64,000 nucleotides of DNA. Origin: Chitinophaga pinensis. Its GTDB lineage: Bacteria > Bacteroidota > Bacteroidia > Chitinophagales > Chitinophagaceae. Made by a program: the position numbers and the translations under genes. The stretch spans positions 1-64,000 of the forward strand of contig CAMCAY010000003.1 in NCBI GenBank assembly GCA_945872815.1, given 5' to 3'. A model generated the notes under the pieces. That model was not told the origin of the DNA. It ran no database searches and saw only the letters and a list, made by a program, of their open reading frames with translations. Positions 1 to 64,000 of the stretch are shown here, piece by piece. Position 1 is the first letter of the stretch, and every line of letters starts with the position of its first letter.

Positions 1-80
1 ATTTCAGCCGGAATCAGGGGGTCAATTTGAAATGGAATGAGGGGGTCAGTTTCAAATGGATTTAGGGGGTCAATTTGCGT
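1..80. mobile_element. Terminal region of an IS21-like insertion sequence (multiple terminal repeats); element continues left of the window
   Basis: Three copies of AGGGGGTCA(A/G)TTT at 16, 40 and 64 (exact 24-bp period), typical of IS21-family ends in Bacteroidota; no transposase in window. Confidence 0.7.
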
Positions 81-390
81 GGATTTTCCAGTTGGAGGAA
101 TAAATCGGGTAACAACTATATTATATGAATTGATGGAAAGTATTAAGCCAGAATTTTTTGATAATTATTTGCTGGAATATATTCCTGTTAGTGCTTTTCA
201 GCGATTAGGGTATTTGTTAGATAAAGTGTTGGATAATCAATTGCTTGCAAATAAACTATACAAATTGCTTCAAAATAATAAAACCAAATTGTATCCCATT
301 TCATTAAAAACATCTGCATCTGTTAAAGGATTTACTGTTGAGGAGAAATGGAAAGTGATTGTGAATACAATTATTGAAACTGACTTTTAA
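37..390 (+). pseudogene. Truncated AbiEi-like type IV antitoxin (C-terminal part only), N-terminus replaced by IS end sequence
   Basis: First ~16 codons are IS repeat sequence; the remainder (FPVGGINRV...IVNTIIETDF) resembles an AbiEi C-terminal region and directly precedes an AbiEii gene. Confidence 0.6.
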
Positions 391-413
391 TTTACTTCAT
401 ACAAAAATATTAA

Positions 414-1208
414 ATGATTCCTCAGGCATACATAACAGAATGGTCAAATCAAGTTCCTTGGCAAACGAATGAACAAGTTGAACAAGATTTAGTTATTTGC
501 AGAGCATTGGTTGAAATATTTTCCGATGAATTATTGGCAAAAAGTCTTGCCTTCAGAGGAGGTACAGCTTTACATAAGTTATACCTGAATCCGCAGCCCC
601 GTTATTCTGAAGATATAGATTTGGTGCAAATAACAGCAGAACCATTTGGCAACATTGCAAATAGGTTAAGAGAACGACTTGCTTTTTTAGGGGAGCCAAT
701 CCGTAAACAAAAAGAAAATAATTTCACCTTACAATATCGATTTGAATCTGAGTTTCCTCCGGTTCAAAATCTACGTTTAAAAGTAGAAACGAATTGTAGG
801 GAGCATTTCACTATTTTAGGATATCACCATTTCCCATTTGAAATAAAATCTGCTTGGTTTACTGGTGCTTGTAACATTACAACCTATAAGATTGAAGAGT
901 TGTTAGGCATAAAATTACGAGCACTTTATCAAAGAAGAAAAGGAAGAGATTTATTCGATATGCATAAGTCGTTAGAACAGCTTCCTGATTTGAATAAAGA
1001 AGCGATTTTAGAATGCTATCATCAGTATATGAATTTTGTTGTAGATCATCCGCCTAGTAAAAAAATGTATCTTCAAAATATGGAAGCAAAAATGCAAGAT
1101 GATGAATTCATTGGTGATATTGCTGGTCTAATCAGACCAACAGAACAATATAATCAGACTGCGGCGTATGAATTAGTAAAGAAAAATTTATTGGATAAAT
1201 TGATTTGA
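414..1208 (+). CDS. AbiEii/AbiGii-type nucleotidyltransferase toxin
   Basis: FRGGTALHKLYL, RYSEDIDL and GIKLRALYQRRKGRDLFD motifs of the AbiEii nucleotidyltransferase family. Confidence 0.9.
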   Translation: MIPQAYITEWSNQVPWQTNEQVEQDLVICRALVEIFSDELLAKSLAFRGGTALHKLYLNPQPRYSEDIDLVQITAEPFGNIANRLRERLAFLGEPIRKQKENNFTLQYRFESEFPPVQNLRLKVETNCREHFTILGYHHFPFEIKSAWFTGACNITTYKIEELLGIKLRALYQRRKGRDLFDMHKSLEQLPDLNKEAILECYHQYMNFVVDHPPSKKMYLQNMEAKMQDDEFIGDIAGLIRPTEQYNQTAAYELVKKNLLDKLI

Positions 1209-1441
1209 GAAAAATAAATCGCGGTAAAAAAATAGATTATTGAAATTTGTCCTTACTTTTTATTCCTGTACTTCATTTGTACCCCGCCTCCAAAAACCTT
1301 TGCTGGTAAGGGTTATAAAGTTTTGTATCGGCAAATAATTTCAAATCCCATTAGTGGTTTTAAATATAAATCCTAAAATTTCATCTTAGTTGTAGATGAG
1401 GCTGTTTTAAATTAAAAAATAAGATTTTTTGGATGCTTATT

Positions 1442-3484
1442 TTAAAAATATTCTTGTAAAATGAATTTGAAATTATTTTTGTAGAATTTGTTCATGAAAA
1501 TCACATGAGGAAAACTGATACAAGAAATGAATACAAAAAAAATGGTAGTCATATTTTCGTTGAAGTAAGATAAATAATCATTTTTCAACAATAAAATAAA
1601 AGTGACAAACAATATTAATGCGCCAATAGTAAAGGGTAATGCCTTTAAATACAAAGATGCATTGTTGACTTTCATTGCTTTTTTTAAATGCGACCATCCA
1701 CTCAAGCTATGTTGCCCAATGAAGTATAAACCAAATGAAGTGAGAAGTGGCAGTTCTGTGCTCACTAAAAGCATAAGAATAGTTAGTAACATCTTTCTGC
1801 TTTTTTCGAAGATAGACCAACCAAATCCTGCGATTGCAAGAAATATGCTTATCTCTTTTCCTTGAATATTATTTAATGGAATTTTCAGAACATTCATATT
1901 TCCAAGGATACTGTTGGTTTCGGCTAAATGCCCACAAAGAATGATACCTAAAATTAAATATCCCCAAGAAGCATTCTTTAATGCATTTGTATTTTGGGGT
2001 TGCCATTCACGCAAATCTGTTTGTCCAAAATGCCATGCAGAATAACCGATAAAAAAAAGTAATGCAATTGTTGGAAAAAACAACCATAACACAAAATTGA
2101 AAAAAGTGAAACTCAAATAATTAATTATGAAGCCGAGTTTAATATTGACTTTTAAATTATTTGATTCGAGAAGGTGATCAACGGCTCCATGCGGGATGCC
2201 TATCAAAAACATACCCGCTATAAAAATTACTATTTCAATTCCATGAAATATATTGGGTGTGATTTTGTAGACAAATAATAATGACAATGACAAAAGCAAC
2301 AAAATAAAAGGAGTAATTAATCTTTGTATTTGTGATGAAACTACCCACAGAACTGCTTTTAAGAAAGGCTTTATTGGTAAAGTTGAAAAAATACGAATGT
2401 CTTGTATAAGTGTTGTCTTTTCGTCTAGAAATTGAAGCACATCTTTTGTTTGATTTTTTTTGAACAACGATTGAAATATTCTTTTGCCTTGAGAGGGTTG
2501 TGTTGAAAGTATTAGAAGCAAGAGACGATCATAAAATCTAAAACGCGAAATATTGTTTATACGAGCTGACTCAATTCCTTTCTTTAAATTATTTGCCAGC
2601 TTTTCAGAATGGGTAAACATATTTTTAAACGCATATCCAGTACTGGGTTTAATAGCACCTGCTCTGCCTCCGATTGAGATGACTCCTGGGATAGATTCGG
2701 TAGAAATATTTGCTGTGCTCATGGGAATACATCCTATTTCCGTATCGTGAATTTTATAATTACCAAATCGTTGTATTATGTATGAATGTAGAATAGGGTC
2801 AGCTTCTTTTTGAGTAATAGAAGCCAAACCAAAACGAGTTAATTCAACTAGTGTATTACCATTACCTAATGGCAATACATACATAAATTGAGTAGAGTCT
2901 AATTGTTCAACATTGAAGTCCATTAGATCCACACAATTTATTTTTGAAATGGGTTCTTCAGTTGTTATCACATATCCGATGAAGGATTGAAGTAAGTGAG
3001 CATCCTCTTTTTTAAGTGGTAAATATTGTGGTGGGCGACTATCAAAAACTATTGTAGATTCCCATATATCTGTGGTTGTAATTACTTTAACAGCTTTTTC
3101 AATGGAGACCAACTCAATAACTTTACTATCTACTCGTTGTAAATTATGTTGGATAATGATGCGTCTTAATTCATTGTAAACATCAATTCCAGATATATGA
3201 AAGTAATTTTTAGGGAATAAATATTCCGGCGTATTTCTATTAACACTAACTTGATCCCATTTATGACTAATTAAATGTTGACATTTTAATGTAAGATCTT
3301 CATTTTGTTCAGACCAAAAACAAAATGTTTTGTCATTATTCTTTTTTTTATCTGGATCTATAATTAAAACCTTTTTATCTTTCAAAAGTCCATGCCTCTC
3401 CATACTCATGAGCAATAATGTGGTGGATGCCCCAGCTCCTACAAAGAGATAGTCCACTTTATTATGTTGTATTTGAATTGACAT
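1442..3484 (-). CDS. Fusion protein: lycopene beta-cyclase (CrtY) + Brp/Blh beta-carotene 15,15'-dioxygenase
   Basis: N-half: VGAGASTTLLL, DSRPP, FMYVLPLGNGNTLVELTRF, IPMST...GGRAGAIKPSTGYAF (lycopene cyclase). C-half: GIPHGAVDH, SAWHFGQTDL, GQHSLSGWSHL, FPHVIFM (Blh histidine motifs). One uninterrupted ORF. Confidence 0.93.
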   Translation of the reverse strand: MSIQIQHNKVDYLFVGAGASTTLLLMSMERHGLLKDKKVLIIDPDKKKNNDKTFCFWSEQNEDLTLKCQHLISHKWDQVSVNRNTPEYLFPKNYFHISGIDVYNELRRIIIQHNLQRVDSKVIELVSIEKAVKVITTTDIWESTIVFDSRPPQYLPLKKEDAHLLQSFIGYVITTEEPISKINCVDLMDFNVEQLDSTQFMYVLPLGNGNTLVELTRFGLASITQKEADPILHSYIIQRFGNYKIHDTEIGCIPMSTANISTESIPGVISIGGRAGAIKPSTGYAFKNMFTHSEKLANNLKKGIESARINNISRFRFYDRLLLLILSTQPSQGKRIFQSLFKKNQTKDVLQFLDEKTTLIQDIRIFSTLPIKPFLKAVLWVVSSQIQRLITPFILLLLSLSLLFVYKITPNIFHGIEIVIFIAGMFLIGIPHGAVDHLLESNNLKVNIKLGFIINYLSFTFFNFVLWLFFPTIALLFFIGYSAWHFGQTDLREWQPQNTNALKNASWGYLILGIILCGHLAETNSILGNMNVLKIPLNNIQGKEISIFLAIAGFGWSIFEKSRKMLLTILMLLVSTELPLLTSFGLYFIGQHSLSGWSHLKKAMKVNNASLYLKALPFTIGALILFVTFILLLKNDYLSYFNENMTTIFFVFISCISFPHVIFMNKFYKNNFKFILQEYF

Positions 3485-3504
3485 TTTTTCGATTGAATAA
3501 TTAT

Positions 3505-3543
3505 AAAAAAAGGGTTCTTCATATTTTGAAAGAACCCTTTTTT
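3505..3543 (-). terminator. Rho-independent terminator-like hairpin between rhodopsin and crtY-blh
   Basis: AAAAAAGGGTTCTT-loop-AAAGAACCCTTTTTT. Confidence 0.75.
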
Positions 3544-3560
3544 ATTAGCAAATAGAAAAA

Positions 3561-4277
3561 TTAGTCTTCATTTCTGCTAAGTGAATAGATTACTAAACCA
3601 AATCCAATTTTATTTATTGCATCAGCAATATTATAAACGATGTCCATAGCGTGAGATGCTGCAGCAGGATCACTTACCAATTGAATTCCGAATAAGCCTC
3701 CTGGAGTTCCCAATATATATCCTAATGGATAAATTGCCCAACCAACTAAAACAAACCATGCTAGAATTCTAGTAGCTTTTGCTACTTGTGGACCTGCAGT
3801 TTGAGATAATTTTGCAACTTCTCCGAACCATATTAGATACGCAATGTAGAAATATGCTGCCCCTGAAATAACACCCCAAAGTACGCTATTGTCACGATCG
3901 ATTGTCTCTCCGAAATAGCCTGTTACTAACATAACTAGTGAAGCAAGAATTAACTTCCAAAGTAAACCAATTTTTGCACCTGCTTTTTTGGTAATCAAAT
4001 AGAATTCTACGCACATCAAAGGAACAGTTAGTATCCAATCAACATATCTGAAAAAGGTAGGAGATTCTCCAGTCTCTAGATTGTAACCTCTCATGTAGTA
4101 GTAGTGAACCGCTGCGATGAAAGTAATCAATCCTGATACTAAAACTGATGTTCTCCATTTTTGTGAAGTGTTGCTCAATTCAAAAAAGAAGAAAACAGAT
4201 GCAGCCATCATGGCCATTGTGCCGATAAAAAACGTGAAAGCCACGTAATTATCACTGGCGATTTTTAAATGTTCCAT
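3561..4277 (-). CDS. Proteorhodopsin (light-driven proton pump type)
   Basis: Seven-TM opsin; FRYVDWILTVPLMCVEF (D97/T101/E108 equivalents, Met at position 105), H75 equivalent (AAVHYYYMRG), retinal Lys in DAINKIGFG. Confidence 0.97.
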   Translation of the reverse strand: MEHLKIASDNYVAFTFFIGTMAMMAASVFFFFELSNTSQKWRTSVLVSGLITFIAAVHYYYMRGYNLETGESPTFFRYVDWILTVPLMCVEFYLITKKAGAKIGLLWKLILASLVMLVTGYFGETIDRDNSVLWGVISGAAYFYIAYLIWFGEVAKLSQTAGPQVAKATRILAWFVLVGWAIYPLGYILGTPGGLFGIQLVSDPAAASHAMDIVYNIADAINKIGFGLVIYSLSRNED

Positions 4278-4677
4278 TTTGTTTTAAATTTTGGTTTTTC
4301 CTACTCTTATGGATTTTCGGTTACTCCCCAGTTTGGATGGTTTCTGGACTCCGATAAAATAAACACACAAAATGGCAAAATGTTTAACAAAAAAATAAAA
4401 AAATTAAACAAACAAAGAATCAATAGATTATCAGCATTTAAAATATAATAATAAAAAATTATTTATAATTATTGTTTATTGGAGCATATTTAGCATATTC
4501 TTATAATGTATTATACATTAATTTATTGTTCTAAATAATTTTTCTTATTTTTCTATTCCTATTTGACACAGAAATGCTTTTTTTATTATAATAATGTAGA
4601 AATTAAATTTAAAATTATTTTTTCAAAGATGATTGAAAATTGAACTCCTCTTTTTCTACAATAGAATTGTTTGTAAT

Positions 4678-4685
4678 TATCTTTG
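4678..4685 (+). promoter_or_regulatory. Bacteroidota -7 promoter element upstream of the CotH gene
   Basis: TATCTTTG matches TAnnTTTG, 20 bp before the ATG at 4705; no clear -33 element. Confidence 0.4.
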
Positions 4686-4704
4686 TTTAGGAAAATTTTA
4701 AAAA

Positions 4705-7700
4705 ATGAAAGAAAGTATTTCACGAGTAATATTTTTTATAATTTGTATTTTTTCTGCCGGAGAATTATTCAGTCAATTGGTTATTAATGAGGGATCCAAT
4801 AAAAATTATTCAACCATTGCTGATGAAAATGGTGATTATGAGGATTGGATAGAAATTCATAATACAGGTTCTATAGCAATCGATTTACATGGTTATAGTT
4901 TAACTGATAATAATAATCCTAAAAAATGGGTTTTTTCTCATCAAAAATTAGAAGCCAATCAATTTATCATAGTGTATTGCAGTGGAAAAAATAGATTTGT
5001 ATCAAAACCATTTTCAAACGTTTTGCATGATACTACTTTTCAACCCCAAATTGGGTGGAATGTACACCAATTTACAACTCCTTTTTATTGGGATGGATAT
5101 TCAAATATTGTTTTGAACATATGTACTTTCAGCGATAGTTATACCAATAATTCTGTTCATTTGCAAAGTACAACTTCATTTTATTCTTCCTTGTTTTCAT
5201 ATGTAGATGGGGGTGTGGCTTGCGGTTTCATGGATGGCGGGACTTCCAAAACACGTCCAAATATTCGTTTCAACAATAAAAACATTGGCGGTGGTACCCT
5301 TCAAAATACGGAGACAGAATATCCTGCTCCTTATGGTAATTGGTATTGGAGCGCTCGTCATCAATTATTATTCCGTGCAAGCGAATTAATTTCTTCAGGT
5401 TTAACAGCTGGATTCATTACTTCAATATCATTTGATGTGCTTTCAACATTTCCAACGCAATACAGATACATTGACTTAAGCCTTTCAAATACCGGTAGAG
5501 ATGAACTTACTAACGAATTTATACCTCTAGAAGGAAATTTTAATCACACTAACTTTAAAATTAGTTCTGAAGGTGAAACCATAAGGCTATTCAATCCTGC
5601 GGGCAATTTGGAAAGCTCACTTTATGTAAACTGCGGACCAGGTTATGATGTGAGTTCAGGATTATTACCCAATGCCTCTACCAATGTAAAAAAATTTCCA
5701 AATCCCACACCAGGTATTAGCAATAATGGGTCACTATCAGCTGATTCGTACACGAGTGCTCCGGTTTTTTCAAAAAGTAGCGGAGTATACACCTCCTCAC
5801 AGATAGTGAATATCATCAACACAAATTCACCTGATGCTTTGATTTATTACACATTGGATGGCAGTGAACCTGATACTACTTCAATTTTGTGGAATGGAAA
5901 CGCTGTATACATTACTCAAACAACTATACTGAGGGCAAAAGCATATAAAACTGGATTTATTCCAAGCACTGTAACTTCAGCCAGTTTTTTATTCAATATC
6001 AATCATTCTACTCCTATCATTTCAATAATAAGTGATCCTGATAATTTATTTGGAACAACAGGAATGTTCGACAATCCTTCAGTTGATATGCTCAAAGCGG
6101 CATCGGTTGATTATTTTGATTCTTCCAACTCTCATCAATTGATTTGTTCCAGAAGAGTTGGTATAATCATGGATGGAGGTTGGGGTTCTAGAGGCCTTCC
6201 ACAGAAACCATTTCGTATCAAATGGGATGATGGGGTATTAGGCCAAGGACCAATTATGGAAAATATAATTCCAGACAGACCCAATAGGAATCAGTACAGT
6301 GATTTTTTTATGCGAAATGGAAGTAATAATTATTTGATTCTTCCATACAAAGACGCAGCTCAAGTTAAAATGATGGCAGATGGTTCATACAATTATTATG
6401 CTGCCTGGAGACCAGTATCTGTATACATAAATGGTACTTATTGGGGATTGTATGAGTTAAGGGAAAAATACAACAATGAAATGTTTGAACTATCTGAGAA
6501 AGCATCAGAAAATAGTATTGAAATATTATCCTCTAGTGCTCAATATGGGTTCAGATTAAGAGCGGTTGAGGGTAATGTTCAGCATTTTTACGATTCATTC
6601 AATTCATTCTCGCTTTTAAATCCAAATGACGACGATTTTTGGTCAAAAGCAGATCGTTATTTCGACTTGAAATATTATGTAGATTATATCATAGCAGAAT
6701 TATGGATGAACAACGCTGATTGGGGTGCTAATTACAATAATATAAAAATTTATCGTTCAGACGCTACTGGATTCAGATGGAGGTACTGTCTTATGGACAT
6801 GGAATATGGACTTCTTCCTAATCCACAGAATTTATACGATTGCCGTTTTGATTTATTAGGTCAGTTATTGAATGAATGGAAGGTTGTAAGTCCAAACAAT
6901 CCACATTTGTCAATTTTTTGGAAATGTATACAAAATGATTTTTTTAAAAATTACTTTATCAATCGTTTTGCAGATCAGATGAATAGTTTATACTTGACAT
7001 CTAGACTTCTCTCTATTGAAGGGGAAATGTACCTGCGTACTTATTCTGAAATGGCCAATGAGTATAGAAGGTGGGGTGATCCCAATGATTTGATTGGTCA
7101 GATGAATCAATTTCAACAAAATCACCTTTTATTTCGTAATGATTTATTGTGTCGTCCAGAGAATGCAAGAAATTTTATTCAATTTAATTTTAATTTGCCG
7201 AAGCAAGTATCACTTAATTTGGATGTAATTCCAAGGGATGCAGGCAGAATAAAAGTAAGCACATTAACTCCAAAAACATATCCATGGCAGGGATATTATT
7301 TTGATGGAGTGCCAATTGGGTTGGAAGCGATAGCTAAACCTGGCTTTAGATTCACCCACTGGACTTCAAATGGCTTGATTAAAGATACATTAAACAGAGT
7401 AATTCTTGATACTTTATCAAAAATGAATAGTCTAATAACTGCACATTTTGAACCAGCATTTGATCTAAAACCATTATCATTGCTTGTTTATCCTAATCCC
7501 GCCCATAATCAACTAGGGATAAAATCTTATCAAGAAATAGGAGAGGCTGCAGAAGTATTTTTATTGGATGTACTTGGGAGAAAAATAATTGTTCCATATA
7601 CGTATTCTGATCCGAAAGAAAGTCATCTAAATATTTCATCTTTAAGTAAAGGGTATTATTTTATTCATTTTGTTACCAAAGATGGAAAAATATTTAGGGG

Positions 7701-7719
7701 TAAATTTATTAAATATTGA
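4705..7719 (+). CDS. Secreted CotH-kinase-family protein with lamin-tail domain, chitobiase-like C-terminal repeat and T9SS type A sorting domain
   Basis: Signal peptide; LTD region (EDWIEIHNTGSIAIDLHGYSLTD); ALIYYTLDGSEPDTTS; CotH region (RVGIIMDGGWGSRGLPQKPFRI, YCLMDMEYGLL); C-terminal LLVYPNPAHNQL. Confidence 0.85.
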   Translation: MKESISRVIFFIICIFSAGELFSQLVINEGSNKNYSTIADENGDYEDWIEIHNTGSIAIDLHGYSLTDNNNPKKWVFSHQKLEANQFIIVYCSGKNRFVSKPFSNVLHDTTFQPQIGWNVHQFTTPFYWDGYSNIVLNICTFSDSYTNNSVHLQSTTSFYSSLFSYVDGGVACGFMDGGTSKTRPNIRFNNKNIGGGTLQNTETEYPAPYGNWYWSARHQLLFRASELISSGLTAGFITSISFDVLSTFPTQYRYIDLSLSNTGRDELTNEFIPLEGNFNHTNFKISSEGETIRLFNPAGNLESSLYVNCGPGYDVSSGLLPNASTNVKKFPNPTPGISNNGSLSADSYTSAPVFSKSSGVYTSSQIVNIINTNSPDALIYYTLDGSEPDTTSILWNGNAVYITQTTILRAKAYKTGFIPSTVTSASFLFNINHSTPIISIISDPDNLFGTTGMFDNPSVDMLKAASVDYFDSSNSHQLICSRRVGIIMDGGWGSRGLPQKPFRIKWDDGVLGQGPIMENIIPDRPNRNQYSDFFMRNGSNNYLILPYKDAAQVKMMADGSYNYYAAWRPVSVYINGTYWGLYELREKYNNEMFELSEKASENSIEILSSSAQYGFRLRAVEGNVQHFYDSFNSFSLLNPNDDDFWSKADRYFDLKYYVDYIIAELWMNNADWGANYNNIKIYRSDATGFRWRYCLMDMEYGLLPNPQNLYDCRFDLLGQLLNEWKVVSPNNPHLSIFWKCIQNDFFKNYFINRFADQMNSLYLTSRLLSIEGEMYLRTYSEMANEYRRWGDPNDLIGQMNQFQQNHLLFRNDLLCRPENARNFIQFNFNLPKQVSLNLDVIPRDAGRIKVSTLTPKTYPWQGYYFDGVPIGLEAIAKPGFRFTHWTSNGLIKDTLNRVILDTLSKMNSLITAHFEPAFDLKPLSLLVYPNPAHNQLGIKSYQEIGEAAEVFLLDVLGRKIIVPYTYSDPKESHLNISSLSKGYYFIHFVTKDGKIFRGKFIKY

Positions 7720-7802
7720 TGGTTTAAAATAATAAAGTATAAGCTCATATTTTCATATCAATTTGATCCTCTTTTTTGTAAAACAATTGGTAATTTCATT
7801 TT

Positions 7803-8546
7803 ATGATTGATAATAATCTGCTTAACAATTTTTGTTCTTTTACTGTCGACACATTAAGTCAAAAAAGCCTTTTTACTAATCGACAAGATAGGAAGTTTGT
7901 TTTTTCTTCAGAATTATTGAATCAAGTTTTGGAAATTTGTTCACAAGAATACAGAATTTTGGAAATTGATGGAATAAGAAATTTCAAATATAAAACAACT
8001 TATTACGATACTGTAAGTCTCGATATGTATCATGATCATCATCGAGGTAAAAAAAACCGGTGTAAAATCAGAGAAAGACAATATTTAGATAGTCAAATTG
8101 GTTTTTATGAAATAAAAATAAAAAACAACAAAGGCCTTACAGTTAAATATCGGATTAAAAACAATCAATCAACTGCTTTCAATGATCTGATTTCTTTACA
8201 TACAAGATTTTCATTCAAAGAATTGAAACAAATTTTCCATTTGGATTATTATAGAATAACATTGTTACACAAAGTAAAAAATGAAAAAGTCACAATTGAT
8301 AATTCATTAAATTACTCTATGCAAGATCGTATAGTCCCATTCAATAATTTTGTTTTTGCAGAAGTAAAAACTAATAATGGACATGATATAAGTTTTTGTG
8401 AAAAAATGAAAAATATGGGAATTGTGCGTGGATCATTGAGTAAATATTGTTTGGGTATTTTATGTTATTATCCGGGTATTAAGCAAAATAATTTTAAACA
8501 ATCCTATAAAAAATTTCAAAAAAAATCTGATGATGTGTATTGCTGA
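7803..8546 (+). CDS. VTC-domain (polyphosphate polymerase-like) protein
   Basis: NRQDRKFVF, KYKTTYYDT, CKIRERQY, FYEIKIKNNKG, FAEVKTNN, LSKYCLGI motifs. Confidence 0.85.
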   Translation: MIDNNLLNNFCSFTVDTLSQKSLFTNRQDRKFVFSSELLNQVLEICSQEYRILEIDGIRNFKYKTTYYDTVSLDMYHDHHRGKKNRCKIRERQYLDSQIGFYEIKIKNNKGLTVKYRIKNNQSTAFNDLISLHTRFSFKELKQIFHLDYYRITLLHKVKNEKVTIDNSLNYSMQDRIVPFNNFVFAEVKTNNGHDISFCEKMKNMGIVRGSLSKYCLGILCYYPGIKQNNFKQSYKKFQKKSDDVYC

Positions 8547-9126
8547 TATATTTAACCTTAAAGTAATAAATAGTGAAATCTTATTTCGATATGCAATTAA
8601 TCTTTCTTTTATATTAATACTTGTTAAGGGCATTTATTATAAAAAATATAAACAAACTAATCTTTTTCTAACATTCTTCGCATTCAATAGTATTGTCTTT
8701 TTTGTTTCATACGTATTGAATCAAGTAGAGCTTAGTACCGGAGCTGCCTTTGCTTTATTCGCTGTGTTTTCCATTTTGAGATTCAGAACCGACGGAATTT
8801 CAGCTAAGGATATGACTTATATATTTTTAAATATTGGAATAGGGTTATTGACTGCAGTGATTCTTGGAAGCATACTGGATATTGTAATAATTTGCTCTAT
8901 TATTATATCAATCGTCCTTTTGTTGGAAAGTAACATTTTGTTGAAAAAAGAAGCTTCAAAATTAGTTTACTATGACAACATAAATTTGATAAATGATCAT
9001 AAAAAAGAACTACTAATTGCGGATTTGAAAAACAGAACTGGACTGGACGTAAATAGATTCGTCATTAATGAAATAGATTTCCTAAAAGATTCCTGCAGAA
9101 TCACCATTTTTTATACAGAGAAATGA
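8530..9126 (+). CDS. DUF4956-family membrane protein
   Basis: GAAFALFAVFSILRFRTDGISAKDMTYIFLNIGIGL; overlaps the preceding VTC ORF by 17 bp. Confidence 0.85.
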   Translation: MMCIADIFNLKVINSEILFRYAINLSFILILVKGIYYKKYKQTNLFLTFFAFNSIVFFVSYVLNQVELSTGAAFALFAVFSILRFRTDGISAKDMTYIFLNIGIGLLTAVILGSILDIVIICSIIISIVLLLESNILLKKEASKLVYYDNINLINDHKKELLIADLKNRTGLDVNRFVINEIDFLKDSCRITIFYTEK

Positions 9127-9815
9127 AACTAATTTTATTTTCATTTTTTTTATTTTCAGCTAAAATAAACACCGTTTATTCTCAGGCAACTAAAAGTGAT
9201 CCAAGAGATGGCGAGGGGTGGTATAGTATTTCATTGAAATTAGATTTTCCAAAAAAATGGGAAATGAATTTAAACTATGAGACAAGATATTACAACAATC
9301 TAAAAACTTATTATGGTTCTTATATTTCAATAGAAGGGTCCAATAATTTGAATAAAAAAATAAAAACGAATGCTGAATACAGAATTTCTTTTCTAACTGC
9401 AGGGGTTACTCATCGATATACCCTTGGTATGGAAGTAATGGCAATGAAATCAAAAAAAATAGAGTTAAATGGTCGATTTCTAATACAAAACAGAATCCAA
9501 GACTCTTACAATCCATTAGAAGAAAATCAGAAATCATTGTTCTGGAGATTGAGAGGTCAGGTAAAATTCCAACTAAACAAAAAAGTTGATATATATACAT
9601 CTGTTGAACCTATTATGGAAATAGGAGCAAACAGATTTGTTGACAATTGGAGAAATGTTTTAGGTACAAAACTAAAATTGTCGGATAAAACTAAATTGGA
9701 TGTTTCATATGTCTACAGACCTGATTTCGGAAAAAATTCCTACATAAGATACTACGATATTTTGTGTTTAAACATTTGTCAAAATATCAAAATAAATAGT
9801 AAGACAAAAAAATAA
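9123..9815 (+). CDS. DUF2490-like outer-membrane beta-barrel protein
   Basis: Signal peptide, GEGWYSISLKLDFPKKWEMNLNYETRYYNN; ATGA overlap with DUF4956 gene. Confidence 0.65.
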   Translation: MKLILFSFFLFSAKINTVYSQATKSDPRDGEGWYSISLKLDFPKKWEMNLNYETRYYNNLKTYYGSYISIEGSNNLNKKIKTNAEYRISFLTAGVTHRYTLGMEVMAMKSKKIELNGRFLIQNRIQDSYNPLEENQKSLFWRLRGQVKFQLNKKVDIYTSVEPIMEIGANRFVDNWRNVLGTKLKLSDKTKLDVSYVYRPDFGKNSYIRYYDILCLNICQNIKINSKTKK

Positions 9816-9979
9816 TTTTTCAAAAGTTTAATCTTCGCCAGAAAAATTTGAAATTTCAATAATCAAGAATCTTTCTGATGAATTTTCTTTCATTGTGTTT
9901 AAAAAAATTATTATTATTATCTTACTAATTTCAACAATCTAAAAGTATAATGTTACACTTAGTCATTAAATTACCATGA

Positions 9980-12262
<2,283 letters not shown>

Positions 12263-12283
12263 AATCAGCAAAATTGGAATTCG

Positions 12284-12312
12284 ATGGCGGTCTTTTTCAG
12301 GCCGCCATTTTT
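12284..12312 (+). terminator. katG intrinsic terminator
   Basis: ATGGCGG-tctttttcagg-CCGCCATTTTTT. Confidence 0.85.
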
Positions 12313-12374
12313 TATTTGTAATTGATTTGAAATAATAGACTAGGCAAGAAAATCAGTTTAATTGCAAGCTCAGT

Positions 12375-14582
12375 TTATAATTGAAGTAGACCTGCCTTAT
12401 ATAATTGATTGATGGGTTTGTTATCCCAAAATAATTCAAAATCTTCCAATCCTGCATTATTGTAATTGTCTTTTATTTCTTGCAATGTCATTATCCTGTC
12501 ATTATTGACCGAAAGTAACGGTATAAGGTAATGCAGCCATTTCCCTTGCTCTTTATCCACTTTGATTGTAATGGTATTTTTTCTTGTTTCGAATGTCAAT
12601 TGAGCCAACTCCCATTGATTTCCTTTTTTAGATTTTGTAATAAATTCTATGGATGGCTTTGTTCCAATGAAAACAACTTTTGTGTCAGGTTTTTGTTTAA
12701 GAAGTTCTTCCTCAGACAAAATATTGATGATGTGATCTTTATTGATAATGGTTTTGGGTACTTTCATATCAAACCATTTATATAGTGGTTCATCAAGCCC
12801 AATCTCCTGCATATAGTTAAACAAAGATTTTTTTAATCCATCTGAAAACAAATCATGGGTTGTTCCGCTTTCATCGATATGCTCTATGTCATTATCTGCA
12901 AAACTGATTTCGACTTCTTTTGCTTTTTTTACTCCAAATTTTTCGGGATCTAATCCTACAGGACTGTGAGCTGTCATAGCAAACTGATGCCAATAAGCTG
13001 ATTTCATCACCCCGGCTTTGAAAAGTTGTCTTACCATTTCAAGACTATCGATGGTTTCTTGAGCGGTTTGAGTGGGGAATCCATACATAAGATATGCATG
13101 AACCATGATGCCGGCTTCAGTAAAATTTCTGTTAACTTTTGCTACTTGTTCGACTGTAATTCCTTTATTAATCAATTCCAATAGGCGATCGCTTGCTACT
13201 TCAAGTCCACCAGAAACACCAATACATCCACTCGCTTTAAGTAAAAGACAAAGGTCTCTTGAAAATGCTTTTTCAAAACGAATATTTGTCCACCAACTTA
13301 CAATCATTTTTCTTTTGACAATTTCTATTGCCACAGCTCTCATAAGTGAAGGAGGAGCGGCTTCATCCACAAAGTGAAATCCTGTTTCACCTGTTTTTTC
13401 TATTTGCTCTTGCATCCTATCGCAAATCATGCTTGCAGTTAATGGTTCGTAATGTTGGATATAATTTAGGCTGATATCACAGAATGTGCATTTGCCCCAA
13501 TAGCACCCATGCGCCATCGTTAGTTTATTCCATCTTCCATTGCTCCAAAGACTGTGCATAGGATTGATGATCTCAATGGCTTGTATATATTTATCAAGAA
13601 ATAGATCAGTGTAGTCAGGTGTTCCGGTGTTGGCTTGTTTATAATCTTTTAAAAAAGGATTGTTATTATATGTAACTGTCCCATTTTCTAAAAGGTAGGT
13701 TCTGATTAAATCTTCTTTTGTTTTTTTTCCTTCAATAAATGCAATTAGATTTTCAATAGGAGCCTCTCCATCATCTAGTGTTATAAAGTCAAAGAATTCA
13801 AAAACCCTGGGTTCTTTCAAGCTTCTGAGCTCTGTATTTGCAAAACCTCCGCCCATCATTATTTTTATAGAAGGATAATTTTTCTTAATGAACTGTGCAC
13901 AACGGAAAGCTGAAAATAAATTTCCTGGAAAAGGAACAGAAAGTGCAACTATTGATGGATTGATTTTTTCTATTCTTTCACTTAAAATATCAATTAGGAA
14001 TTGATCAGTAAAACTCAATGGCATTGCAAGAGAGCGATATATCTCATCAAAACTATTGGCGCTTCTCCCTAACTTTTCTGCATACCTGCTAAATCCAAAT
14101 TTATCATCAACACATTCTTTTATCAAATCGCTAATATCTTCCAAAAATAAAGTAGCAATATGTTTAGCTTTATCAGTTGTCCCCATATTCCCGAAAGCCC
14201 AACTTAAATCATCTATTTGCAAAAATCTGCTGGCTTCAGGAAGAAAATGTCTGCTTGCTATCTGATAAGCCAATGTAGGCTGATGGCCTTGTAAAAAAGA
14301 AATTACCGCATCAATAGATTCTATATATTCATTTTTTAAAGAAATAATTCTTTTTGAGTTTTCAGAAATATTTTTCCATGATTCATCATTTGAATCAGCG
14401 CACGCTGAAAATATTTTATCCAAGCCCGACTTACTGAAAATAGAAAGCGTAACTTCAATTCCAAGATCGCTTTGAAAAGATGAAATCTGCTTTGTATTTA
14501 AAAAGCCCTTTAAATAAGCCGTAGCAGGATAGGGCGTATTCAATTGTGTAAAGGGAGGCGTTATTAAATAAATAGTACTCAA
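12375..14582 (-). CDS. B12-binding-domain radical SAM protein
   Basis: HGCYWGKCTFCDISLNYI cluster motif; N-terminal cobalamin-binding-like region with IKIMMGGGFANTEL. Confidence 0.85.
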   Translation of the reverse strand: MSTIYLITPPFTQLNTPYPATAYLKGFLNTKQISSFQSDLGIEVTLSIFSKSGLDKIFSACADSNDESWKNISENSKRIISLKNEYIESIDAVISFLQGHQPTLAYQIASRHFLPEASRFLQIDDLSWAFGNMGTTDKAKHIATLFLEDISDLIKECVDDKFGFSRYAEKLGRSANSFDEIYRSLAMPLSFTDQFLIDILSERIEKINPSIVALSVPFPGNLFSAFRCAQFIKKNYPSIKIMMGGGFANTELRSLKEPRVFEFFDFITLDDGEAPIENLIAFIEGKKTKEDLIRTYLLENGTVTYNNNPFLKDYKQANTGTPDYTDLFLDKYIQAIEIINPMHSLWSNGRWNKLTMAHGCYWGKCTFCDISLNYIQHYEPLTASMICDRMQEQIEKTGETGFHFVDEAAPPSLMRAVAIEIVKRKMIVSWWTNIRFEKAFSRDLCLLLKASGCIGVSGGLEVASDRLLELINKGITVEQVAKVNRNFTEAGIMVHAYLMYGFPTQTAQETIDSLEMVRQLFKAGVMKSAYWHQFAMTAHSPVGLDPEKFGVKKAKEVEISFADNDIEHIDESGTTHDLFSDGLKKSLFNYMQEIGLDEPLYKWFDMKVPKTIINKDHIINILSEEELLKQKPDTKVVFIGTKPSIEFITKSKKGNQWELAQLTFETRKNTITIKVDKEQGKWLHYLIPLLSVNNDRIMTLQEIKDNYNNAGLEDFELFWDNKPINQLYKAGLLQL

Positions 14583-14756
14583 AAATTATTTTTTTTGTTT
14601 GCTTTTTATGATGAAGTTCTCAAAATTACAATTTAACAGATTTGCCAAATTAGCTATGATGATTGTACGAAAATATTCTATAAATTCAAGTTATCAAGTA
14701 AATTGACAATAAAATATTTATTTTCAATACCGTTAATTTTATTAAAAAACAAAAAC

Positions 14757-15425
14757 ATGAGACTATATTTTTCATTTTTAATGTGCTACTTGATTTCATT
14801 GGGAAGCTGTGCTCAAAAAGCATCTAATCAACAAAAAGAACTTAATAATGTAAAAACCGAAATGAAAGTTAGTAACAAGAATCTTCCTCTTGATACCATT
14901 ACGTTAGGCGGCGGTTGTTATTGGTGTGTAGAAGCTGTTTATGAAATGCTGGAAGGAGTAATCTCAGTTGAATCTGGATTTGCAGGCGGAAATTTAAAGA
15001 ATCCAACTTATCATGAAGTTTGCACTGGTAATACTGGACATGCTGAAGTTGTGCAGATTGTCTTTAATACTAGTAAAATGGATGTTATGAATATTTTAAA
15101 GGTTTTTTTTACTGTTCATGACCCAACTACTATTAACAGACAGGGTGGGGATGTCGGGACGCAATACAGATCAGTTATTTTTTATAGAAACGACTACCAA
15201 CAAAAATTAGCAGGGCAGATAATTGACCAATTGAATGCAGAAAAAGTATTTGATATGCCTGTTGTTACTTCATTGGAAAAGTTTACAGTTTTTTATAGAG
15301 CTGAGGACGAACACCAAGATTATTATATGCTTAATAAGGAGAAGCCCTATTGCAGAATGGTTATTCAGCCCAAAATAGAAAAATTTGAAAAACTATTTAA
15401 AAGCAGGTTGAGGAACCATGATTAG
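14757..15425 (+). CDS. msrA: Peptide-methionine (S)-S-oxide reductase, lipoprotein form
   Basis: LGGGCYWCVEAVYEMLEGV, GNTGHAEVVQIVF, GTQYRSVIF; lipobox LISLGSC; ATG at 14757 preferred. Confidence 0.93.
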   Translation: MRLYFSFLMCYLISLGSCAQKASNQQKELNNVKTEMKVSNKNLPLDTITLGGGCYWCVEAVYEMLEGVISVESGFAGGNLKNPTYHEVCTGNTGHAEVVQIVFNTSKMDVMNILKVFFTVHDPTTINRQGGDVGTQYRSVIFYRNDYQQKLAGQIIDQLNAEKVFDMPVVTSLEKFTVFYRAEDEHQDYYMLNKEKPYCRMVIQPKIEKFEKLFKSRLRNHD

Positions 15426-16057
15426 TTGCTAGGTTCTAATCCATTTTTAATCAAATCATTACAAATCAATTTTCCATATTCATGTGCAAGTTGATCAGTG
15501 GATGCTGGGTTAAATGTTTTGGTTTGAACCGAATACAATAGTTGTTTGTTTTCTATCCCATATAGATTACTTTCCCAAAAGTATTTGGTGCTTTCTGAAT
15601 AATAACCTGGTTCATAAACTCGGTCATATATAGTGGTATAGTATCCCCAGAATCTTCTATGATAAATATAGTAAGGAGAATAATAAACTCTTCCGGGTAT
15701 ATAATGTTTATCTTTCTCTTTGTTTAATAATACAATTGTTAGAACTGCATCTATTCCACTTTCCTTTAGTTTATTTATTACAGAATCTTCGTTTTCATTC
15801 TGGAAGGAATTTGGACCAAATATTTGCATACTTGAAATGGCTTCAAATCCCTTTTCAATAAGATCTGAAGTGAGATGATTTTCCATATTTTCTCTAAGCG
15901 AATGATTGTTGGGCTTAACAAAAGAAACAACCATGATTTTATTGATTTTGCTTTTATTTTGCAAGTTTGATTTCCACGAATGAGTTATGATTGAAGTATT
16001 GCAGGAGAACTCAATAATCAAAATAACTATTACTAGGAAATTTCTTTTATTTATCAT
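15422..16057 (-). CDS. Hypothetical lipoprotein
   Basis: Signal/lipobox-like IEFSCNTS N-terminus; no clear family. Confidence 0.5.
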   Translation of the reverse strand: MINKRNFLVIVILIIEFSCNTSIITHSWKSNLQNKSKINKIMVVSFVKPNNHSLRENMENHLTSDLIEKGFEAISSMQIFGPNSFQNENEDSVINKLKESGIDAVLTIVLLNKEKDKHYIPGRVYYSPYYIYHRRFWGYYTTIYDRVYEPGYYSESTKYFWESNLYGIENKQLLYSVQTKTFNPASTDQLAHEYGKLICNDLIKNGLEPSN

Positions 16058-16094
16058 GGTTGTTTCAAAAACGCGTATAAAAAATATGTTTACG

Positions 16095-16310
16095 TTATTG
16101 TTTTTCGGTTAAATCAATTTCAAAACTGAGTTTAACCGAAACCCTGTATTCTGTTATTTTATTGTTGTGAACAATAGCACTTTGGTCTTCTATCCAAATT
16201 GAACGGATGTTGTGTAAGGTTTTTGATGCATGTGTAATCGCATTTTGTGCGGCATCTTCCCAACTCTTAGTAGAATTGGCCATCACTTCTAATACTTTTA
16301 TTATACTCAT
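16095..16310 (-). CDS. Dodecin family flavin-binding protein
   Basis: 71 aa, KVLEVMANSTKSWEDAAQNAI...SIWIEDQSAIVHNNKITEYRVSVKLSFEID. Confidence 0.92.
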   Translation of the reverse strand: MSIIKVLEVMANSTKSWEDAAQNAITHASKTLHNIRSIWIEDQSAIVHNNKITEYRVSVKLSFEIDLTEKQ

Positions 16311-16336
16311 TTTATTTATTTTTTAAAATTGGAGAA

Positions 16337-16645
16337 TTACTTCTTTTGGTAAAAAAACTTTCTGTGTATCCATTTTTGAATAACCATATTAACATTCTTA
16401 ATCTTATTTTTAAAAATATTCAATAAGGTAATTTTCAAATCAGATAATATACTCAAACCAAATCCAGGTTGGTTTCTTATTTCAGAAAAAATCTTGAATA
16501 GAAATTGTTCTTTTAAGTTTTTAGGAGAAATGCTTTTTTTTAATTCATTCCAATCATTGACAATTATGCATTCCAATTCTTTTTTCCTATTTAGTAGTTT
16601 GTTTCTTTCTTCGCTTAGTTGATTGATGTAATTAAATTTCTTCAC
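16337..16645 (-). CDS. Hypothetical protein in stress cluster
   Basis: ORF collinear with YtxH/holin-like genes. Confidence 0.5.
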   Translation of the reverse strand: MKKFNYINQLSEERNKLLNRKKELECIIVNDWNELKKSISPKNLKEQFLFKIFSEIRNQPGFGLSILSDLKITLLNIFKNKIKNVNMVIQKWIHRKFFYQKK

Positions 16646-16993
16646 TCAATATTTTTTAAATAAATGTGATAAAATAAATTCCATTAATGGCATTTTGATA
16701 AGCCTCTCTTTTTTTATCCAAAATACAAGTCCAACAATCAAATAAAACACTCCAACAATTATAAATCCAACTATAGTAGAACCTAAATAAGAAGACAATA
16801 TCAATGCGATAGAAATTCCGAAAAAAAACGAAGCAATTATAAAAATAAAACACACGGCAATAATCGAAAATAAGCTGCAAATCAACGAAATTGATTTTTC
16901 TGCGGCTTCCAATTTAATAGATGAGAAACTAGTTTCAACGTAGTCTATGGAGTCTTTGATCAGTTTGTTAAACGATTCAGATGTGTTTATCAT
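16646..16993 (-). CDS. Phage-holin-superfamily-like (DUF1469-type) membrane protein
   Basis: Two strong TM hairpins with amphipathic N-terminus; adjacent to YtxH gene. Confidence 0.6.
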   Translation of the reverse strand: MINTSESFNKLIKDSIDYVETSFSSIKLEAAEKSISLICSLFSIIAVCFIFIIASFFFGISIALILSSYLGSTIVGFIIVGVFYLIVGLVFWIKKERLIKMPLMEFILSHLFKKY

Positions 16994-17010
16994 CTAGTTG
17001 TTTTAATTAA

Positions 17011-17256
17011 TTAAATATAATCTTCCGCAGACTCATTTATGGAATCTAATCTTTCCTTTATTCCTTCTTTAAAAGAGTATAAACCATCTTTGCCTCTTTG
17101 TATTGTTTGCTTTACATTGTCTGAAAGCTTATTCCCAGCATCTTTTATTTTTTTTCTGGTTTCAGTTCCTTTGTTTGGCGCAAATAATACGCCTAATAAA
17201 ATACCCGTTGCTAATCCTGCACCAACACCTACTAAAATTCTTGTAGTATTTTCCAT
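17011..17256 (-). CDS. YtxH domain-containing protein
   Basis: GVGAGLATGILLGVLFAPNKGTETRKKI. Confidence 0.9.
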   Translation of the reverse strand: MENTTRILVGVGAGLATGILLGVLFAPNKGTETRKKIKDAGNKLSDNVKQTIQRGKDGLYSFKEGIKERLDSINESAEDYI

Positions 17257-17379
17257 GATTTTAAATTTTTAAATGATTAATTAATTTCCATTACAAAATA
17301 CATTCGTTGTAGAATCTTTATAATGATCGATTACATCAGGGTAAATGATATCAATTGTAATACTTTTTAAAAAAATGAA

Positions 17380-17399
17380 AGCCGGATAGAAATCCGGCT
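17380..17399 (-). terminator. Terminator hairpin downstream of the Mla-like operon
   Basis: AGCCGGAT-agaa-ATCCGGCT; T-rich tail on the minus strand. Confidence 0.7.
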
Positions 17400-17550
17400 C
17401 GTATCTATTATCCAATATCCTATGAAAAACCTGAATCAAAAGTATATGTTTATGTACCTTGAAAAAATGACTATAATCAGTAAATAAAATGATTCTATTT
17501 TAATTTGAACAAGATTAAGCAGCTGCATATAAATTATCGAGTTTAGCTTT

Positions 17551-18522
17551 TTAATTTTTTTTACTACTTTTTTTAAAGTACCCACGAAATAAAAAGCTGT
17601 GTTTTAATGCTTCCATATTTAAATTGAATGCCCTTGTGCCATTTTCAATATTCTTTATTGAGCTGGTTATTGTTACGCCTGTTATACTGTCTTTTAGCAG
17701 CTTATTGAATGCACCATCACCCTTCATTAGTTCATAGTTAATATTTTTAATTGTCTCTTTGGCTTCATCAGACAATTTAATAGCAGAATTGCTGATATTA
17801 TTTACATTATTTAAAGTGTTTTTTATTGAAAGTGTAAACGCTGTATCATATAAAATTGTTCCAATTGAACCATTGCCCGATTTAATGTGATCCATTATGG
17901 AATTTGCATTTTTTACAATGTTGTTAATTTCTATACTCGCCGAATGTAAATTTGATAAACTCAAATGAATATTTTCTACAATGCTGTTATCATTGAGCAA
18001 TTTCCATAGAATGTTGCTTTGGTTAAAATCAAAAGTTGTTTTTTTTAAGTTCTTAGCGATAAGGTAAATGTCATTATTTGTTTTTGAAAACGTTCTGAGT
18101 AAATCATCAGTATCTATGGGTCTTCTGGAACTTAAGATATCATCTTCTTTTACAAGCGGCGCATTAAGTTTTGTAGAAGTAATATTAACAACTTTATTTC
18201 CTACTAATCCATCAGTGCCAATAGAAACAATAGAATTATTTCGAATGATTTTTTTCATTTTATTTTCAATGATTATTTCCACTTCCAAAACTGTGTCATT
18301 CAACACTTCAATTTTATTTACAGACCCTATGTCAATACCCGCATATCTTACATTATTTCCGATTTTTAAACCTTGTACATTTTCAAACCTTGATTTAAGC
18401 GTGAAATTTGACCCAAAAAAGTTTCTGTTTTTACCAATCATGTAGAATAGCAGTATAAGAAATGCCAAACTCGCTAGTATGAAAATCCCTAATTTGATGT
18501 TATTGAATATTTGTTTCCCCAT
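17551..18522 (-). CDS. MlaD/MCE family lipid-transport protein
   Basis: N-terminal TM plus MCE domain (FTLKSRFENVQGLKIGNNVRYAGIDIGSVNKIEVL). Confidence 0.88.
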   Translation of the reverse strand: MGKQIFNNIKLGIFILASLAFLILLFYMIGKNRNFFGSNFTLKSRFENVQGLKIGNNVRYAGIDIGSVNKIEVLNDTVLEVEIIIENKMKKIIRNNSIVSIGTDGLVGNKVVNITSTKLNAPLVKEDDILSSRRPIDTDDLLRTFSKTNNDIYLIAKNLKKTTFDFNQSNILWKLLNDNSIVENIHLSLSNLHSASIEINNIVKNANSIMDHIKSGNGSIGTILYDTAFTLSIKNTLNNVNNISNSAIKLSDEAKETIKNINYELMKGDGAFNKLLKDSITGVTITSSIKNIENGTRAFNLNMEALKHSFLFRGYFKKSSKKN

Positions 18523-18533
18523 GTTTATTCTAT

Positions 18534-19304
18534 TTATTCAAAAAACTGTTTGACTTTTGGATCAGCATTTGATTTTAATTCCTGATAATTACCTGTTGCA
18601 TAGCATTTTCCTTCCAAAAGAATTATTATTAAGTCGCTGGCAGATTTAACACAGTTCATGTCATGTGAGATAATTAGCGAGGCAGTATTGTACTTCGTTT
18701 TAATCTCAATCATTAAATTTATTATTTCCCTTCCTGTTATTGGATCAAGGCCTGTAGTAGGTTCGTCATATAGGATAATGTCAGGTTTAAGAATAAGTGT
18801 TCTTGCTATTGCAATTCTTTTTCTCATTCCACCTGAAAGCTCAACAGGCATCATATCTATGGTGTGGACAAGCCCAACATCCGTTAATGCCTGACTAACC
18901 ATTTCGTTTATTTTTTCCTGAGATAATTTTATCCAATGTCTTCTCAATGGAAATTCTAAATTTTCTCTGACAGTCATAGAATCATACAATGCATTACTCT
19001 GAAAAAGAAAGCCAACTTTTGCTCTTATCTTATCTAAAGCAGTAGCATTTAAATTGCGTATTTCTTTGCTGAAAATCCTTATTGATCCTTTGTCAAATTT
19101 TAATAATCCAATAATACATTTTATTAATACCGATTTTCCAGAGCCTGATTTTCCAAGAACAACTATATTTTGTCCTTTCGATAGAGTTAAATTGAAATCA
19201 ATCAATACGTGGTTATTTCCAAATGATTTATAAAGATGGTTGATTTCCAAAACTGTTGTTTCCTCACTTACATGGTTGTATTCATTTTTATTAACTTCTG
19301 ACAT
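18534..19304 (-). CDS. MlaF-type ABC transporter ATP-binding protein
   Basis: Walker A GKSGSGKSVLIK, LSGGMRKRIAIART, Walker B ILYDEPTTGLDP. Confidence 0.92.
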   Translation of the reverse strand: MSEVNKNEYNHVSEETTVLEINHLYKSFGNNHVLIDFNLTLSKGQNIVVLGKSGSGKSVLIKCIIGLLKFDKGSIRIFSKEIRNLNATALDKIRAKVGFLFQSNALYDSMTVRENLEFPLRRHWIKLSQEKINEMVSQALTDVGLVHTIDMMPVELSGGMRKRIAIARTLILKPDIILYDEPTTGLDPITGREIINLMIEIKTKYNTASLIISHDMNCVKSASDLIIILLEGKCYATGNYQELKSNADPKVKQFFE

Positions 19305-19318
19305 TATTATTGTTATTA

Positions 19319-20089
19319 CTAATTAAAACCCAACAGTTCTGTTATTTGCACTGCAAGCAAATCAAGAATAAAGATCATAATGGAAGAAACTACAACCGCT
19401 GAATTTGCGCTTTTACCAACGCCTTCAGTTCCTTTGCTGCTATAATAACCTTTGTAACATCCAATGATACCTACTGCAAATCCAAAAAAATATGTTTTTA
19501 TAAATGCAGGTAAAACATCCCTGAATTCTAATGAATCAAATACTTGAATCCAGAAAAAATTGAAGTTTGTATCTCCTTTTATATTGACTCCTAAGTATGA
19601 ACCATACAAAGAAATGGCATCACTTAAAATAGCGAGAACAGGTAACATGAGTGTTGCTGCCATAACTCTTGAAACCACGAGATACTTAAAGGGGTTTGTA
19701 CCACTAACTTCCATTGCATCTATTTGCTCTGTTACTTTCATTGATCCTAATTCTGCTCCAATACTAGAACCTATTTTTCCTGCAAAAATCAAAGATGTTA
19801 TCACTGGTCCAATTTCACGTATTATAGCTATGCCTACAATAGCAGGCAATTGTGATTCAACCCCATAGTCAATCATAAACGGCCTCAATTGCATTGTTAA
19901 TACCAATCCCATGATAAAACCGGTAAGTCCTACAAGGGGCAGTGATTTATATCCAATTACATAACATTGTTTAAACAATTCGTTTATTTCATAGGGAGGT
20001 ATAAAAAACCTGCTAAGAAATTTTCCGCTGAATTTGCTTAAGCTTCCAACCTCAGCAAAAAATGATTTTAATAAAATTGAATTATTCAT
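19319..20089 (-). CDS. MlaE-type ABC transporter permease
   Basis: MlaE family motifs (TGFIMGLVLTMQL, REIGPVITSLIFAGKIGSSIGAELGSMKVTEQIDAMEV); start at MNNSILL preferred over 20152. Confidence 0.9.
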   Translation of the reverse strand: MNNSILLKSFFAEVGSLSKFSGKFLSRFFIPPYEINELFKQCYVIGYKSLPLVGLTGFIMGLVLTMQLRPFMIDYGVESQLPAIVGIAIIREIGPVITSLIFAGKIGSSIGAELGSMKVTEQIDAMEVSGTNPFKYLVVSRVMAATLMLPVLAILSDAISLYGSYLGVNIKGDTNFNFFWIQVFDSLEFRDVLPAFIKTYFFGFAVGIIGCYKGYYSSKGTEGVGKSANSAVVVSSIMIFILDLLAVQITELLGFN

Positions 20090-20109
20090 ACTCTTTCTAT
20101 GAATCTTAG

Positions 20110-21099
20110 TTATTGAATTTCGTTTTCGCAATGCTGATTCTTGTCCCAACATTGTAGGTTACTGATGTTTATCTCAGCAATTTTTTCAAGAGCCTCTGTT
20201 GTTGCAAAAGCCTGATGTGGCGTGATTAATACGTTTTCGAATGATAACAATTTAATTAGTAAACTATCTTTTATTTTTTTTGATGATAGATCTTGAAAGA
20301 AAATATCTTTTTCATTCTCATATACATCTGCACCATAATACCCTATCTCTCCTTTCTGTAAATATTTAATAAGATCTTTCGTATTTACTATCGCACCTCT
20401 GGAAGTATTAATAATCATTGCTTCTTTTTTCATCAGTGATAAACTATCTTCATTGATGATATATTTAGTCTCTTTATTTAATGGGATATGTATGCTGATA
20501 ATATCAGATTCTTTATAAATATTTTCTAGTGATGTATATTTTAAATTGAATTGATTTTCTAAGTATTTATTTTTTTTGATGTCAAATCCTATAAGATTAC
20601 ACCCAAAACCGGAGAGAATTCTACTCACAACGCTGCCAATATTTCCTGTCCCTATAATTCCTACAGTTTTATTGCTCATATCAAACCCTATTAGTCTGTC
20701 AATTTTGAAATTATATTGATGAACTAGTTTGTCTGCAATAGATACTTTTCTGTTAAGGACAAGCATCAATGCTACAGCATGCTCTGCAATTGCATTTGGG
20801 GAATATTTTGGAACATTTGCTACTTTAATGCCCAATCTTTCTGCAGCATTTAAATCAATATTATCATATCCTGAAGCCCTTATGGCAATGTAATTAATAC
20901 CAATTTTTGATAGTTTATTCAATACTTCGGCACTTGCATCATCAGATGTGAAAATTGAAATGGCATGGAATCCTTTTGCTAAAATGGCGGTTTTTTCAGA
21001 AAGACTTTTTTCGCAATAAGATATTTCAATTGATTGGCTATTTGCTTTTTTAATAAATTTCATTTCAAATGTATGACTACTATAAAACAACACCTTCAT
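20110..21099 (-). CDS. D-isomer 2-hydroxyacid (D-lactate-type) dehydrogenase
   Basis: GIIGTGNIGSVVSRIL, IIINTSRGAIVNTKDL, ITPHQAFATTEAL. Confidence 0.9.
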   Translation of the reverse strand: MKVLFYSSHTFEMKFIKKANSQSIEISYCEKSLSEKTAILAKGFHAISIFTSDDASAEVLNKLSKIGINYIAIRASGYDNIDLNAAERLGIKVANVPKYSPNAIAEHAVALMLVLNRKVSIADKLVHQYNFKIDRLIGFDMSNKTVGIIGTGNIGSVVSRILSGFGCNLIGFDIKKNKYLENQFNLKYTSLENIYKESDIISIHIPLNKETKYIINEDSLSLMKKEAMIINTSRGAIVNTKDLIKYLQKGEIGYYGADVYENEKDIFFQDLSSKKIKDSLLIKLLSFENVLITPHQAFATTEALEKIAEINISNLQCWDKNQHCENEIQ

Positions 21100-21371
21100 A
21101 AATTTTATTTATTAAGTTAAATTTTTTCAGTTAATACAAAATTTGATTTTCTGTTATTCTGCGAAAGTGATGAGAGTCAATGATTCATTGATTGAAGTCA
21201 TTGACTTTAAAAAATAACTTAGATATGTTTGTTTCAATTCTTTTCTTGAAAGATGTTTGATTTTCTTTCTTTTTATAAATAAAAAAATTAATTATAGAGT
21301 CTATTTTGAAAAAATACATATTGATTTTCGAAAATACTATAACAGAAAAAACCACTAAAAAAAGGTAAACC

Positions 21372-22196
21372 ATGAAAAAAATATTACTGCCATTTGACGG
21401 AATTCATTTTTCTGAATCTGCTTTTGATTTCGCTAAAAAATTACATGAGAAAAATCCAATATTATTAACGGGTGTTTTTCTTCCTCAGATTAGTTATGCA
21501 AATGTTTGGAGTTATGCTGATGGAATGGGAGGTCCATTATTTGTTCCTGCCCTGGAAGAATCAGATAAAGAAGTTATTGATAAAAATATTGAAAAATTTG
21601 AAGAGTTGTGCAAAAGAAATCAAATAGAGTTTAGAGTACGTAAAGACTTTACTGATCTAGCTATGCCTGAATTGAAAAAGGAGACCAGGTTTGCTGATTT
21701 AATGATTATAAGTGGCCAGTCATTTTATGAAAATATGGGTTCAGGAGATCCCAATATATATCTTAGGGATGCATTGCATGACATTGAATGTCCGGCCATA
21801 GTAGTTCCAGATCATTATACCTTTCCTTCCAATATCATCCTTTCTTATGATGGTTCCGAATCATCGGTATTTGCAATCAAACAATTTGTCTATTTATTAC
21901 CTGAATTGTCTGAGTGCAATACAATGTTGATTTATGTAACTACAGAGAATGGAAATGATATTCCTAAGGAACCATACATCGAAGAATACTTAACAAGACA
22001 CATAAAGGATCTTACTATTTCAAAACTTGACATGGATCCAAGGAAATATTTCTCAAAATGGATTGCAGATAAAAAATCTTCTCTCTTGATAAGTGGTTCA
22101 TTCAGTAGATCAGCAGTTTCCTCCTTGTTTAGAAAGAGTTTTGTTCTCGATATAATTAAGGAACATAAAATACCTGTATTTATTGCCCATAAATAA
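21372..22196 (+). CDS. Universal stress protein (tandem Usp domains)
   Basis: KKILLPFDGIHFSESAFDFA; second domain SNIILSYDGSESSVFAIKQF. Confidence 0.85.
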   Translation: MKKILLPFDGIHFSESAFDFAKKLHEKNPILLTGVFLPQISYANVWSYADGMGGPLFVPALEESDKEVIDKNIEKFEELCKRNQIEFRVRKDFTDLAMPELKKETRFADLMIISGQSFYENMGSGDPNIYLRDALHDIECPAIVVPDHYTFPSNIILSYDGSESSVFAIKQFVYLLPELSECNTMLIYVTTENGNDIPKEPYIEEYLTRHIKDLTISKLDMDPRKYFSKWIADKKSSLLISGSFSRSAVSSLFRKSFVLDIIKEHKIPVFIAHK

Positions 22197-22203
22197 TAAT
22201 TGT

Positions 22204-23043
22204 ATGAATAAGATAATAGCTGCATTTGATGGGCTTAAATATTCAGAAAGCACGGGCGACTATGCAATAGACATTGCTAAAATTACAGATTCAAAGATTA
22301 CAGGCGTTTTTTTAGACGATAGAACCTACACGAGTTTTAAAATATATGATTTGGTCTTGGATCATGGAGTATCGGAGCAAAAGCTAAGATTACTGAAAGA
22401 AAAAGACAATCAATCAAGAATGATTTCTGCTAATAAATTTGAAAATATGTGCAGAAAATCAGGAGTAAACTGTAATATACATCACGATAAAAATGTGGCA
22501 TTACAAGATTTGTTGCATGAAACAATTTTTGCTGATTTATTGATTATTAATCATACAGAATCGTTTACACATTATGATGAAGAATATCCTACGAGATTTA
22601 TTAGAGATTTACTTAGTAACACCCAGGCGCCCGTTTTTTTAGTTCCTGAAATTTATAGAAAAATTGAAAAATTGATTTTGTTGTATGACGGAACTAATAC
22701 TTCAATTTATGCAATAAAAATGTTCAACTATTTGTTTCCCCAATACAAAAGTTTACCTGTTGAATTGATTTGTATTAAAAATATGGACAGCTCACTTCAT
22801 ATTCCAGATTATCAATTATTGAAAGATTTTTTGAAACGTCATTTTGAAAATATAAAGTACACTGTTTTAAAGGGTTTACCAGAAATTGAAATCGTTAATC
22901 ATTTAAAAGATGAAGATAGTAATGTAATTGCTATATTAGGTGCTTACAGAAGAACGATGTTGTCAAGGTGGTTTAAATCAAGTATGGCAGATGCTCTAAT
23001 CAAAGAATTGAAACTTCCCTTATTTATTGCTCATAACAAATAA
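22204..23043 (+). CDS. Universal stress protein (tandem Usp domains), paralog of previous gene
   Basis: NKIIAAFDGLKYSESTGDYAIDIA; ILLYDGTNTSIYAIKMF; C-terminus LPLFIAHNK. Confidence 0.83.
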   Translation: MNKIIAAFDGLKYSESTGDYAIDIAKITDSKITGVFLDDRTYTSFKIYDLVLDHGVSEQKLRLLKEKDNQSRMISANKFENMCRKSGVNCNIHHDKNVALQDLLHETIFADLLIINHTESFTHYDEEYPTRFIRDLLSNTQAPVFLVPEIYRKIEKLILLYDGTNTSIYAIKMFNYLFPQYKSLPVELICIKNMDSSLHIPDYQLLKDFLKRHFENIKYTVLKGLPEIEIVNHLKDEDSNVIAILGAYRRTMLSRWFKSSMADALIKELKLPLFIAHNK

Positions 23044-23057
23044 ATAGCTAAAACGGT

Positions 23058-24068
23058 GTGGACTCATTAACTCACATTGCTCTAGGAGCATGTATTGGAG
23101 AGGCTTTTTTTGAAAAAGGATTTGGTAAAAAAGCAATGTGGTGGGGGGCTTTTGCTCAAAGCATACCTGATATTGATTTCATTTCTTCTTTTTGGTTAAC
23201 TACTTCGGAAGCTTTATTGGCCCACAGAGGATTTACTCATTCTCTATTTTTTTTGGTGCTAATAGTTCCATTGCTGTCTTCATTTGCTTATCACATCCAT
23301 AAGCCACGAGATATTTCATTTAATAAATGGTTCATTTTTTTTACTATAGAAGTGTCAGTTCATTTATTCATTGATGCATTCAATAATTACGGAATAGGGT
23401 GGTTTGAGCCATTTGCTCATGACCGTTTTTCCTTCAATGTGATATATGTAGTGGATCCTTTCTTTTCAATTCCGTTAGGTGTAGCTTTTCTGATGCTGAT
23501 TTTCCTGAACAGATATCATCGTAAAAGAGTACAATGGTGGAAAATAGGAATAATTATTCCGTTTCTATATCTATCATATTGCTGCATCAACAAAATTGTA
23601 ATTTCCCAAAAAATTCAGGAAGAATTTTCAAGACAGAAAATAAATCATTCCCAATTTTTTTTTACACCAGCACCAATTCAAAATTGGCTTTGGTTCGTAG
23701 TTGCAGGTGATTCTTCTGGCTTCAATATTGGATATTATTCTATTTTCGATAAAACCCGATCCTTAAAATTTCATTATTTTCCAAGAAATGATTTTCTCTT
23801 AACTGAAATCTCAGACCATGAAAACCTACAAAGGCTTAAAAGATTTTCTAAGGGTTTTTATACGGTTTCGCAGATCAATGACACACTGATTTTCAACGAT
23901 CTTAGATTTGGACAAATAAATGGTTGGACAAATTATCAAAATAAATTCGTGTTTCATTATTATCTCTCTCATATCAACAATGAAAAGTTATTAATACAAA
24001 AAGGAAGATTTTCGAGCTTTACAATGTTTGGCATTCAATCTCTTATCAAAAGGATTGAAGGTAATTAG
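23058..24068 (+). CDS. Membrane-bound metal-dependent hydrolase, YdjM/DUF457-type
   Basis: MDSLTHIALGACIGEAFF, AHRGFTHSLFF, HLFIDAFNNYG; GTG start. Confidence 0.85.
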   Translation: MDSLTHIALGACIGEAFFEKGFGKKAMWWGAFAQSIPDIDFISSFWLTTSEALLAHRGFTHSLFFLVLIVPLLSSFAYHIHKPRDISFNKWFIFFTIEVSVHLFIDAFNNYGIGWFEPFAHDRFSFNVIYVVDPFFSIPLGVAFLMLIFLNRYHRKRVQWWKIGIIIPFLYLSYCCINKIVISQKIQEEFSRQKINHSQFFFTPAPIQNWLWFVVAGDSSGFNIGYYSIFDKTRSLKFHYFPRNDFLLTEISDHENLQRLKRFSKGFYTVSQINDTLIFNDLRFGQINGWTNYQNKFVFHYYLSHINNEKLLIQKGRFSSFTMFGIQSLIKRIEGN

Positions 24069-25228
24069 GCTTTTCTTTTAAAGTAGAATGTAAACATGAT
24101 AAAAACAACCCTTATAAATTGATATGACAACCATCTGTTAAATTGCCTAATAACATTTTTTCTTTTGCAATGAATTTCTTTTGTTATTTGTTTACACTCT
24201 TTTTCAATGATTGAATTTATTTTTTGAAATGTTTTCTGTACAAACTCGTCGCTTTTTATGTCTAAGTTTAATTCAATGCTTGCATAGGCGCTTATGTCAT
24301 TGATGTTATAAGATCCGATTGTCAGCCAGCTTGAATCACATATAGAAATCTTGCCGTGAAGAATATTTTTTTGATATTCATACAGAATAATCTTGTGTCT
24401 CAGCAGCCAGTCATACAGCCATCTTTCTGCGTATTTTGCAATAAATACATCGGAAATGCCAGTTGTTATTACGGTTATTGTAACCCCTCTTTCAGCAGCA
24501 TTTTTGATTAATCTTCTGAATACTTTTCCAGGTATAAAATAACTACATAGAATAGTGATACTTTTTTGAGCTGACTGAAATAATTCAATATAGGAGGTTG
24601 AAACTTCATTTTTATGCCATATCCAGTCATTGGTTCTTACTCTGACTTCACACGATTGCCCTTTTAAATTATCAATTGGAATGTAATTGGTTGATAGCCT
24701 ATTTAATTCAGTAACTTTTTGGGTGTCTTTCCAGAAATTTCTACAGTAATATCCTAGATCCTTTGCAATGTCGCCAATTACTAGTACAGCAAAGTCTAGC
24801 CATGCTTGTCCATTCAAGGTGTCATTGTATTTGTCTGCAATGTTCAATCCCCCAACAAGGGCTGTTTTATCATCTATTACTATTACTTTCTGGTGCATTC
24901 TTCTTCCTGGATAAAATTGTTTAAAATTTAATACAGGGTTAAAAAACCTAAAATGAATTCCTGCAAGAATTAATTTTCTGATAAAATGTTTGGAAAGACT
25001 TTTTGACGCAATACCATCTACCAATAAATACACCGATATGTTTCTTTTAGATGCTTTGATAAGAGATGAGGCAATACTGTTCCCTGTTTCATCATTTGAA
25101 AAAATATAAACCTGAATGTAAATACTTTCTTTTGATTGATCAATCAGTCTTTTAAGCTGCTCAAAATAATCATTCCCGCCATTTATTAGTTCTACTAAAT
25201 TATTTTTTTTGTATTCGCTTTTATTCAT
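24065..25228 (-). CDS. Phospholipase D family / cardiolipin synthase-like protein
   Basis: Two HKD-type motifs (HQKVIVIDDKTALVGGLNI and HGKISICDSSWLTIGSYNIND). Confidence 0.9.
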   Translation of the reverse strand: MNKSEYKKNNLVELINGGNDYFEQLKRLIDQSKESIYIQVYIFSNDETGNSIASSLIKASKRNISVYLLVDGIASKSLSKHFIRKLILAGIHFRFFNPVLNFKQFYPGRRMHQKVIVIDDKTALVGGLNIADKYNDTLNGQAWLDFAVLVIGDIAKDLGYYCRNFWKDTQKVTELNRLSTNYIPIDNLKGQSCEVRVRTNDWIWHKNEVSTSYIELFQSAQKSITILCSYFIPGKVFRRLIKNAAERGVTITVITTGISDVFIAKYAERWLYDWLLRHKIILYEYQKNILHGKISICDSSWLTIGSYNINDISAYASIELNLDIKSDEFVQKTFQKINSIIEKECKQITKEIHCKRKNVIRQFNRWLSYQFIRVVFIMFTFYFKRKA

Positions 25229-26880
25229 GTAGCCATGTTGTACATTTTATCATAGTACTCTTTTGCAAGTCTGTTGCTGTCGAAGTAAGGTATTATATCG
25301 TTCAAGCCGTTTCTTACAATTTCATTCCACCTGCTATTAAACTGATAATAAGTAGGCAATATATCTGATTCAAGTAAATGGTATAAATTGGCTGAGTCCA
25401 AATCGTCTTGTATATGAATTGGCAGATTAATATCAGCTGGAGGAACCACAAATGCATTTATTTTATCTTTTGCAAATTCAGGAAACCAACCATCTGGAAT
25501 TCCTACGTTTACTGCACCATTCATTGCAGCAGACATGCCGCTTGTGCCAGAAGCTTCATGTGTTAAACGAGGTACATTTAACCAAATATCCGCTCCTCTT
25601 TTTAATATTTTTGATAGGTTTATTTCATATCCTGTAATTATAGAACAATTGCTATGATTTTTACAGAGATCTACAATTTTATCAAATACTCCAATACCAT
25701 AAAAATCCATCGGATATGGCTTTCCAGCCCATATTATTTGAATTGGTTTTTCTTTATCAGATACTAATTTTTCAAAACGTACCAAATCGTGAAAAAATAT
25801 ATCAGGTCTTTTATATTCTGCAAATCTTTTCGCAAAAACTAAAGTGCAGATATTTTCGTTAAAAATTTTTCCGCATTGATCGGCTATTATTTCAAAAAGC
25901 TCCTTTTTTCGCATTAATTTTTTTACACGTATCCTTTCAATATCATTTATTTTTAAACAATCATACAATTCTTTATCGTTCCAAAATTCAAAATTTTGGG
26001 CATTTGTAATGGAGTCAATTTCGCATATCCCATCGTTTACTCCCCATGCTTTGCATAAAGTATTTTTATGCAATTTTGAAACAGCATTTGCTTTTCCGGA
26101 AAGTCTCAATGCCACCAACGTATGATTCATTTCTTCTGATTCTGATTTCATAATTGATTTTATTTCTGCTTGTGGTAAATCACAGAAAAAGCTCATTTTA
26201 TCAAGAAATGGAAGGCTTGATATTTGATTGCCGGATTCCTCTGGGGTATGATTTGTATAAACTAAACGTTTTCTTACCTCATTAATATTCTTGTATTTTT
26301 TGTATAAATAAAACCCCAATGGAAGCGCATGCGATTCGTTAAGGTGATAAATTTCGGGCTCCCAATTTAATTGCTCTAATAATTTCACTCCGCCTTCTCC
26401 TAATAATATAGCGGCAGCGCTTTTTGTTTCTGGATTTGAATCGTATAATTTGTGAACAGTCGTTTTTGCTAAGTAGTCATTCTCAGGCAAATCTGTAGTT
26501 AAAAAGAATATTGGAGCAGTATTAAATATTTCTGTTTTTAAATAATAAGCGGTTACCCATACATCTTGTTTGGCAATTTTAATGGAAAATTTTATATCTG
26601 TTGGCTGAAGAAATTCATATTTTTTTTCTTCAAAAACAACATCCATTGTTTGATCCGGCTTTCTTCGTTGATTGTAATACCCATATTTCCATAATATTCC
26701 GATTCCTATCAAATGTTGTTTAAGTTCAAAGGCGCTTTTCATATGCGAACCCGCAAGAAAACCTAATCCTCCGGCATAAGTTTTCAATGCTTGGTCTATG
26801 CCGAATTCCATGCAGAAGTAAGCTATCTTTTTGTTATAATTTGCGTCAACAGTATATGGAAAACTGAATTGAAATGCCAT
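25225..26880 (-). CDS. GT35-like (alpha-glucan phosphorylase-related) glycosyltransferase lacking the PLP lysine
   Basis: IAYFCMEFGID, YAGGLGFLAGSHMKSA, FAKRFAEYKRPD, HEASGTSGMSAAMNGAVNVGIPDGW (Ser where the PLP lysine is expected). Confidence 0.75.
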   Translation of the reverse strand: MAFQFSFPYTVDANYNKKIAYFCMEFGIDQALKTYAGGLGFLAGSHMKSAFELKQHLIGIGILWKYGYYNQRRKPDQTMDVVFEEKKYEFLQPTDIKFSIKIAKQDVWVTAYYLKTEIFNTAPIFFLTTDLPENDYLAKTTVHKLYDSNPETKSAAAILLGEGGVKLLEQLNWEPEIYHLNESHALPLGFYLYKKYKNINEVRKRLVYTNHTPEESGNQISSLPFLDKMSFFCDLPQAEIKSIMKSESEEMNHTLVALRLSGKANAVSKLHKNTLCKAWGVNDGICEIDSITNAQNFEFWNDKELYDCLKINDIERIRVKKLMRKKELFEIIADQCGKIFNENICTLVFAKRFAEYKRPDIFFHDLVRFEKLVSDKEKPIQIIWAGKPYPMDFYGIGVFDKIVDLCKNHSNCSIITGYEINLSKILKRGADIWLNVPRLTHEASGTSGMSAAMNGAVNVGIPDGWFPEFAKDKINAFVVPPADINLPIHIQDDLDSANLYHLLESDILPTYYQFNSRWNEIVRNGLNDIIPYFDSNRLAKEYYDKMYNMAT

Positions 26881-26889
26881 TAGATATAT

Positions 26890-27327
26890 TTAATAAACTA
26901 CAATTTTTGAAGGTGGATTTTTTTCATTTTTATTTGTTTTTGGAATATGCATTTTTAATATTCCATGACTATATTCTGCATGAATAAAAGATATATCTGC
27001 ATTTTTTGGAAGTGGAATTTTTCTTTCAAATATTTCATAATCAAATTCACGAATAGTTACAATCTCTTCAGTGCTTTTATCTATTTTTTTATGAATTGCG
27101 AATACGGAAAGTATATTTTGCTCACTTTCCACAACTATGTCTTGTTTTTCGATACCTGGCAGTGCTATTTCTATTTTTAATAACTCCGGCATTTCAGTAA
27201 AATTTACTAGCGGAATTTTCTTCTTGTTTTTTATACTTTTCTTTTTTATTTCATCCTGCGAAATTGTTGTAATGAATTCACCTGGATATATATGACTATC
27301 AGTATAATTTTTTATTAGGGCTTTCAT
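26890..27327 (-). CDS. Hsp20/alpha-crystallin small heat-shock protein
   Basis: Central beta-sandwich pattern LLKIEIALPGIEKQDIVVE...FERKIPLPKNADISFIHAEYSHGILKMHIPK. Confidence 0.88.
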   Translation of the reverse strand: MKALIKNYTDSHIYPGEFITTISQDEIKKKSIKNKKKIPLVNFTEMPELLKIEIALPGIEKQDIVVESEQNILSVFAIHKKIDKSTEEIVTIREFDYEIFERKIPLPKNADISFIHAEYSHGILKMHIPKTNKNEKNPPSKIVVY

Positions 27328-27462
27328 TTTTTAATTTAAGTTACTCTGAAAATTCTCTTTGTAGTATGACTATTTACTTAATTGTCTTGATATAAGTCAT
27401 TATTGCTTTGTTATTAAAGCTATATTTTCATTCCACTTGTTTAATACTAAATTGAAAGAATT

Positions 27463-27852
27463 ATGTCTATTACAATTGCGAAGCATTACTACAATGAATT
27501 AAATGGCTGGGAAAGATCATTGTCATTTCATCTGAATGATATTTTGGAACTTGAAAAAAGTTTAAGATTAATCATTAGTAGAAACTCTATTGTAGATATT
27601 GCCGCAAAAGTTGAAGTACACCAGTTATTGATTGATAAAGTAACTGATAAGATGCATTTGTTGCAAAATGAAATAACTTCTCAAGAAAAATTACTTTTGA
27701 AAGAAAATAAATTTATTCCGGATCAAGAAATTGCAGGCTCAATAGAAAAAAAGCAAGTCAACTTAACACAACGTGTAAAACATATTGAAAAAGAATTTGT
27801 AGATGTGAAATTTTATTGCAATGCATTCCTTTCTGAAATGCTTAAAAAATAA
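27463..27852 (+). CDS. Hypothetical protein
   Basis: 129-aa ORF, helical, in stress-gene context. Confidence 0.5.
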   Translation: MSITIAKHYYNELNGWERSLSFHLNDILELEKSLRLIISRNSIVDIAAKVEVHQLLIDKVTDKMHLLQNEITSQEKLLLKENKFIPDQEIAGSIEKKQVNLTQRVKHIEKEFVDVKFYCNAFLSEMLKK

Positions 27853-27857
27853 AAAAA

Positions 27858-27883
27858 ACTGCCTCATTTTTCAACAAGGCAGT
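27858..27883 (-). terminator. Terminator for the BON-domain gene
   Basis: ACTGCCT/AGGCAGT stem followed on the minus strand by TTTTTTTT. Confidence 0.7.
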
Positions 27884-27927
27884 GAACAAACAACAATGGT
27901 AGTCTTCATTATAGGGCAATAATATTA

Positions 27928-28602
27928 TTAATCTTCAAAAGCATATTCCGGCTCTTCAATAACCAATTTATTTTCTACAGTTGTAACTCCAGGTGCAGAC
28001 CAGACAGCATTTTCTGCATCTTCTTTTTCGGCAAACGAACGAACCTTGCCTCTTATTATTACTTTACTTCCAATAACATCCGCAGAAATCTTTGCTGCAT
28101 CAATATTTGCACTCCTCTGGAAACTCGCATTAATTTTTAATTGTAGCTCATAAGGTGTTACTTTTGGCTTTACTGCAATTAAATTACTGACAAACTTTAC
28201 TCCTGCTAAATTCTCAACTGATGTTTTAGCTTGGTTTCTTTGATATTCCCATTCTACCTCACCTTCTAATTTCACATTTCCATCTTCAACACTAACTTTA
28301 ACCTTATCTTCAGGGATCATGGTATGCCATTTCAATGCATTAATAATCGCTTCGGCAATTTCAGCGTCTGTTTTTTTGTAAGCTGGAGAAATTCCAACCT
28401 GAATGTCTTCGGCAATAGCCTTCACACCGGAAACTTTTTTTACTGTTTTTTCTGCAAGTACTTTTTTGGAATAAGTATCTACCTGACCAGAAAGAGTTAC
28501 TATTCCATTCTTTACAGAAACACCTATTTGAGAAGAATTTAGAAACGGTTCCCACCTCAATTGCTCAGTAACATCTTTTTGAATTTCAATATCAGTTTTC
28601 AT
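27928..28602 (-). CDS. BON domain-containing (OsmY-like) protein, three BON domains
   Basis: Three repeats of GxVxLxGxV pattern (NGIVTLSGQVD, GNVKLEGEVEW, SKVIIRGKVRS). Confidence 0.92.
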   Translation of the reverse strand: MKTDIEIQKDVTEQLRWEPFLNSSQIGVSVKNGIVTLSGQVDTYSKKVLAEKTVKKVSGVKAIAEDIQVGISPAYKKTDAEIAEAIINALKWHTMIPEDKVKVSVEDGNVKLEGEVEWEYQRNQAKTSVENLAGVKFVSNLIAVKPKVTPYELQLKINASFQRSANIDAAKISADVIGSKVIIRGKVRSFAEKEDAENAVWSAPGVTTVENKLVIEEPEYAFED

Positions 28603-28816
28603 TTTATAAAGATTTTGTTGTTAAAAAATATCGATGTTTCAAAATAACAAAAATTACCATCGTTATTAAATGACCTGAATCAGATTTTAAATTGACTGAT
28701 ATCAAAAGCAGTTTTATTTATGACTGAGTGATTATAATTATAAATAATTCTGACAACCTTCATTTATTCTTGTTTTTTGTTTGGTTTATTTTGTTAGGTA
28801 CTCTCAATGATTAAAA

Positions 28817-29026
28817 ATGAAATCTAATAAAACAAAAGATGCCAAAAAGGGAATCAAAAAATATGATATGCCTGAATGCAATCCAGAGTTTAATCCTGAT
28901 GTAATTCCTGATAGTGAAATTGCCGGAAATGAAGTTTTTGATTTGATAGACATAGTAAATATAAACGGACAAGATTTGATTATTGAAAACGATCAATATC
29001 AAAAAAAAGAGGAAGTTGATGAATGA
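28817..29026 (+). CDS. Hypothetical small acidic protein
   Basis: 69-aa ORF between BON and PEBP genes. Confidence 0.4.
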   Translation: MKSNKTKDAKKGIKKYDMPECNPEFNPDVIPDSEIAGNEVFDLIDIVNINGQDLIIENDQYQKKEEVDE

Positions 29027-29101
29027 CTTAATAAATATTTCAAACAATTTTAAAATAGTATTCAAATGATTCATATTGAACAAGAGGTAGAGATAAGATT
29101 G

Positions 29102-29533
29102 ATGAGATTATCCAGCCCTGCTTTTAAGGACAATGATGTCATTCCTATTAAATACACTTGTGATGGATTAAATCAAAGTCCTCCTTTTGATTTAGATAAT
29201 ATTCCTAAGGAGGCCAAATGTTTAGCAATAATAGTGGAAGATCCTGATGCCCCTATAAACACTTGGGTTCATTGGTTGGTTTGGAATATTCCGGTTACCC
29301 ATCATATACAAGAAAATACGTTAAAAGGAAAGAACGGAGTAAATGATTTCAGCAGAAAATTCTATTGTGGTCCTTGTCCTCTAAGCGGAACACATCATTA
29401 TCTTTTTAAAATCTATGCATTGAATGACTTACTTCAATTGCCAGAAAATACCAAAAAAGTTGAATTGGAAAGAGCTATGTCCGATAAGATTATTGCATTT
29501 GGTCAACTTACAGGAATCTATAGCCGGAAATAA
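29102..29533 (+). CDS. YbhB/YbcL family (PEBP/Raf kinase inhibitor-like) protein
   Basis: YTCDGLNQSPPFDL, VEDPDAPINTWVHWLVWNIP, GPCPLSGTHHYLFKIYAL. Confidence 0.92.
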   Translation: MRLSSPAFKDNDVIPIKYTCDGLNQSPPFDLDNIPKEAKCLAIIVEDPDAPINTWVHWLVWNIPVTHHIQENTLKGKNGVNDFSRKFYCGPCPLSGTHHYLFKIYALNDLLQLPENTKKVELERAMSDKIIAFGQLTGIYSRK

Positions 29534-29629
29534 AATTCAACCATCCACATTTACTGATTTAACTAATTTTTGACAGTTTAATAGGTGGGTATAAATAATT
29601 AAAACATTTAAACAAACCAGTAACACAAG

Positions 29630-30016
29630 ATGAAATATTTTCTTCTGATTTTAATTGCATTTGTTACATTAACAGCTTTGATTTCGGGGCTTTTACTGAT
29701 GAGTATTCCAGATGGAAGTGTTTTGAATTTATCAGTGGGTGTTTTGAAAAATACAAATTTTGGAGACTTTCAGTTTCCGGGTTTCCTCATCGTATTATTT
29801 GTCGGGTTAATTAATTTGTTGGCATTGTTTTATATTATGCAACATCATCCCTTCAGATATAATTATGCTTTAGCAGCAGGAATTGCATTGCTTCTATGGA
29901 TACTTGTTCAATTTGTCTATGTATCGGAATTGTTTTGGTTAAATGCCCTTTATACAACAATTGCCATTGCTATTATTTTAATGTCATTTCAGTTAAAAGG
30001 AAAAACAATGATATAA
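29630..30016 (+). CDS. Hypothetical membrane protein (four predicted TM segments)
   Basis: 128-aa strongly hydrophobic ORF. Confidence 0.6.
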   Translation: MKYFLLILIAFVTLTALISGLLLMSIPDGSVLNLSVGVLKNTNFGDFQFPGFLIVLFVGLINLLALFYIMQHHPFRYNYALAAGIALLLWILVQFVYVSELFWLNALYTTIAIAIILMSFQLKGKTMI

Positions 30017-30035
30017 AAATTTTATTTCGTAAAAA

Positions 30036-30194
30036 ATGAAGGCATATCAGAATATTTATTTTCATACGGGTATGGTTGTTTTTTTATCTTGGTTACTGAC
30101 AATACTTTTTATTGTTATTTTTTGGAGGTTTATCACCAAAGGAATTTTATTTTCTCTTTATAAGTTGTATGAATTTTTATTGAAAATAAATTGA
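30036..30194 (+). CDS. Small 52-aa single-TM protein (below the ORF-track cut-off)
   Basis: ATG at 30036; MKAYQNIYFHTGMVVFLSWLLTILFIVIFWRFITKGILFSLYKLYEFLLKIN, TGA ends at 30194, 4 bp before the next ORF. Confidence 0.5.
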   Translation: MKAYQNIYFHTGMVVFLSWLLTILFIVIFWRFITKGILFSLYKLYEFLLKIN

Positions 30195-30198
30195 GTTT

Positions 30199-30606
30199 AT
30201 GATATTAGAAGTTGAAGGATTTTCACCATTATCAAATATTGCGAAGGTATTTTCGGGATACTATCCATTTCTTAAAATTGAATTTTTTGATGGTCCACAT
30301 GATTGGCATGAAAATTCCCTAAAAAAAAATTTATTGCCTGTTTCAAAATTGGTTTCTGAAGTGACATTATTGAGTTCGCCAGTTCAAATAGAAGTTCATT
30401 TTTGGAATAAAACCGGAACTGTTGAGCAAATGTTTAAAAACAAAGCGGGTTTAAATATTCAGATTTTCAGAAAAAAAAATGACAAATGGATTCAAACTGT
30501 TGGAACGGATGATCTTACTCTTGAAGAACAAAATAATATTGGCAGAAAAGACAGCGAAGATAATTTGCATGGTACTGACAGGAAATTTGAAACCGAAATA
30601 TTTTGA
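30199..30606 (+). CDS. Hypothetical protein
   Basis: 135-aa ORF in the same operon-like run. Confidence 0.5.
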   Translation: MILEVEGFSPLSNIAKVFSGYYPFLKIEFFDGPHDWHENSLKKNLLPVSKLVSEVTLLSSPVQIEVHFWNKTGTVEQMFKNKAGLNIQIFRKKNDKWIQTVGTDDLTLEEQNNIGRKDSEDNLHGTDRKFETEIF

Positions 30607-30719
30607 CTAAAAAATAATTAATTCATAGAAAAACTGGAAATAAAAGATCCGGCATTAATTCGAATCCAATCCTTGAAAATCACCAAACAAGGGTTTAGCA
30701 CATTTTTAAACTACATTTT

Positions 30720-31817
30720 ATGCAAACAAAAACGATTGAGCCATTTTTGGAAATCTTGGAATCTCCTAAGTATCTTGCCTGTATTTCATTGATTATGCCT
30801 TTTGAACCTAAAATAGGTTTAAAGAAAGAGCTTGATTATAAATTAAAAACTGCAGTTGCCAGAATTGAAAGAGAATTATTCAAATTATATCCTCCGGAGA
30901 AATCTTCTCCACTTTTAAAAAAACTTGAAAATGTTCTTAATGAATTAAACTATTATACGCATAAAAAAAGTATCGCCATATTTATTTCTCCGATACTTGA
31001 AAAGGTATATTATCTTGATATGCCAGTTGAAGAAAGAATAATCATTGATGAATCGTTTGAAATCAGAGATTTGATATACAGCAAGAAACAAATTCATAAA
31101 TATCTTTTGGCAGTACTGAGTAGTAAATGGACTAAAATATATGTAGGCAACACATCCAGCTTTGTGAAAGTAACTTCGAATGTTCCTGAAAATATCGAAG
31201 CGTTTAAAAAAGACATCAACGAAAAGGTTGCCAATTTTAGTGACGAAAAAAAATTGAAAGAGTTATTATTGAATAAATTTCTCTTACATACAGACAACGG
31301 CCTTACCTTACTTTTAAGGGCATATAAACTGCCTCTATTTGTTATGGGTACTGCCAAAACAATAGGTCATTTTAAATCAATCACACATAATAGTAAACAT
31401 GTGATTGATTACATTCATGGAAATTTTGAAGAAAAGACTGAGGTAGAATTACATGAAATAATGGAGCCCTTTGTAGCCGATTGGAAAAAAGTGATGCAAG
31501 TGAATGTTTTGAAGCAATTGGATGACGCAATGAGCAGTAAGCGCCTTGTCTTTGGAATTAACAATGTTTGGAAATCAGCTACACAAAAAAGAGGAAAATT
31601 ACTGGTTGTTGAAAAAAACTACATTTATCCTGCTGAGCAAAGTTCAACTCCTGAAGTGATTTATAAAAAGGACTTTAGTGTGAAGAATGCCTTTTATATC
31701 AAAGATGCGGTAGATGATATCATTGAAAAAGTTTTAACAAGCGGAGGTGATATAGAATTTGTAGATGAGGGCATTTTGAAGGATTTTCAAAAAATAGCAC
31801 TGATAGAATATTTTTAG
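30720..31817 (+). CDS. baeRF family 3-like protein (bacterial archaeo-eukaryotic release factor-related)
   Basis: Overall layout and motifs (KKSIAIFISP, KYLLAVLSSKWTKIYVG, PLFVMGTAKTIGHFKSITHN) resemble baeRF3-like proteins. Confidence 0.6.
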   Translation: MQTKTIEPFLEILESPKYLACISLIMPFEPKIGLKKELDYKLKTAVARIERELFKLYPPEKSSPLLKKLENVLNELNYYTHKKSIAIFISPILEKVYYLDMPVEERIIIDESFEIRDLIYSKKQIHKYLLAVLSSKWTKIYVGNTSSFVKVTSNVPENIEAFKKDINEKVANFSDEKKLKELLLNKFLLHTDNGLTLLLRAYKLPLFVMGTAKTIGHFKSITHNSKHVIDYIHGNFEEKTEVELHEIMEPFVADWKKVMQVNVLKQLDDAMSSKRLVFGINNVWKSATQKRGKLLVVEKNYIYPAEQSSTPEVIYKKDFSVKNAFYIKDAVDDIIEKVLTSGGDIEFVDEGILKDFQKIALIEYF

Positions 31818-31834
31818 TAAAGTAGCCTTCATAT

Positions 31835-32704
31835 CTATACAATCAGCTTGATGCCATTTTCTTTTATTTCAATCATTCTTTGTTTATATAAACTTCCAAT
31901 TGTCATTTTAAAAGTTTTTTTACTCATTTGGAATGTTTCATAAATTTCATCAGGTTGACTTTTGTCATTAAATTCTAGGAAGCCACTGTTTTCTTTTAGA
32001 AGTCGAATTATTTTTTGAGTTTCATCTTCAACTCTTTTGTATCCTGACTTCCCTAATGATACATCTATATTGTTGCTGCTCGGGTATATTTTTTTAATAA
32101 ATCCTGTCATTACATCGCCGGAGCTTATATTTCTGTAAATCTCATTAAAGTGAAGTACGCCTGTATGCAGGTGATTGATAATGACGATATATCCAATATC
32201 AGTTCTGCGATATACAGTTAGGTTTACTTCTTCCAATTCTTTTATGGTTAAATGTTCATTGCTTAGATAAGAATCTATTTTTTCAGTAGCTGCAATACGG
32301 CCTGTTTGCTCATCAAGCACAATCTTAACCAAGTAAGATCCATTTGGAATCATTTTTTGAATTTGTTGTGATTTTGGCACAAAAATATCTTTCATTAATC
32401 CCCAGTCAAGAAAGGCGCCTTGTGGCGTAACGCTGACTGTATTTAGTTTAACAATTTCTCCTAGGGTTCCTTTAGGTTCTTGGGTGGTAGCAATTAAACG
32501 ATCCTCTCCATCATGATAAACAAAAACCGTAACATCATCTCCTTCTTTTAAATCTGTTGAGATAAAACGTTTTGGAAGCAGAATGCCATCCTTACCATCA
32601 TCAAGGTAAACACCAAAATCAACTGTTCTTAGCACTTTTAATACATTGTATTCACCAACTTTTACCATGGTTATGCTTTTGTTTGCAAGATACATGATAA
32701 CCAA
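31835..32704 (-). CDS. CvfB-type S1 RNA-binding protein
   Basis: Tandem S1-like segments (VDFGVYLDDGKDGILLPKRF; GAFLDWGLMKDIFVPKSQQ) and C-terminal winged helix. Confidence 0.88.
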   Translation of the reverse strand: MVIMYLANKSITMVKVGEYNVLKVLRTVDFGVYLDDGKDGILLPKRFISTDLKEGDDVTVFVYHDGEDRLIATTQEPKGTLGEIVKLNTVSVTPQGAFLDWGLMKDIFVPKSQQIQKMIPNGSYLVKIVLDEQTGRIAATEKIDSYLSNEHLTIKELEEVNLTVYRRTDIGYIVIINHLHTGVLHFNEIYRNISSGDVMTGFIKKIYPSSNNIDVSLGKSGYKRVEDETQKIIRLLKENSGFLEFNDKSQPDEIYETFQMSKKTFKMTIGSLYKQRMIEIKENGIKLIV

Positions 32705-32746
32705 TCAAACTAAAAATGTACTATCTTCACTAAAATAAATTATCCT

Positions 32747-33955
32747 TTGAAATTCACTGATTTTGGATTTGATAGTAGGCTTTTAGAAGGCATTGATGCA
32801 GCGGGCTACGATGCGGCTACTCCGGTACAGGAGCAAGTAATTCCTCATATTTTAAATGGTAAAGATATTATTGCATCTGCACAAACAGGCACAGGAAAAA
32901 CTGCAGCTTTTTTACTGCCATTGATCAATAATATTCTTCAAAATGAGAATAATAACGGCTCCATAAATGCCCTTGTGATTGTTCCAACTAGAGAACTTGC
33001 CATTCAAATTTCTCAGCATTTAGAAGGATTTTCTTATTTTACCGGTATCAGTTCAATTGCTGTATATGGCGGAGGAGATGGAAATGCTTTTGTACAGGAA
33101 AAGAAAGCTTTGAGTGAAGGAGCTGATATTGTGGTATGCACGCCCGGAAAAATGTTATCACATATCAAAATGGGGTATGTTAAATTACAGGCACTAAAAT
33201 ACCTTGTGCTCGACGAGGCAGATAGAATGCTGGATATGGGTTTTAACGATGATATCATGTTCATCATCAAACACCTCCCCCCAAAAAGACAAAATCTTCT
33301 TTTCTCTGCAACTATGCCAATGAAAATAAGAGAACTTGCTAGAAAAATATTGAATCAACCAATCGAAATAAATATAGCGATTAGTAAACCTCCTGAAAAA
33401 ATAATTCAAAAAGTTTTTTTTGTTTATGAAACGCAGAAAATTCAACTTATAAGACTGCTTCTTCAAGAAAATAATTATACCAATGTGCTGATTTTTTGCA
33501 GTAGTAAGATAAGTGTTAAACAACTCACTCGTGAATTGCAAAGAGTGAAAATAAATGCAGATGAGATTCATAGTGATTTGGAGCAAGATAAAAGAGAAGA
33601 AGTGTTAAGTATGTTCAGAAGTGGCAGATTGGGGGTATTGGTTGCTACAGATATTTTAAGTAGAGGAATAGATATAGACAATATTGATCTGGTTATTAAT
33701 TTTGATGTCCCTCATGACGGCGAAGATTACGTTCATAGAATTGGAAGAACAGCTCGAGCAAAAGCTGATGGCACGGCTTATACTTTGATTAGCCCTAAGG
33801 AACAAAGTAAATTCAACGCAATAGAAAGGCTTATAGGAAATGAAGTGCCAAGAGGTTTGGTTCCCCAGGAATTGGGGCCTACACCGGAGTATAACCCTGC
33901 AATTAATTCAAAAAAAACTCCAAAAAAAAGACACGTCAAGAAAAATCATAGGTAA
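32747..33955 (+). CDS. DEAD/DEAH-box RNA helicase
   Basis: AQTGTGKTAAFLLP, PTRELA, VLDEADRMLDMGF, SATMP, HRIGRTARA; TTG start. Confidence 0.95.
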   Translation: MKFTDFGFDSRLLEGIDAAGYDAATPVQEQVIPHILNGKDIIASAQTGTGKTAAFLLPLINNILQNENNNGSINALVIVPTRELAIQISQHLEGFSYFTGISSIAVYGGGDGNAFVQEKKALSEGADIVVCTPGKMLSHIKMGYVKLQALKYLVLDEADRMLDMGFNDDIMFIIKHLPPKRQNLLFSATMPMKIRELARKILNQPIEINIAISKPPEKIIQKVFFVYETQKIQLIRLLLQENNYTNVLIFCSSKISVKQLTRELQRVKINADEIHSDLEQDKREEVLSMFRSGRLGVLVATDILSRGIDIDNIDLVINFDVPHDGEDYVHRIGRTARAKADGTAYTLISPKEQSKFNAIERLIGNEVPRGLVPQELGPTPEYNPAINSKKTPKKRHVKKNHR

Positions 33956-34024
33956 GATTGCTAAAAATATTTTTTTTCCTTAAATATCTTTGCAAAAATC
34001 GGAATTATTTCAGCATCTAATAAT

Positions 34025-36118
34025 ATACTATCTAGCCCCATTGAATATTTAACAGGGGTAAGCGCAATAAGAGGTGATTTGTTGCGAAAGGAAATAAATG
34101 TATTCACCTTCAAAGACTTGCTGGAATATTACCCATTAAGGCATATCGATAAAACAAAAATCGACCCAATTTCTTCACTTCATGCTGATACAGACTTTAC
34201 GCAAGTTGCGGGTAAATTGATTGATATGCAACTAATTGGAGAAAAAAGAAGCAGGCGATTAATTGTGCATTTACAGGATAATACGGGAATAGTTGAATTG
34301 GTTTGGTTTCAGGGAATTAGTTGGATGGAAAAAATATTGGTTGTAGGTCATCACTATTTAGCTTATGGAAAACCAAGTTTCTTTATGGGGAAGCCTCAAA
34401 TGGCTCATCCGGATATAGAAAATCACCACTCACAAAATGCTACGGGTAAATCATATCTTGAACCTATATATCCATCAACAGAAAAATTAAAATCTAAAGG
34501 GTTAAATGGCAAGGCCTTTGGCAAATTAACACAGGAGCTTTTAAAAAAAATCACAGAAAAAGAGCTGCCTGAAAATCTGCCTGAATATATAATTGAGAAA
34601 TACAAGCTAATCAACCGATATGATGCAATTAGGCAAATACATTTTCCCGCCTCATTGCAATATTATCAAATGGCTGTGAGAAGATTGAAATTTGAAGAGC
34701 TCTTTATGGCTCAATTGAGTATTCAATTGATAAAACTAAATAGACAACATTCAAGTAAAGGTTTTGTGTTTGAAAAAGTCGGTACAGTATTTAATGATTT
34801 CTATAGTAAATACCTTCCTTTTGAATTGACAAATGCGCAAAAAAATGTTCTGAAAGAAATAAGAAAAGATGTGGGAAGTGGTAAACAAATGAACAGACTT
34901 TTGCAGGGAGATGTGGGAAGCGGAAAAACAATGGTAGCGCTATTGAGCATGTTATTAGCAACAGATAACGGTTTTCAAAGCGTATTGATGGCACCAACAG
35001 AAATACTTGCTCAGCAACATTTTCAAACAATTGCTTCTTTAACAAAAGAATTGTCTATTCGGGTAGAAATTTTAACAGGGTCTACCAAATCAAAACAAAG
35101 AAAAGTAGTTTTGAAAGGCTGTGAGGAGGGAGATGTTTCTATATTAATTGGAACTCATGCAGTTATAGAAGAAAATGTAGTATTTAAAAATTTGGGGTTT
35201 GCAGTGGTAGATGAACAACATAAATTTGGTGTTGCCCAAAGAGCAAAAATTTGGAAGAAAAGCGTATTTCCTCCTCATATTTTAGTAATGACAGCTACCC
35301 CCATTCCTCGAACGCTTGCATTAACGTTATACGGGGATTTGGACTATAGTGTTATAGATGAATTACCACCCGGCAGAAAACCCATTACTACTTTTCATAG
35401 AAATGAAAGTGCAAGACCCAAGGTGATGGATTTTATCAAAGAAGAATTGTCATTGGGCAGACAGGCCTATGTAATCTATCCATTGATAGAGGAAAGCAGC
35501 AAGTTGGATTATGAAAACTTAATGAAAGGGTATGAAGAAGTGAAATCTTTTTTCCCTGAACCAAAATTTTGGATAAGCATGGTTCATGGAAAGCAGCCTG
35601 CAGATCAAAAAGAAACCAACATGCAAAGATTTATAAAGCATGACACCCAGATTCTTGTTGGAACTACCGTAATTGAAGTAGGGGTAAATGTTCCCAATGC
35701 ATCTGTTATGGTCATTGAAAGTGCAGAAAAATTCGGTCTTTCCCAGTTACATCAACTAAGGGGAAGGGTGGGTAGAGGTGCCGATAAAAGCTATTGTATC
35801 TTACTCACAGGACAAAAGTTATCTAAGGAAGCAAAAGAAAGAATGAATATAATGGTTGAAACAAATGATGGATTTAAAATAGCTGAAAAAGACCTTGAAA
35901 TCAGGGGTCCAGGAGAAATGGAAGGCACAAGGCAAAGCGGAGCATTGCTTTTCAAATTGGCTAATATCGTTGAAGATAAAAATATTCTAGAAGCTGCAAG
36001 GGGCAGTGTTCTTGAAATTTTGCAAAATGATGTAGAATTATCATCTGAAAAAAATCTCCCATTAAAATTGTATTTGCAATCGCAGAAAGTTAAAACTCGA
36101 TGGGGTAAAATCGCCTAA
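34025..36118 (+). CDS. recG: ATP-dependent DNA helicase RecG (N-terminus extended upstream of the ORF-track start 34079)
   Basis: QGDVGSGKTMVALLSML, VVDEQHKFGVAQR, MTATPIPRTLALTLYGDLD, QLRGRVGRG; upstream codons read ILSSPIEYLTGVSAIRGDL, the expected RecG N-terminus. Confidence 0.9.
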   Translation: MLSSPIEYLTGVSAIRGDLLRKEINVFTFKDLLEYYPLRHIDKTKIDPISSLHADTDFTQVAGKLIDMQLIGEKRSRRLIVHLQDNTGIVELVWFQGISWMEKILVVGHHYLAYGKPSFFMGKPQMAHPDIENHHSQNATGKSYLEPIYPSTEKLKSKGLNGKAFGKLTQELLKKITEKELPENLPEYIIEKYKLINRYDAIRQIHFPASLQYYQMAVRRLKFEELFMAQLSIQLIKLNRQHSSKGFVFEKVGTVFNDFYSKYLPFELTNAQKNVLKEIRKDVGSGKQMNRLLQGDVGSGKTMVALLSMLLATDNGFQSVLMAPTEILAQQHFQTIASLTKELSIRVEILTGSTKSKQRKVVLKGCEEGDVSILIGTHAVIEENVVFKNLGFAVVDEQHKFGVAQRAKIWKKSVFPPHILVMTATPIPRTLALTLYGDLDYSVIDELPPGRKPITTFHRNESARPKVMDFIKEELSLGRQAYVIYPLIEESSKLDYENLMKGYEEVKSFFPEPKFWISMVHGKQPADQKETNMQRFIKHDTQILVGTTVIEVGVNVPNASVMVIESAEKFGLSQLHQLRGRVGRGADKSYCILLTGQKLSKEAKERMNIMVETNDGFKIAEKDLEIRGPGEMEGTRQSGALLFKLANIVEDKNILEAARGSVLEILQNDVELSSEKNLPLKLYLQSQKVKTRWGKIA

Positions 36119-36140
36119 TTTTGTAAACATGATTCAATCA

Positions 36141-37547
36141 ATGTCATTGTCAATATCGAATTATTTTGAAAATATTCTTGACGAGCTTAAAAATATTTTG
36201 GGAAAAGAATTCGTTTTTGTTGATGAAGAGAACAGAAACAAATATGCTCATGATGAGACGGAAAATCTTCATTTTTTACCAGATATAGTGATAAAACCAA
36301 TTTCATCGTTGGAGATTAGTGCTGTAATGAAATTATGCAATCATTACAAGATACCGGTTACGCCAAGGGGAGCTGGTACTGGGCTATCTGGAGGTGCATT
36401 ACCCTTGAAAGGAGGAGTATTGATCTCATTTGAGAGGATGAATAAAATAATAGAAATTGATGAAAGAAATCTTCAGGTAACTACCGAACCAGGAGTAATT
36501 ACAGAAGTTCTTCAAAATGCTGTGAAAGAAAAAGGATTATTCTATCCGCCAGATCCCAGTAGCAAAGGGAGTTGTTTTATTGGAGGCAATATTGCTGAAA
36601 ACAGTGGAGGTCCAAAAGCAGTGAAATATGGTGTTGTGAAAGATTATGTGCTGAATTTAGAAGTTGTTTTGCCTTCAGGAGAAATAATCTGGACGGGAGC
36701 CAATGTTTTGAAAAATGCAACAGGATATAATCTTACGCAACTGATGGTAGGTAGCGAAGGCACACTCGGCCTTGTGACAAAAATTGTATTGAAGTTAATT
36801 CCCCATCCCAAACATGATTTGTTGATGCTTGTTCCTTTTAATGATTTGGAAAAAGCAGGAGAGGCTGTTAGTGCTATTTTTAGAGCAGGTTTTGTACCCA
36901 GCGCTTTAGAACTTATAGAAATTGACGCATTGAAAATTGTAAGTCGATATCTTGATAATACAATGATTCCGGTTACAGAAGAAATGGCCGCTCATTTAAT
37001 CATAGAAGTTGATGGGAATCACTCTGAAACATTATTCAATGAAATGGAGGCCATTGCAAATCTCCTTACTGAATATGATTGTGGTGAAGTTTTTTTTGCA
37101 GACGATGCTTTTCAAAAAGAAGCATTATGGAAGTTGAGAAGAAGAGCCGCTGAAGCCGTTAAAATAGATGGATACACCATTGAGGAAGATACCGTTGTTC
37201 CAAGAGCAGAACTCCCCAAATTGATCAGAGGGGTTAAGGAATTAGGAAAAAAGTACAATTTCAATGCAGTTTGTTATGGTCATGCAGGCGATGGCAATTT
37301 GCATATCAGAATAAAAAAACCCGGTAGTGTTTACAGTCTTAACAATGAAGAAGTAATTCCTGCTTTGAAGGCACTTTTTGTTTTAGTAAAATCGCTCGGA
37401 GGAACTATCAGCGCCGAACACGGAATTGGTGTTATACAAAAAGAGTTTATGGATATAGTATATACGCCTGTTGAGCTTGAATTGATGCGTGGAATCAAAA
37501 AGATTTTCGATCCTAACAATATTTTAAATCCTGGAAAAATATTTTAA
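36141..37547 (+). CDS. FAD-binding oxidase, GlcD/D-lactate dehydrogenase type
   Basis: VTPRGAGTGLSGGALPLKGG, GSEGTLGLVTKIVLKL, YGHAGDGNLHIRI, EHGIGVIQKEF. Confidence 0.92.
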   Translation: MSLSISNYFENILDELKNILGKEFVFVDEENRNKYAHDETENLHFLPDIVIKPISSLEISAVMKLCNHYKIPVTPRGAGTGLSGGALPLKGGVLISFERMNKIIEIDERNLQVTTEPGVITEVLQNAVKEKGLFYPPDPSSKGSCFIGGNIAENSGGPKAVKYGVVKDYVLNLEVVLPSGEIIWTGANVLKNATGYNLTQLMVGSEGTLGLVTKIVLKLIPHPKHDLLMLVPFNDLEKAGEAVSAIFRAGFVPSALELIEIDALKIVSRYLDNTMIPVTEEMAAHLIIEVDGNHSETLFNEMEAIANLLTEYDCGEVFFADDAFQKEALWKLRRRAAEAVKIDGYTIEEDTVVPRAELPKLIRGVKELGKKYNFNAVCYGHAGDGNLHIRIKKPGSVYSLNNEEVIPALKALFVLVKSLGGTISAEHGIGVIQKEFMDIVYTPVELELMRGIKKIFDPNNILNPGKIF

Positions 37548-37549
37548 TT

Positions 37550-38155
37550 ATGAAGTATTTTCTTTTATTGAGTTTCATCTTATTAATTTGTTTGAATTCA
37601 TTTTCACAAAATGAGGAGATTGGAGAATCATTCTTTAAAAAAGAAAATTGTTTTACCGGAGGTACCGGAAATTTTTCATTTGGAGATAATATAACTTCTG
37701 TAGGAGTTAGTCCTTATTTCGGCTATAGTTTTAATAAATTTTTTGACTTGGCTTTTTCATTTGGCATAAATTATATTTCACAGAGAAATGTATACAGCGA
37801 TGGAGATAAATTGCGTCAAACAGTGTATACTCCAGCAACATTTATCAGAGTTTTCCCGGCAAAATTTTTGTTTGGACAACTTCAGTATGAATACAATATG
37901 ATAAAGAATCATTATTTGCCTGGCCTAGGGTCTTATTATTCGTCTGAAAAACAATCTTACCAGTCAAAAAGTATTTTATTGGGAGCAGGCATTTCAAATG
38001 GAAAAGATTTTCCTGCTCAAAAATCTTACTATTATTTTTCCATACTTTGGGATGTAGGAAAAGATGTTCATTCCCCTTATAAAGACAACCTGAACAGAGC
38101 CATACCTATTATCAGAGCAGGTTATAATATTGCATTGTTTCAGGGCAAGAAATAA
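37550..38155 (+). CDS. Outer-membrane beta-barrel-like hypothetical protein
   Basis: Signal peptide and alternating aromatic beta-strand pattern ending in a strand. Confidence 0.6.
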   Translation: MKYFLLLSFILLICLNSFSQNEEIGESFFKKENCFTGGTGNFSFGDNITSVGVSPYFGYSFNKFFDLAFSFGINYISQRNVYSDGDKLRQTVYTPATFIRVFPAKFLFGQLQYEYNMIKNHYLPGLGSYYSSEKQSYQSKSILLGAGISNGKDFPAQKSYYYFSILWDVGKDVHSPYKDNLNRAIPIIRAGYNIALFQGKK

Positions 38156-38233
38156 TTTTATATAATTTTCCCGGCTTTTTACATTTTGTTTCTATTTCCG
38201 TGTTAATATTGTTGAAATATTATCCAAACTATT

Positions 38234-39736
38234 ATGTCCCCCATTTTGCTTTTTTCATTTGTAATAGGTTATTTTATTTTATTGCTTTGCGTTGCTTGGT
38301 ATACTTCTAGAGGGGCTGACAATGAGTCGTTTTTTATTGGTAATAAAAAAAGTAACTGGATGTTGGTTGCTTTTGGGATGATTGGAACATCTTTAAGCGG
38401 AGTGACTTTTGTAAGCGTACCTGGCGGAGTTGGCGGAAGTAATTTTTATTATTTTCAAATTGTATTGGGTTATTTGCTCGGCTATTTAGTAATAGCTTTT
38501 GTATTATTGCCTCTTTACTATAAGCTTCAATTAACGAGTATTTACACCTATCTTGAACAAAGATTCGGAATAAGTGCTCATAAAATCGGAGCTGCATTTT
38601 TTATTTTATCAAGAGTAGTGGGAGCTACAGCAAGACTTTATCTTGTTATCAATATTCTGCAGATTTTTATCCTTGATCAGTTGGGTGTTCCCTTTATAGT
38701 CACCTCATTTGTAATTTTATTGATGATTATGTTGTACACTTTTGAAGGAGGTGTAAAAACGATTATTTATACAGATACATTACAAACCACCGGCATGTTG
38801 TTGGGGTTAGTTGTTTGTATTGTTGCAATCATAAAAGGGCTTGGAACTGATTTCTCAGGGGCATTGACTATACTGAATGAAAAAGGATATACAAGAATTT
38901 TCAACACGGATGTAAAAACTGGTTCATTCTTTATGAAACATATTATTGGAGGAATGTTCATTGCTATTGCAATGACCGGACTTGATCAGGAAATGATGCA
39001 AAAGAACATAAGTGTCGAAAAACTAAAAGATTCACAAAAAAATATCCTTTCATTTTCTATTGTTTTAATGGTCGTTAATTTGATGTTTTTATTTTTAGGC
39101 GGCATTTTAAGTCTGTATGCTGCAAAGACAAATTTGAATGTAGCTCCCGATGACCTGTTTCCCACAATTGTATTGCAAGGGTCATTTCCTTCAGGTATTT
39201 CTATTTTATTTATAATTGCTTTGGTTTCGGCTTTGTTTCCAAGTGTAGATGGTGCAATTACTTCCCTTACTTCTTGTTTTTGTATAGATATCCTGGGAAT
39301 CAGAAAAACAAGCAACTCTGAAGCTCAAAATAAAAAAACAAGACTAAAAGTTCATTTTAGTTTTGCTGTATTGTTTTTTTTAATGATTTTATTATTTAAA
39401 GCTATCAATGATAAACTGATTATTGATTTTATTTTAAAGTTTGCAGGAGTGACTTATGGTCCTTTATTGGGATTGTTCTCATTTGGAATATTGACAAAAA
39501 GAAGGCTTAATGAAAATTTGATTTCGTTAGTTTGTATACTTTCTCCTCTAATTACATTGGGTATTGATATTTTGAGTAGCCCTGAGTGGTATGAAAAGAA
39601 ATTGCATATTCAATTGGGACTTACTGAAATATCAAAATCTCTTTTTGATGAATATGTCATAGGAAATGAGCTCATACTGATAAATGGCATTTTTACTTTT
39701 GTAGGATTGTTAATGATTTCAAAAAAATCTGTGTAA
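38234..39736 (+). CDS. Sodium:solute symporter family protein
   Basis: ~13 TM segments; FFIGNKKSNWMLVAFGMIGTSLSGVTFVSVPG, SSS family layout. Confidence 0.9.
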   Translation: MSPILLFSFVIGYFILLLCVAWYTSRGADNESFFIGNKKSNWMLVAFGMIGTSLSGVTFVSVPGGVGGSNFYYFQIVLGYLLGYLVIAFVLLPLYYKLQLTSIYTYLEQRFGISAHKIGAAFFILSRVVGATARLYLVINILQIFILDQLGVPFIVTSFVILLMIMLYTFEGGVKTIIYTDTLQTTGMLLGLVVCIVAIIKGLGTDFSGALTILNEKGYTRIFNTDVKTGSFFMKHIIGGMFIAIAMTGLDQEMMQKNISVEKLKDSQKNILSFSIVLMVVNLMFLFLGGILSLYAAKTNLNVAPDDLFPTIVLQGSFPSGISILFIIALVSALFPSVDGAITSLTSCFCIDILGIRKTSNSEAQNKKTRLKVHFSFAVLFFLMILLFKAINDKLIIDFILKFAGVTYGPLLGLFSFGILTKRRLNENLISLVCILSPLITLGIDILSSPEWYEKKLHIQLGLTEISKSLFDEYVIGNELILINGIFTFVGLLMISKKSV

Positions 39737-39742
39737 CATTTT

Positions 39743-40381
39743 ATGGATATTCTCAATCCTAATGCAGCATCCTATTCCCTGTTTCATTCTTCTGAAACAG
39801 ACCATTTACTGCAGTTGATTGAAACTGAAACCTTGCAAAATCATGCTCATTCTCACATGCTTAGTGGCAGTGTCCAGGGGAAGTTTCTGGAAATGATTTG
39901 CAGAATGATCCATCCTTTCAATGTACTTGAAATAGGTACTTTTACAGGGTATAGCGCCATTTGTTTGTCAAAAGGTCTACAGGAAGGTGGCAAGGTTCAC
40001 ACTATCGAAATCAGAGAAGCTGATGCCCTGAAAGCTGTCTCCTATTATGAACAGGCTGGTTTGGAAAATAAAATTTGCCAGCATATTGGTTGTGCAAAGG
40101 ATATTCTCACTAAACTTCAGGAAAAATGGGACCTTGTATTCATTGATGCAGACAAGGTTAGTTATATTGATTATTACGAGTTAACTTTGCCTAATATTAA
40201 AAGTGGTGGTTGGATGCTTGCAGACAATGTGTTGTTTCATGGGCAAGTTTTTGAAGAGCAAATCAAGGGTAAGAATGCCCTGGCGATGGAAGCTTTTAAT
40301 AAGCATGTATTGGCCGACAATCGGGTAGAACAAGTTTTGCTGACAATCAGAGATGGAATAACTTTAATCAGAAAATTATAG
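39743..40381 (+). CDS. Class I SAM-dependent O-methyltransferase
   Basis: VLEIGTFTGYSAICLSKGL, WDLVFIDADKVSYIDYYEL, GGWMLADNVLFHG. Confidence 0.93.
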   Translation: MDILNPNAASYSLFHSSETDHLLQLIETETLQNHAHSHMLSGSVQGKFLEMICRMIHPFNVLEIGTFTGYSAICLSKGLQEGGKVHTIEIREADALKAVSYYEQAGLENKICQHIGCAKDILTKLQEKWDLVFIDADKVSYIDYYELTLPNIKSGGWMLADNVLFHGQVFEEQIKGKNALAMEAFNKHVLADNRVEQVLLTIRDGITLIRKL

Positions 40382-40401
40382 TTTGTCTCAAAAAATAAGT
40401 C

Positions 40402-41532
40402 ATGAATATGAACTGTATAAAATTATTATTCATTTTTTTATTTTCAACAGTAACTTCAATTGCACAGAAAATAACTGTTCAGCAATATTTAGACAAATAC
40501 AGAGAAATTGCTGTAAGTGAAATGATAAGAAGCGGAGTTCCTGCTGATATCACATTGGCTCAGGGTGTTCTTGAAACTGAAAATGGAAACAGCGATCTTG
40601 TTAAAAGATCCAATAATCATTTTGGTATAAAATGCAAGGAAACATGGACGGGTGAAAGGGTTTATCATGATGATGATGAAAAAGGTGAGTGTTTCAGAAA
40701 ATATGATAATGCAGAAGAAAGTTACAGAGATCACAGTGATTTTTTAAAAAACAGACCCAATTACACAGCTCTGTTTAAATTAAATCCGACAGATTACAAA
40801 GCATGGGCTTATGGTCTTAAAAAAGCCGGTTATGCAACTAACCCAAATTACCCAAAAATTTTAATAAAAACCATTGAAGATTTTAATTTAAATCAACTTT
40901 CAATTGATGTTGTGAAGTCGGATAATTTATTTCAGGATACTGTTAATAATAAAAAACAAAATACTGCGTCCATAGTTGAAAAATCAATTCAAAAATTCAA
41001 CGGGATATTTAAAAGTAAAAATCCTTCTCTATCGAAATTCAATGGGCTAAATGCATACTATGCAGAAGCAGGGGTGTCGATGTTGGCAATAGCATCCAAC
41101 TTTGACATACCGCTCAGTGATTTATTGGAATTCAATGATTTTCAAACAGATGGTTTATTGCAGGAAAAACAATGGATTTTTTTAGAAAAGAAACCAAAGG
41201 AATCAAAAAGAGATTATTATGTGACTACTGCTTACGAAGGCATCCATGGTATTGCCCAGCTAAATGCTGTTCAGATGAATACTCTTATAGAGTTAAATGG
41301 CCTTAATCTGTTGTCTGTAGTAAAACCCAATACGTATATAAAACTAAAGACCAATGCAGAAATACCCCAAACCATTAACGGACAAAACTCTACAAAGCAT
41401 CAAGTAAAATCCAAAGAAGGTCTTTATTCTATTTCTAAAAAATATAACGTAAGTGTTGAGCAGATAAAAAAATGGAATAATCTTCAATCAGAAGAATTAA
41501 CAATAGGTCAAGAATTAATAATTTCCAAATAA
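40402..41532 (+). CDS. Glucosaminidase + LysM peptidoglycan hydrolase
   Basis: SGVPADITLAQGVLETENGNSDLVKRSNNHFGIKCKETW; C-terminal LysM VKSKEGLYSISKKYNVSVEQIKKWN. Confidence 0.9.
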   Translation: MNMNCIKLLFIFLFSTVTSIAQKITVQQYLDKYREIAVSEMIRSGVPADITLAQGVLETENGNSDLVKRSNNHFGIKCKETWTGERVYHDDDEKGECFRKYDNAEESYRDHSDFLKNRPNYTALFKLNPTDYKAWAYGLKKAGYATNPNYPKILIKTIEDFNLNQLSIDVVKSDNLFQDTVNNKKQNTASIVEKSIQKFNGIFKSKNPSLSKFNGLNAYYAEAGVSMLAIASNFDIPLSDLLEFNDFQTDGLLQEKQWIFLEKKPKESKRDYYVTTAYEGIHGIAQLNAVQMNTLIELNGLNLLSVVKPNTYIKLKTNAEIPQTINGQNSTKHQVKSKEGLYSISKKYNVSVEQIKKWNNLQSEELTIGQELIISK

Positions 41533-41540
41533 AAGTGCAT

Positions 41541-42077
41541 ATGTCTATTATTCAAGTTCGTGATAAAAAGTTTAAAATTTATATTCCAGAAAATGAAATT
41601 CAGGAACAAGTTAAACGTATTGGTAAGGAGATAAACAGAGATTATGAAGGTAAATGTCCCCTTTTCATAGTTATTTTGAATGGCTCCTTTATGTTTGCAG
41701 CTGATTTGTTTAAAGAGTTTACAATAGACGCAGAGGTTTCTTTTGTTAAACTAGCATCTTATCAAGGAACAAAAAGTACAGGTCAGGTTGTTACCCTAAT
41801 TGGTTTGGATCAGAATATCGCAGGAAGAGACGTTGTAATCATTGAAGATATTGTAGATACAGGAAAAACGATGCAGGAATTTTTACCTAGTTTAAATAAT
41901 CTTTCACCCGCATCGGTTAAAATTGCAACACTGCTTCATAAGCCGGATGCTTTGGAATACCCAATTAAATTGGATTATATAGGATTCAATGTGCCAAATA
42001 AATTTTTATTGGGTTATGGCCTGGATTATGATGGAATAGCAAGAAATCTAAAAGAGATTTATCAGTTAACTGATTAA
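41541..42077 (+). CDS. hpt: Hypoxanthine phosphoribosyltransferase
   Basis: PRPP motif VVIIEDIVDTGKTMQ, ILNGSFMFAADL. Confidence 0.92.
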   Translation: MSIIQVRDKKFKIYIPENEIQEQVKRIGKEINRDYEGKCPLFIVILNGSFMFAADLFKEFTIDAEVSFVKLASYQGTKSTGQVVTLIGLDQNIAGRDVVIIEDIVDTGKTMQEFLPSLNNLSPASVKIATLLHKPDALEYPIKLDYIGFNVPNKFLLGYGLDYDGIARNLKEIYQLTD

Positions 42078-42114
42078 AATAACTAACGGTAATGGATATT
42101 CGTAAATTAATTAC

Positions 42115-43953
42115 TTGGAATATCTGATGCAACTGAAAAAAATATTACCATATCTGATTTCTATACTATTTGCTACTCCTGCTTATAGTCAATATTATAT
42201 TAGAGGAGAAGTGGTAAATGAAAAGAATCAACCCCTTCCTTATGCCAAGATATTCCTACATTCATCTAGAACAGTTTACAATTCCGGTGCAGTTAACGGA
42301 TCTTTTGGGTTTATCACCGGCAAATTGAATGATTCGCTTACTGTAACACTAGAAGACTATCAGCCTCTTACAATCGGAATTCAAGCAGATGAATGGCAGC
42401 ATATAATTTTAAAACCATCTGCTCTCGCAACCAGTAAAAATCCATCCAGATTAAGTTCTTTATCAAATGTTTTTGGTCAAAATCAATCTGAAAAAACCAT
42501 AACAGATGATGAGACATATTTTAAATTGGTAGAAAATGAATTTATTCAAACTGATCAAACTTCCGGAACAGGGTTTTCACTTAATGTAAACAAAGCTTCT
42601 TACGGTAATGTCAGACGATTTATAAATATGGGAAGTCCTGTTCCTCCTGATGCAGTAAGAGTAGAAGAGCTCTTGAATTATTTCAATCTGCTGTATACAA
42701 AACCAAAGGACAATAAAACATTTAATGTAGAAACACGCTTAACCTCTTGTCCGTGGAATGAAAATAATCAATTGTTTTTCCTCAATGTCAGTGCAAAAAA
42801 AATCAATCTAAATAATATCCCCCCAGGAAATTTTGTTTTTTTAATTGATGTGTCTGCAAGCATGGATTTGCCTAACAGACTATCACTGATTAAAGCCGCA
42901 TTTCAGTTGTTTGTAAAAAATATAAGACCCATAGATACGATTTCTATTGTTACTTATGGTGAAAAAGTTGAGGTTGCATTGTCTGCTGTTTCAGGATCAG
43001 AAAAAAATAAAATTTTACAAACCATTGATAAGTTGGAGGCATCCGGAGAAACACCCGGTGAATCAGGATTAAAACTTGCTTACCAAATTGCGCAACAAAG
43101 TTTTTGCTCTGAAAGCAATAACAGAATTATTCTGGCAACTGATGGCGATTTTAATGTTGGAGAAAAAACTGAAAAAGGACTGGAAGAAATTATCGCAAGA
43201 GAAGGTCAAAAGGGGATTTATCTTACTTGCCTGGGCGTTGGAACAGGAAATTTTAAAGATTCAAAACTACAGATATTGGCAAAAAAAGGAAATGGAAATT
43301 ATACTTATCTGGATAACTTGGAAGAAGCGGAACGTGTATTTGTAAAAGAACTTACTCAAACACTTTATGCTGTGGCCGATAATGCTGTAATGAATATACA
43401 GTTCAATCCGTTTTATGTGAAAAAGTACAGACTAATAGGATTTGACAACAACAAGGAGTTAATACAATCAGATGTGAAAATTTTAGAGGGAGGTGAAATT
43501 GGAAGCGGAAGTTCTGTTATCGCATTATTTGAAATTGTTCCTACAGAGGAAAACATTTGCTTCGAAGAGGATAGGGATGGAGCAATGGATATAGCTAAAA
43601 TGGGATTAACCTATAATCAATTAGCAGACAGCAATACGGTTAAAAACAATTTTATTTCTTGTGTTAATTTTTCCAAATTGGATAGTCTGGAAAAAGAGTA
43701 TCAATTTGCCGCTGCAATAAGTATGTTTGGGTTAAAAATAAGACAATCGAAATATTTCAAGAATGTAAATTGGGATATTATCAAAGCCTTAGCCAATAAA
43801 TCAGCAAATAGGAACATCTACCTTCAAAATGAATTTATAGGATTGATTGAAAAATCAAAGAAAATTTATCCGGATCCGGTAAAGAGGCAATTTAAAAAGA
43901 ATCGGCTACGTGTTTATTTAACCAAACATTTCCCTTATTTTTTCAAAAAATGA
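42115..43953 (+). CDS. von Willebrand factor type A domain protein (YfbK/DUF3520-type) with CarboxypepD_reg-like N-terminus
   Basis: [32 protein letters not shown]3520-like C-terminus. Confidence 0.88.
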
Positions 43954-45084
43954 TTTTTCATTTTTTTCGGGCTTTGGAACAAAGTTTTCAGATGCTTTCA
44001 TTTTTTCCAACATTGATTTTTCGTCCTCGTTTATATGTTGTGGTGTCCAGATGTTGACATGTATTAACTGATCTCCCTTTTCATAACTATTAACCTGAGG
44101 AAATCCTTTACCTTTTAAACGGAATATTTTTCCGCTTTGTGTACCAGTAGGTATTTTAATTTTAGCTTTTCCATCAATGGTTGGAACTTCGAGTTGTGTT
44201 CCGAAAACTGCATCAGGAAAAGAAATATGCAAATCAAAAACAACGTTGTTGCCATCTCTTTGAAGTTGTGGATGTGGTTCTTCTTCAATCAGAACAATCA
44301 GGTCTCCAAAACTACCCCCTCTTTCTCCAATATTTCCTTTTCCACTTATGCTAAGTTGCATCCCTTCCTGCACGCCGGCAGGGATATCAATGGTCACCGT
44401 TTCATCTCCGTAAATTCGTCCTTCACCCTTGCATCCTCCGCATTTTGCAGTGATGGTAGTTCCATCTCCATTACAAGTAGGGCATGTTGTTACGGTTTGC
44501 ATTTGTCCTAAAAAAGTATTTTGTACTCTTCTTACTTGTCCACTTCCACTACAGGTTCCGCAGGTTTGCACGCTGTTTTTATCCTTAGCACCGCTTCCAC
44601 TACAAGTAGTACATTTTACATACTTTTTTATTTTAATCGTCTTTGGGGCGCCCTTCGCCAATTCTTCATAGTTCAATTTTATTTTAACCCGAAGATTACT
44701 TCCCCTTGCCCCACCTGACTGACCTGATCTTTTACCACTCCTGTTTCCAAAAAAACTTCCAAAACTGTCATCGCCGAAAATATCACCGAATTGACTGAAA
44801 ATATCGTCCATGTTCATTCCACCACCACTGAAACCACCACCACCACCTCTTCCCTGAGAGAATGCATTATGCCCAAAACGATCGTATTGGGCTCTTTTAT
44901 TGCTATCATTTAAAACTTCGTATGCCTCTGCCGCCTCTTTAAATTTATCTTCCGCAGTTTTATCTCCGGGATTTCTGTCAGGATGAAATTGCATGGCAAC
45001 TTTTCTGTAGGCCTTTTTAATTTCCTCTTGTGAGGCTGATTTGCCGATACCTAGTATTTCGTAATAATCTCGTTTATTTGACAT
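43918..45084 (-). CDS. dnaJ: Chaperone protein DnaJ
   Basis: J-domain with HPD, G/F-rich region, four CxxCxGxG zinc motifs. Confidence 0.97.
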
Positions 45085-45114
45085 TTTTATTAGAATGCAG
45101 TTTTATAATGAATG

Positions 45115-45669
45115 TTATTTTCCAACAACAACTTTTGCGAAACGAATTATTTTTTCATTTAAATAATACCCCTTTTCCAATTCATCAATCACTTTGCCTT
45201 TTAATTCATCTGGTGATTCAATTTCAGTTATCGCTTCATGTTTTTCCACATCAAATTCCTGGTGAATACTGTCCATAGATTTTAATCCCTTTTGTTGTAA
45301 AATAGTTCTAAGTTTAGTAAAAACCAATAAAGTTCCTTCGTTGGCTTGGTTATGATCAGCGCTTGCTTTTATTTGTTTTTCAGCACGGTCGCAATCATCC
45401 AATACTTCAAGTAAGGAAGAAATAATTTCTCTTCCTGCAGTTTGAATCAATTCAATTCTTTCTTTTGAAGTTCTACGTTTGTAGTTGTCAAATTCTGCAA
45501 ATAATCTGAGATATTTATCTTTTTGTTCCACTACTTCTGATTTCAGTTTTTCCAAATCAGTACCTTCAGAAACTGTGAGGTTCTCTAACACTGAATTTTC
45601 AGTATTTTCAGATGTCTCTTGTACATTCTCATTTACTTGATCCTCCATATTTGTATTATTTTCTTCCAT
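45115..45669 (-). CDS. grpE: Nucleotide exchange factor GrpE
   Basis: LRLFAEFDNYKRRTSKER, VLDDCDRA, LEKGYYLNEKIIRFAKVVVGK. Confidence 0.95.
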   Translation of the reverse strand: MEENNTNMEDQVNENVQETSENTENSVLENLTVSEGTDLEKLKSEVVEQKDKYLRLFAEFDNYKRRTSKERIELIQTAGREIISSLLEVLDDCDRAEKQIKASADHNQANEGTLLVFTKLRTILQQKGLKSMDSIHQEFDVEKHEAITEIESPDELKGKVIDELEKGYYLNEKIIRFAKVVVGK

Positions 45670-45776
45670 AATGAATTATTTTTCTAGGATAGTTTATATT
45701 CAAATATATTGCCAATCCCTTTGAGGCAGTCATTTTGACACAAAAATTGAATGAAAAATAAAAAGAAATGCTAAAA

Positions 45777-46115
45777 TTACCTTAGAACTTGGAATTTACC
45801 TGATTCAAGAACGAAGTTGTTCTTATCCCTTAGCTGATAGATATAAATACCGCGATAAAATTCCTCTAAATTGATATTTGTTTTGTAAGAAATATTCTTT
45901 AACTCGTAGACTTTTTTTCCCATGAAATTGAAAATCAATAAAGAATATCTATTGTTGTAATTTTTCTGAAAATCAAAATTAATGGCTACTGATGCGGGGT
46001 TTGGGTAGTATCTAAGTATTTTACTTCCCCATTGATCTCCTAAAGTTCTTATTTGAGAGAAACTGTTTGAATGGAAACCTGCGGTTAATATTAATATGTA
46101 TAGTATTTTCCTCAC
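45777..46115 (-). CDS. Small secreted protein with T9SS type A sorting domain
   Basis: Signal peptide, RYYPNPASVAINFDF...GIYIYQLRDKNN. Confidence 0.75.
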   Translation of the reverse strand: MRKILYILILTAGFHSNSFSQIRTLGDQWGSKILRYYPNPASVAINFDFQKNYNNRYSLLIFNFMGKKVYELKNISYKTNINLEEFYRGIYIYQLRDKNNFVLESGKFQVLR

Positions 46116-46164
46116 TACTATGAAGTTAGTGTTATTTGTTTGAAAATCAAAAAATCTTTAAAAA

Positions 46165-46641
46165 TTAATTCAACTGGGAAAGCATTTCATTGATTGCAGT
46201 AAAATTAGGTACATCTCCTGCACTTTCCAATACTTCAGCGTAACGGATGATACCTTCTTTGTCAATGATAAAGGCGGCTCTTTTGCTGACACCCTTCATG
46301 TTCATATCGGTAAAAGATTCATAAATGGCGTGGTAGGCAGCAGAAATTTCTTTATTAAAATCACTCAGTAAAGGAAAATTATACTGTTGCTCTTCTTTGA
46401 ATTTGGCCAAAGTGAAAATTGAATCTACTGAAACAGCTACAACTTGTGCAGCAGCATTGGAATATTTTGCGATGTCATCTCTTACCCCACATAATTCTTT
46501 TGTACAAACACCAGTAAATGCCTGAGGAAAAAATAAAAGCAAAACATTTTTTGAATTTTTGAAATCACTCAAATTGACTTTTTCTTTTGAAGAGGAAAAA
46601 AGTGAAAATTCGGGAGCTTGTTGGCCTATTTGTATTGACAT
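46165..46641 (-). CDS. Peroxiredoxin (AhpC/TSA, redoxin family)
   Basis: LLFFPQAFTGVCTKELCGVRDD. Confidence 0.93.
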   Translation of the reverse strand: MSIQIGQQAPEFSLFSSSKEKVNLSDFKNSKNVLLLFFPQAFTGVCTKELCGVRDDIAKYSNAAAQVVAVSVDSIFTLAKFKEEQQYNFPLLSDFNKEISAAYHAIYESFTDMNMKGVSKRAAFIIDKEGIIRYAEVLESAGDVPNFTAINEMLSQLN

Positions 46642-46786
46642 GGAAATTTATTTATGATTGAACTGCAAAGTTAGTAAAGAAATATCTATTTAAAAGTAAA
46701 TTATTCATTAAATCTTACAATCTATTACGTTTCAACCAACAAAAAACAACCACTCCAACTAATGTAATTTATACTTAAAAATGGGA

Positions 46787-47818
46787 TTAGAATGACGGAC
46801 ATCTAACAGCATCAAGGCTAGTATTATTTTTGTTAAATCCTATAAGTGACAATGATAGTTCAAAACCGCCCTGACCTTTTGTACTTTCTTTTAGTCCAGA
46901 AATATTTGCATCGTAACTACCGGAAATTGACAAAGATTTGAACTCTAATTTTGCAGTTGGTATAATAGCATCACCCCATCTGATATAGCTGCCTGCATGC
47001 AAGGTGCAATTTGATTCTTCTTCATTCTGTATTTTAATTGAATAGATTGCTCCAATCATACATTCACGGTTAGCTCCTTGAATAGAATAGTCTGATTGAA
47101 TGGTTAAATATTCGTTTTCATTTCTGTTAAGTTTAACACCTGCGGAACCTACCCATTTAGGAGCCAATCCTAATTGAGAAGCATCATAAAATGATATTTT
47201 TTTAGGCTTGTTGAAATGATGGTAGGCAAGCCCGATAAAGAAATTATCTTCCGGATTTTCGCTTATCTGGGTATTGATACTCATGCCCGCACTTCCATCA
47301 AAATAAGAGAAGCCAGTTCTTGAAAAGTTTTCTCCGTCATTTAGCGAACTGTTGTAAGATGTTCCATCATATTGATTATTCGTAGTTACTTTACTTCTAT
47401 CGAATTTACGCTGAACGATTCCTCCCATTACACCTATAGACAAATAAGTATTTCTTTCTTCGCTGATAGATTTATGGTAATTGAAGGAAGGTAAAAATTT
47501 GGTGGTTGATAATGAAATGCTACCTGATTTATCATGTACAATCTCGCCTCCAATTGTTACAAAATCATCTCCTTCACCGATTTTTCTTTTAAGTTCACCG
47601 CTGATATAGGTGGTTTTGTAAGGAACGGTTAGGCTGTTCCATTGTGATCTGTAAACACATTGAAACCTTGAGTCGCCACTGAAAAGTCCAGCTAATGAGG
47701 GGTTTCTCAACAATGGAGTTTCAAATATCTGGGAAAAGTGAATGTCTTGACCGCTTGCACTAATATTAAAAATAAATAATATAAAAATAGCGAAAAGGGT
47801 GTAGTTTGTTTTTTTCAT
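46787..47818 (-). CDS. PorP/SprF family type IX secretion-associated membrane protein
   Basis: QDIHFSQIFETPLLRNPSLAGLFSGDSRFQCVYRSQW. Confidence 0.92.
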   Translation of the reverse strand: MKKTNYTLFAIFILFIFNISASGQDIHFSQIFETPLLRNPSLAGLFSGDSRFQCVYRSQWNSLTVPYKTTYISGELKRKIGEGDDFVTIGGEIVHDKSGSISLSTTKFLPSFNYHKSISEERNTYLSIGVMGGIVQRKFDRSKVTTNNQYDGTSYNSSLNDGENFSRTGFSYFDGSAGMSINTQISENPEDNFFIGLAYHHFNKPKKISFYDASQLGLAPKWVGSAGVKLNRNENEYLTIQSDYSIQGANRECMIGAIYSIKIQNEEESNCTLHAGSYIRWGDAIIPTAKLEFKSLSISGSYDANISGLKESTKGQGGFELSLSLIGFNKNNTSLDAVRCPSF

Positions 47819-47884
47819 ATGGGTGGATTTTAGGGGGCACTATTATATATAAAACGAACTTTTACAGATTTTATTATGTAAAAG

Positions 47885-48010
47885 GGAAATTATTTTGAGG
47901 GAAAATATTTCCTTAAAAAAAGTAAGATTGGAATTGAAATCTAATCGAACTTCTATAACATATACAAAAATACTATATGTTAATTATTGTATTATGACAG
48001 AACCTTTTCA
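47885..48010 (-). pseudogene. Degenerate copy of the CHU_C C-terminal coding end of the adjacent PKD gene
   Basis: Reads ...IQ*LTYSIFVYVIEVRLDFNSNLTFFKEIFSLK against QQLTSDVFVYVIEVQCDNNSTLTFKGDISLLK; shared ACTTCTATAACATATAC on the + strand. Confidence 0.65.
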
Positions 48011-48046
48011 TGTATTATTAGACCTGAAAATATTTAAGAGTAGCCA

Positions 48047-51000
48047 TTATTTTAGAAGGGAAATATCTCCTTTAAATGTTAGAGTGGAATTGTTGTCGCA
48101 TTGAACTTCTATAACATATACGAAAACATCAGATGTTAATTGTTGTCCTCTGAAAGTTCCATCCCATCCTTTATTTGCGTCATTCGCTTTGAAATTATTT
48201 CTTTCAAATAACTTCTCTCCCCAACGTGAAAAAATCTTCATGTTTTTTATCATGAAAATACCTGTACCGCGAGGATAAAAAATATCATTCATTCCATCAT
48301 TATTGGGCGAAAAGGTATTGGGTATAAATAGGTTAGCTCCATTGCACAAAACATTTACAGTAACTGCATCTTTGGTTTTACAACCACCACCATTACTAAC
48401 CTCAATTTCATAAGTAGTTGTTTCATTTGGTTTTACCGTAATTCTTCCGTCTGTATTTCTAAATTGATTTGATGTTGGATTCCATTTTATATCTATTATA
48501 TCTGAGGAAAGAACAGGAACTAATTCAACTGATTGGCCTACATTGATTGTTTTATCTTCTCCTGCATCAACAGATGGGTAATTGTAAACATTTACAGGAA
48601 CATACGCAGTATCAGTAAAACAATGTTTATTGTCTGTTCCAATAACTTGATAAATGGTATTTATGGAAGGGGAGGCATTTGGAGAAGACGAATGAATATT
48701 GTCCAAACCGATCGATGGTATCCAGGTATATGATTCTGCACCGGAAGCACTAATTTTTTTTGAACTGCCACTGCAAATGGATTGTCTTTCACTTACATTT
48801 AAGTTGAAGGGGTATTTTACATCGACCCAAATACTGTCTTTTTTAATACAACCATGAATTGATTTTCCAGTTACAGTATACATTACCGCGCTATCTGTAT
48901 TGGTAATTGGATTCGAACAGTTGATACAACTCAATCCTCTCGAAGGACTCCAAACGAATTCATCCGCACCATTAGCATGTAGGCTGATGCCTCTGCCTCT
49001 GCAAACAGTTGTGTCCGTTCCTGCATTGGTGGATGGGTAAGGATATGCTTCAACGTTAGTATTAACAGTATCCCTGCAACCAAATGCATTTGTTAAAATA
49101 GCACTTACCGGGTAAAGTCTTGCTTGTGAATAAACCTGTGGATTTGGATTAATTTCAGTAGATGTAATTCCATTCCCAAAATCCCATTGCCATGAAATTA
49201 CAGATGTATCATTGTTTATAAGACTTCCATTAAATTGAATCTGAACTCCTGCACAACCATTTGCTGTTTGAGCAATACTTCCTCGTGGAGAGGCTACAAT
49301 TTGAATATCTACCGGACTTGTGGCAGTATCTTTACATCCATGTTCTGTAATTACAATCAATGATGGAGTAAATATGCCGGTATCGGTATATTGATGCGAT
49401 GGATTTTCCGAGTAATCATTGTTGTTATCCCCGAAAAGCCAATTATAGTGAGAAATATTGTCATTGGTATTGGTTGTATTATTGAATTGTACAACCCCTG
49501 CATCACACAAAAGATGTGCATCTGCTTGGAAGTCTGCAAGTAAACTATATATTTTAAGCGTATCAGGATTAGTCAGTGTTACCACACAACCTGCAGCATC
49601 TTTTAATAATAATTTTGGTATAAAGTTTCCACTTGAAACATAGGAGTGTGCTTGCACTGAATCAGTCGTTACGTTCGTATTCCCGTCACTAAAATCCCAA
49701 ATAAAAAAACTTGTATTAATTGCATTTGCAGTAAAATAAATTTCAGTTGGTGAGCAACCAAATGTTTTATCGTAATTGAATTTTCCTCGCGGCCCCTGGA
49801 CTGAAATTAATTTTGTGGCGGAATCTTTGCATCCGCCATTGGAAATTACAATCAGTTTTGCAGTAAAGTTTCCGGAAATTGAATAAAAGTGCGATGGGTT
49901 ATCAAAAATAGTACTGGTATTGTCTCCAAATGACCATACCATAGAGGCGAAGTTTTGTGAATGGTTGTTAAAATTAACAATCAATGGAGGGCAGTTGCTG
50001 AATGAATCGCTTACAGAAAAGCGAGCAATGGGTGTAGATACTCTAATGTAATTTATTTTTCTAATTGTATCCTTGCAACCTATATTGTTTGTTGAAATCA
50101 ATGTTACACTATAAAGTCCATTTATATTATAACTATGAGATGGATTGGTAAGTGTGGATGTGTTTCCATCACCAAAGTTCCATAAATAAGTGTTGCTGTT
50201 TCCTATAGATAAGTTTATTAAGTTAGCATTTACATTCGGGCAAACACTTGTGTCTACAGTTTGAAAATCTGAATGCGGATTATTTATGGATATTAAATTG
50301 TTTTTTTGAATTTTACTTTTGCATCCTGCACTATCCAATACTTCTAATGTAATAGTATAAGAACCTGTATTTGAATAAATATGATTCGATAGCCCAATAT
50401 TTGTAGTATCAAAAATGCCATCTCCAAAACTCCACATCCATTTTTTAATTTGGTTTCTGCCATCGGTTTGAGAATTATCAAAGAATCCAACAGTAGAATA
50501 TTTGCATGTATTTGTTGCAGAGCTTGACAAATCAGCATTTGGGCCATTTACTTTAATGTATTTTCTTTTTGTTGTAGTGTCTTTACAACCATTGATATCT
50601 GTAGTGATGATAGAAACATCATACACGCCGGGTACATAATAAGTATTGGAAATCGGAAATCCAAAACCGGTCATTCCATTGCCAAAATTCCAGCTAACAG
50701 AGTTTATATAATTACTGGTGTTTGTTAACAAATTAAAATTTGCAACACTCATTTTACATATTGAAGTATCAGATGAAACAAAATTCGTGGGTTCATTTAT
50801 AACTGTTACATTTTTACTGGTTGTATCACTGCAGCCTGTTGCATTATTGAATACAATTAATTTTACAATGTAAAGTCCAGAGTTTGCATAGGTATGGACC
50901 GGATTTATTATATTCGATGTTGCACCGTCTCCAAAATTCCATAACCATGAATCCGCACCTTTTGATTTATCAAAAAAAGATCTTTTTAATTTTTGTCCGC

Positions 51001-52867
51001 AATTGTAAGTGAAAGAAAAGTTTGCAATTGGAGGATATATGGTGATATAATTTTCGATTGTTAATGTATCCTTGCATCCGTTGTTTGTAACAATTAAGGT
51101 GACATCAAATGGATTGGAAGTGCCACTGGTGTCACTGTAGTGATAGGAAGGATTTTGTAATGTTGATCTACCTCCATCTCCAAATAACCAAAGCCATTCC
51201 TTTACAGAATCTTCGACAGGAGTTAAATCTCTGAATAGAACATTAGTGGAAGCACATACAGCTCTTGGGTCAGCTGAAAAAGAGGTATGAGGTCTGTTGC
51301 CTACCTTAACAGACTTGATATATTTTACCGTGTCGGTACATCCATTTGCTGTAATAATATTTAAAGTAACATCGTATTCTCCGGCTTGCTGATAAATATG
51401 ATTTGGAAATTTATTGTTTGAAATAAAACCATCTCCAAAATTCCAAGTATAACTAACTACGCTGTCTGCGGTTGACACTTGAGGTTGAAGATAAGTTGGC
51501 AAAGGAGCACACCCAGGTTGAGGGAAATTTGAAATGCTTGCAGTCGGTAGCTTTATTTTTATGTAATTGCTTTTTGTGATAGTATCCCTGCATCCAGCAT
51601 TATTTATAGCTATTAAGGAAATAGAATAATCTGATTCAATTGTATAAGTATGGATAGGATTGATGTTAAAAGAAACAGAGCTGTCACCGAAAGACCATTG
51701 ATAAATGGTAGCATTATTGCTTGTATTTTGGAAATTAACTTGTTGAGGAATATTACATGAACTTACCGGATTTGCAGTGAAATCAGCCTGTGGTTTTTCG
51801 TTTACAATTATTTTCTTGATGATTGAATCGACGCAAGTTTCTGATTGAACAATAAGTTTTACAAAAAAAGTATCACTGGTTGAAAATTGTTTTAAGGGAT
51901 TGTATATAACCGAAGTTGTTCCATCCCCAAAATCCCATAATACATTTTGAGGAACAGGGGTAGAATTATTTTGAATTTGAATCGATGAATTTCTGCACAC
52001 ATAGTCAGGCATACTAAACATTGAATGTAAATTTGAAATATTTATCAGGTTGTATTTGATAATTGAATCTGTGCAGCCATTTCCGTCGGTTACTTTCAAT
52101 GAAACTGAATATATTCCTAGATCATTGTAGGTATGAGCAGGATTCATATCGTTGGCAAAATCGCCATCCCCGAAATGCCAATTAAAGCTCAGTGAGTTGT
52201 TTGAAGTCGAGGTGTTTAAAAACTCAACATTCAATGGTACTATACAACTACTCAAAGGAGTATTCGAGAAATTAGCTGTTGGATTTTCGTAAATCTGTAT
52301 GTAGTTAGTTCTAGTTAGGGATGTTACACAGCCATAGCTGTTTGTTATTTGGAGAGATATATTGAAGTACCCATCTGAAGAATAACGGTGCACCGGATTA
52401 GGTAGATTGCTTGAAGTCCCATCGCCAAAATCCCATAATCTGGAAAGAATGTTTCCGCTACCGGCTGAGCTGCTGTCTGAATAGCTAATGTCAGAGTTAA
52501 TACAAGCATTTGCATCAGAAACATTGAAATGTACAGTTGGTTTAGAATATACAGTAATGTACTGAATTCTGGATATTGAATCTATTCCTGCATTGTTTTG
52601 TACAATCAATTTTACATTGTATTGGCCTGGATTGGTATAAATTGCTGTTGGATTTTCTAAAGTTGAAATAGTACCATTTCCCAAAATCCATTTAAAGGAA
52701 GTTGGATTTCCGGTAGATTGATTGTTGAAGTTAACAACAAGTGGGGCGCAGCCGTTTACCGGAGTTGCTGAAAAATTTGCAACAGGACGCTGAGCATAAG
52801 AATCAAATGCAAATAAAAAATTAATTCCTAATAAGAATATAGTTTTACAGAAAGAAGGAATTTTCAT
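48047..52867 (-). CDS. Giant multi-PKD-domain surface protein with gliding-motility-associated CHU_C (T9SS type B) C-terminal domain
   Basis: About 15 W-x-FGDG-type PKD modules, then Ig-like modules, then FIPNTFSPNNDGMNDIF...IFSRWGEKLFE...GWDGTFRG. Confidence 0.95.
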   Translation of the reverse strand: MKIPSFCKTIFLLGINFLFAFDSYAQRPVANFSATPVNGCAPLVVNFNNQSTGNPTSFKWILGNGTISTLENPTAIYTNPGQYNVKLIVQNNAGIDSISRIQYITVYSKPTVHFNVSDANACINSDISYSDSSSAGSGNILSRLWDFGDGTSSNLPNPVHRYSSDGYFNISLQITNSYGCVTSLTRTNYIQIYENPTANFSNTPLSSCIVPLNVEFLNTSTSNNSLSFNWHFGDGDFANDMNPAHTYNDLGIYSVSLKVTDGNGCTDSIIKYNLINISNLHSMFSMPDYVCRNSSIQIQNNSTPVPQNVLWDFGDGTTSVIYNPLKQFSTSDTFFVKLIVQSETCVDSIIKKIIVNEKPQADFTANPVSSCNIPQQVNFQNTSNNATIYQWSFGDSSVSFNINPIHTYTIESDYSISLIAINNAGCRDTITKSNYIKIKLPTASISNFPQPGCAPLPTYLQPQVSTADSVVSYTWNFGDGFISNNKFPNHIYQQAGEYDVTLNIITANGCTDTVKYIKSVKVGNRPHTSFSADPRAVCASTNVLFRDLTPVEDSVKEWLWLFGDGGRSTLQNPSYHYSDTSGTSNPFDVTLIVTNNGCKDTLTIENYITIYPPIANFSFTYNCGQKLKRSFFDKSKGADSWLWNFGDGATSNIINPVHTYANSGLYIVKLIVFNNATGCSDTTSKNVTVINEPTNFVSSDTSICKMSVANFNLLTNTSNYINSVSWNFGNGMTGFGFPISNTYYVPGVYDVSIITTDINGCKDTTTKRKYIKVNGPNADLSSSATNTCKYSTVGFFDNSQTDGRNQIKKWMWSFGDGIFDTTNIGLSNHIYSNTGSYTITLEVLDSAGCKSKIQKNNLISINNPHSDFQTVDTSVCPNVNANLINLSIGNSNTYLWNFGDGNTSTLTNPSHSYNINGLYSVTLISTNNIGCKDTIRKINYIRVSTPIARFSVSDSFSNCPPLIVNFNNHSQNFASMVWSFGDNTSTIFDNPSHFYSISGNFTAKLIVISNGGCKDSATKLISVQGPRGKFNYDKTFGCSPTEIYFTANAINTSFFIWDFSDGNTNVTTDSVQAHSYVSSGNFIPKLLLKDAAGCVVTLTNPDTLKIYSLLADFQADAHLLCDAGVVQFNNTTNTNDNISHYNWLFGDNNNDYSENPSHQYTDTGIFTPSLIVITEHGCKDTATSPVDIQIVASPRGSIAQTANGCAGVQIQFNGSLINNDTSVISWQWDFGNGITSTEINPNPQVYSQARLYPVSAILTNAFGCRDTVNTNVEAYPYPSTNAGTDTTVCRGRGISLHANGADEFVWSPSRGLSCINCSNPITNTDSAVMYTVTGKSIHGCIKKDSIWVDVKYPFNLNVSERQSICSGSSKKISASGAESYTWIPSIGLDNIHSSSPNASPSINTIYQVIGTDNKHCFTDTAYVPVNVYNYPSVDAGEDKTINVGQSVELVPVLSSDIIDIKWNPTSNQFRNTDGRITVKPNETTTYEIEVSNGGGCKTKDAVTVNVLCNGANLFIPNTFSPNNDGMNDIFYPRGTGIFMIKNMKIFSRWGEKLFERNNFKANDANKGWDGTFRGQQLTSDVFVYVIEVQCDNNSTLTFKGDISLLK

Positions 52868-53066
52868 AGGCTTGGTTTGTTGGGACTTTCTATTTGAATA
52901 GGAAATCCTATTCTATAGCAATAACTACTTTTTGATGAAAATATTGTGCCAAAAACAAAAAAAAATGAAAAAGAAAAGTGAAATAAATACATTTAAAGGT
53001 ATTTATATGTATATTATAATAATTCAATATAGTATAGTTAATGAAAATAATCAATAATAAAATTAA

Positions 53067-54560
53067 TTATATACAATATATTTCACCATACTTGTGTTTT
53101 GCATAATTTATGAAATAAGCAGGATTCAAAGTTTCTCCGGTTGCCTTTTTGCATAATTCTTCAGAAGTAAAATATCGACCATGGGCATATATTTCATTTT
53201 GTAACCATCTAAAAATAGAATCGGTATTTCCAAATGAAATTTCTGAATTTACTCGGCTGTTTGCTTTATGTATATTATTCCATAATTGAGCAGCATATAA
53301 ACTTCCAATGCTGTAAGTGGCAAAGTAACCAAAACTACCATGACTCCAGTGAACATCCTGTAAACAACCATTTTTGTCATCTGTTACTTTTACGCCCAGC
53401 AACTTTTCGTAGTATTCATTCCAAATGGCAGGGATGTCGTTGGATTCAATAGTGCCCTCTATCAATTTTTTTTCTATTTCATATCTGATCATCACATGGA
53501 AGTGATAAGTCAATTCATCCGCTTCTGTTCTAATTAGAGAGGGGATTACTTTATTGATTCCTTTGTAAAAATGTTCAACTGAAATATTTTCAAACTGTCT
53601 CGGGAATATTTTTTGCAACTTCGAATAGTGAAACTTCCAAAACGGAAGACTTCTACCTATACAGTTTTCCCATAACCTGCTTTGGCTTTCGTGAATACTC
53701 AAACTGCAATACTCACCTAGAGGTAAACCATATTCGTTTATAGGAAGACCTTGCTCATACAATGCATGACCGCCTTCATGTAAGCAACTCCAGGTCATGT
53801 TTGCAAAATCCTTTTCATCTATTCTGGTAGTAACTCTTACATCTTGGCTATTGAAGTTTATGGTGAAGGGGTGTTCGCTGATATCTTGCCTGCCTGCATC
53901 AAAATCGAAGTGAATTTGTTTTAGCAAATCAATCCCAAATCTCCATTGATCGTCCTTATCAAAATGTTGTTGTAAAAATTCGTTATTGATTTGTTTTTGT
54001 TGATTTATTTCATTCAGTAAAATGGAAAGCTGTGGAATCAGATCTGCAAACAGTTTATCAGTTGAGGCCACTGTCAATCCTTTGTCATATTCATTCATCA
54101 ATGCATCATAAGGGTGTTTTTCATACCCTAGGTATTCAGCTTCTTGTCTTTTCAGAATAATAATTTCCTGAAGGGGTTGTTGAAAAATTGTAAAATCATT
54201 TTCTTTTCTGGCTTGTACCCAGGCATGAAAACTTTTATTGACCGAATCACTCATTTTTCTTACGAAATCTGAAGGAAGTTTTTTGTTTTTTTCATAATCA
54301 AGATAACTTAATTCAACATTTTTTCTTTCACGATGATTCAGTTTATTATTGTTAATGAGCTCTTCCAACAAATCGCCTGTTTTTGGATCGGTAAACATTC
54401 GATGGGCTATTTCGGTGACAGTAGCAATTTGTCTTCCCCTGATTTCATTGCCTTTTGGAGGAAGATAGGTCTCCTGATCCCATTGCATCAGAGCCGAGGC
54501 GTATTTAAGGTCAGCTATTTCCTGAAATAATTTTCTGTAAGCTTCATAACTTTTATTCAT
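53067..54560 (-). CDS. M32 family metallocarboxypeptidase
   Basis: ALMQWDQETYLPPKG, CLHEGGHALYEQGL (HExxH), SIHESQSRLWEN; start at MNKSYEAY preferred. Confidence 0.93.
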   Translation of the reverse strand: MNKSYEAYRKLFQEIADLKYASALMQWDQETYLPPKGNEIRGRQIATVTEIAHRMFTDPKTGDLLEELINNNKLNHRERKNVELSYLDYEKNKKLPSDFVRKMSDSVNKSFHAWVQARKENDFTIFQQPLQEIIILKRQEAEYLGYEKHPYDALMNEYDKGLTVASTDKLFADLIPQLSILLNEINQQKQINNEFLQQHFDKDDQWRFGIDLLKQIHFDFDAGRQDISEHPFTINFNSQDVRVTTRIDEKDFANMTWSCLHEGGHALYEQGLPINEYGLPLGEYCSLSIHESQSRLWENCIGRSLPFWKFHYSKLQKIFPRQFENISVEHFYKGINKVIPSLIRTEADELTYHFHVMIRYEIEKKLIEGTIESNDIPAIWNEYYEKLLGVKVTDDKNGCLQDVHWSHGSFGYFATYSIGSLYAAQLWNNIHKANSRVNSEISFGNTDSIFRWLQNEIYAHGRYFTSEELCKKATGETLNPAYFINYAKHKYGEIYCI

Positions 54561-54652
54561 TGGAAAAGAATTAAAATATTTTTTCTGCAATTTAATAGAG
54601 TGTGGTTCAGAAAAAAAATATCTATTTTTAATGTTCAATTTGAGTAATAATG

Positions 54653-54672
54653 CCCACGGTTTAAACCGTGGG
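54653..54672. repeat. Perfect 20-bp palindrome, REP-like
   Basis: CCCACGGTTTAAACCGTGGG with no loop, intergenic. Confidence 0.6.
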
Positions 54673-54704
54673 ATGCAAATTATTGTAACAATTAAAAGAA
54701 ATCA

Positions 54705-55805
54705 ATGAAATTATCATCCATCATCTCTGTCATGGAAAAATTGGCTCCTTTATCATTACAAGAGGACTATGATAATGCGGGTCTGATAACAGGAAATGCA
54801 GGTATGGAATGCACCGGTATAATACTTGCTATTGATGCTACTGAACAGGTAATTGATGAGGCAATAGAAAAAAAATGCAACTTGATAATTGCACATCATC
54901 CTATCGTTTTTAAAGGGTTGAAAAAAATAAATGGCAATAATTATGTGGAAAGAGCTGTCCTCAAAGCAATTAAAAATGATATTGCGATTTATGCTTGTCA
55001 TACCAACCTGGACAATATAATTAACGGAGTAAACGGAAAAATCGCTGAAAAATTAGGATTGATCAACACCAAAATTCTTCAACCGAAAGCAAATCTATTG
55101 CAAAAGCTAAGTGTTTACGTTCCAGAAAATTCTCAAAATGATTTAGAAACTGCTTTGTTTGAGGCAGGCGCCGGGCATATTGGAAATTATAGTCAATGCA
55201 GTTTTGTGTCTGATGGAATTGGAAGTTTTTTACCCGAAGAAAATGCCAATCCTATTAGTGGTATCAAAGGAATCCGAAATTTTGTAAAAGAAAAAAAAGT
55301 AGAAGTTATTTTTCCTTCGTGGCTTCAAAAGAATATTGTTGAAGCAATGAAAAAAAGTCACCCTTATGAAGAGGTTGCTTTTGAAATTTTCAGCATGACA
55401 AATGTTTTTCAGAATGTTGGGTCCGGTATCATAGGAGAATTACCAGAAAGTATCAGTGAAACATCTTTACTAAATAAAATATCGACTATATTTAATATAA
55501 ATTCAATAAGGCATACCTCTTTTTTAGGTAAAGATGTCAAAAAAATAGCCTTATGTGGTGGTGCTGGCAGCTTTTTGATTGAGGCTGCAAAAGCCCAAAA
55601 AGCAGACTTTTATATCAGTTCAGATATCAAATACCACGAGTTTTTTGATGCTGATGATCAAATTGTGGTGGCAGATATTGGCCATTTTGAAAGCGAACAG
55701 TACACAATTGAACTTTTTGATGATGTTTTAAGGCAAAATTTCCCTAACTTTGCAATCCTTAAAACAGGAGTCAATACCAATCCCGTTCGGTATTTTGTGT
55801 TGTGA
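54705..55805 (+). CDS. Nif3-like dinuclear metal centre protein (YbgI/NIF3)
   Basis: EKLAPLSLQEDYDNAGLITG, LIIAHHPIVFKGLKKI, GHFESEQYTIE. Confidence 0.93.
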   Translation: MKLSSIISVMEKLAPLSLQEDYDNAGLITGNAGMECTGIILAIDATEQVIDEAIEKKCNLIIAHHPIVFKGLKKINGNNYVERAVLKAIKNDIAIYACHTNLDNIINGVNGKIAEKLGLINTKILQPKANLLQKLSVYVPENSQNDLETALFEAGAGHIGNYSQCSFVSDGIGSFLPEENANPISGIKGIRNFVKEKKVEVIFPSWLQKNIVEAMKKSHPYEEVAFEIFSMTNVFQNVGSGIIGELPESISETSLLNKISTIFNINSIRHTSFLGKDVKKIALCGGAGSFLIEAAKAQKADFYISSDIKYHEFFDADDQIVVADIGHFESEQYTIELFDDVLRQNFPNFAILKTGVNTNPVRYFVL

Positions 55806-55879
55806 TAAGCAGCTACAGGGTATAATTGAGTGACGTTGGGGTTGATTAATATGTTTGCAAACAAATCAAAAGAAATAAT

Positions 55880-56635
55880 ATGGCTGCAGTAAAAGAATTT
55901 TCGGTTGAAGAAAAATTGTCTTCACTTGTTCGTTTACAAAAAATTGATAGTAAGCTGGATGAAATTCAGATATTGAAAGGAGAGTTACCTATTGAAGTAA
56001 AAGATCTCGAAGATGAAATTGAGGGTCTTCATGCTCGTCAAACCCGAATTGAAGAAGAAATAAACGGAATTCAGGAATTTATTGCACAAAAACAAGAGGG
56101 TATCAAAGTAGCGCAAGCGTTGATTAAAAAATATGAGAAGCAAAGTGACAATGTAAAGAACAACCGTGAGTTTGAAGCAATCAATAAGGAAATTGAAATG
56201 CAGCAATTGGAAGAAAAACTTTGTGAAAAACATATCAAAGATGCAACGGAAGAAGTAGCTGATAAAGCTCGTCAATTGGACCTTGCAAAAAAAGCAGTTG
56301 CTGCAAAAGAAACAAACCTGAATGCTAAAAAAGCTGAACTTGAAAAAATTATAAAGGAAACAGAAAAAGAAGAAGCACAATATAATAAAGCTGCTTCAGA
56401 AGCTAGAAGCCACGCTGACGAAAGATTGTTGACTAGTTATGATCGTATACGCAAAAACTATCGCAATGGATTGGCTGTAGTTCCTGTAGAAAGAGACAGT
56501 TGCGGCGGCTGCTTTCATGCGATACCACCTCAAAAACAAAGTGAAATTAAACTACGTAAGAAAATAATGGTTTGCGAGAATTGTGGTCGTATTTTGGCAG
56601 ATGCTGATTTGACAGATTCTGTTGTGGTAAAATAA
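55880..56635 (+). CDS. Coiled-coil protein with C4-type zinc ribbon
   Basis: Long coiled coil then CGGCFHAIPPQKQ...MVCENCGRIL. Confidence 0.92.
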   Translation: MAAVKEFSVEEKLSSLVRLQKIDSKLDEIQILKGELPIEVKDLEDEIEGLHARQTRIEEEINGIQEFIAQKQEGIKVAQALIKKYEKQSDNVKNNREFEAINKEIEMQQLEEKLCEKHIKDATEEVADKARQLDLAKKAVAAKETNLNAKKAELEKIIKETEKEEAQYNKAASEARSHADERLLTSYDRIRKNYRNGLAVVPVERDSCGGCFHAIPPQKQSEIKLRKKIMVCENCGRILADADLTDSVVVK

Positions 56636-56657
56636 ATTTTTTCTTAACTGAATTATG

Positions 56658-56688
56658 AAAGTCTACTCAATTTTCGGGTAGACTTTTT
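56658..56688 (+). terminator. Intrinsic terminator
   Basis: AAAGTCTAC-tcaattttcgg-GTAGACTTTTTT. Confidence 0.85.
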
Positions 56689-56764
56689 TGTGAAATTAAC
56701 TTGCTGTTCGTGTTATATTCTTCTCTCCGACTAAGAACTTTTTATTAATTTGCTCTTTATAACA

Positions 56765-58420
56765 ATGTTGAAAAAGCTATACATACAAAATTATGCCATC
56801 ATTGATGAGCTTGAATTGACATTTGATTCAGGATTAAATGTAATAACCGGAGAAACGGGAGCCGGAAAGAGCATTTTAATGGGGGCATTAAATCTGATAT
56901 TGGGACAAAGGGCTGATACCGCCGTTCTGCGAGATGCAGAAAAAAAATGTATAGTCGAAGGTTGTTTTAGTATTGAGAGAAAAAACGAAATAACCGAATT
57001 CTTTAACTCTCACGAATTAGACTTTGAGGATGAAATCGTCATTAGAAGAGAAATTTCATCTAACGGAAAATCTCGTTCGTTCATTAATGATACTCCTGTT
57101 ACCCTTTTTCAGATTAAACAACTTTGTGTTTTTTTAATTGATCTTCACCAACAGTTTGATACGTTGGAAATCAATACCGAAAATTTTCAAAGAGCAGTTC
57201 TGGATGCGTTGGCAGACAATATGGCTAATTTATCAAAACTAAAATCTACGTTTGAATCGTATACAAAAATTCAAAAAGAGCTTAATAAATTAAAGTCGCT
57301 GCAGGATACTGCCATTAAAGAGTACGACTACAATACTTTTTTACTGGAGGAATTGGAAACCTTGTCATTGAAAGAAAATGAATTGGAGCAAGTAGAATCC
57401 GAATTGAAGATTCTCAACAATGCAGAGAACATAAAGCAGCAACTGATTTCTATTTATAACGAATTGTCCGAAAGCGATTCTCCCATTGCACAACAAGTAA
57501 AATCATTGCAGAATAAATTGGCGTCTTTGGATTCACTTCACGATGGCATGTCCTTGCTTACCCAAAGGTTATTAAGCGCATCAATAGAGTTGCAGGATAT
57601 TTCAGATGAATTACAAAGAATTGAATCAGGTGTTCATCATGATGCAGAAAAGATCATTCAACTAAATGAAAGACTTTCTGATGGGTATAAATTATTGAAA
57701 AAGCATTCAGTGAATACGACTGATGATTTACTGAAGATTCAGCAAGAATTGAAACAAAAGCTGGAGACATTTTCAGGTATAAATGCTGATATTGAAAAAC
57801 TTGAAAAAGAAATGTCAGATTTATACGAGGCATCAATGCAAATTGCATACATCATTTCTAAAAATCGAAAATCTCAAATTAAAGGATTTGCAACTGAAGT
57901 GAATTCATTGCTGGTAAAAGTAGGGATGCCCAATGCTATATTGAAAGTTGAAATGCAAAGCGAAGCTCTTTCTGTTAATGGAATTGACGCCATTCAATAT
58001 TTATTTGATGCAAACAAAAGCAACAAGTTTGAACAATTAGGAAAAGTGGCTAGCGGCGGTGAATTGAGCAGGTTGATGTTAAGCATAAAATCGCTGGTTG
58101 CAAAAAAGATTGATTTACCTACATTGATTTTTGATGAAATAGATACAGGTATTGGCGGTGAAGCTGCGAAGCAGGTTGGAATTATCATGAAAAATTTATC
58201 ATTTAGACATCAATTGATTGTTATTACACATCAGGCGCAAATTGCTGCAAAAGCCAATATGCATTTGTATGTTCACAAAAGCAATATTGATGGAAAAGTG
58301 AAAACTGCGGTTAAAGTGCTTAATAACGAAGAAAGGGTAAATGAAATCGCCCAAATGATGAGCGGGGCAAAACCAACTGAAGCCGCTCTTAAAAATGCTT
58401 TGGAGATGATGGATGAATAG
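56765..58420 (+). CDS. recN: DNA repair protein RecN
   Basis: GETGAGKSILMGALNLILGQRAD, VASGGELSRLMLSIKS, IFDEIDTGIGGEAAKQVG, VITHQAQIAA. Confidence 0.97.
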   Translation: MLKKLYIQNYAIIDELELTFDSGLNVITGETGAGKSILMGALNLILGQRADTAVLRDAEKKCIVEGCFSIERKNEITEFFNSHELDFEDEIVIRREISSNGKSRSFINDTPVTLFQIKQLCVFLIDLHQQFDTLEINTENFQRAVLDALADNMANLSKLKSTFESYTKIQKELNKLKSLQDTAIKEYDYNTFLLEELETLSLKENELEQVESELKILNNAENIKQQLISIYNELSESDSPIAQQVKSLQNKLASLDSLHDGMSLLTQRLLSASIELQDISDELQRIESGVHHDAEKIIQLNERLSDGYKLLKKHSVNTTDDLLKIQQELKQKLETFSGINADIEKLEKEMSDLYEASMQIAYIISKNRKSQIKGFATEVNSLLVKVGMPNAILKVEMQSEALSVNGIDAIQYLFDANKSNKFEQLGKVASGGELSRLMLSIKSLVAKKIDLPTLIFDEIDTGIGGEAAKQVGIIMKNLSFRHQLIVITHQAQIAAKANMHLYVHKSNIDGKVKTAVKVLNNEERVNEIAQMMSGAKPTEAALKNALEMMDE

Positions 58421-58497
58421 TTGTTTAAGGATTATTTTATTTGAATCATAACTATTAATTTTGCTTATTATTTTTCATTACAAGTAACATTTAAACT

Positions 58498-59310
58498 ATG
58501 GCGTACAATTTATTGAAAGGAAAGAAAGGGATTATATTCGGGGCTTTGGATGAAAAATCTATTGCTTGGATTACTGCTTTGAAATGTCATGAAGAAGGCG
58601 CTCAAATTGTATTGACCAACGCTCCGGTTGCAATGCGCATGGGTGAAATCAATAAACTTGCCGAAAAAATAGGAGCACCTGTCATTGCCTGTGATGTTAG
58701 TAATGGCGAGGATGTAGAAAATTTGATCACCAAAACAATGGAGCATTTTGGTGGTGGATTTGATTTTATTTTGCATTCTATCGGAATGAGTTTGAATGTT
58801 CGCAAAGGAAAACACTATACAGAAATAGACTACGCACATAATTTGAAAACCCTTGAAATATCTTCTATGAGCTTGCATAGGGTTTTGGCCGCTTGTATGA
58901 AAAAAGATGCTATCAATGAATGGGGAAGCGTAATTGCGTTGAGTTATATTGCTGCTCAGCGTGTATTCCCTGATTATAATGAAATGGCTGATGCTAAATC
59001 ATTGCTCGAAAGTGTAGCGCGCAGTTTTGGTTATCATTACGGAGTGAAAAAACATGTAAGAATCAATACCATTTCTCAGTCACCTACCAGAACTACTGCC
59101 GGCAGCGGTGTAAAAGGTTTTGATGGATTTATTAATTATGCCGAAAAAATGAGTCCTTTGGGTAATGCAAGTGCAGAAGATTGCGCCAACTATTGTGTCG
59201 TAATGTTCAGCGAGCATACCAAAATGGTCACCATGCAGAATTTATTTCATGATGGAGGATTTTCATTTACAGGGGTTACCAATGCAGTCATTGAGCAGAT
59301 GGAAAAGTAA
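58498..59310 (+). CDS. fabI: Enoyl-[acyl-carrier-protein] reductase (NADH)
   Basis: SDR fold, FDFILHSIGMS, ALSYIAAQRVFPDYNEMADAK, HDGGFSFTGV. Confidence 0.95.
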   Translation: MAYNLLKGKKGIIFGALDEKSIAWITALKCHEEGAQIVLTNAPVAMRMGEINKLAEKIGAPVIACDVSNGEDVENLITKTMEHFGGGFDFILHSIGMSLNVRKGKHYTEIDYAHNLKTLEISSMSLHRVLAACMKKDAINEWGSVIALSYIAAQRVFPDYNEMADAKSLLESVARSFGYHYGVKKHVRINTISQSPTRTTAGSGVKGFDGFINYAEKMSPLGNASAEDCANYCVVMFSEHTKMVTMQNLFHDGGFSFTGVTNAVIEQMEK

Positions 59311-59381
59311 TTAGGATTTAATTGAATTACTGTTTATTCGGTTTTTATAGATTAGTTTTTTACGATTTTCAATTTAATTAA

Positions 59382-59654
59382 ATGAATGTAACTGAGGTTT
59401 TTGGTCATGTAGCATCCGTATTAAGTAGTGTAGCATTTGTTCCTCAGGTTTATTACACTTGGAAAACCAAAAGTGTAAAAGACTTGAATTTATCAATGAT
59501 ATTTATAGTGTTTATAAGTACGATAATTTGGCTTATATACGGAATTTCAAATTCTTTATTGCCTGTTATTATTTGTAATGCTGTTATTTGTGCTCTATCC
59601 TTTACTTTGATTGTATTTAAAATCAAGTATAAAAATATGGACTCAGTAAAATAA
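59382..59654 (+). CDS. SemiSWEET-type sugar transporter
   Basis: 90 aa, three TM, PQ-loop motif FVPQVYYTWKTKSVKDLNL. Confidence 0.9.
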   Translation: MNVTEVFGHVASVLSSVAFVPQVYYTWKTKSVKDLNLSMIFIVFISTIIWLIYGISNSLLPVIICNAVICALSFTLIVFKIKYKNMDSVK

Positions 59655-59681
59655 TATTATCCTTATTCTGATAATACAAAA

Positions 59682-59706
59682 AAACCGCTTAATTAATAAG
59701 CGGTTT
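59682..59706 (-). terminator. Terminator hairpin for the DUF2795 gene
   Basis: AAACCGCTT-aattaat-AAGCGGTTT with T tract on the minus strand. Confidence 0.7.
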
Positions 59707-59736
59707 AAATGATTTGAAATTTCAGCGTATTGCGAA

Positions 59737-59958
59737 TTAATATTCGTCTTCGTTAAAAAAGAAATCTTCCTGACTTGGATAATCGGGCCAAATGTCTTCA
59801 AGCCCTTCATAGATTTCTCCTTCATCTTCCAATTCCTGCAGATTTTCAATTACTTCAATCGGAGCTCCGCTTCTGATGCTGTAATCAATTAATTCGTCTT
59901 TTGTAGCCGGCCAAGGTGCGTCTTCCAAGTGAGAGGCTAATTCTAGTGTCCAAAACAT
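59737..59958 (-). CDS. DUF2795 family protein
   Basis: MFWTLELASHLEDAPWPATKDELIDYSIRSGAPIEVIENLQELEDEGE; -7 box at 59982-59989 supports this start. Confidence 0.85.
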   Translation of the reverse strand: MFWTLELASHLEDAPWPATKDELIDYSIRSGAPIEVIENLQELEDEGEIYEGLEDIWPDYPSQEDFFFNEDEY

Positions 59959-59981
59959 TTTCTTAAAGGGTTTAATTTTTG

Positions 59982-59989
59982 CAAATGTA
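59982..59989 (-). promoter_or_regulatory. Bacteroidota -7 element (TACATTTG) for the DUF2795 gene
   Basis: TAnnTTTG match on the minus strand, 23 bp upstream of the ATG at 59958. Confidence 0.45.
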
Positions 59990-60081
59990 TATGTTAAAAT
60001 GAAATAACCAAAAGTGTTTTTCCTATTCCTGATGATTATTTTTTTAATAATGGATGTAAACATTTTATGTGCTAATTTTAT

Positions 60082-60741
60082 ATGATGTTAGCCGCGCAAA
60101 ATATTTACAAAAAATATGGGAATTTGACTGTATTAAAAGGAGTCGATATTCATATTAAAAAAGGAGAATTGGTAAGTATCATCGGCCCATCAGGTGCCGG
60201 AAAGAGCACACTGCTTCATATTTTGGGAACATTAGACAAGCCCGATGAAGGCGCTATTTCTATTAACAATGAGAGAATAGACAAGTTAAACTCTCGCCAT
60301 CTTTCAGCTTTTAGAAACAAACACATCGGTTTTATATTTCAATTCCACCATCTGTTACCAGAATTTACTGCTTTGGAGAATGTTTGTATTCCTGGTTGGA
60401 TTAGTAAGGAAAATCGGTCTTCAGTTAGTAAAAGAGCCAAAGATCTATTGGAACGTTTAGGTTTGCAAGATAGGTTGGAAAACAAACCGGGTCAGTTGTC
60501 AGGGGGTGAACAGCAAAGAGTGGCAGTTGCCAGAGCATTGATAAATAACCCTTCCATTATAATGGCAGATGAACCAACCGGAAATCTTGATTCTGCAAAT
60601 GCAGATGATCTTCATCAGCTTTTTTTAAAACTTCGAGATGATTATCAACAAACCTTTTTAATAGTTACACACAACGAGGGTTTGGCTCAAATGAGCAATA
60701 GGGTATTGCAGATGAAAGATGGAAGAATGATTAGTGGATGA
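60082..60741 (+). CDS. LolD-type ABC transporter ATP-binding protein
   Basis: GPSGAGKSTLLHILGTLDKPDEG, QLSGGEQQRVAVARAL, IMADEPTGNLDS. Confidence 0.92.
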   Translation: MMLAAQNIYKKYGNLTVLKGVDIHIKKGELVSIIGPSGAGKSTLLHILGTLDKPDEGAISINNERIDKLNSRHLSAFRNKHIGFIFQFHHLLPEFTALENVCIPGWISKENRSSVSKRAKDLLERLGLQDRLENKPGQLSGGEQQRVAVARALINNPSIIMADEPTGNLDSANADDLHQLFLKLRDDYQQTFLIVTHNEGLAQMSNRVLQMKDGRMISG

Positions 60742-62802
60742 TTATGAATTGAGTAAATCTCTCAATACAGTCTTTACTTTTTCTGCGTTTGGCAGCATGG
60801 CTTTTTCCAGTAATGTATTCATAGGTACTGCAGGAAGATTTAATGAGCCAAGCACTTCTACAGGAGCGTCCAGGTATTTGAAACATGCTTTCGAAATTCT
60901 TCCGGCCAAGGCCTCTGAAAAAGAATTATTTTGTTGTTCTTCGGTCAAAATCAAACATTTTCCATGTTTTTGTACCGTAGCAAATATCAATTCTTCGTCC
61001 AAGGGGAATAATGTTCTAAGGTCGATGATTTCTATTTTTCCAGCAAAATCCTTTGCAGCAGTTTTTGCCCAATATACCCCCATTCCGTATGTGATGATGC
61101 AGCAGCTTTCACCGTTTGATATTTTATTTTCTTCTGCTTGCAAAATTACATTCCCTTTGCCCAATGGTAAGATGTAATCTCTGTCAGGTTCTGTCATTTT
61201 CGCTTCCTCAGTTTCTGGCACTTTGCTCCAATACAGTCCTTTGTGCTCCAACATGATTACAGGATTTGGATCAAGAAAAGCCGATTTCATCAAACCTTTC
61301 ATATCGGCAGCATTAGACGGATAAACAACTTTAATTCCTTTTATTGTCAACAAAGTACTTTCTACACTTCCACTGTGATAAGGACCGCCACCGCCATAGG
61401 CGCCAATTGGAACCCTGATTAAAGTTTGCACAGGAAATTTTCCGCAACTTAAGTAACAGCTTTTAGAAATCTCCGTTACCAGCTGGTTGATACCGGGATA
61501 TATGTAATCTGCAAATTGTACTTCTACAATGGGCTTTACCCCAACGGCACTCATACCAACTGTGGATCCAATAATGTATGCTTCTTGTATAGCTGTGTTG
61601 AATACGCGATGATCGCCAAATTGATCAGCCAAGGTAGCCGCTTCCCTGAATACGCCTCCCAATCGTTTGCCTACATCTTGCCCATACAAAATGGCCTCAG
61701 GATAATCTTCCATAATTTCTCTTATAGCAAATAATGCTGCATCTACCATTAATACTTTTTCCTTGTTCTCTGGATTTCTGTTGCCTTTCTCAATAGCAAC
61801 TGGCGTTTCAACGAAAACAAATGCTTCCACTTTTTCACAATCGGGCTCTGCTGCAGTTGCAGCTTTGTTGAAATCATCCAACACTAATTGCTTAGTTTCA
61901 GTTTCAATTAATATCAGCTCATCTTCAGTGAAATCCTTTTTAAGTAAAACTTTTCTTAATAGAGGCAATGGGTCATACTTGAAAGAGGCATTCAATTCCG
62001 TTTCATCTCGATAAAAATCCTTTCTGACACCACTGGTATGGTGTCCCAGTAAAGGCACTTTCGCATGAACCAACCAGGGCCTTTTGTTTTTTCTTACGTC
62101 CTGTATCACATCTTGCATGGCATTATAAGATTCGCTAAAATCACTTCCGTTGATGCTGATGCGGTTGATTCCTTTAAAACCTTCTATGAATTCATAGGCA
62201 TTGCAGGTTCGGGCTTCTGATGAAGTTACGCTGATACCCCAATCGTTGTCCTGTACAAGATAAATGATAGGTAATTGATGCAATGCTGCAAATTGAAAGG
62301 CTTCGCTTACTTCTCCTTCTGTAACTGAAGCGTCTCCCAATGAACAAATTACAATTGGAGAATCAGATTTTGAATCTGATAACTTTCCAATTTTTTCCAG
62401 GTACTGCAAACCCTGTGCTACGCCCGTGGTAGGAATAGCCTGCATCCCAGTTGCGCTACTTTGATGAATGATAGTCGGCTTGTCGCTTCCTCTGTAGTTG
62501 GGATGATTGTAATATTCTCTTCCACCTGTAAAAATATCGCCTCCTTTTGCCAGCAACTGAAGCATCAATTGATAAGGAGAAAATCCCAATCCCAACATTA
62601 TACTTTCATCACGATAGTAAGGACTGACATAATCGCAAGGAAGCAAATGGAAAGCGGTTGCCAGTTGAATGGCTTCATGACCTCGAGAGGTGCTGTGAAC
62701 GTACTTGCAAACAGATCTGTTTGCTTCGTAGGTATCAGCCATTGCTTTCGCAGTACACATCATGCGAAAGGCTTTTATTAATATATCTTTTGATATTGGC
62801 AT
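60742..62802 (-). CDS. 2-oxoacid (branched-chain type) dehydrogenase E1, fused alpha and beta subunits
   Basis: Alpha part (TSRGHEAIQLATAFHLL, SLGDASVTEGEVSEAF); beta part (LYGQDVGKRLGGVFREAATLADQFGDHRVFNTAIQEAYIIG). Confidence 0.95.
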   Translation of the reverse strand: MPISKDILIKAFRMMCTAKAMADTYEANRSVCKYVHSTSRGHEAIQLATAFHLLPCDYVSPYYRDESIMLGLGFSPYQLMLQLLAKGGDIFTGGREYYNHPNYRGSDKPTIIHQSSATGMQAIPTTGVAQGLQYLEKIGKLSDSKSDSPIVICSLGDASVTEGEVSEAFQFAALHQLPIIYLVQDNDWGISVTSSEARTCNAYEFIEGFKGINRISINGSDFSESYNAMQDVIQDVRKNKRPWLVHAKVPLLGHHTSGVRKDFYRDETELNASFKYDPLPLLRKVLLKKDFTEDELILIETETKQLVLDDFNKAATAAEPDCEKVEAFVFVETPVAIEKGNRNPENKEKVLMVDAALFAIREIMEDYPEAILYGQDVGKRLGGVFREAATLADQFGDHRVFNTAIQEAYIIGSTVGMSAVGVKPIVEVQFADYIYPGINQLVTEISKSCYLSCGKFPVQTLIRVPIGAYGGGGPYHSGSVESTLLTIKGIKVVYPSNAADMKGLMKSAFLDPNPVIMLEHKGLYWSKVPETEEAKMTEPDRDYILPLGKGNVILQAEENKISNGESCCIITYGMGVYWAKTAAKDFAGKIEIIDLRTLFPLDEELIFATVQKHGKCLILTEEQQNNSFSEALAGRISKACFKYLDAPVEVLGSLNLPAVPMNTLLEKAMLPNAEKVKTVLRDLLNS

Positions 62803-62899
62803 GGATAATGCATCAACATAACAAAAAGAGATGCTGCTGATGCTTTTTCAATTATAAACTCTTTATGATTGCAGCTTTTAAAAGTATTCTTGTAAAAGC

Positions 62900-64000
62900 T
62901 TATTTCATTTTAAATGATTCTAAAAATTTGGTTGTGAAATTACCCTTCCTAAAATCTTCATTTTGCATCAATTGTAAGTGAAACGGAATAGTTGTTTTTA
63001 TTCCTTCAATAACATATTCACTTAATGCCCTGTGCATGGTATCAATGGCTTCTTCCCTTGTTTGAGCTACAGCAATTAATTTTGCTATCATGCTATCATA
63101 GTAGGGTGGTATTACGTAACCTGCATACACATGACTGTCAATTCTTACTCCATGTCCACCGGGTGTATGCAATACCGTTATTTTTCCCGGACTAGGTCTA
63201 AAATCATTGTAAGGATCTTCAGCATTTATTCTGCATTCAATGGCATGCATTTGAGGGTAATAAGATTTACCGCTTATTTTTTCACCCGCAGCAATTTTTA
63301 TTTGTTCTTTAATCAAATCATAATTGATAACTTCCTCTGTAACGCAATGCTCAACCTGAATACGCGTATTCATTTCCATGAAATAAAAATTCCTATGCTT
63401 GTCAACCAGAAATTCTATGGTACCCACACTTTCGTAATTAATGGCTTTGGCAGCTTTGATAGCAGCGTTTCCCATTCTTTCCCTTAATTCATCAGTCATA
63501 AATGGAGAAGGCGATTCTTCTACTAATTTCTGATGGCGACGTTGAATAGAGCAATCGCGCTCACTCAAATGGCAGACATTTCCATACTGGTCACCTGCAA
63601 CTTGAATTTCAATATGTCTGGGTTCCTCCACAAATTTCTCCATGTATATTCCATCATTCTTGAAAGAGGCAGCTGCTTCAGCTTTCGCTGTTTCAAAAGC
63701 TTTTTCAACGTCTTCTTCCTTCCAAACTACCCGCATTCCTTTTCCGCCTCCACCTGCAGTAGCTTTTAATATAACAGGATATCCTACTTCTTTTGCAGAT
63801 TTCTTTGCATGAGCCACGCTCTCCAAAAGTCCCTCTACTCCTGGAACAACCGGTACTCCCGCTTTGATCATTGTTTCTTTGGCAGTAATCTTATCGCCCA
63901 TGGAATTGATCATTTCAGGTGTTGGCCCTATGAACTTAATATTGTGATCTGCACAGATTTTAGCAAATTTGCTGTTTTCGGCAAGGAAACCATAACCAGG
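62900..64000 (-). CDS. accC: Acetyl-CoA/acyl-CoA carboxylase biotin carboxylase subunit, 5' end beyond the window
   Basis: [45 protein letters not shown]; reading frame stays open to 64000 ([35 protein letters not shown]). Confidence 0.95.

Follow-up and report, generated by a model that had tools for sequence, protein, structure and literature searches.

A crtY-blh gene fusion adjoining proteorhodopsin in Bacteroidota: domains, distribution and probable role in retinal formation

Retinal supply makes up the second half of phototrophy by rhodopsin, and carotenoid flux has to be divided between retinal and pigments. Several arrangements of the genes for lycopene cyclization and carotenoid cleavage have been described. 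In Thecamonas trahens, CrtI, CrtB, CrtYc/d, and Blh are joined in this order in one protein (PMC10016063). In Rhodothermota-like bacteria and haloarchaea, CrtYcd and blh are neighbors, and the lycopene cyclase is used together with blh for retinal (PMC5877348). The Blh of the uncultured marine bacterium 66A03 is a characterized 15,15'-dioxygenase, in which mutation of His21, His78, His188, or His192 leaves less than 5% of the activity (PMC9227343). Systems close to the present case also include proteorhodopsin-bearing Bacteroidota in which crtY and blh are separate adjacent genes, often close together or overlapping, and in which a rhodopsin gene is often nearby.

The window analyzed here is the whole stretch of 64,000 nucleotides at the start of a contig (CAMCAY010000003.1, assembly GCA_945872815.1) of a freshwater Bacteroidota genome assigned to Chitinophaga pinensis. 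In this window, the same two families are found within one polypeptide, and no description of a bacterial CrtY-Blh fusion was found in the open-access literature searched. The features concerned are the following.

1442..3484, minus strand: crtY-blh fusion gene, an uninterrupted open reading frame of 680 aa with an ATG start and two full-length domains
2354..3454, minus strand: CrtY lycopene cyclase domain, aa 11-377 (PF05834), with FAD-binding glycines, DSRPP, E214 in LVELTRF, and KPSTGYAF
2216..2350, minus strand: CrtY-Blh junction, approximately aa 379-423, from the AlphaFold2 model; ungapped in most relatives
1484..2215, minus strand: Blh/BCD dioxygenase domain, aa 424-667 (PF15461 and TIGR03753), with H432, D436, H485, H592, H660, and the G596/H599 variant
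3506..3543, minus strand: terminator-like hairpin of 15 bp with a T tail, in the spacer from rhodopsin to the fusion, from a terminator scan
3561..4277, minus strand: proteorhodopsin (light-driven proton pump) of 238 aa (PF01036, E 3e-42), with a DTE motif and Met105 as read by hand
4294..4359, minus strand: DUF805 RNA motif of the rhodopsin leader, Rfam RF03081, scored by cmscan at 57.6 bits against a cut-off of 51.1

Domains and predicted structure of the fused protein

A preliminary description of the locus had placed a single uninterrupted frame of 680 aa at 1442-3484, and these coordinates are right; the strand, which had been left unstated, is the minus strand, the only one on which the fusion frame exists, since the plus strand across 1442..3484 has many stops. 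The HMM search proposed in that description recovers both domains at full length in Pfam. PF05834 (Lycopene_cycl) matches aa 11-377 with model positions 1-378 of 380 (E 4e-39; 135.2 bits against a cut-off of 23.4), and PF15461 (BCD) matches aa 424-667 with model positions 2-266 of 267 (E 3e-35; 122.4 bits against a cut-off of 28). Among the NCBIfam models, the Blh model TIGR03753 is passed (143.4 against 95.25), and both CrtY models stay below cut-off (TIGR01790, 100.9 against 209.5; TIGR01789, 64.7 against 215.2). Because three standalone CrtYs of Bacteroidota likewise remain below the cut-off of TIGR01790, scoring 86.7-90.5, the cut-offs of these two models appear to miss the Bacteroidota branch of CrtY.

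The view that the CrtY domain is complete holds for its key residues as well. Conserved with the Pantoea CrtY are G16, G18, Q166, E214, E249, and G283, which include the dinucleotide motif and the active-site acidic residue. E214, aligned with the E of the Pantoea motif LLIEDTHY and conserved in 93/93 aligned CrtYs, is the residue that we take to be equivalent to the catalytic E196 of P. ananatis CrtY.

The AlphaFold2 model, for which 30 fused relatives were used (pLDDT 87, pTM 0.76), consists of an FAD-enzyme fold followed by a helical membrane domain. In this model, the C-terminal helices of CrtY continue without a break into the transmembrane helices at the start of Blh through a mostly confident junction, and no flexible linker is predicted between the two domains. 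Fold searches with the CrtY half led to FAD enzymes, and those with the Blh half returned nothing informative among the top hits. Within its own genome the fusion is the single match, constituting the sole Blh of this rhodopsin-bearing organism. Judged by its sequence, 1442-3484 is a real, conserved, and bifunctional-looking gene, a variant of the known retinal pathway of crtY and blh.

Rhodopsin, transcription and the two carotenoid branches

The location of the fusion directly downstream of proteorhodopsin, noted earlier, is borne out: its ATG lies 76 bases past the stop of the PF01036 gene on the same strand, and the best PDB chains of the rhodopsin are named proteorhodopsins (E 6e-90). Rhodopsin and the fusion are the only gene pair common to most loci, with variable flanks; in the window, the contig start adjoining the fusion (37-1208) carries an AbiEii-like toxin gene and a partial AbiEi antitoxin match. 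In most loci, the rhodopsin protein shows 90-95% identity, compared with 37-75% for the fusion. A recent transfer of rhodopsin was rejected as an explanation of this identity, since the fourfold sites of the rhodopsin loci are only 30-64% identical, being largely diverged in opsin and fusion alike. Because of this divergence, the high identity is attributed mainly to purifying selection, with the opsin constrained far more than the chromophore enzyme.

The hairpin between the two genes recurs at the same place in relatives, where two-sided compensatory changes occur in 8/14 pairs (15 loci). It is also found 3' of rhodopsin in loci without a downstream fusion, with folding energies of approximately -28 to -36 kcal/mol computed on 90-base flanks. 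Since only about 22 bases lie between the hairpin and the fusion ATG, transcription of the fusion probably depends on read-through of the hairpin. Acting as a partial terminator, the hairpin would hold read-through below the level of opsin, so that much opsin and little enzyme would be made. Directly upstream of rhodopsin, the DUF805 RNA, an orphan cis-regulatory RNA, is present by pattern in 19 of 29 related rhodopsin loci. Loci L014, L015, L030, L031, and L140 have no DUF805 RNA, and the upstream gene reads like a CRP/FNR-type regulator instead; the RNA was not seen in the pigment operon L130 either.

Lycopene must come from genes elsewhere in the genome, as had been proposed, and crtI, crtB, and idi are indeed located on another contig (C20), crtB being present in one copy. 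The pigment operon on this contig (L130, 2668-10476) has the order crtI-crtB-idi-crtD-cruF-crtZ-crtYcd, together with a CarH-like MerR/B12 regulator and an ECF sigma factor. It encodes a CruF-like hydratase and a CrtYcd-type lycopene cyclase, which belongs to another family than CrtY. The CrtZ-like hydroxylase that it also encodes had no library hit and was recognized by reading of its sequence. This gene content suggests the formation of saproxanthin-like or other hydroxylated carotenoids under the control of the CarH-like B12 regulator and the ECF sigma factor.

By hand alignment, the rhodopsin has a glycine at the position of bacteriorhodopsin Trp138. In xanthorhodopsins, this position is the site that opens a window for the carotenoid antenna. 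A hydroxylated carotenoid antenna on the present rhodopsin is possible, and the xanthophyll branch may be its supplier.

A search for the two cyclase families (CrtY and CrtYcd) found a second lycopene cyclase in 20 of 24 fusion genomes, either an unrelated CrtYcd (n=17) or a second standalone CrtY (n=3). CrtZ is present in 23/24 of these genomes and, by comparison of coordinates, lies directly beside the second cyclase in 17/20; rhodopsin is present in all 24 (24/24). Two genomes of the same genus have kept CrtYcd and CrtZ and lack both rhodopsin and CrtY, and so the fusion. Because the second cyclase stands by crtZ, rhodopsin is universal among the carriers, and the rhodopsin-less relatives are without the fusion, the pattern fits two parallel branches, one in which the fusion would be dedicated to rhodopsin and another in which pigments would be formed through the second cyclase and CrtZ.

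Taken as a whole, the gene very probably encodes a bifunctional lycopene-to-retinal enzyme that forms a dedicated rhodopsin branch and has a single origin. The N-terminal FAD-binding CrtY domain of the membrane-associated fusion would convert lycopene into beta-carotene, the C-terminal multi-helix Blh domain would cleave the latter at the 15,15' bond into two retinals, and these would be loaded on the proteorhodopsin encoded just upstream. Rhodopsin and the fusion would then represent a two-gene light module, gained or lost as a unit and supplied with lycopene by the crtI-crtB pathway of the chromosome. Xanthophylls would, in most carriers, be derived from the second, separate cyclase beside crtZ, with the fusion as the retinal branch. 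Within this scheme, the present data show the domains, their conservation, the selection on them, the genomic context, and the phylogeny; we infer the catalytic activity of each half, the dedication of flux, and the hand-over of beta-carotene between the domains.

A stricter form of the scheme, in which lycopene is channeled to retinal without release of beta-carotene and is insulated from a xanthophyll branch served by a non-homologous cyclase of its own, as a two-cyclase division of labor, appears unlikely. An absolute channel is argued against by three genomes (G344, G360, and G456), in which a CrtZ homologue is present and the fusion is the only cyclase detected in the two families searched. 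Since CrtZ is present there with no other detected cyclase, beta-carotene probably leaves the fusion, and these genomes argue that it cannot serve retinal alone in them unless another cyclase type exists. The same three genomes speak for the strongest alternative, which is plausible while stopping short of probable: the fusion would merely co-express and co-localize the two enzymes, and beta-carotene would be freed into the membrane, to be used by CrtZ and other enzymes, with neither channeling nor commitment of flux. The membrane solubility of beta-carotene and the unfused state of adjacent crtY-blh pairs in many relatives agree with this alternative, whereas the second cyclase of most carriers, usually located by crtZ, would be redundant if the fusion provided free beta-carotene. 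The earlier proposal that the fusion commits carotenoid flux to retinal has only indirect support, from the second cyclase in the pigment operon, and the three genomes in which the fusion is the only cyclase detected argue that beta-carotene can leave it.

Blh histidines, distribution and origin of the fusion

The Blh domain had also been described as complete, which is true of its length and of most of its histidines. H432, H485, and H592 occur in 57/57 aligned Blhs and H660 in 56/57; the first three match the essential His21, His78, and His188 of the 66A03 Blh by mapping of motifs. The exception is the equivalent of His192, four residues after H592, which is Gly596 in the fusion; three residues further on is His599, a clade-specific histidine at +7. 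The +4 histidine does not seem to define the Blh family in Bacteroidota, because it is absent in 14/21 unfused Blhs of the tree set, and neither +4 nor +7 is fixed in other Bacteroidota Blhs. H599 may take over the role of His192, the +4 and +7 positions sharing one helix face.

Both halves of the fusion are under purifying selection, with dN/dS ratios of 0.11-0.20 (CrtY) and 0.10-0.19 (Blh); across the 45 codons of the junction, the ratio spans 0.09-0.44. These values bear on a second alternative, according to which the Blh half is degenerate or altered through loss of the His192 position, the protein then being mainly a lycopene cyclase or cleaving another carotenoid. The replacement of an essential histidine by Gly596 and the histidine at +7 in 35/36 fused proteins are consistent with such a change, yet it is highly improbable in view of the constraint on the Blh half, the invariance of the remaining essential histidines, the TIGR03753 score well above cut-off, the status of the fusion as the sole Blh in a rhodopsin-bearing genome, and the lack of the +4 histidine in many other Blhs from rhodopsin genomes of Bacteroidota.

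A scan of 85,462 species genomes yielded 33 related loci, most of which carry an uninterrupted fusion, the rest being cut by contig ends. Whole-genome searches added L035, L036, and L054-L057, which brings the number of further uninterrupted fusions to at least 36, from independent Bacteroidota genomes and with identities down to approximately 35%. Their MAG labels include Chitinophagaceae, Sphingobacteriales, Flavobacteriales, and Cryomorphaceae, and several have pond or other environmental sample names. The fusion is accordingly a widespread clade-level trait in Bacteroidota and not a one-off, which answers the survey suggested in the preliminary description. Its statement that crtY and blh are normally separate is equally sound for most Bacteroidota: among 396 sampled Bacteroidota genomes, 58 have a Blh and about 5 of these carry the fusion, which occurs in 3 of 148 genomes in the family of the source organism.

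Two further candidates were rejected. An apparent Actinomycetota fusion (L004), from a GTDB record under the title Streptomyces griseus, falls within the Chitinophagaceae fusions, pointing to a mis-binned or mislabelled MAG. A 958-aa frame in G375, considered as a second bacterial Blh fusion, is explained by chance in GC-rich DNA, and its upstream part is overlapped by a CrtYcd gene. A viral origin was likewise rejected, no relative being found among the viral contigs; plasmids gave standalone CrtY matches only.

In the Blh tree, all 36 fused rows fall in one clade with support of 100/99, together with a single unfused row (G056). In the CrtY tree, obtained by a quick method, a branch with support of 97 separates the fused rows from every other Bacteroidota CrtY. 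The grouping of fused forms in both trees fits a single fusion event. Unfused crtY-blh neighbors in the same order are common in Bacteroidota, and overlaps of a few bases are frequent. Because the fused forms group together and such pairs are common, the fusion probably came from an adjacent crtY-blh pair, once and long ago. In G267 (L120, 184-2373), crtY and blh share a frame with one TGA between them, an arrangement that offers a natural picture of the pre-fusion step.

The unfused member of the clade, G056 (L140, 5381-7172), has rhodopsin followed by Blh alone, the latter nested within the fused clade. No CrtY above the family cut-off was found in G056, and CrtYcd and CrtZ occur together elsewhere in its genome. 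By its position in the tree, G056 is a case of secondary loss of the CrtY half. As it keeps rhodopsin and Blh without that half, the fusion is not indispensable.

The possibility that two genes were joined by an artefact of assembly or a frameshift, for which G267 might be cited because one wrong base at its single TGA could fuse the in-frame genes, is refuted by at least 36 independent loci with an uninterrupted fusion down to about 35% identity, by the conservation of the junction itself, and by a frame that is unbroken in every relative long enough to tell, which also excludes the frameshift considered in the preliminary description.

Significance and comparison with known systems

The clade suggests a genomic solution to the division of carotenoid flux, namely a second cyclase that is physically linked to the retinal-forming enzyme and passed on with rhodopsin. 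For engineering, the fusion would offer a naturally occurring single gene for the conversion of lycopene to retinal, and it helps to predict which freshwater Bacteroidota are able to charge rhodopsin.

Compared with the separate adjacent genes of other proteorhodopsin-bearing Bacteroidota, the fusion has the same two families in the same order, but as one polypeptide in place of two, and the separate proteins mostly share about 22-35% identity with the fused domains. Where Flavobacteriaceae-type genomes carry the separate genes, crtY is usually the only cyclase. The 66A03 Blh belongs to the same family as the C-terminal half, and the equivalents of its His21, His78, and His188 are present in the fusion, although the 66A03 enzyme is standalone and differs in having His192 where the fusion has Gly596. 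The CrtYcd-blh neighbors of Rhodothermota-like bacteria and haloarchaea, which are matched by the G375 locus (L181), are unfused and involve a cyclase that is non-homologous to CrtY. The protein of Thecamonas trahens resembles the fusion in that a single polypeptide has a Blh domain on the C-terminal side of a lycopene cyclase; it differs in belonging to a eukaryote, in its unrelated membrane CrtYc/d cyclase, and in the additional fusion of CrtI and CrtB, and the two proteins are of independent origin.
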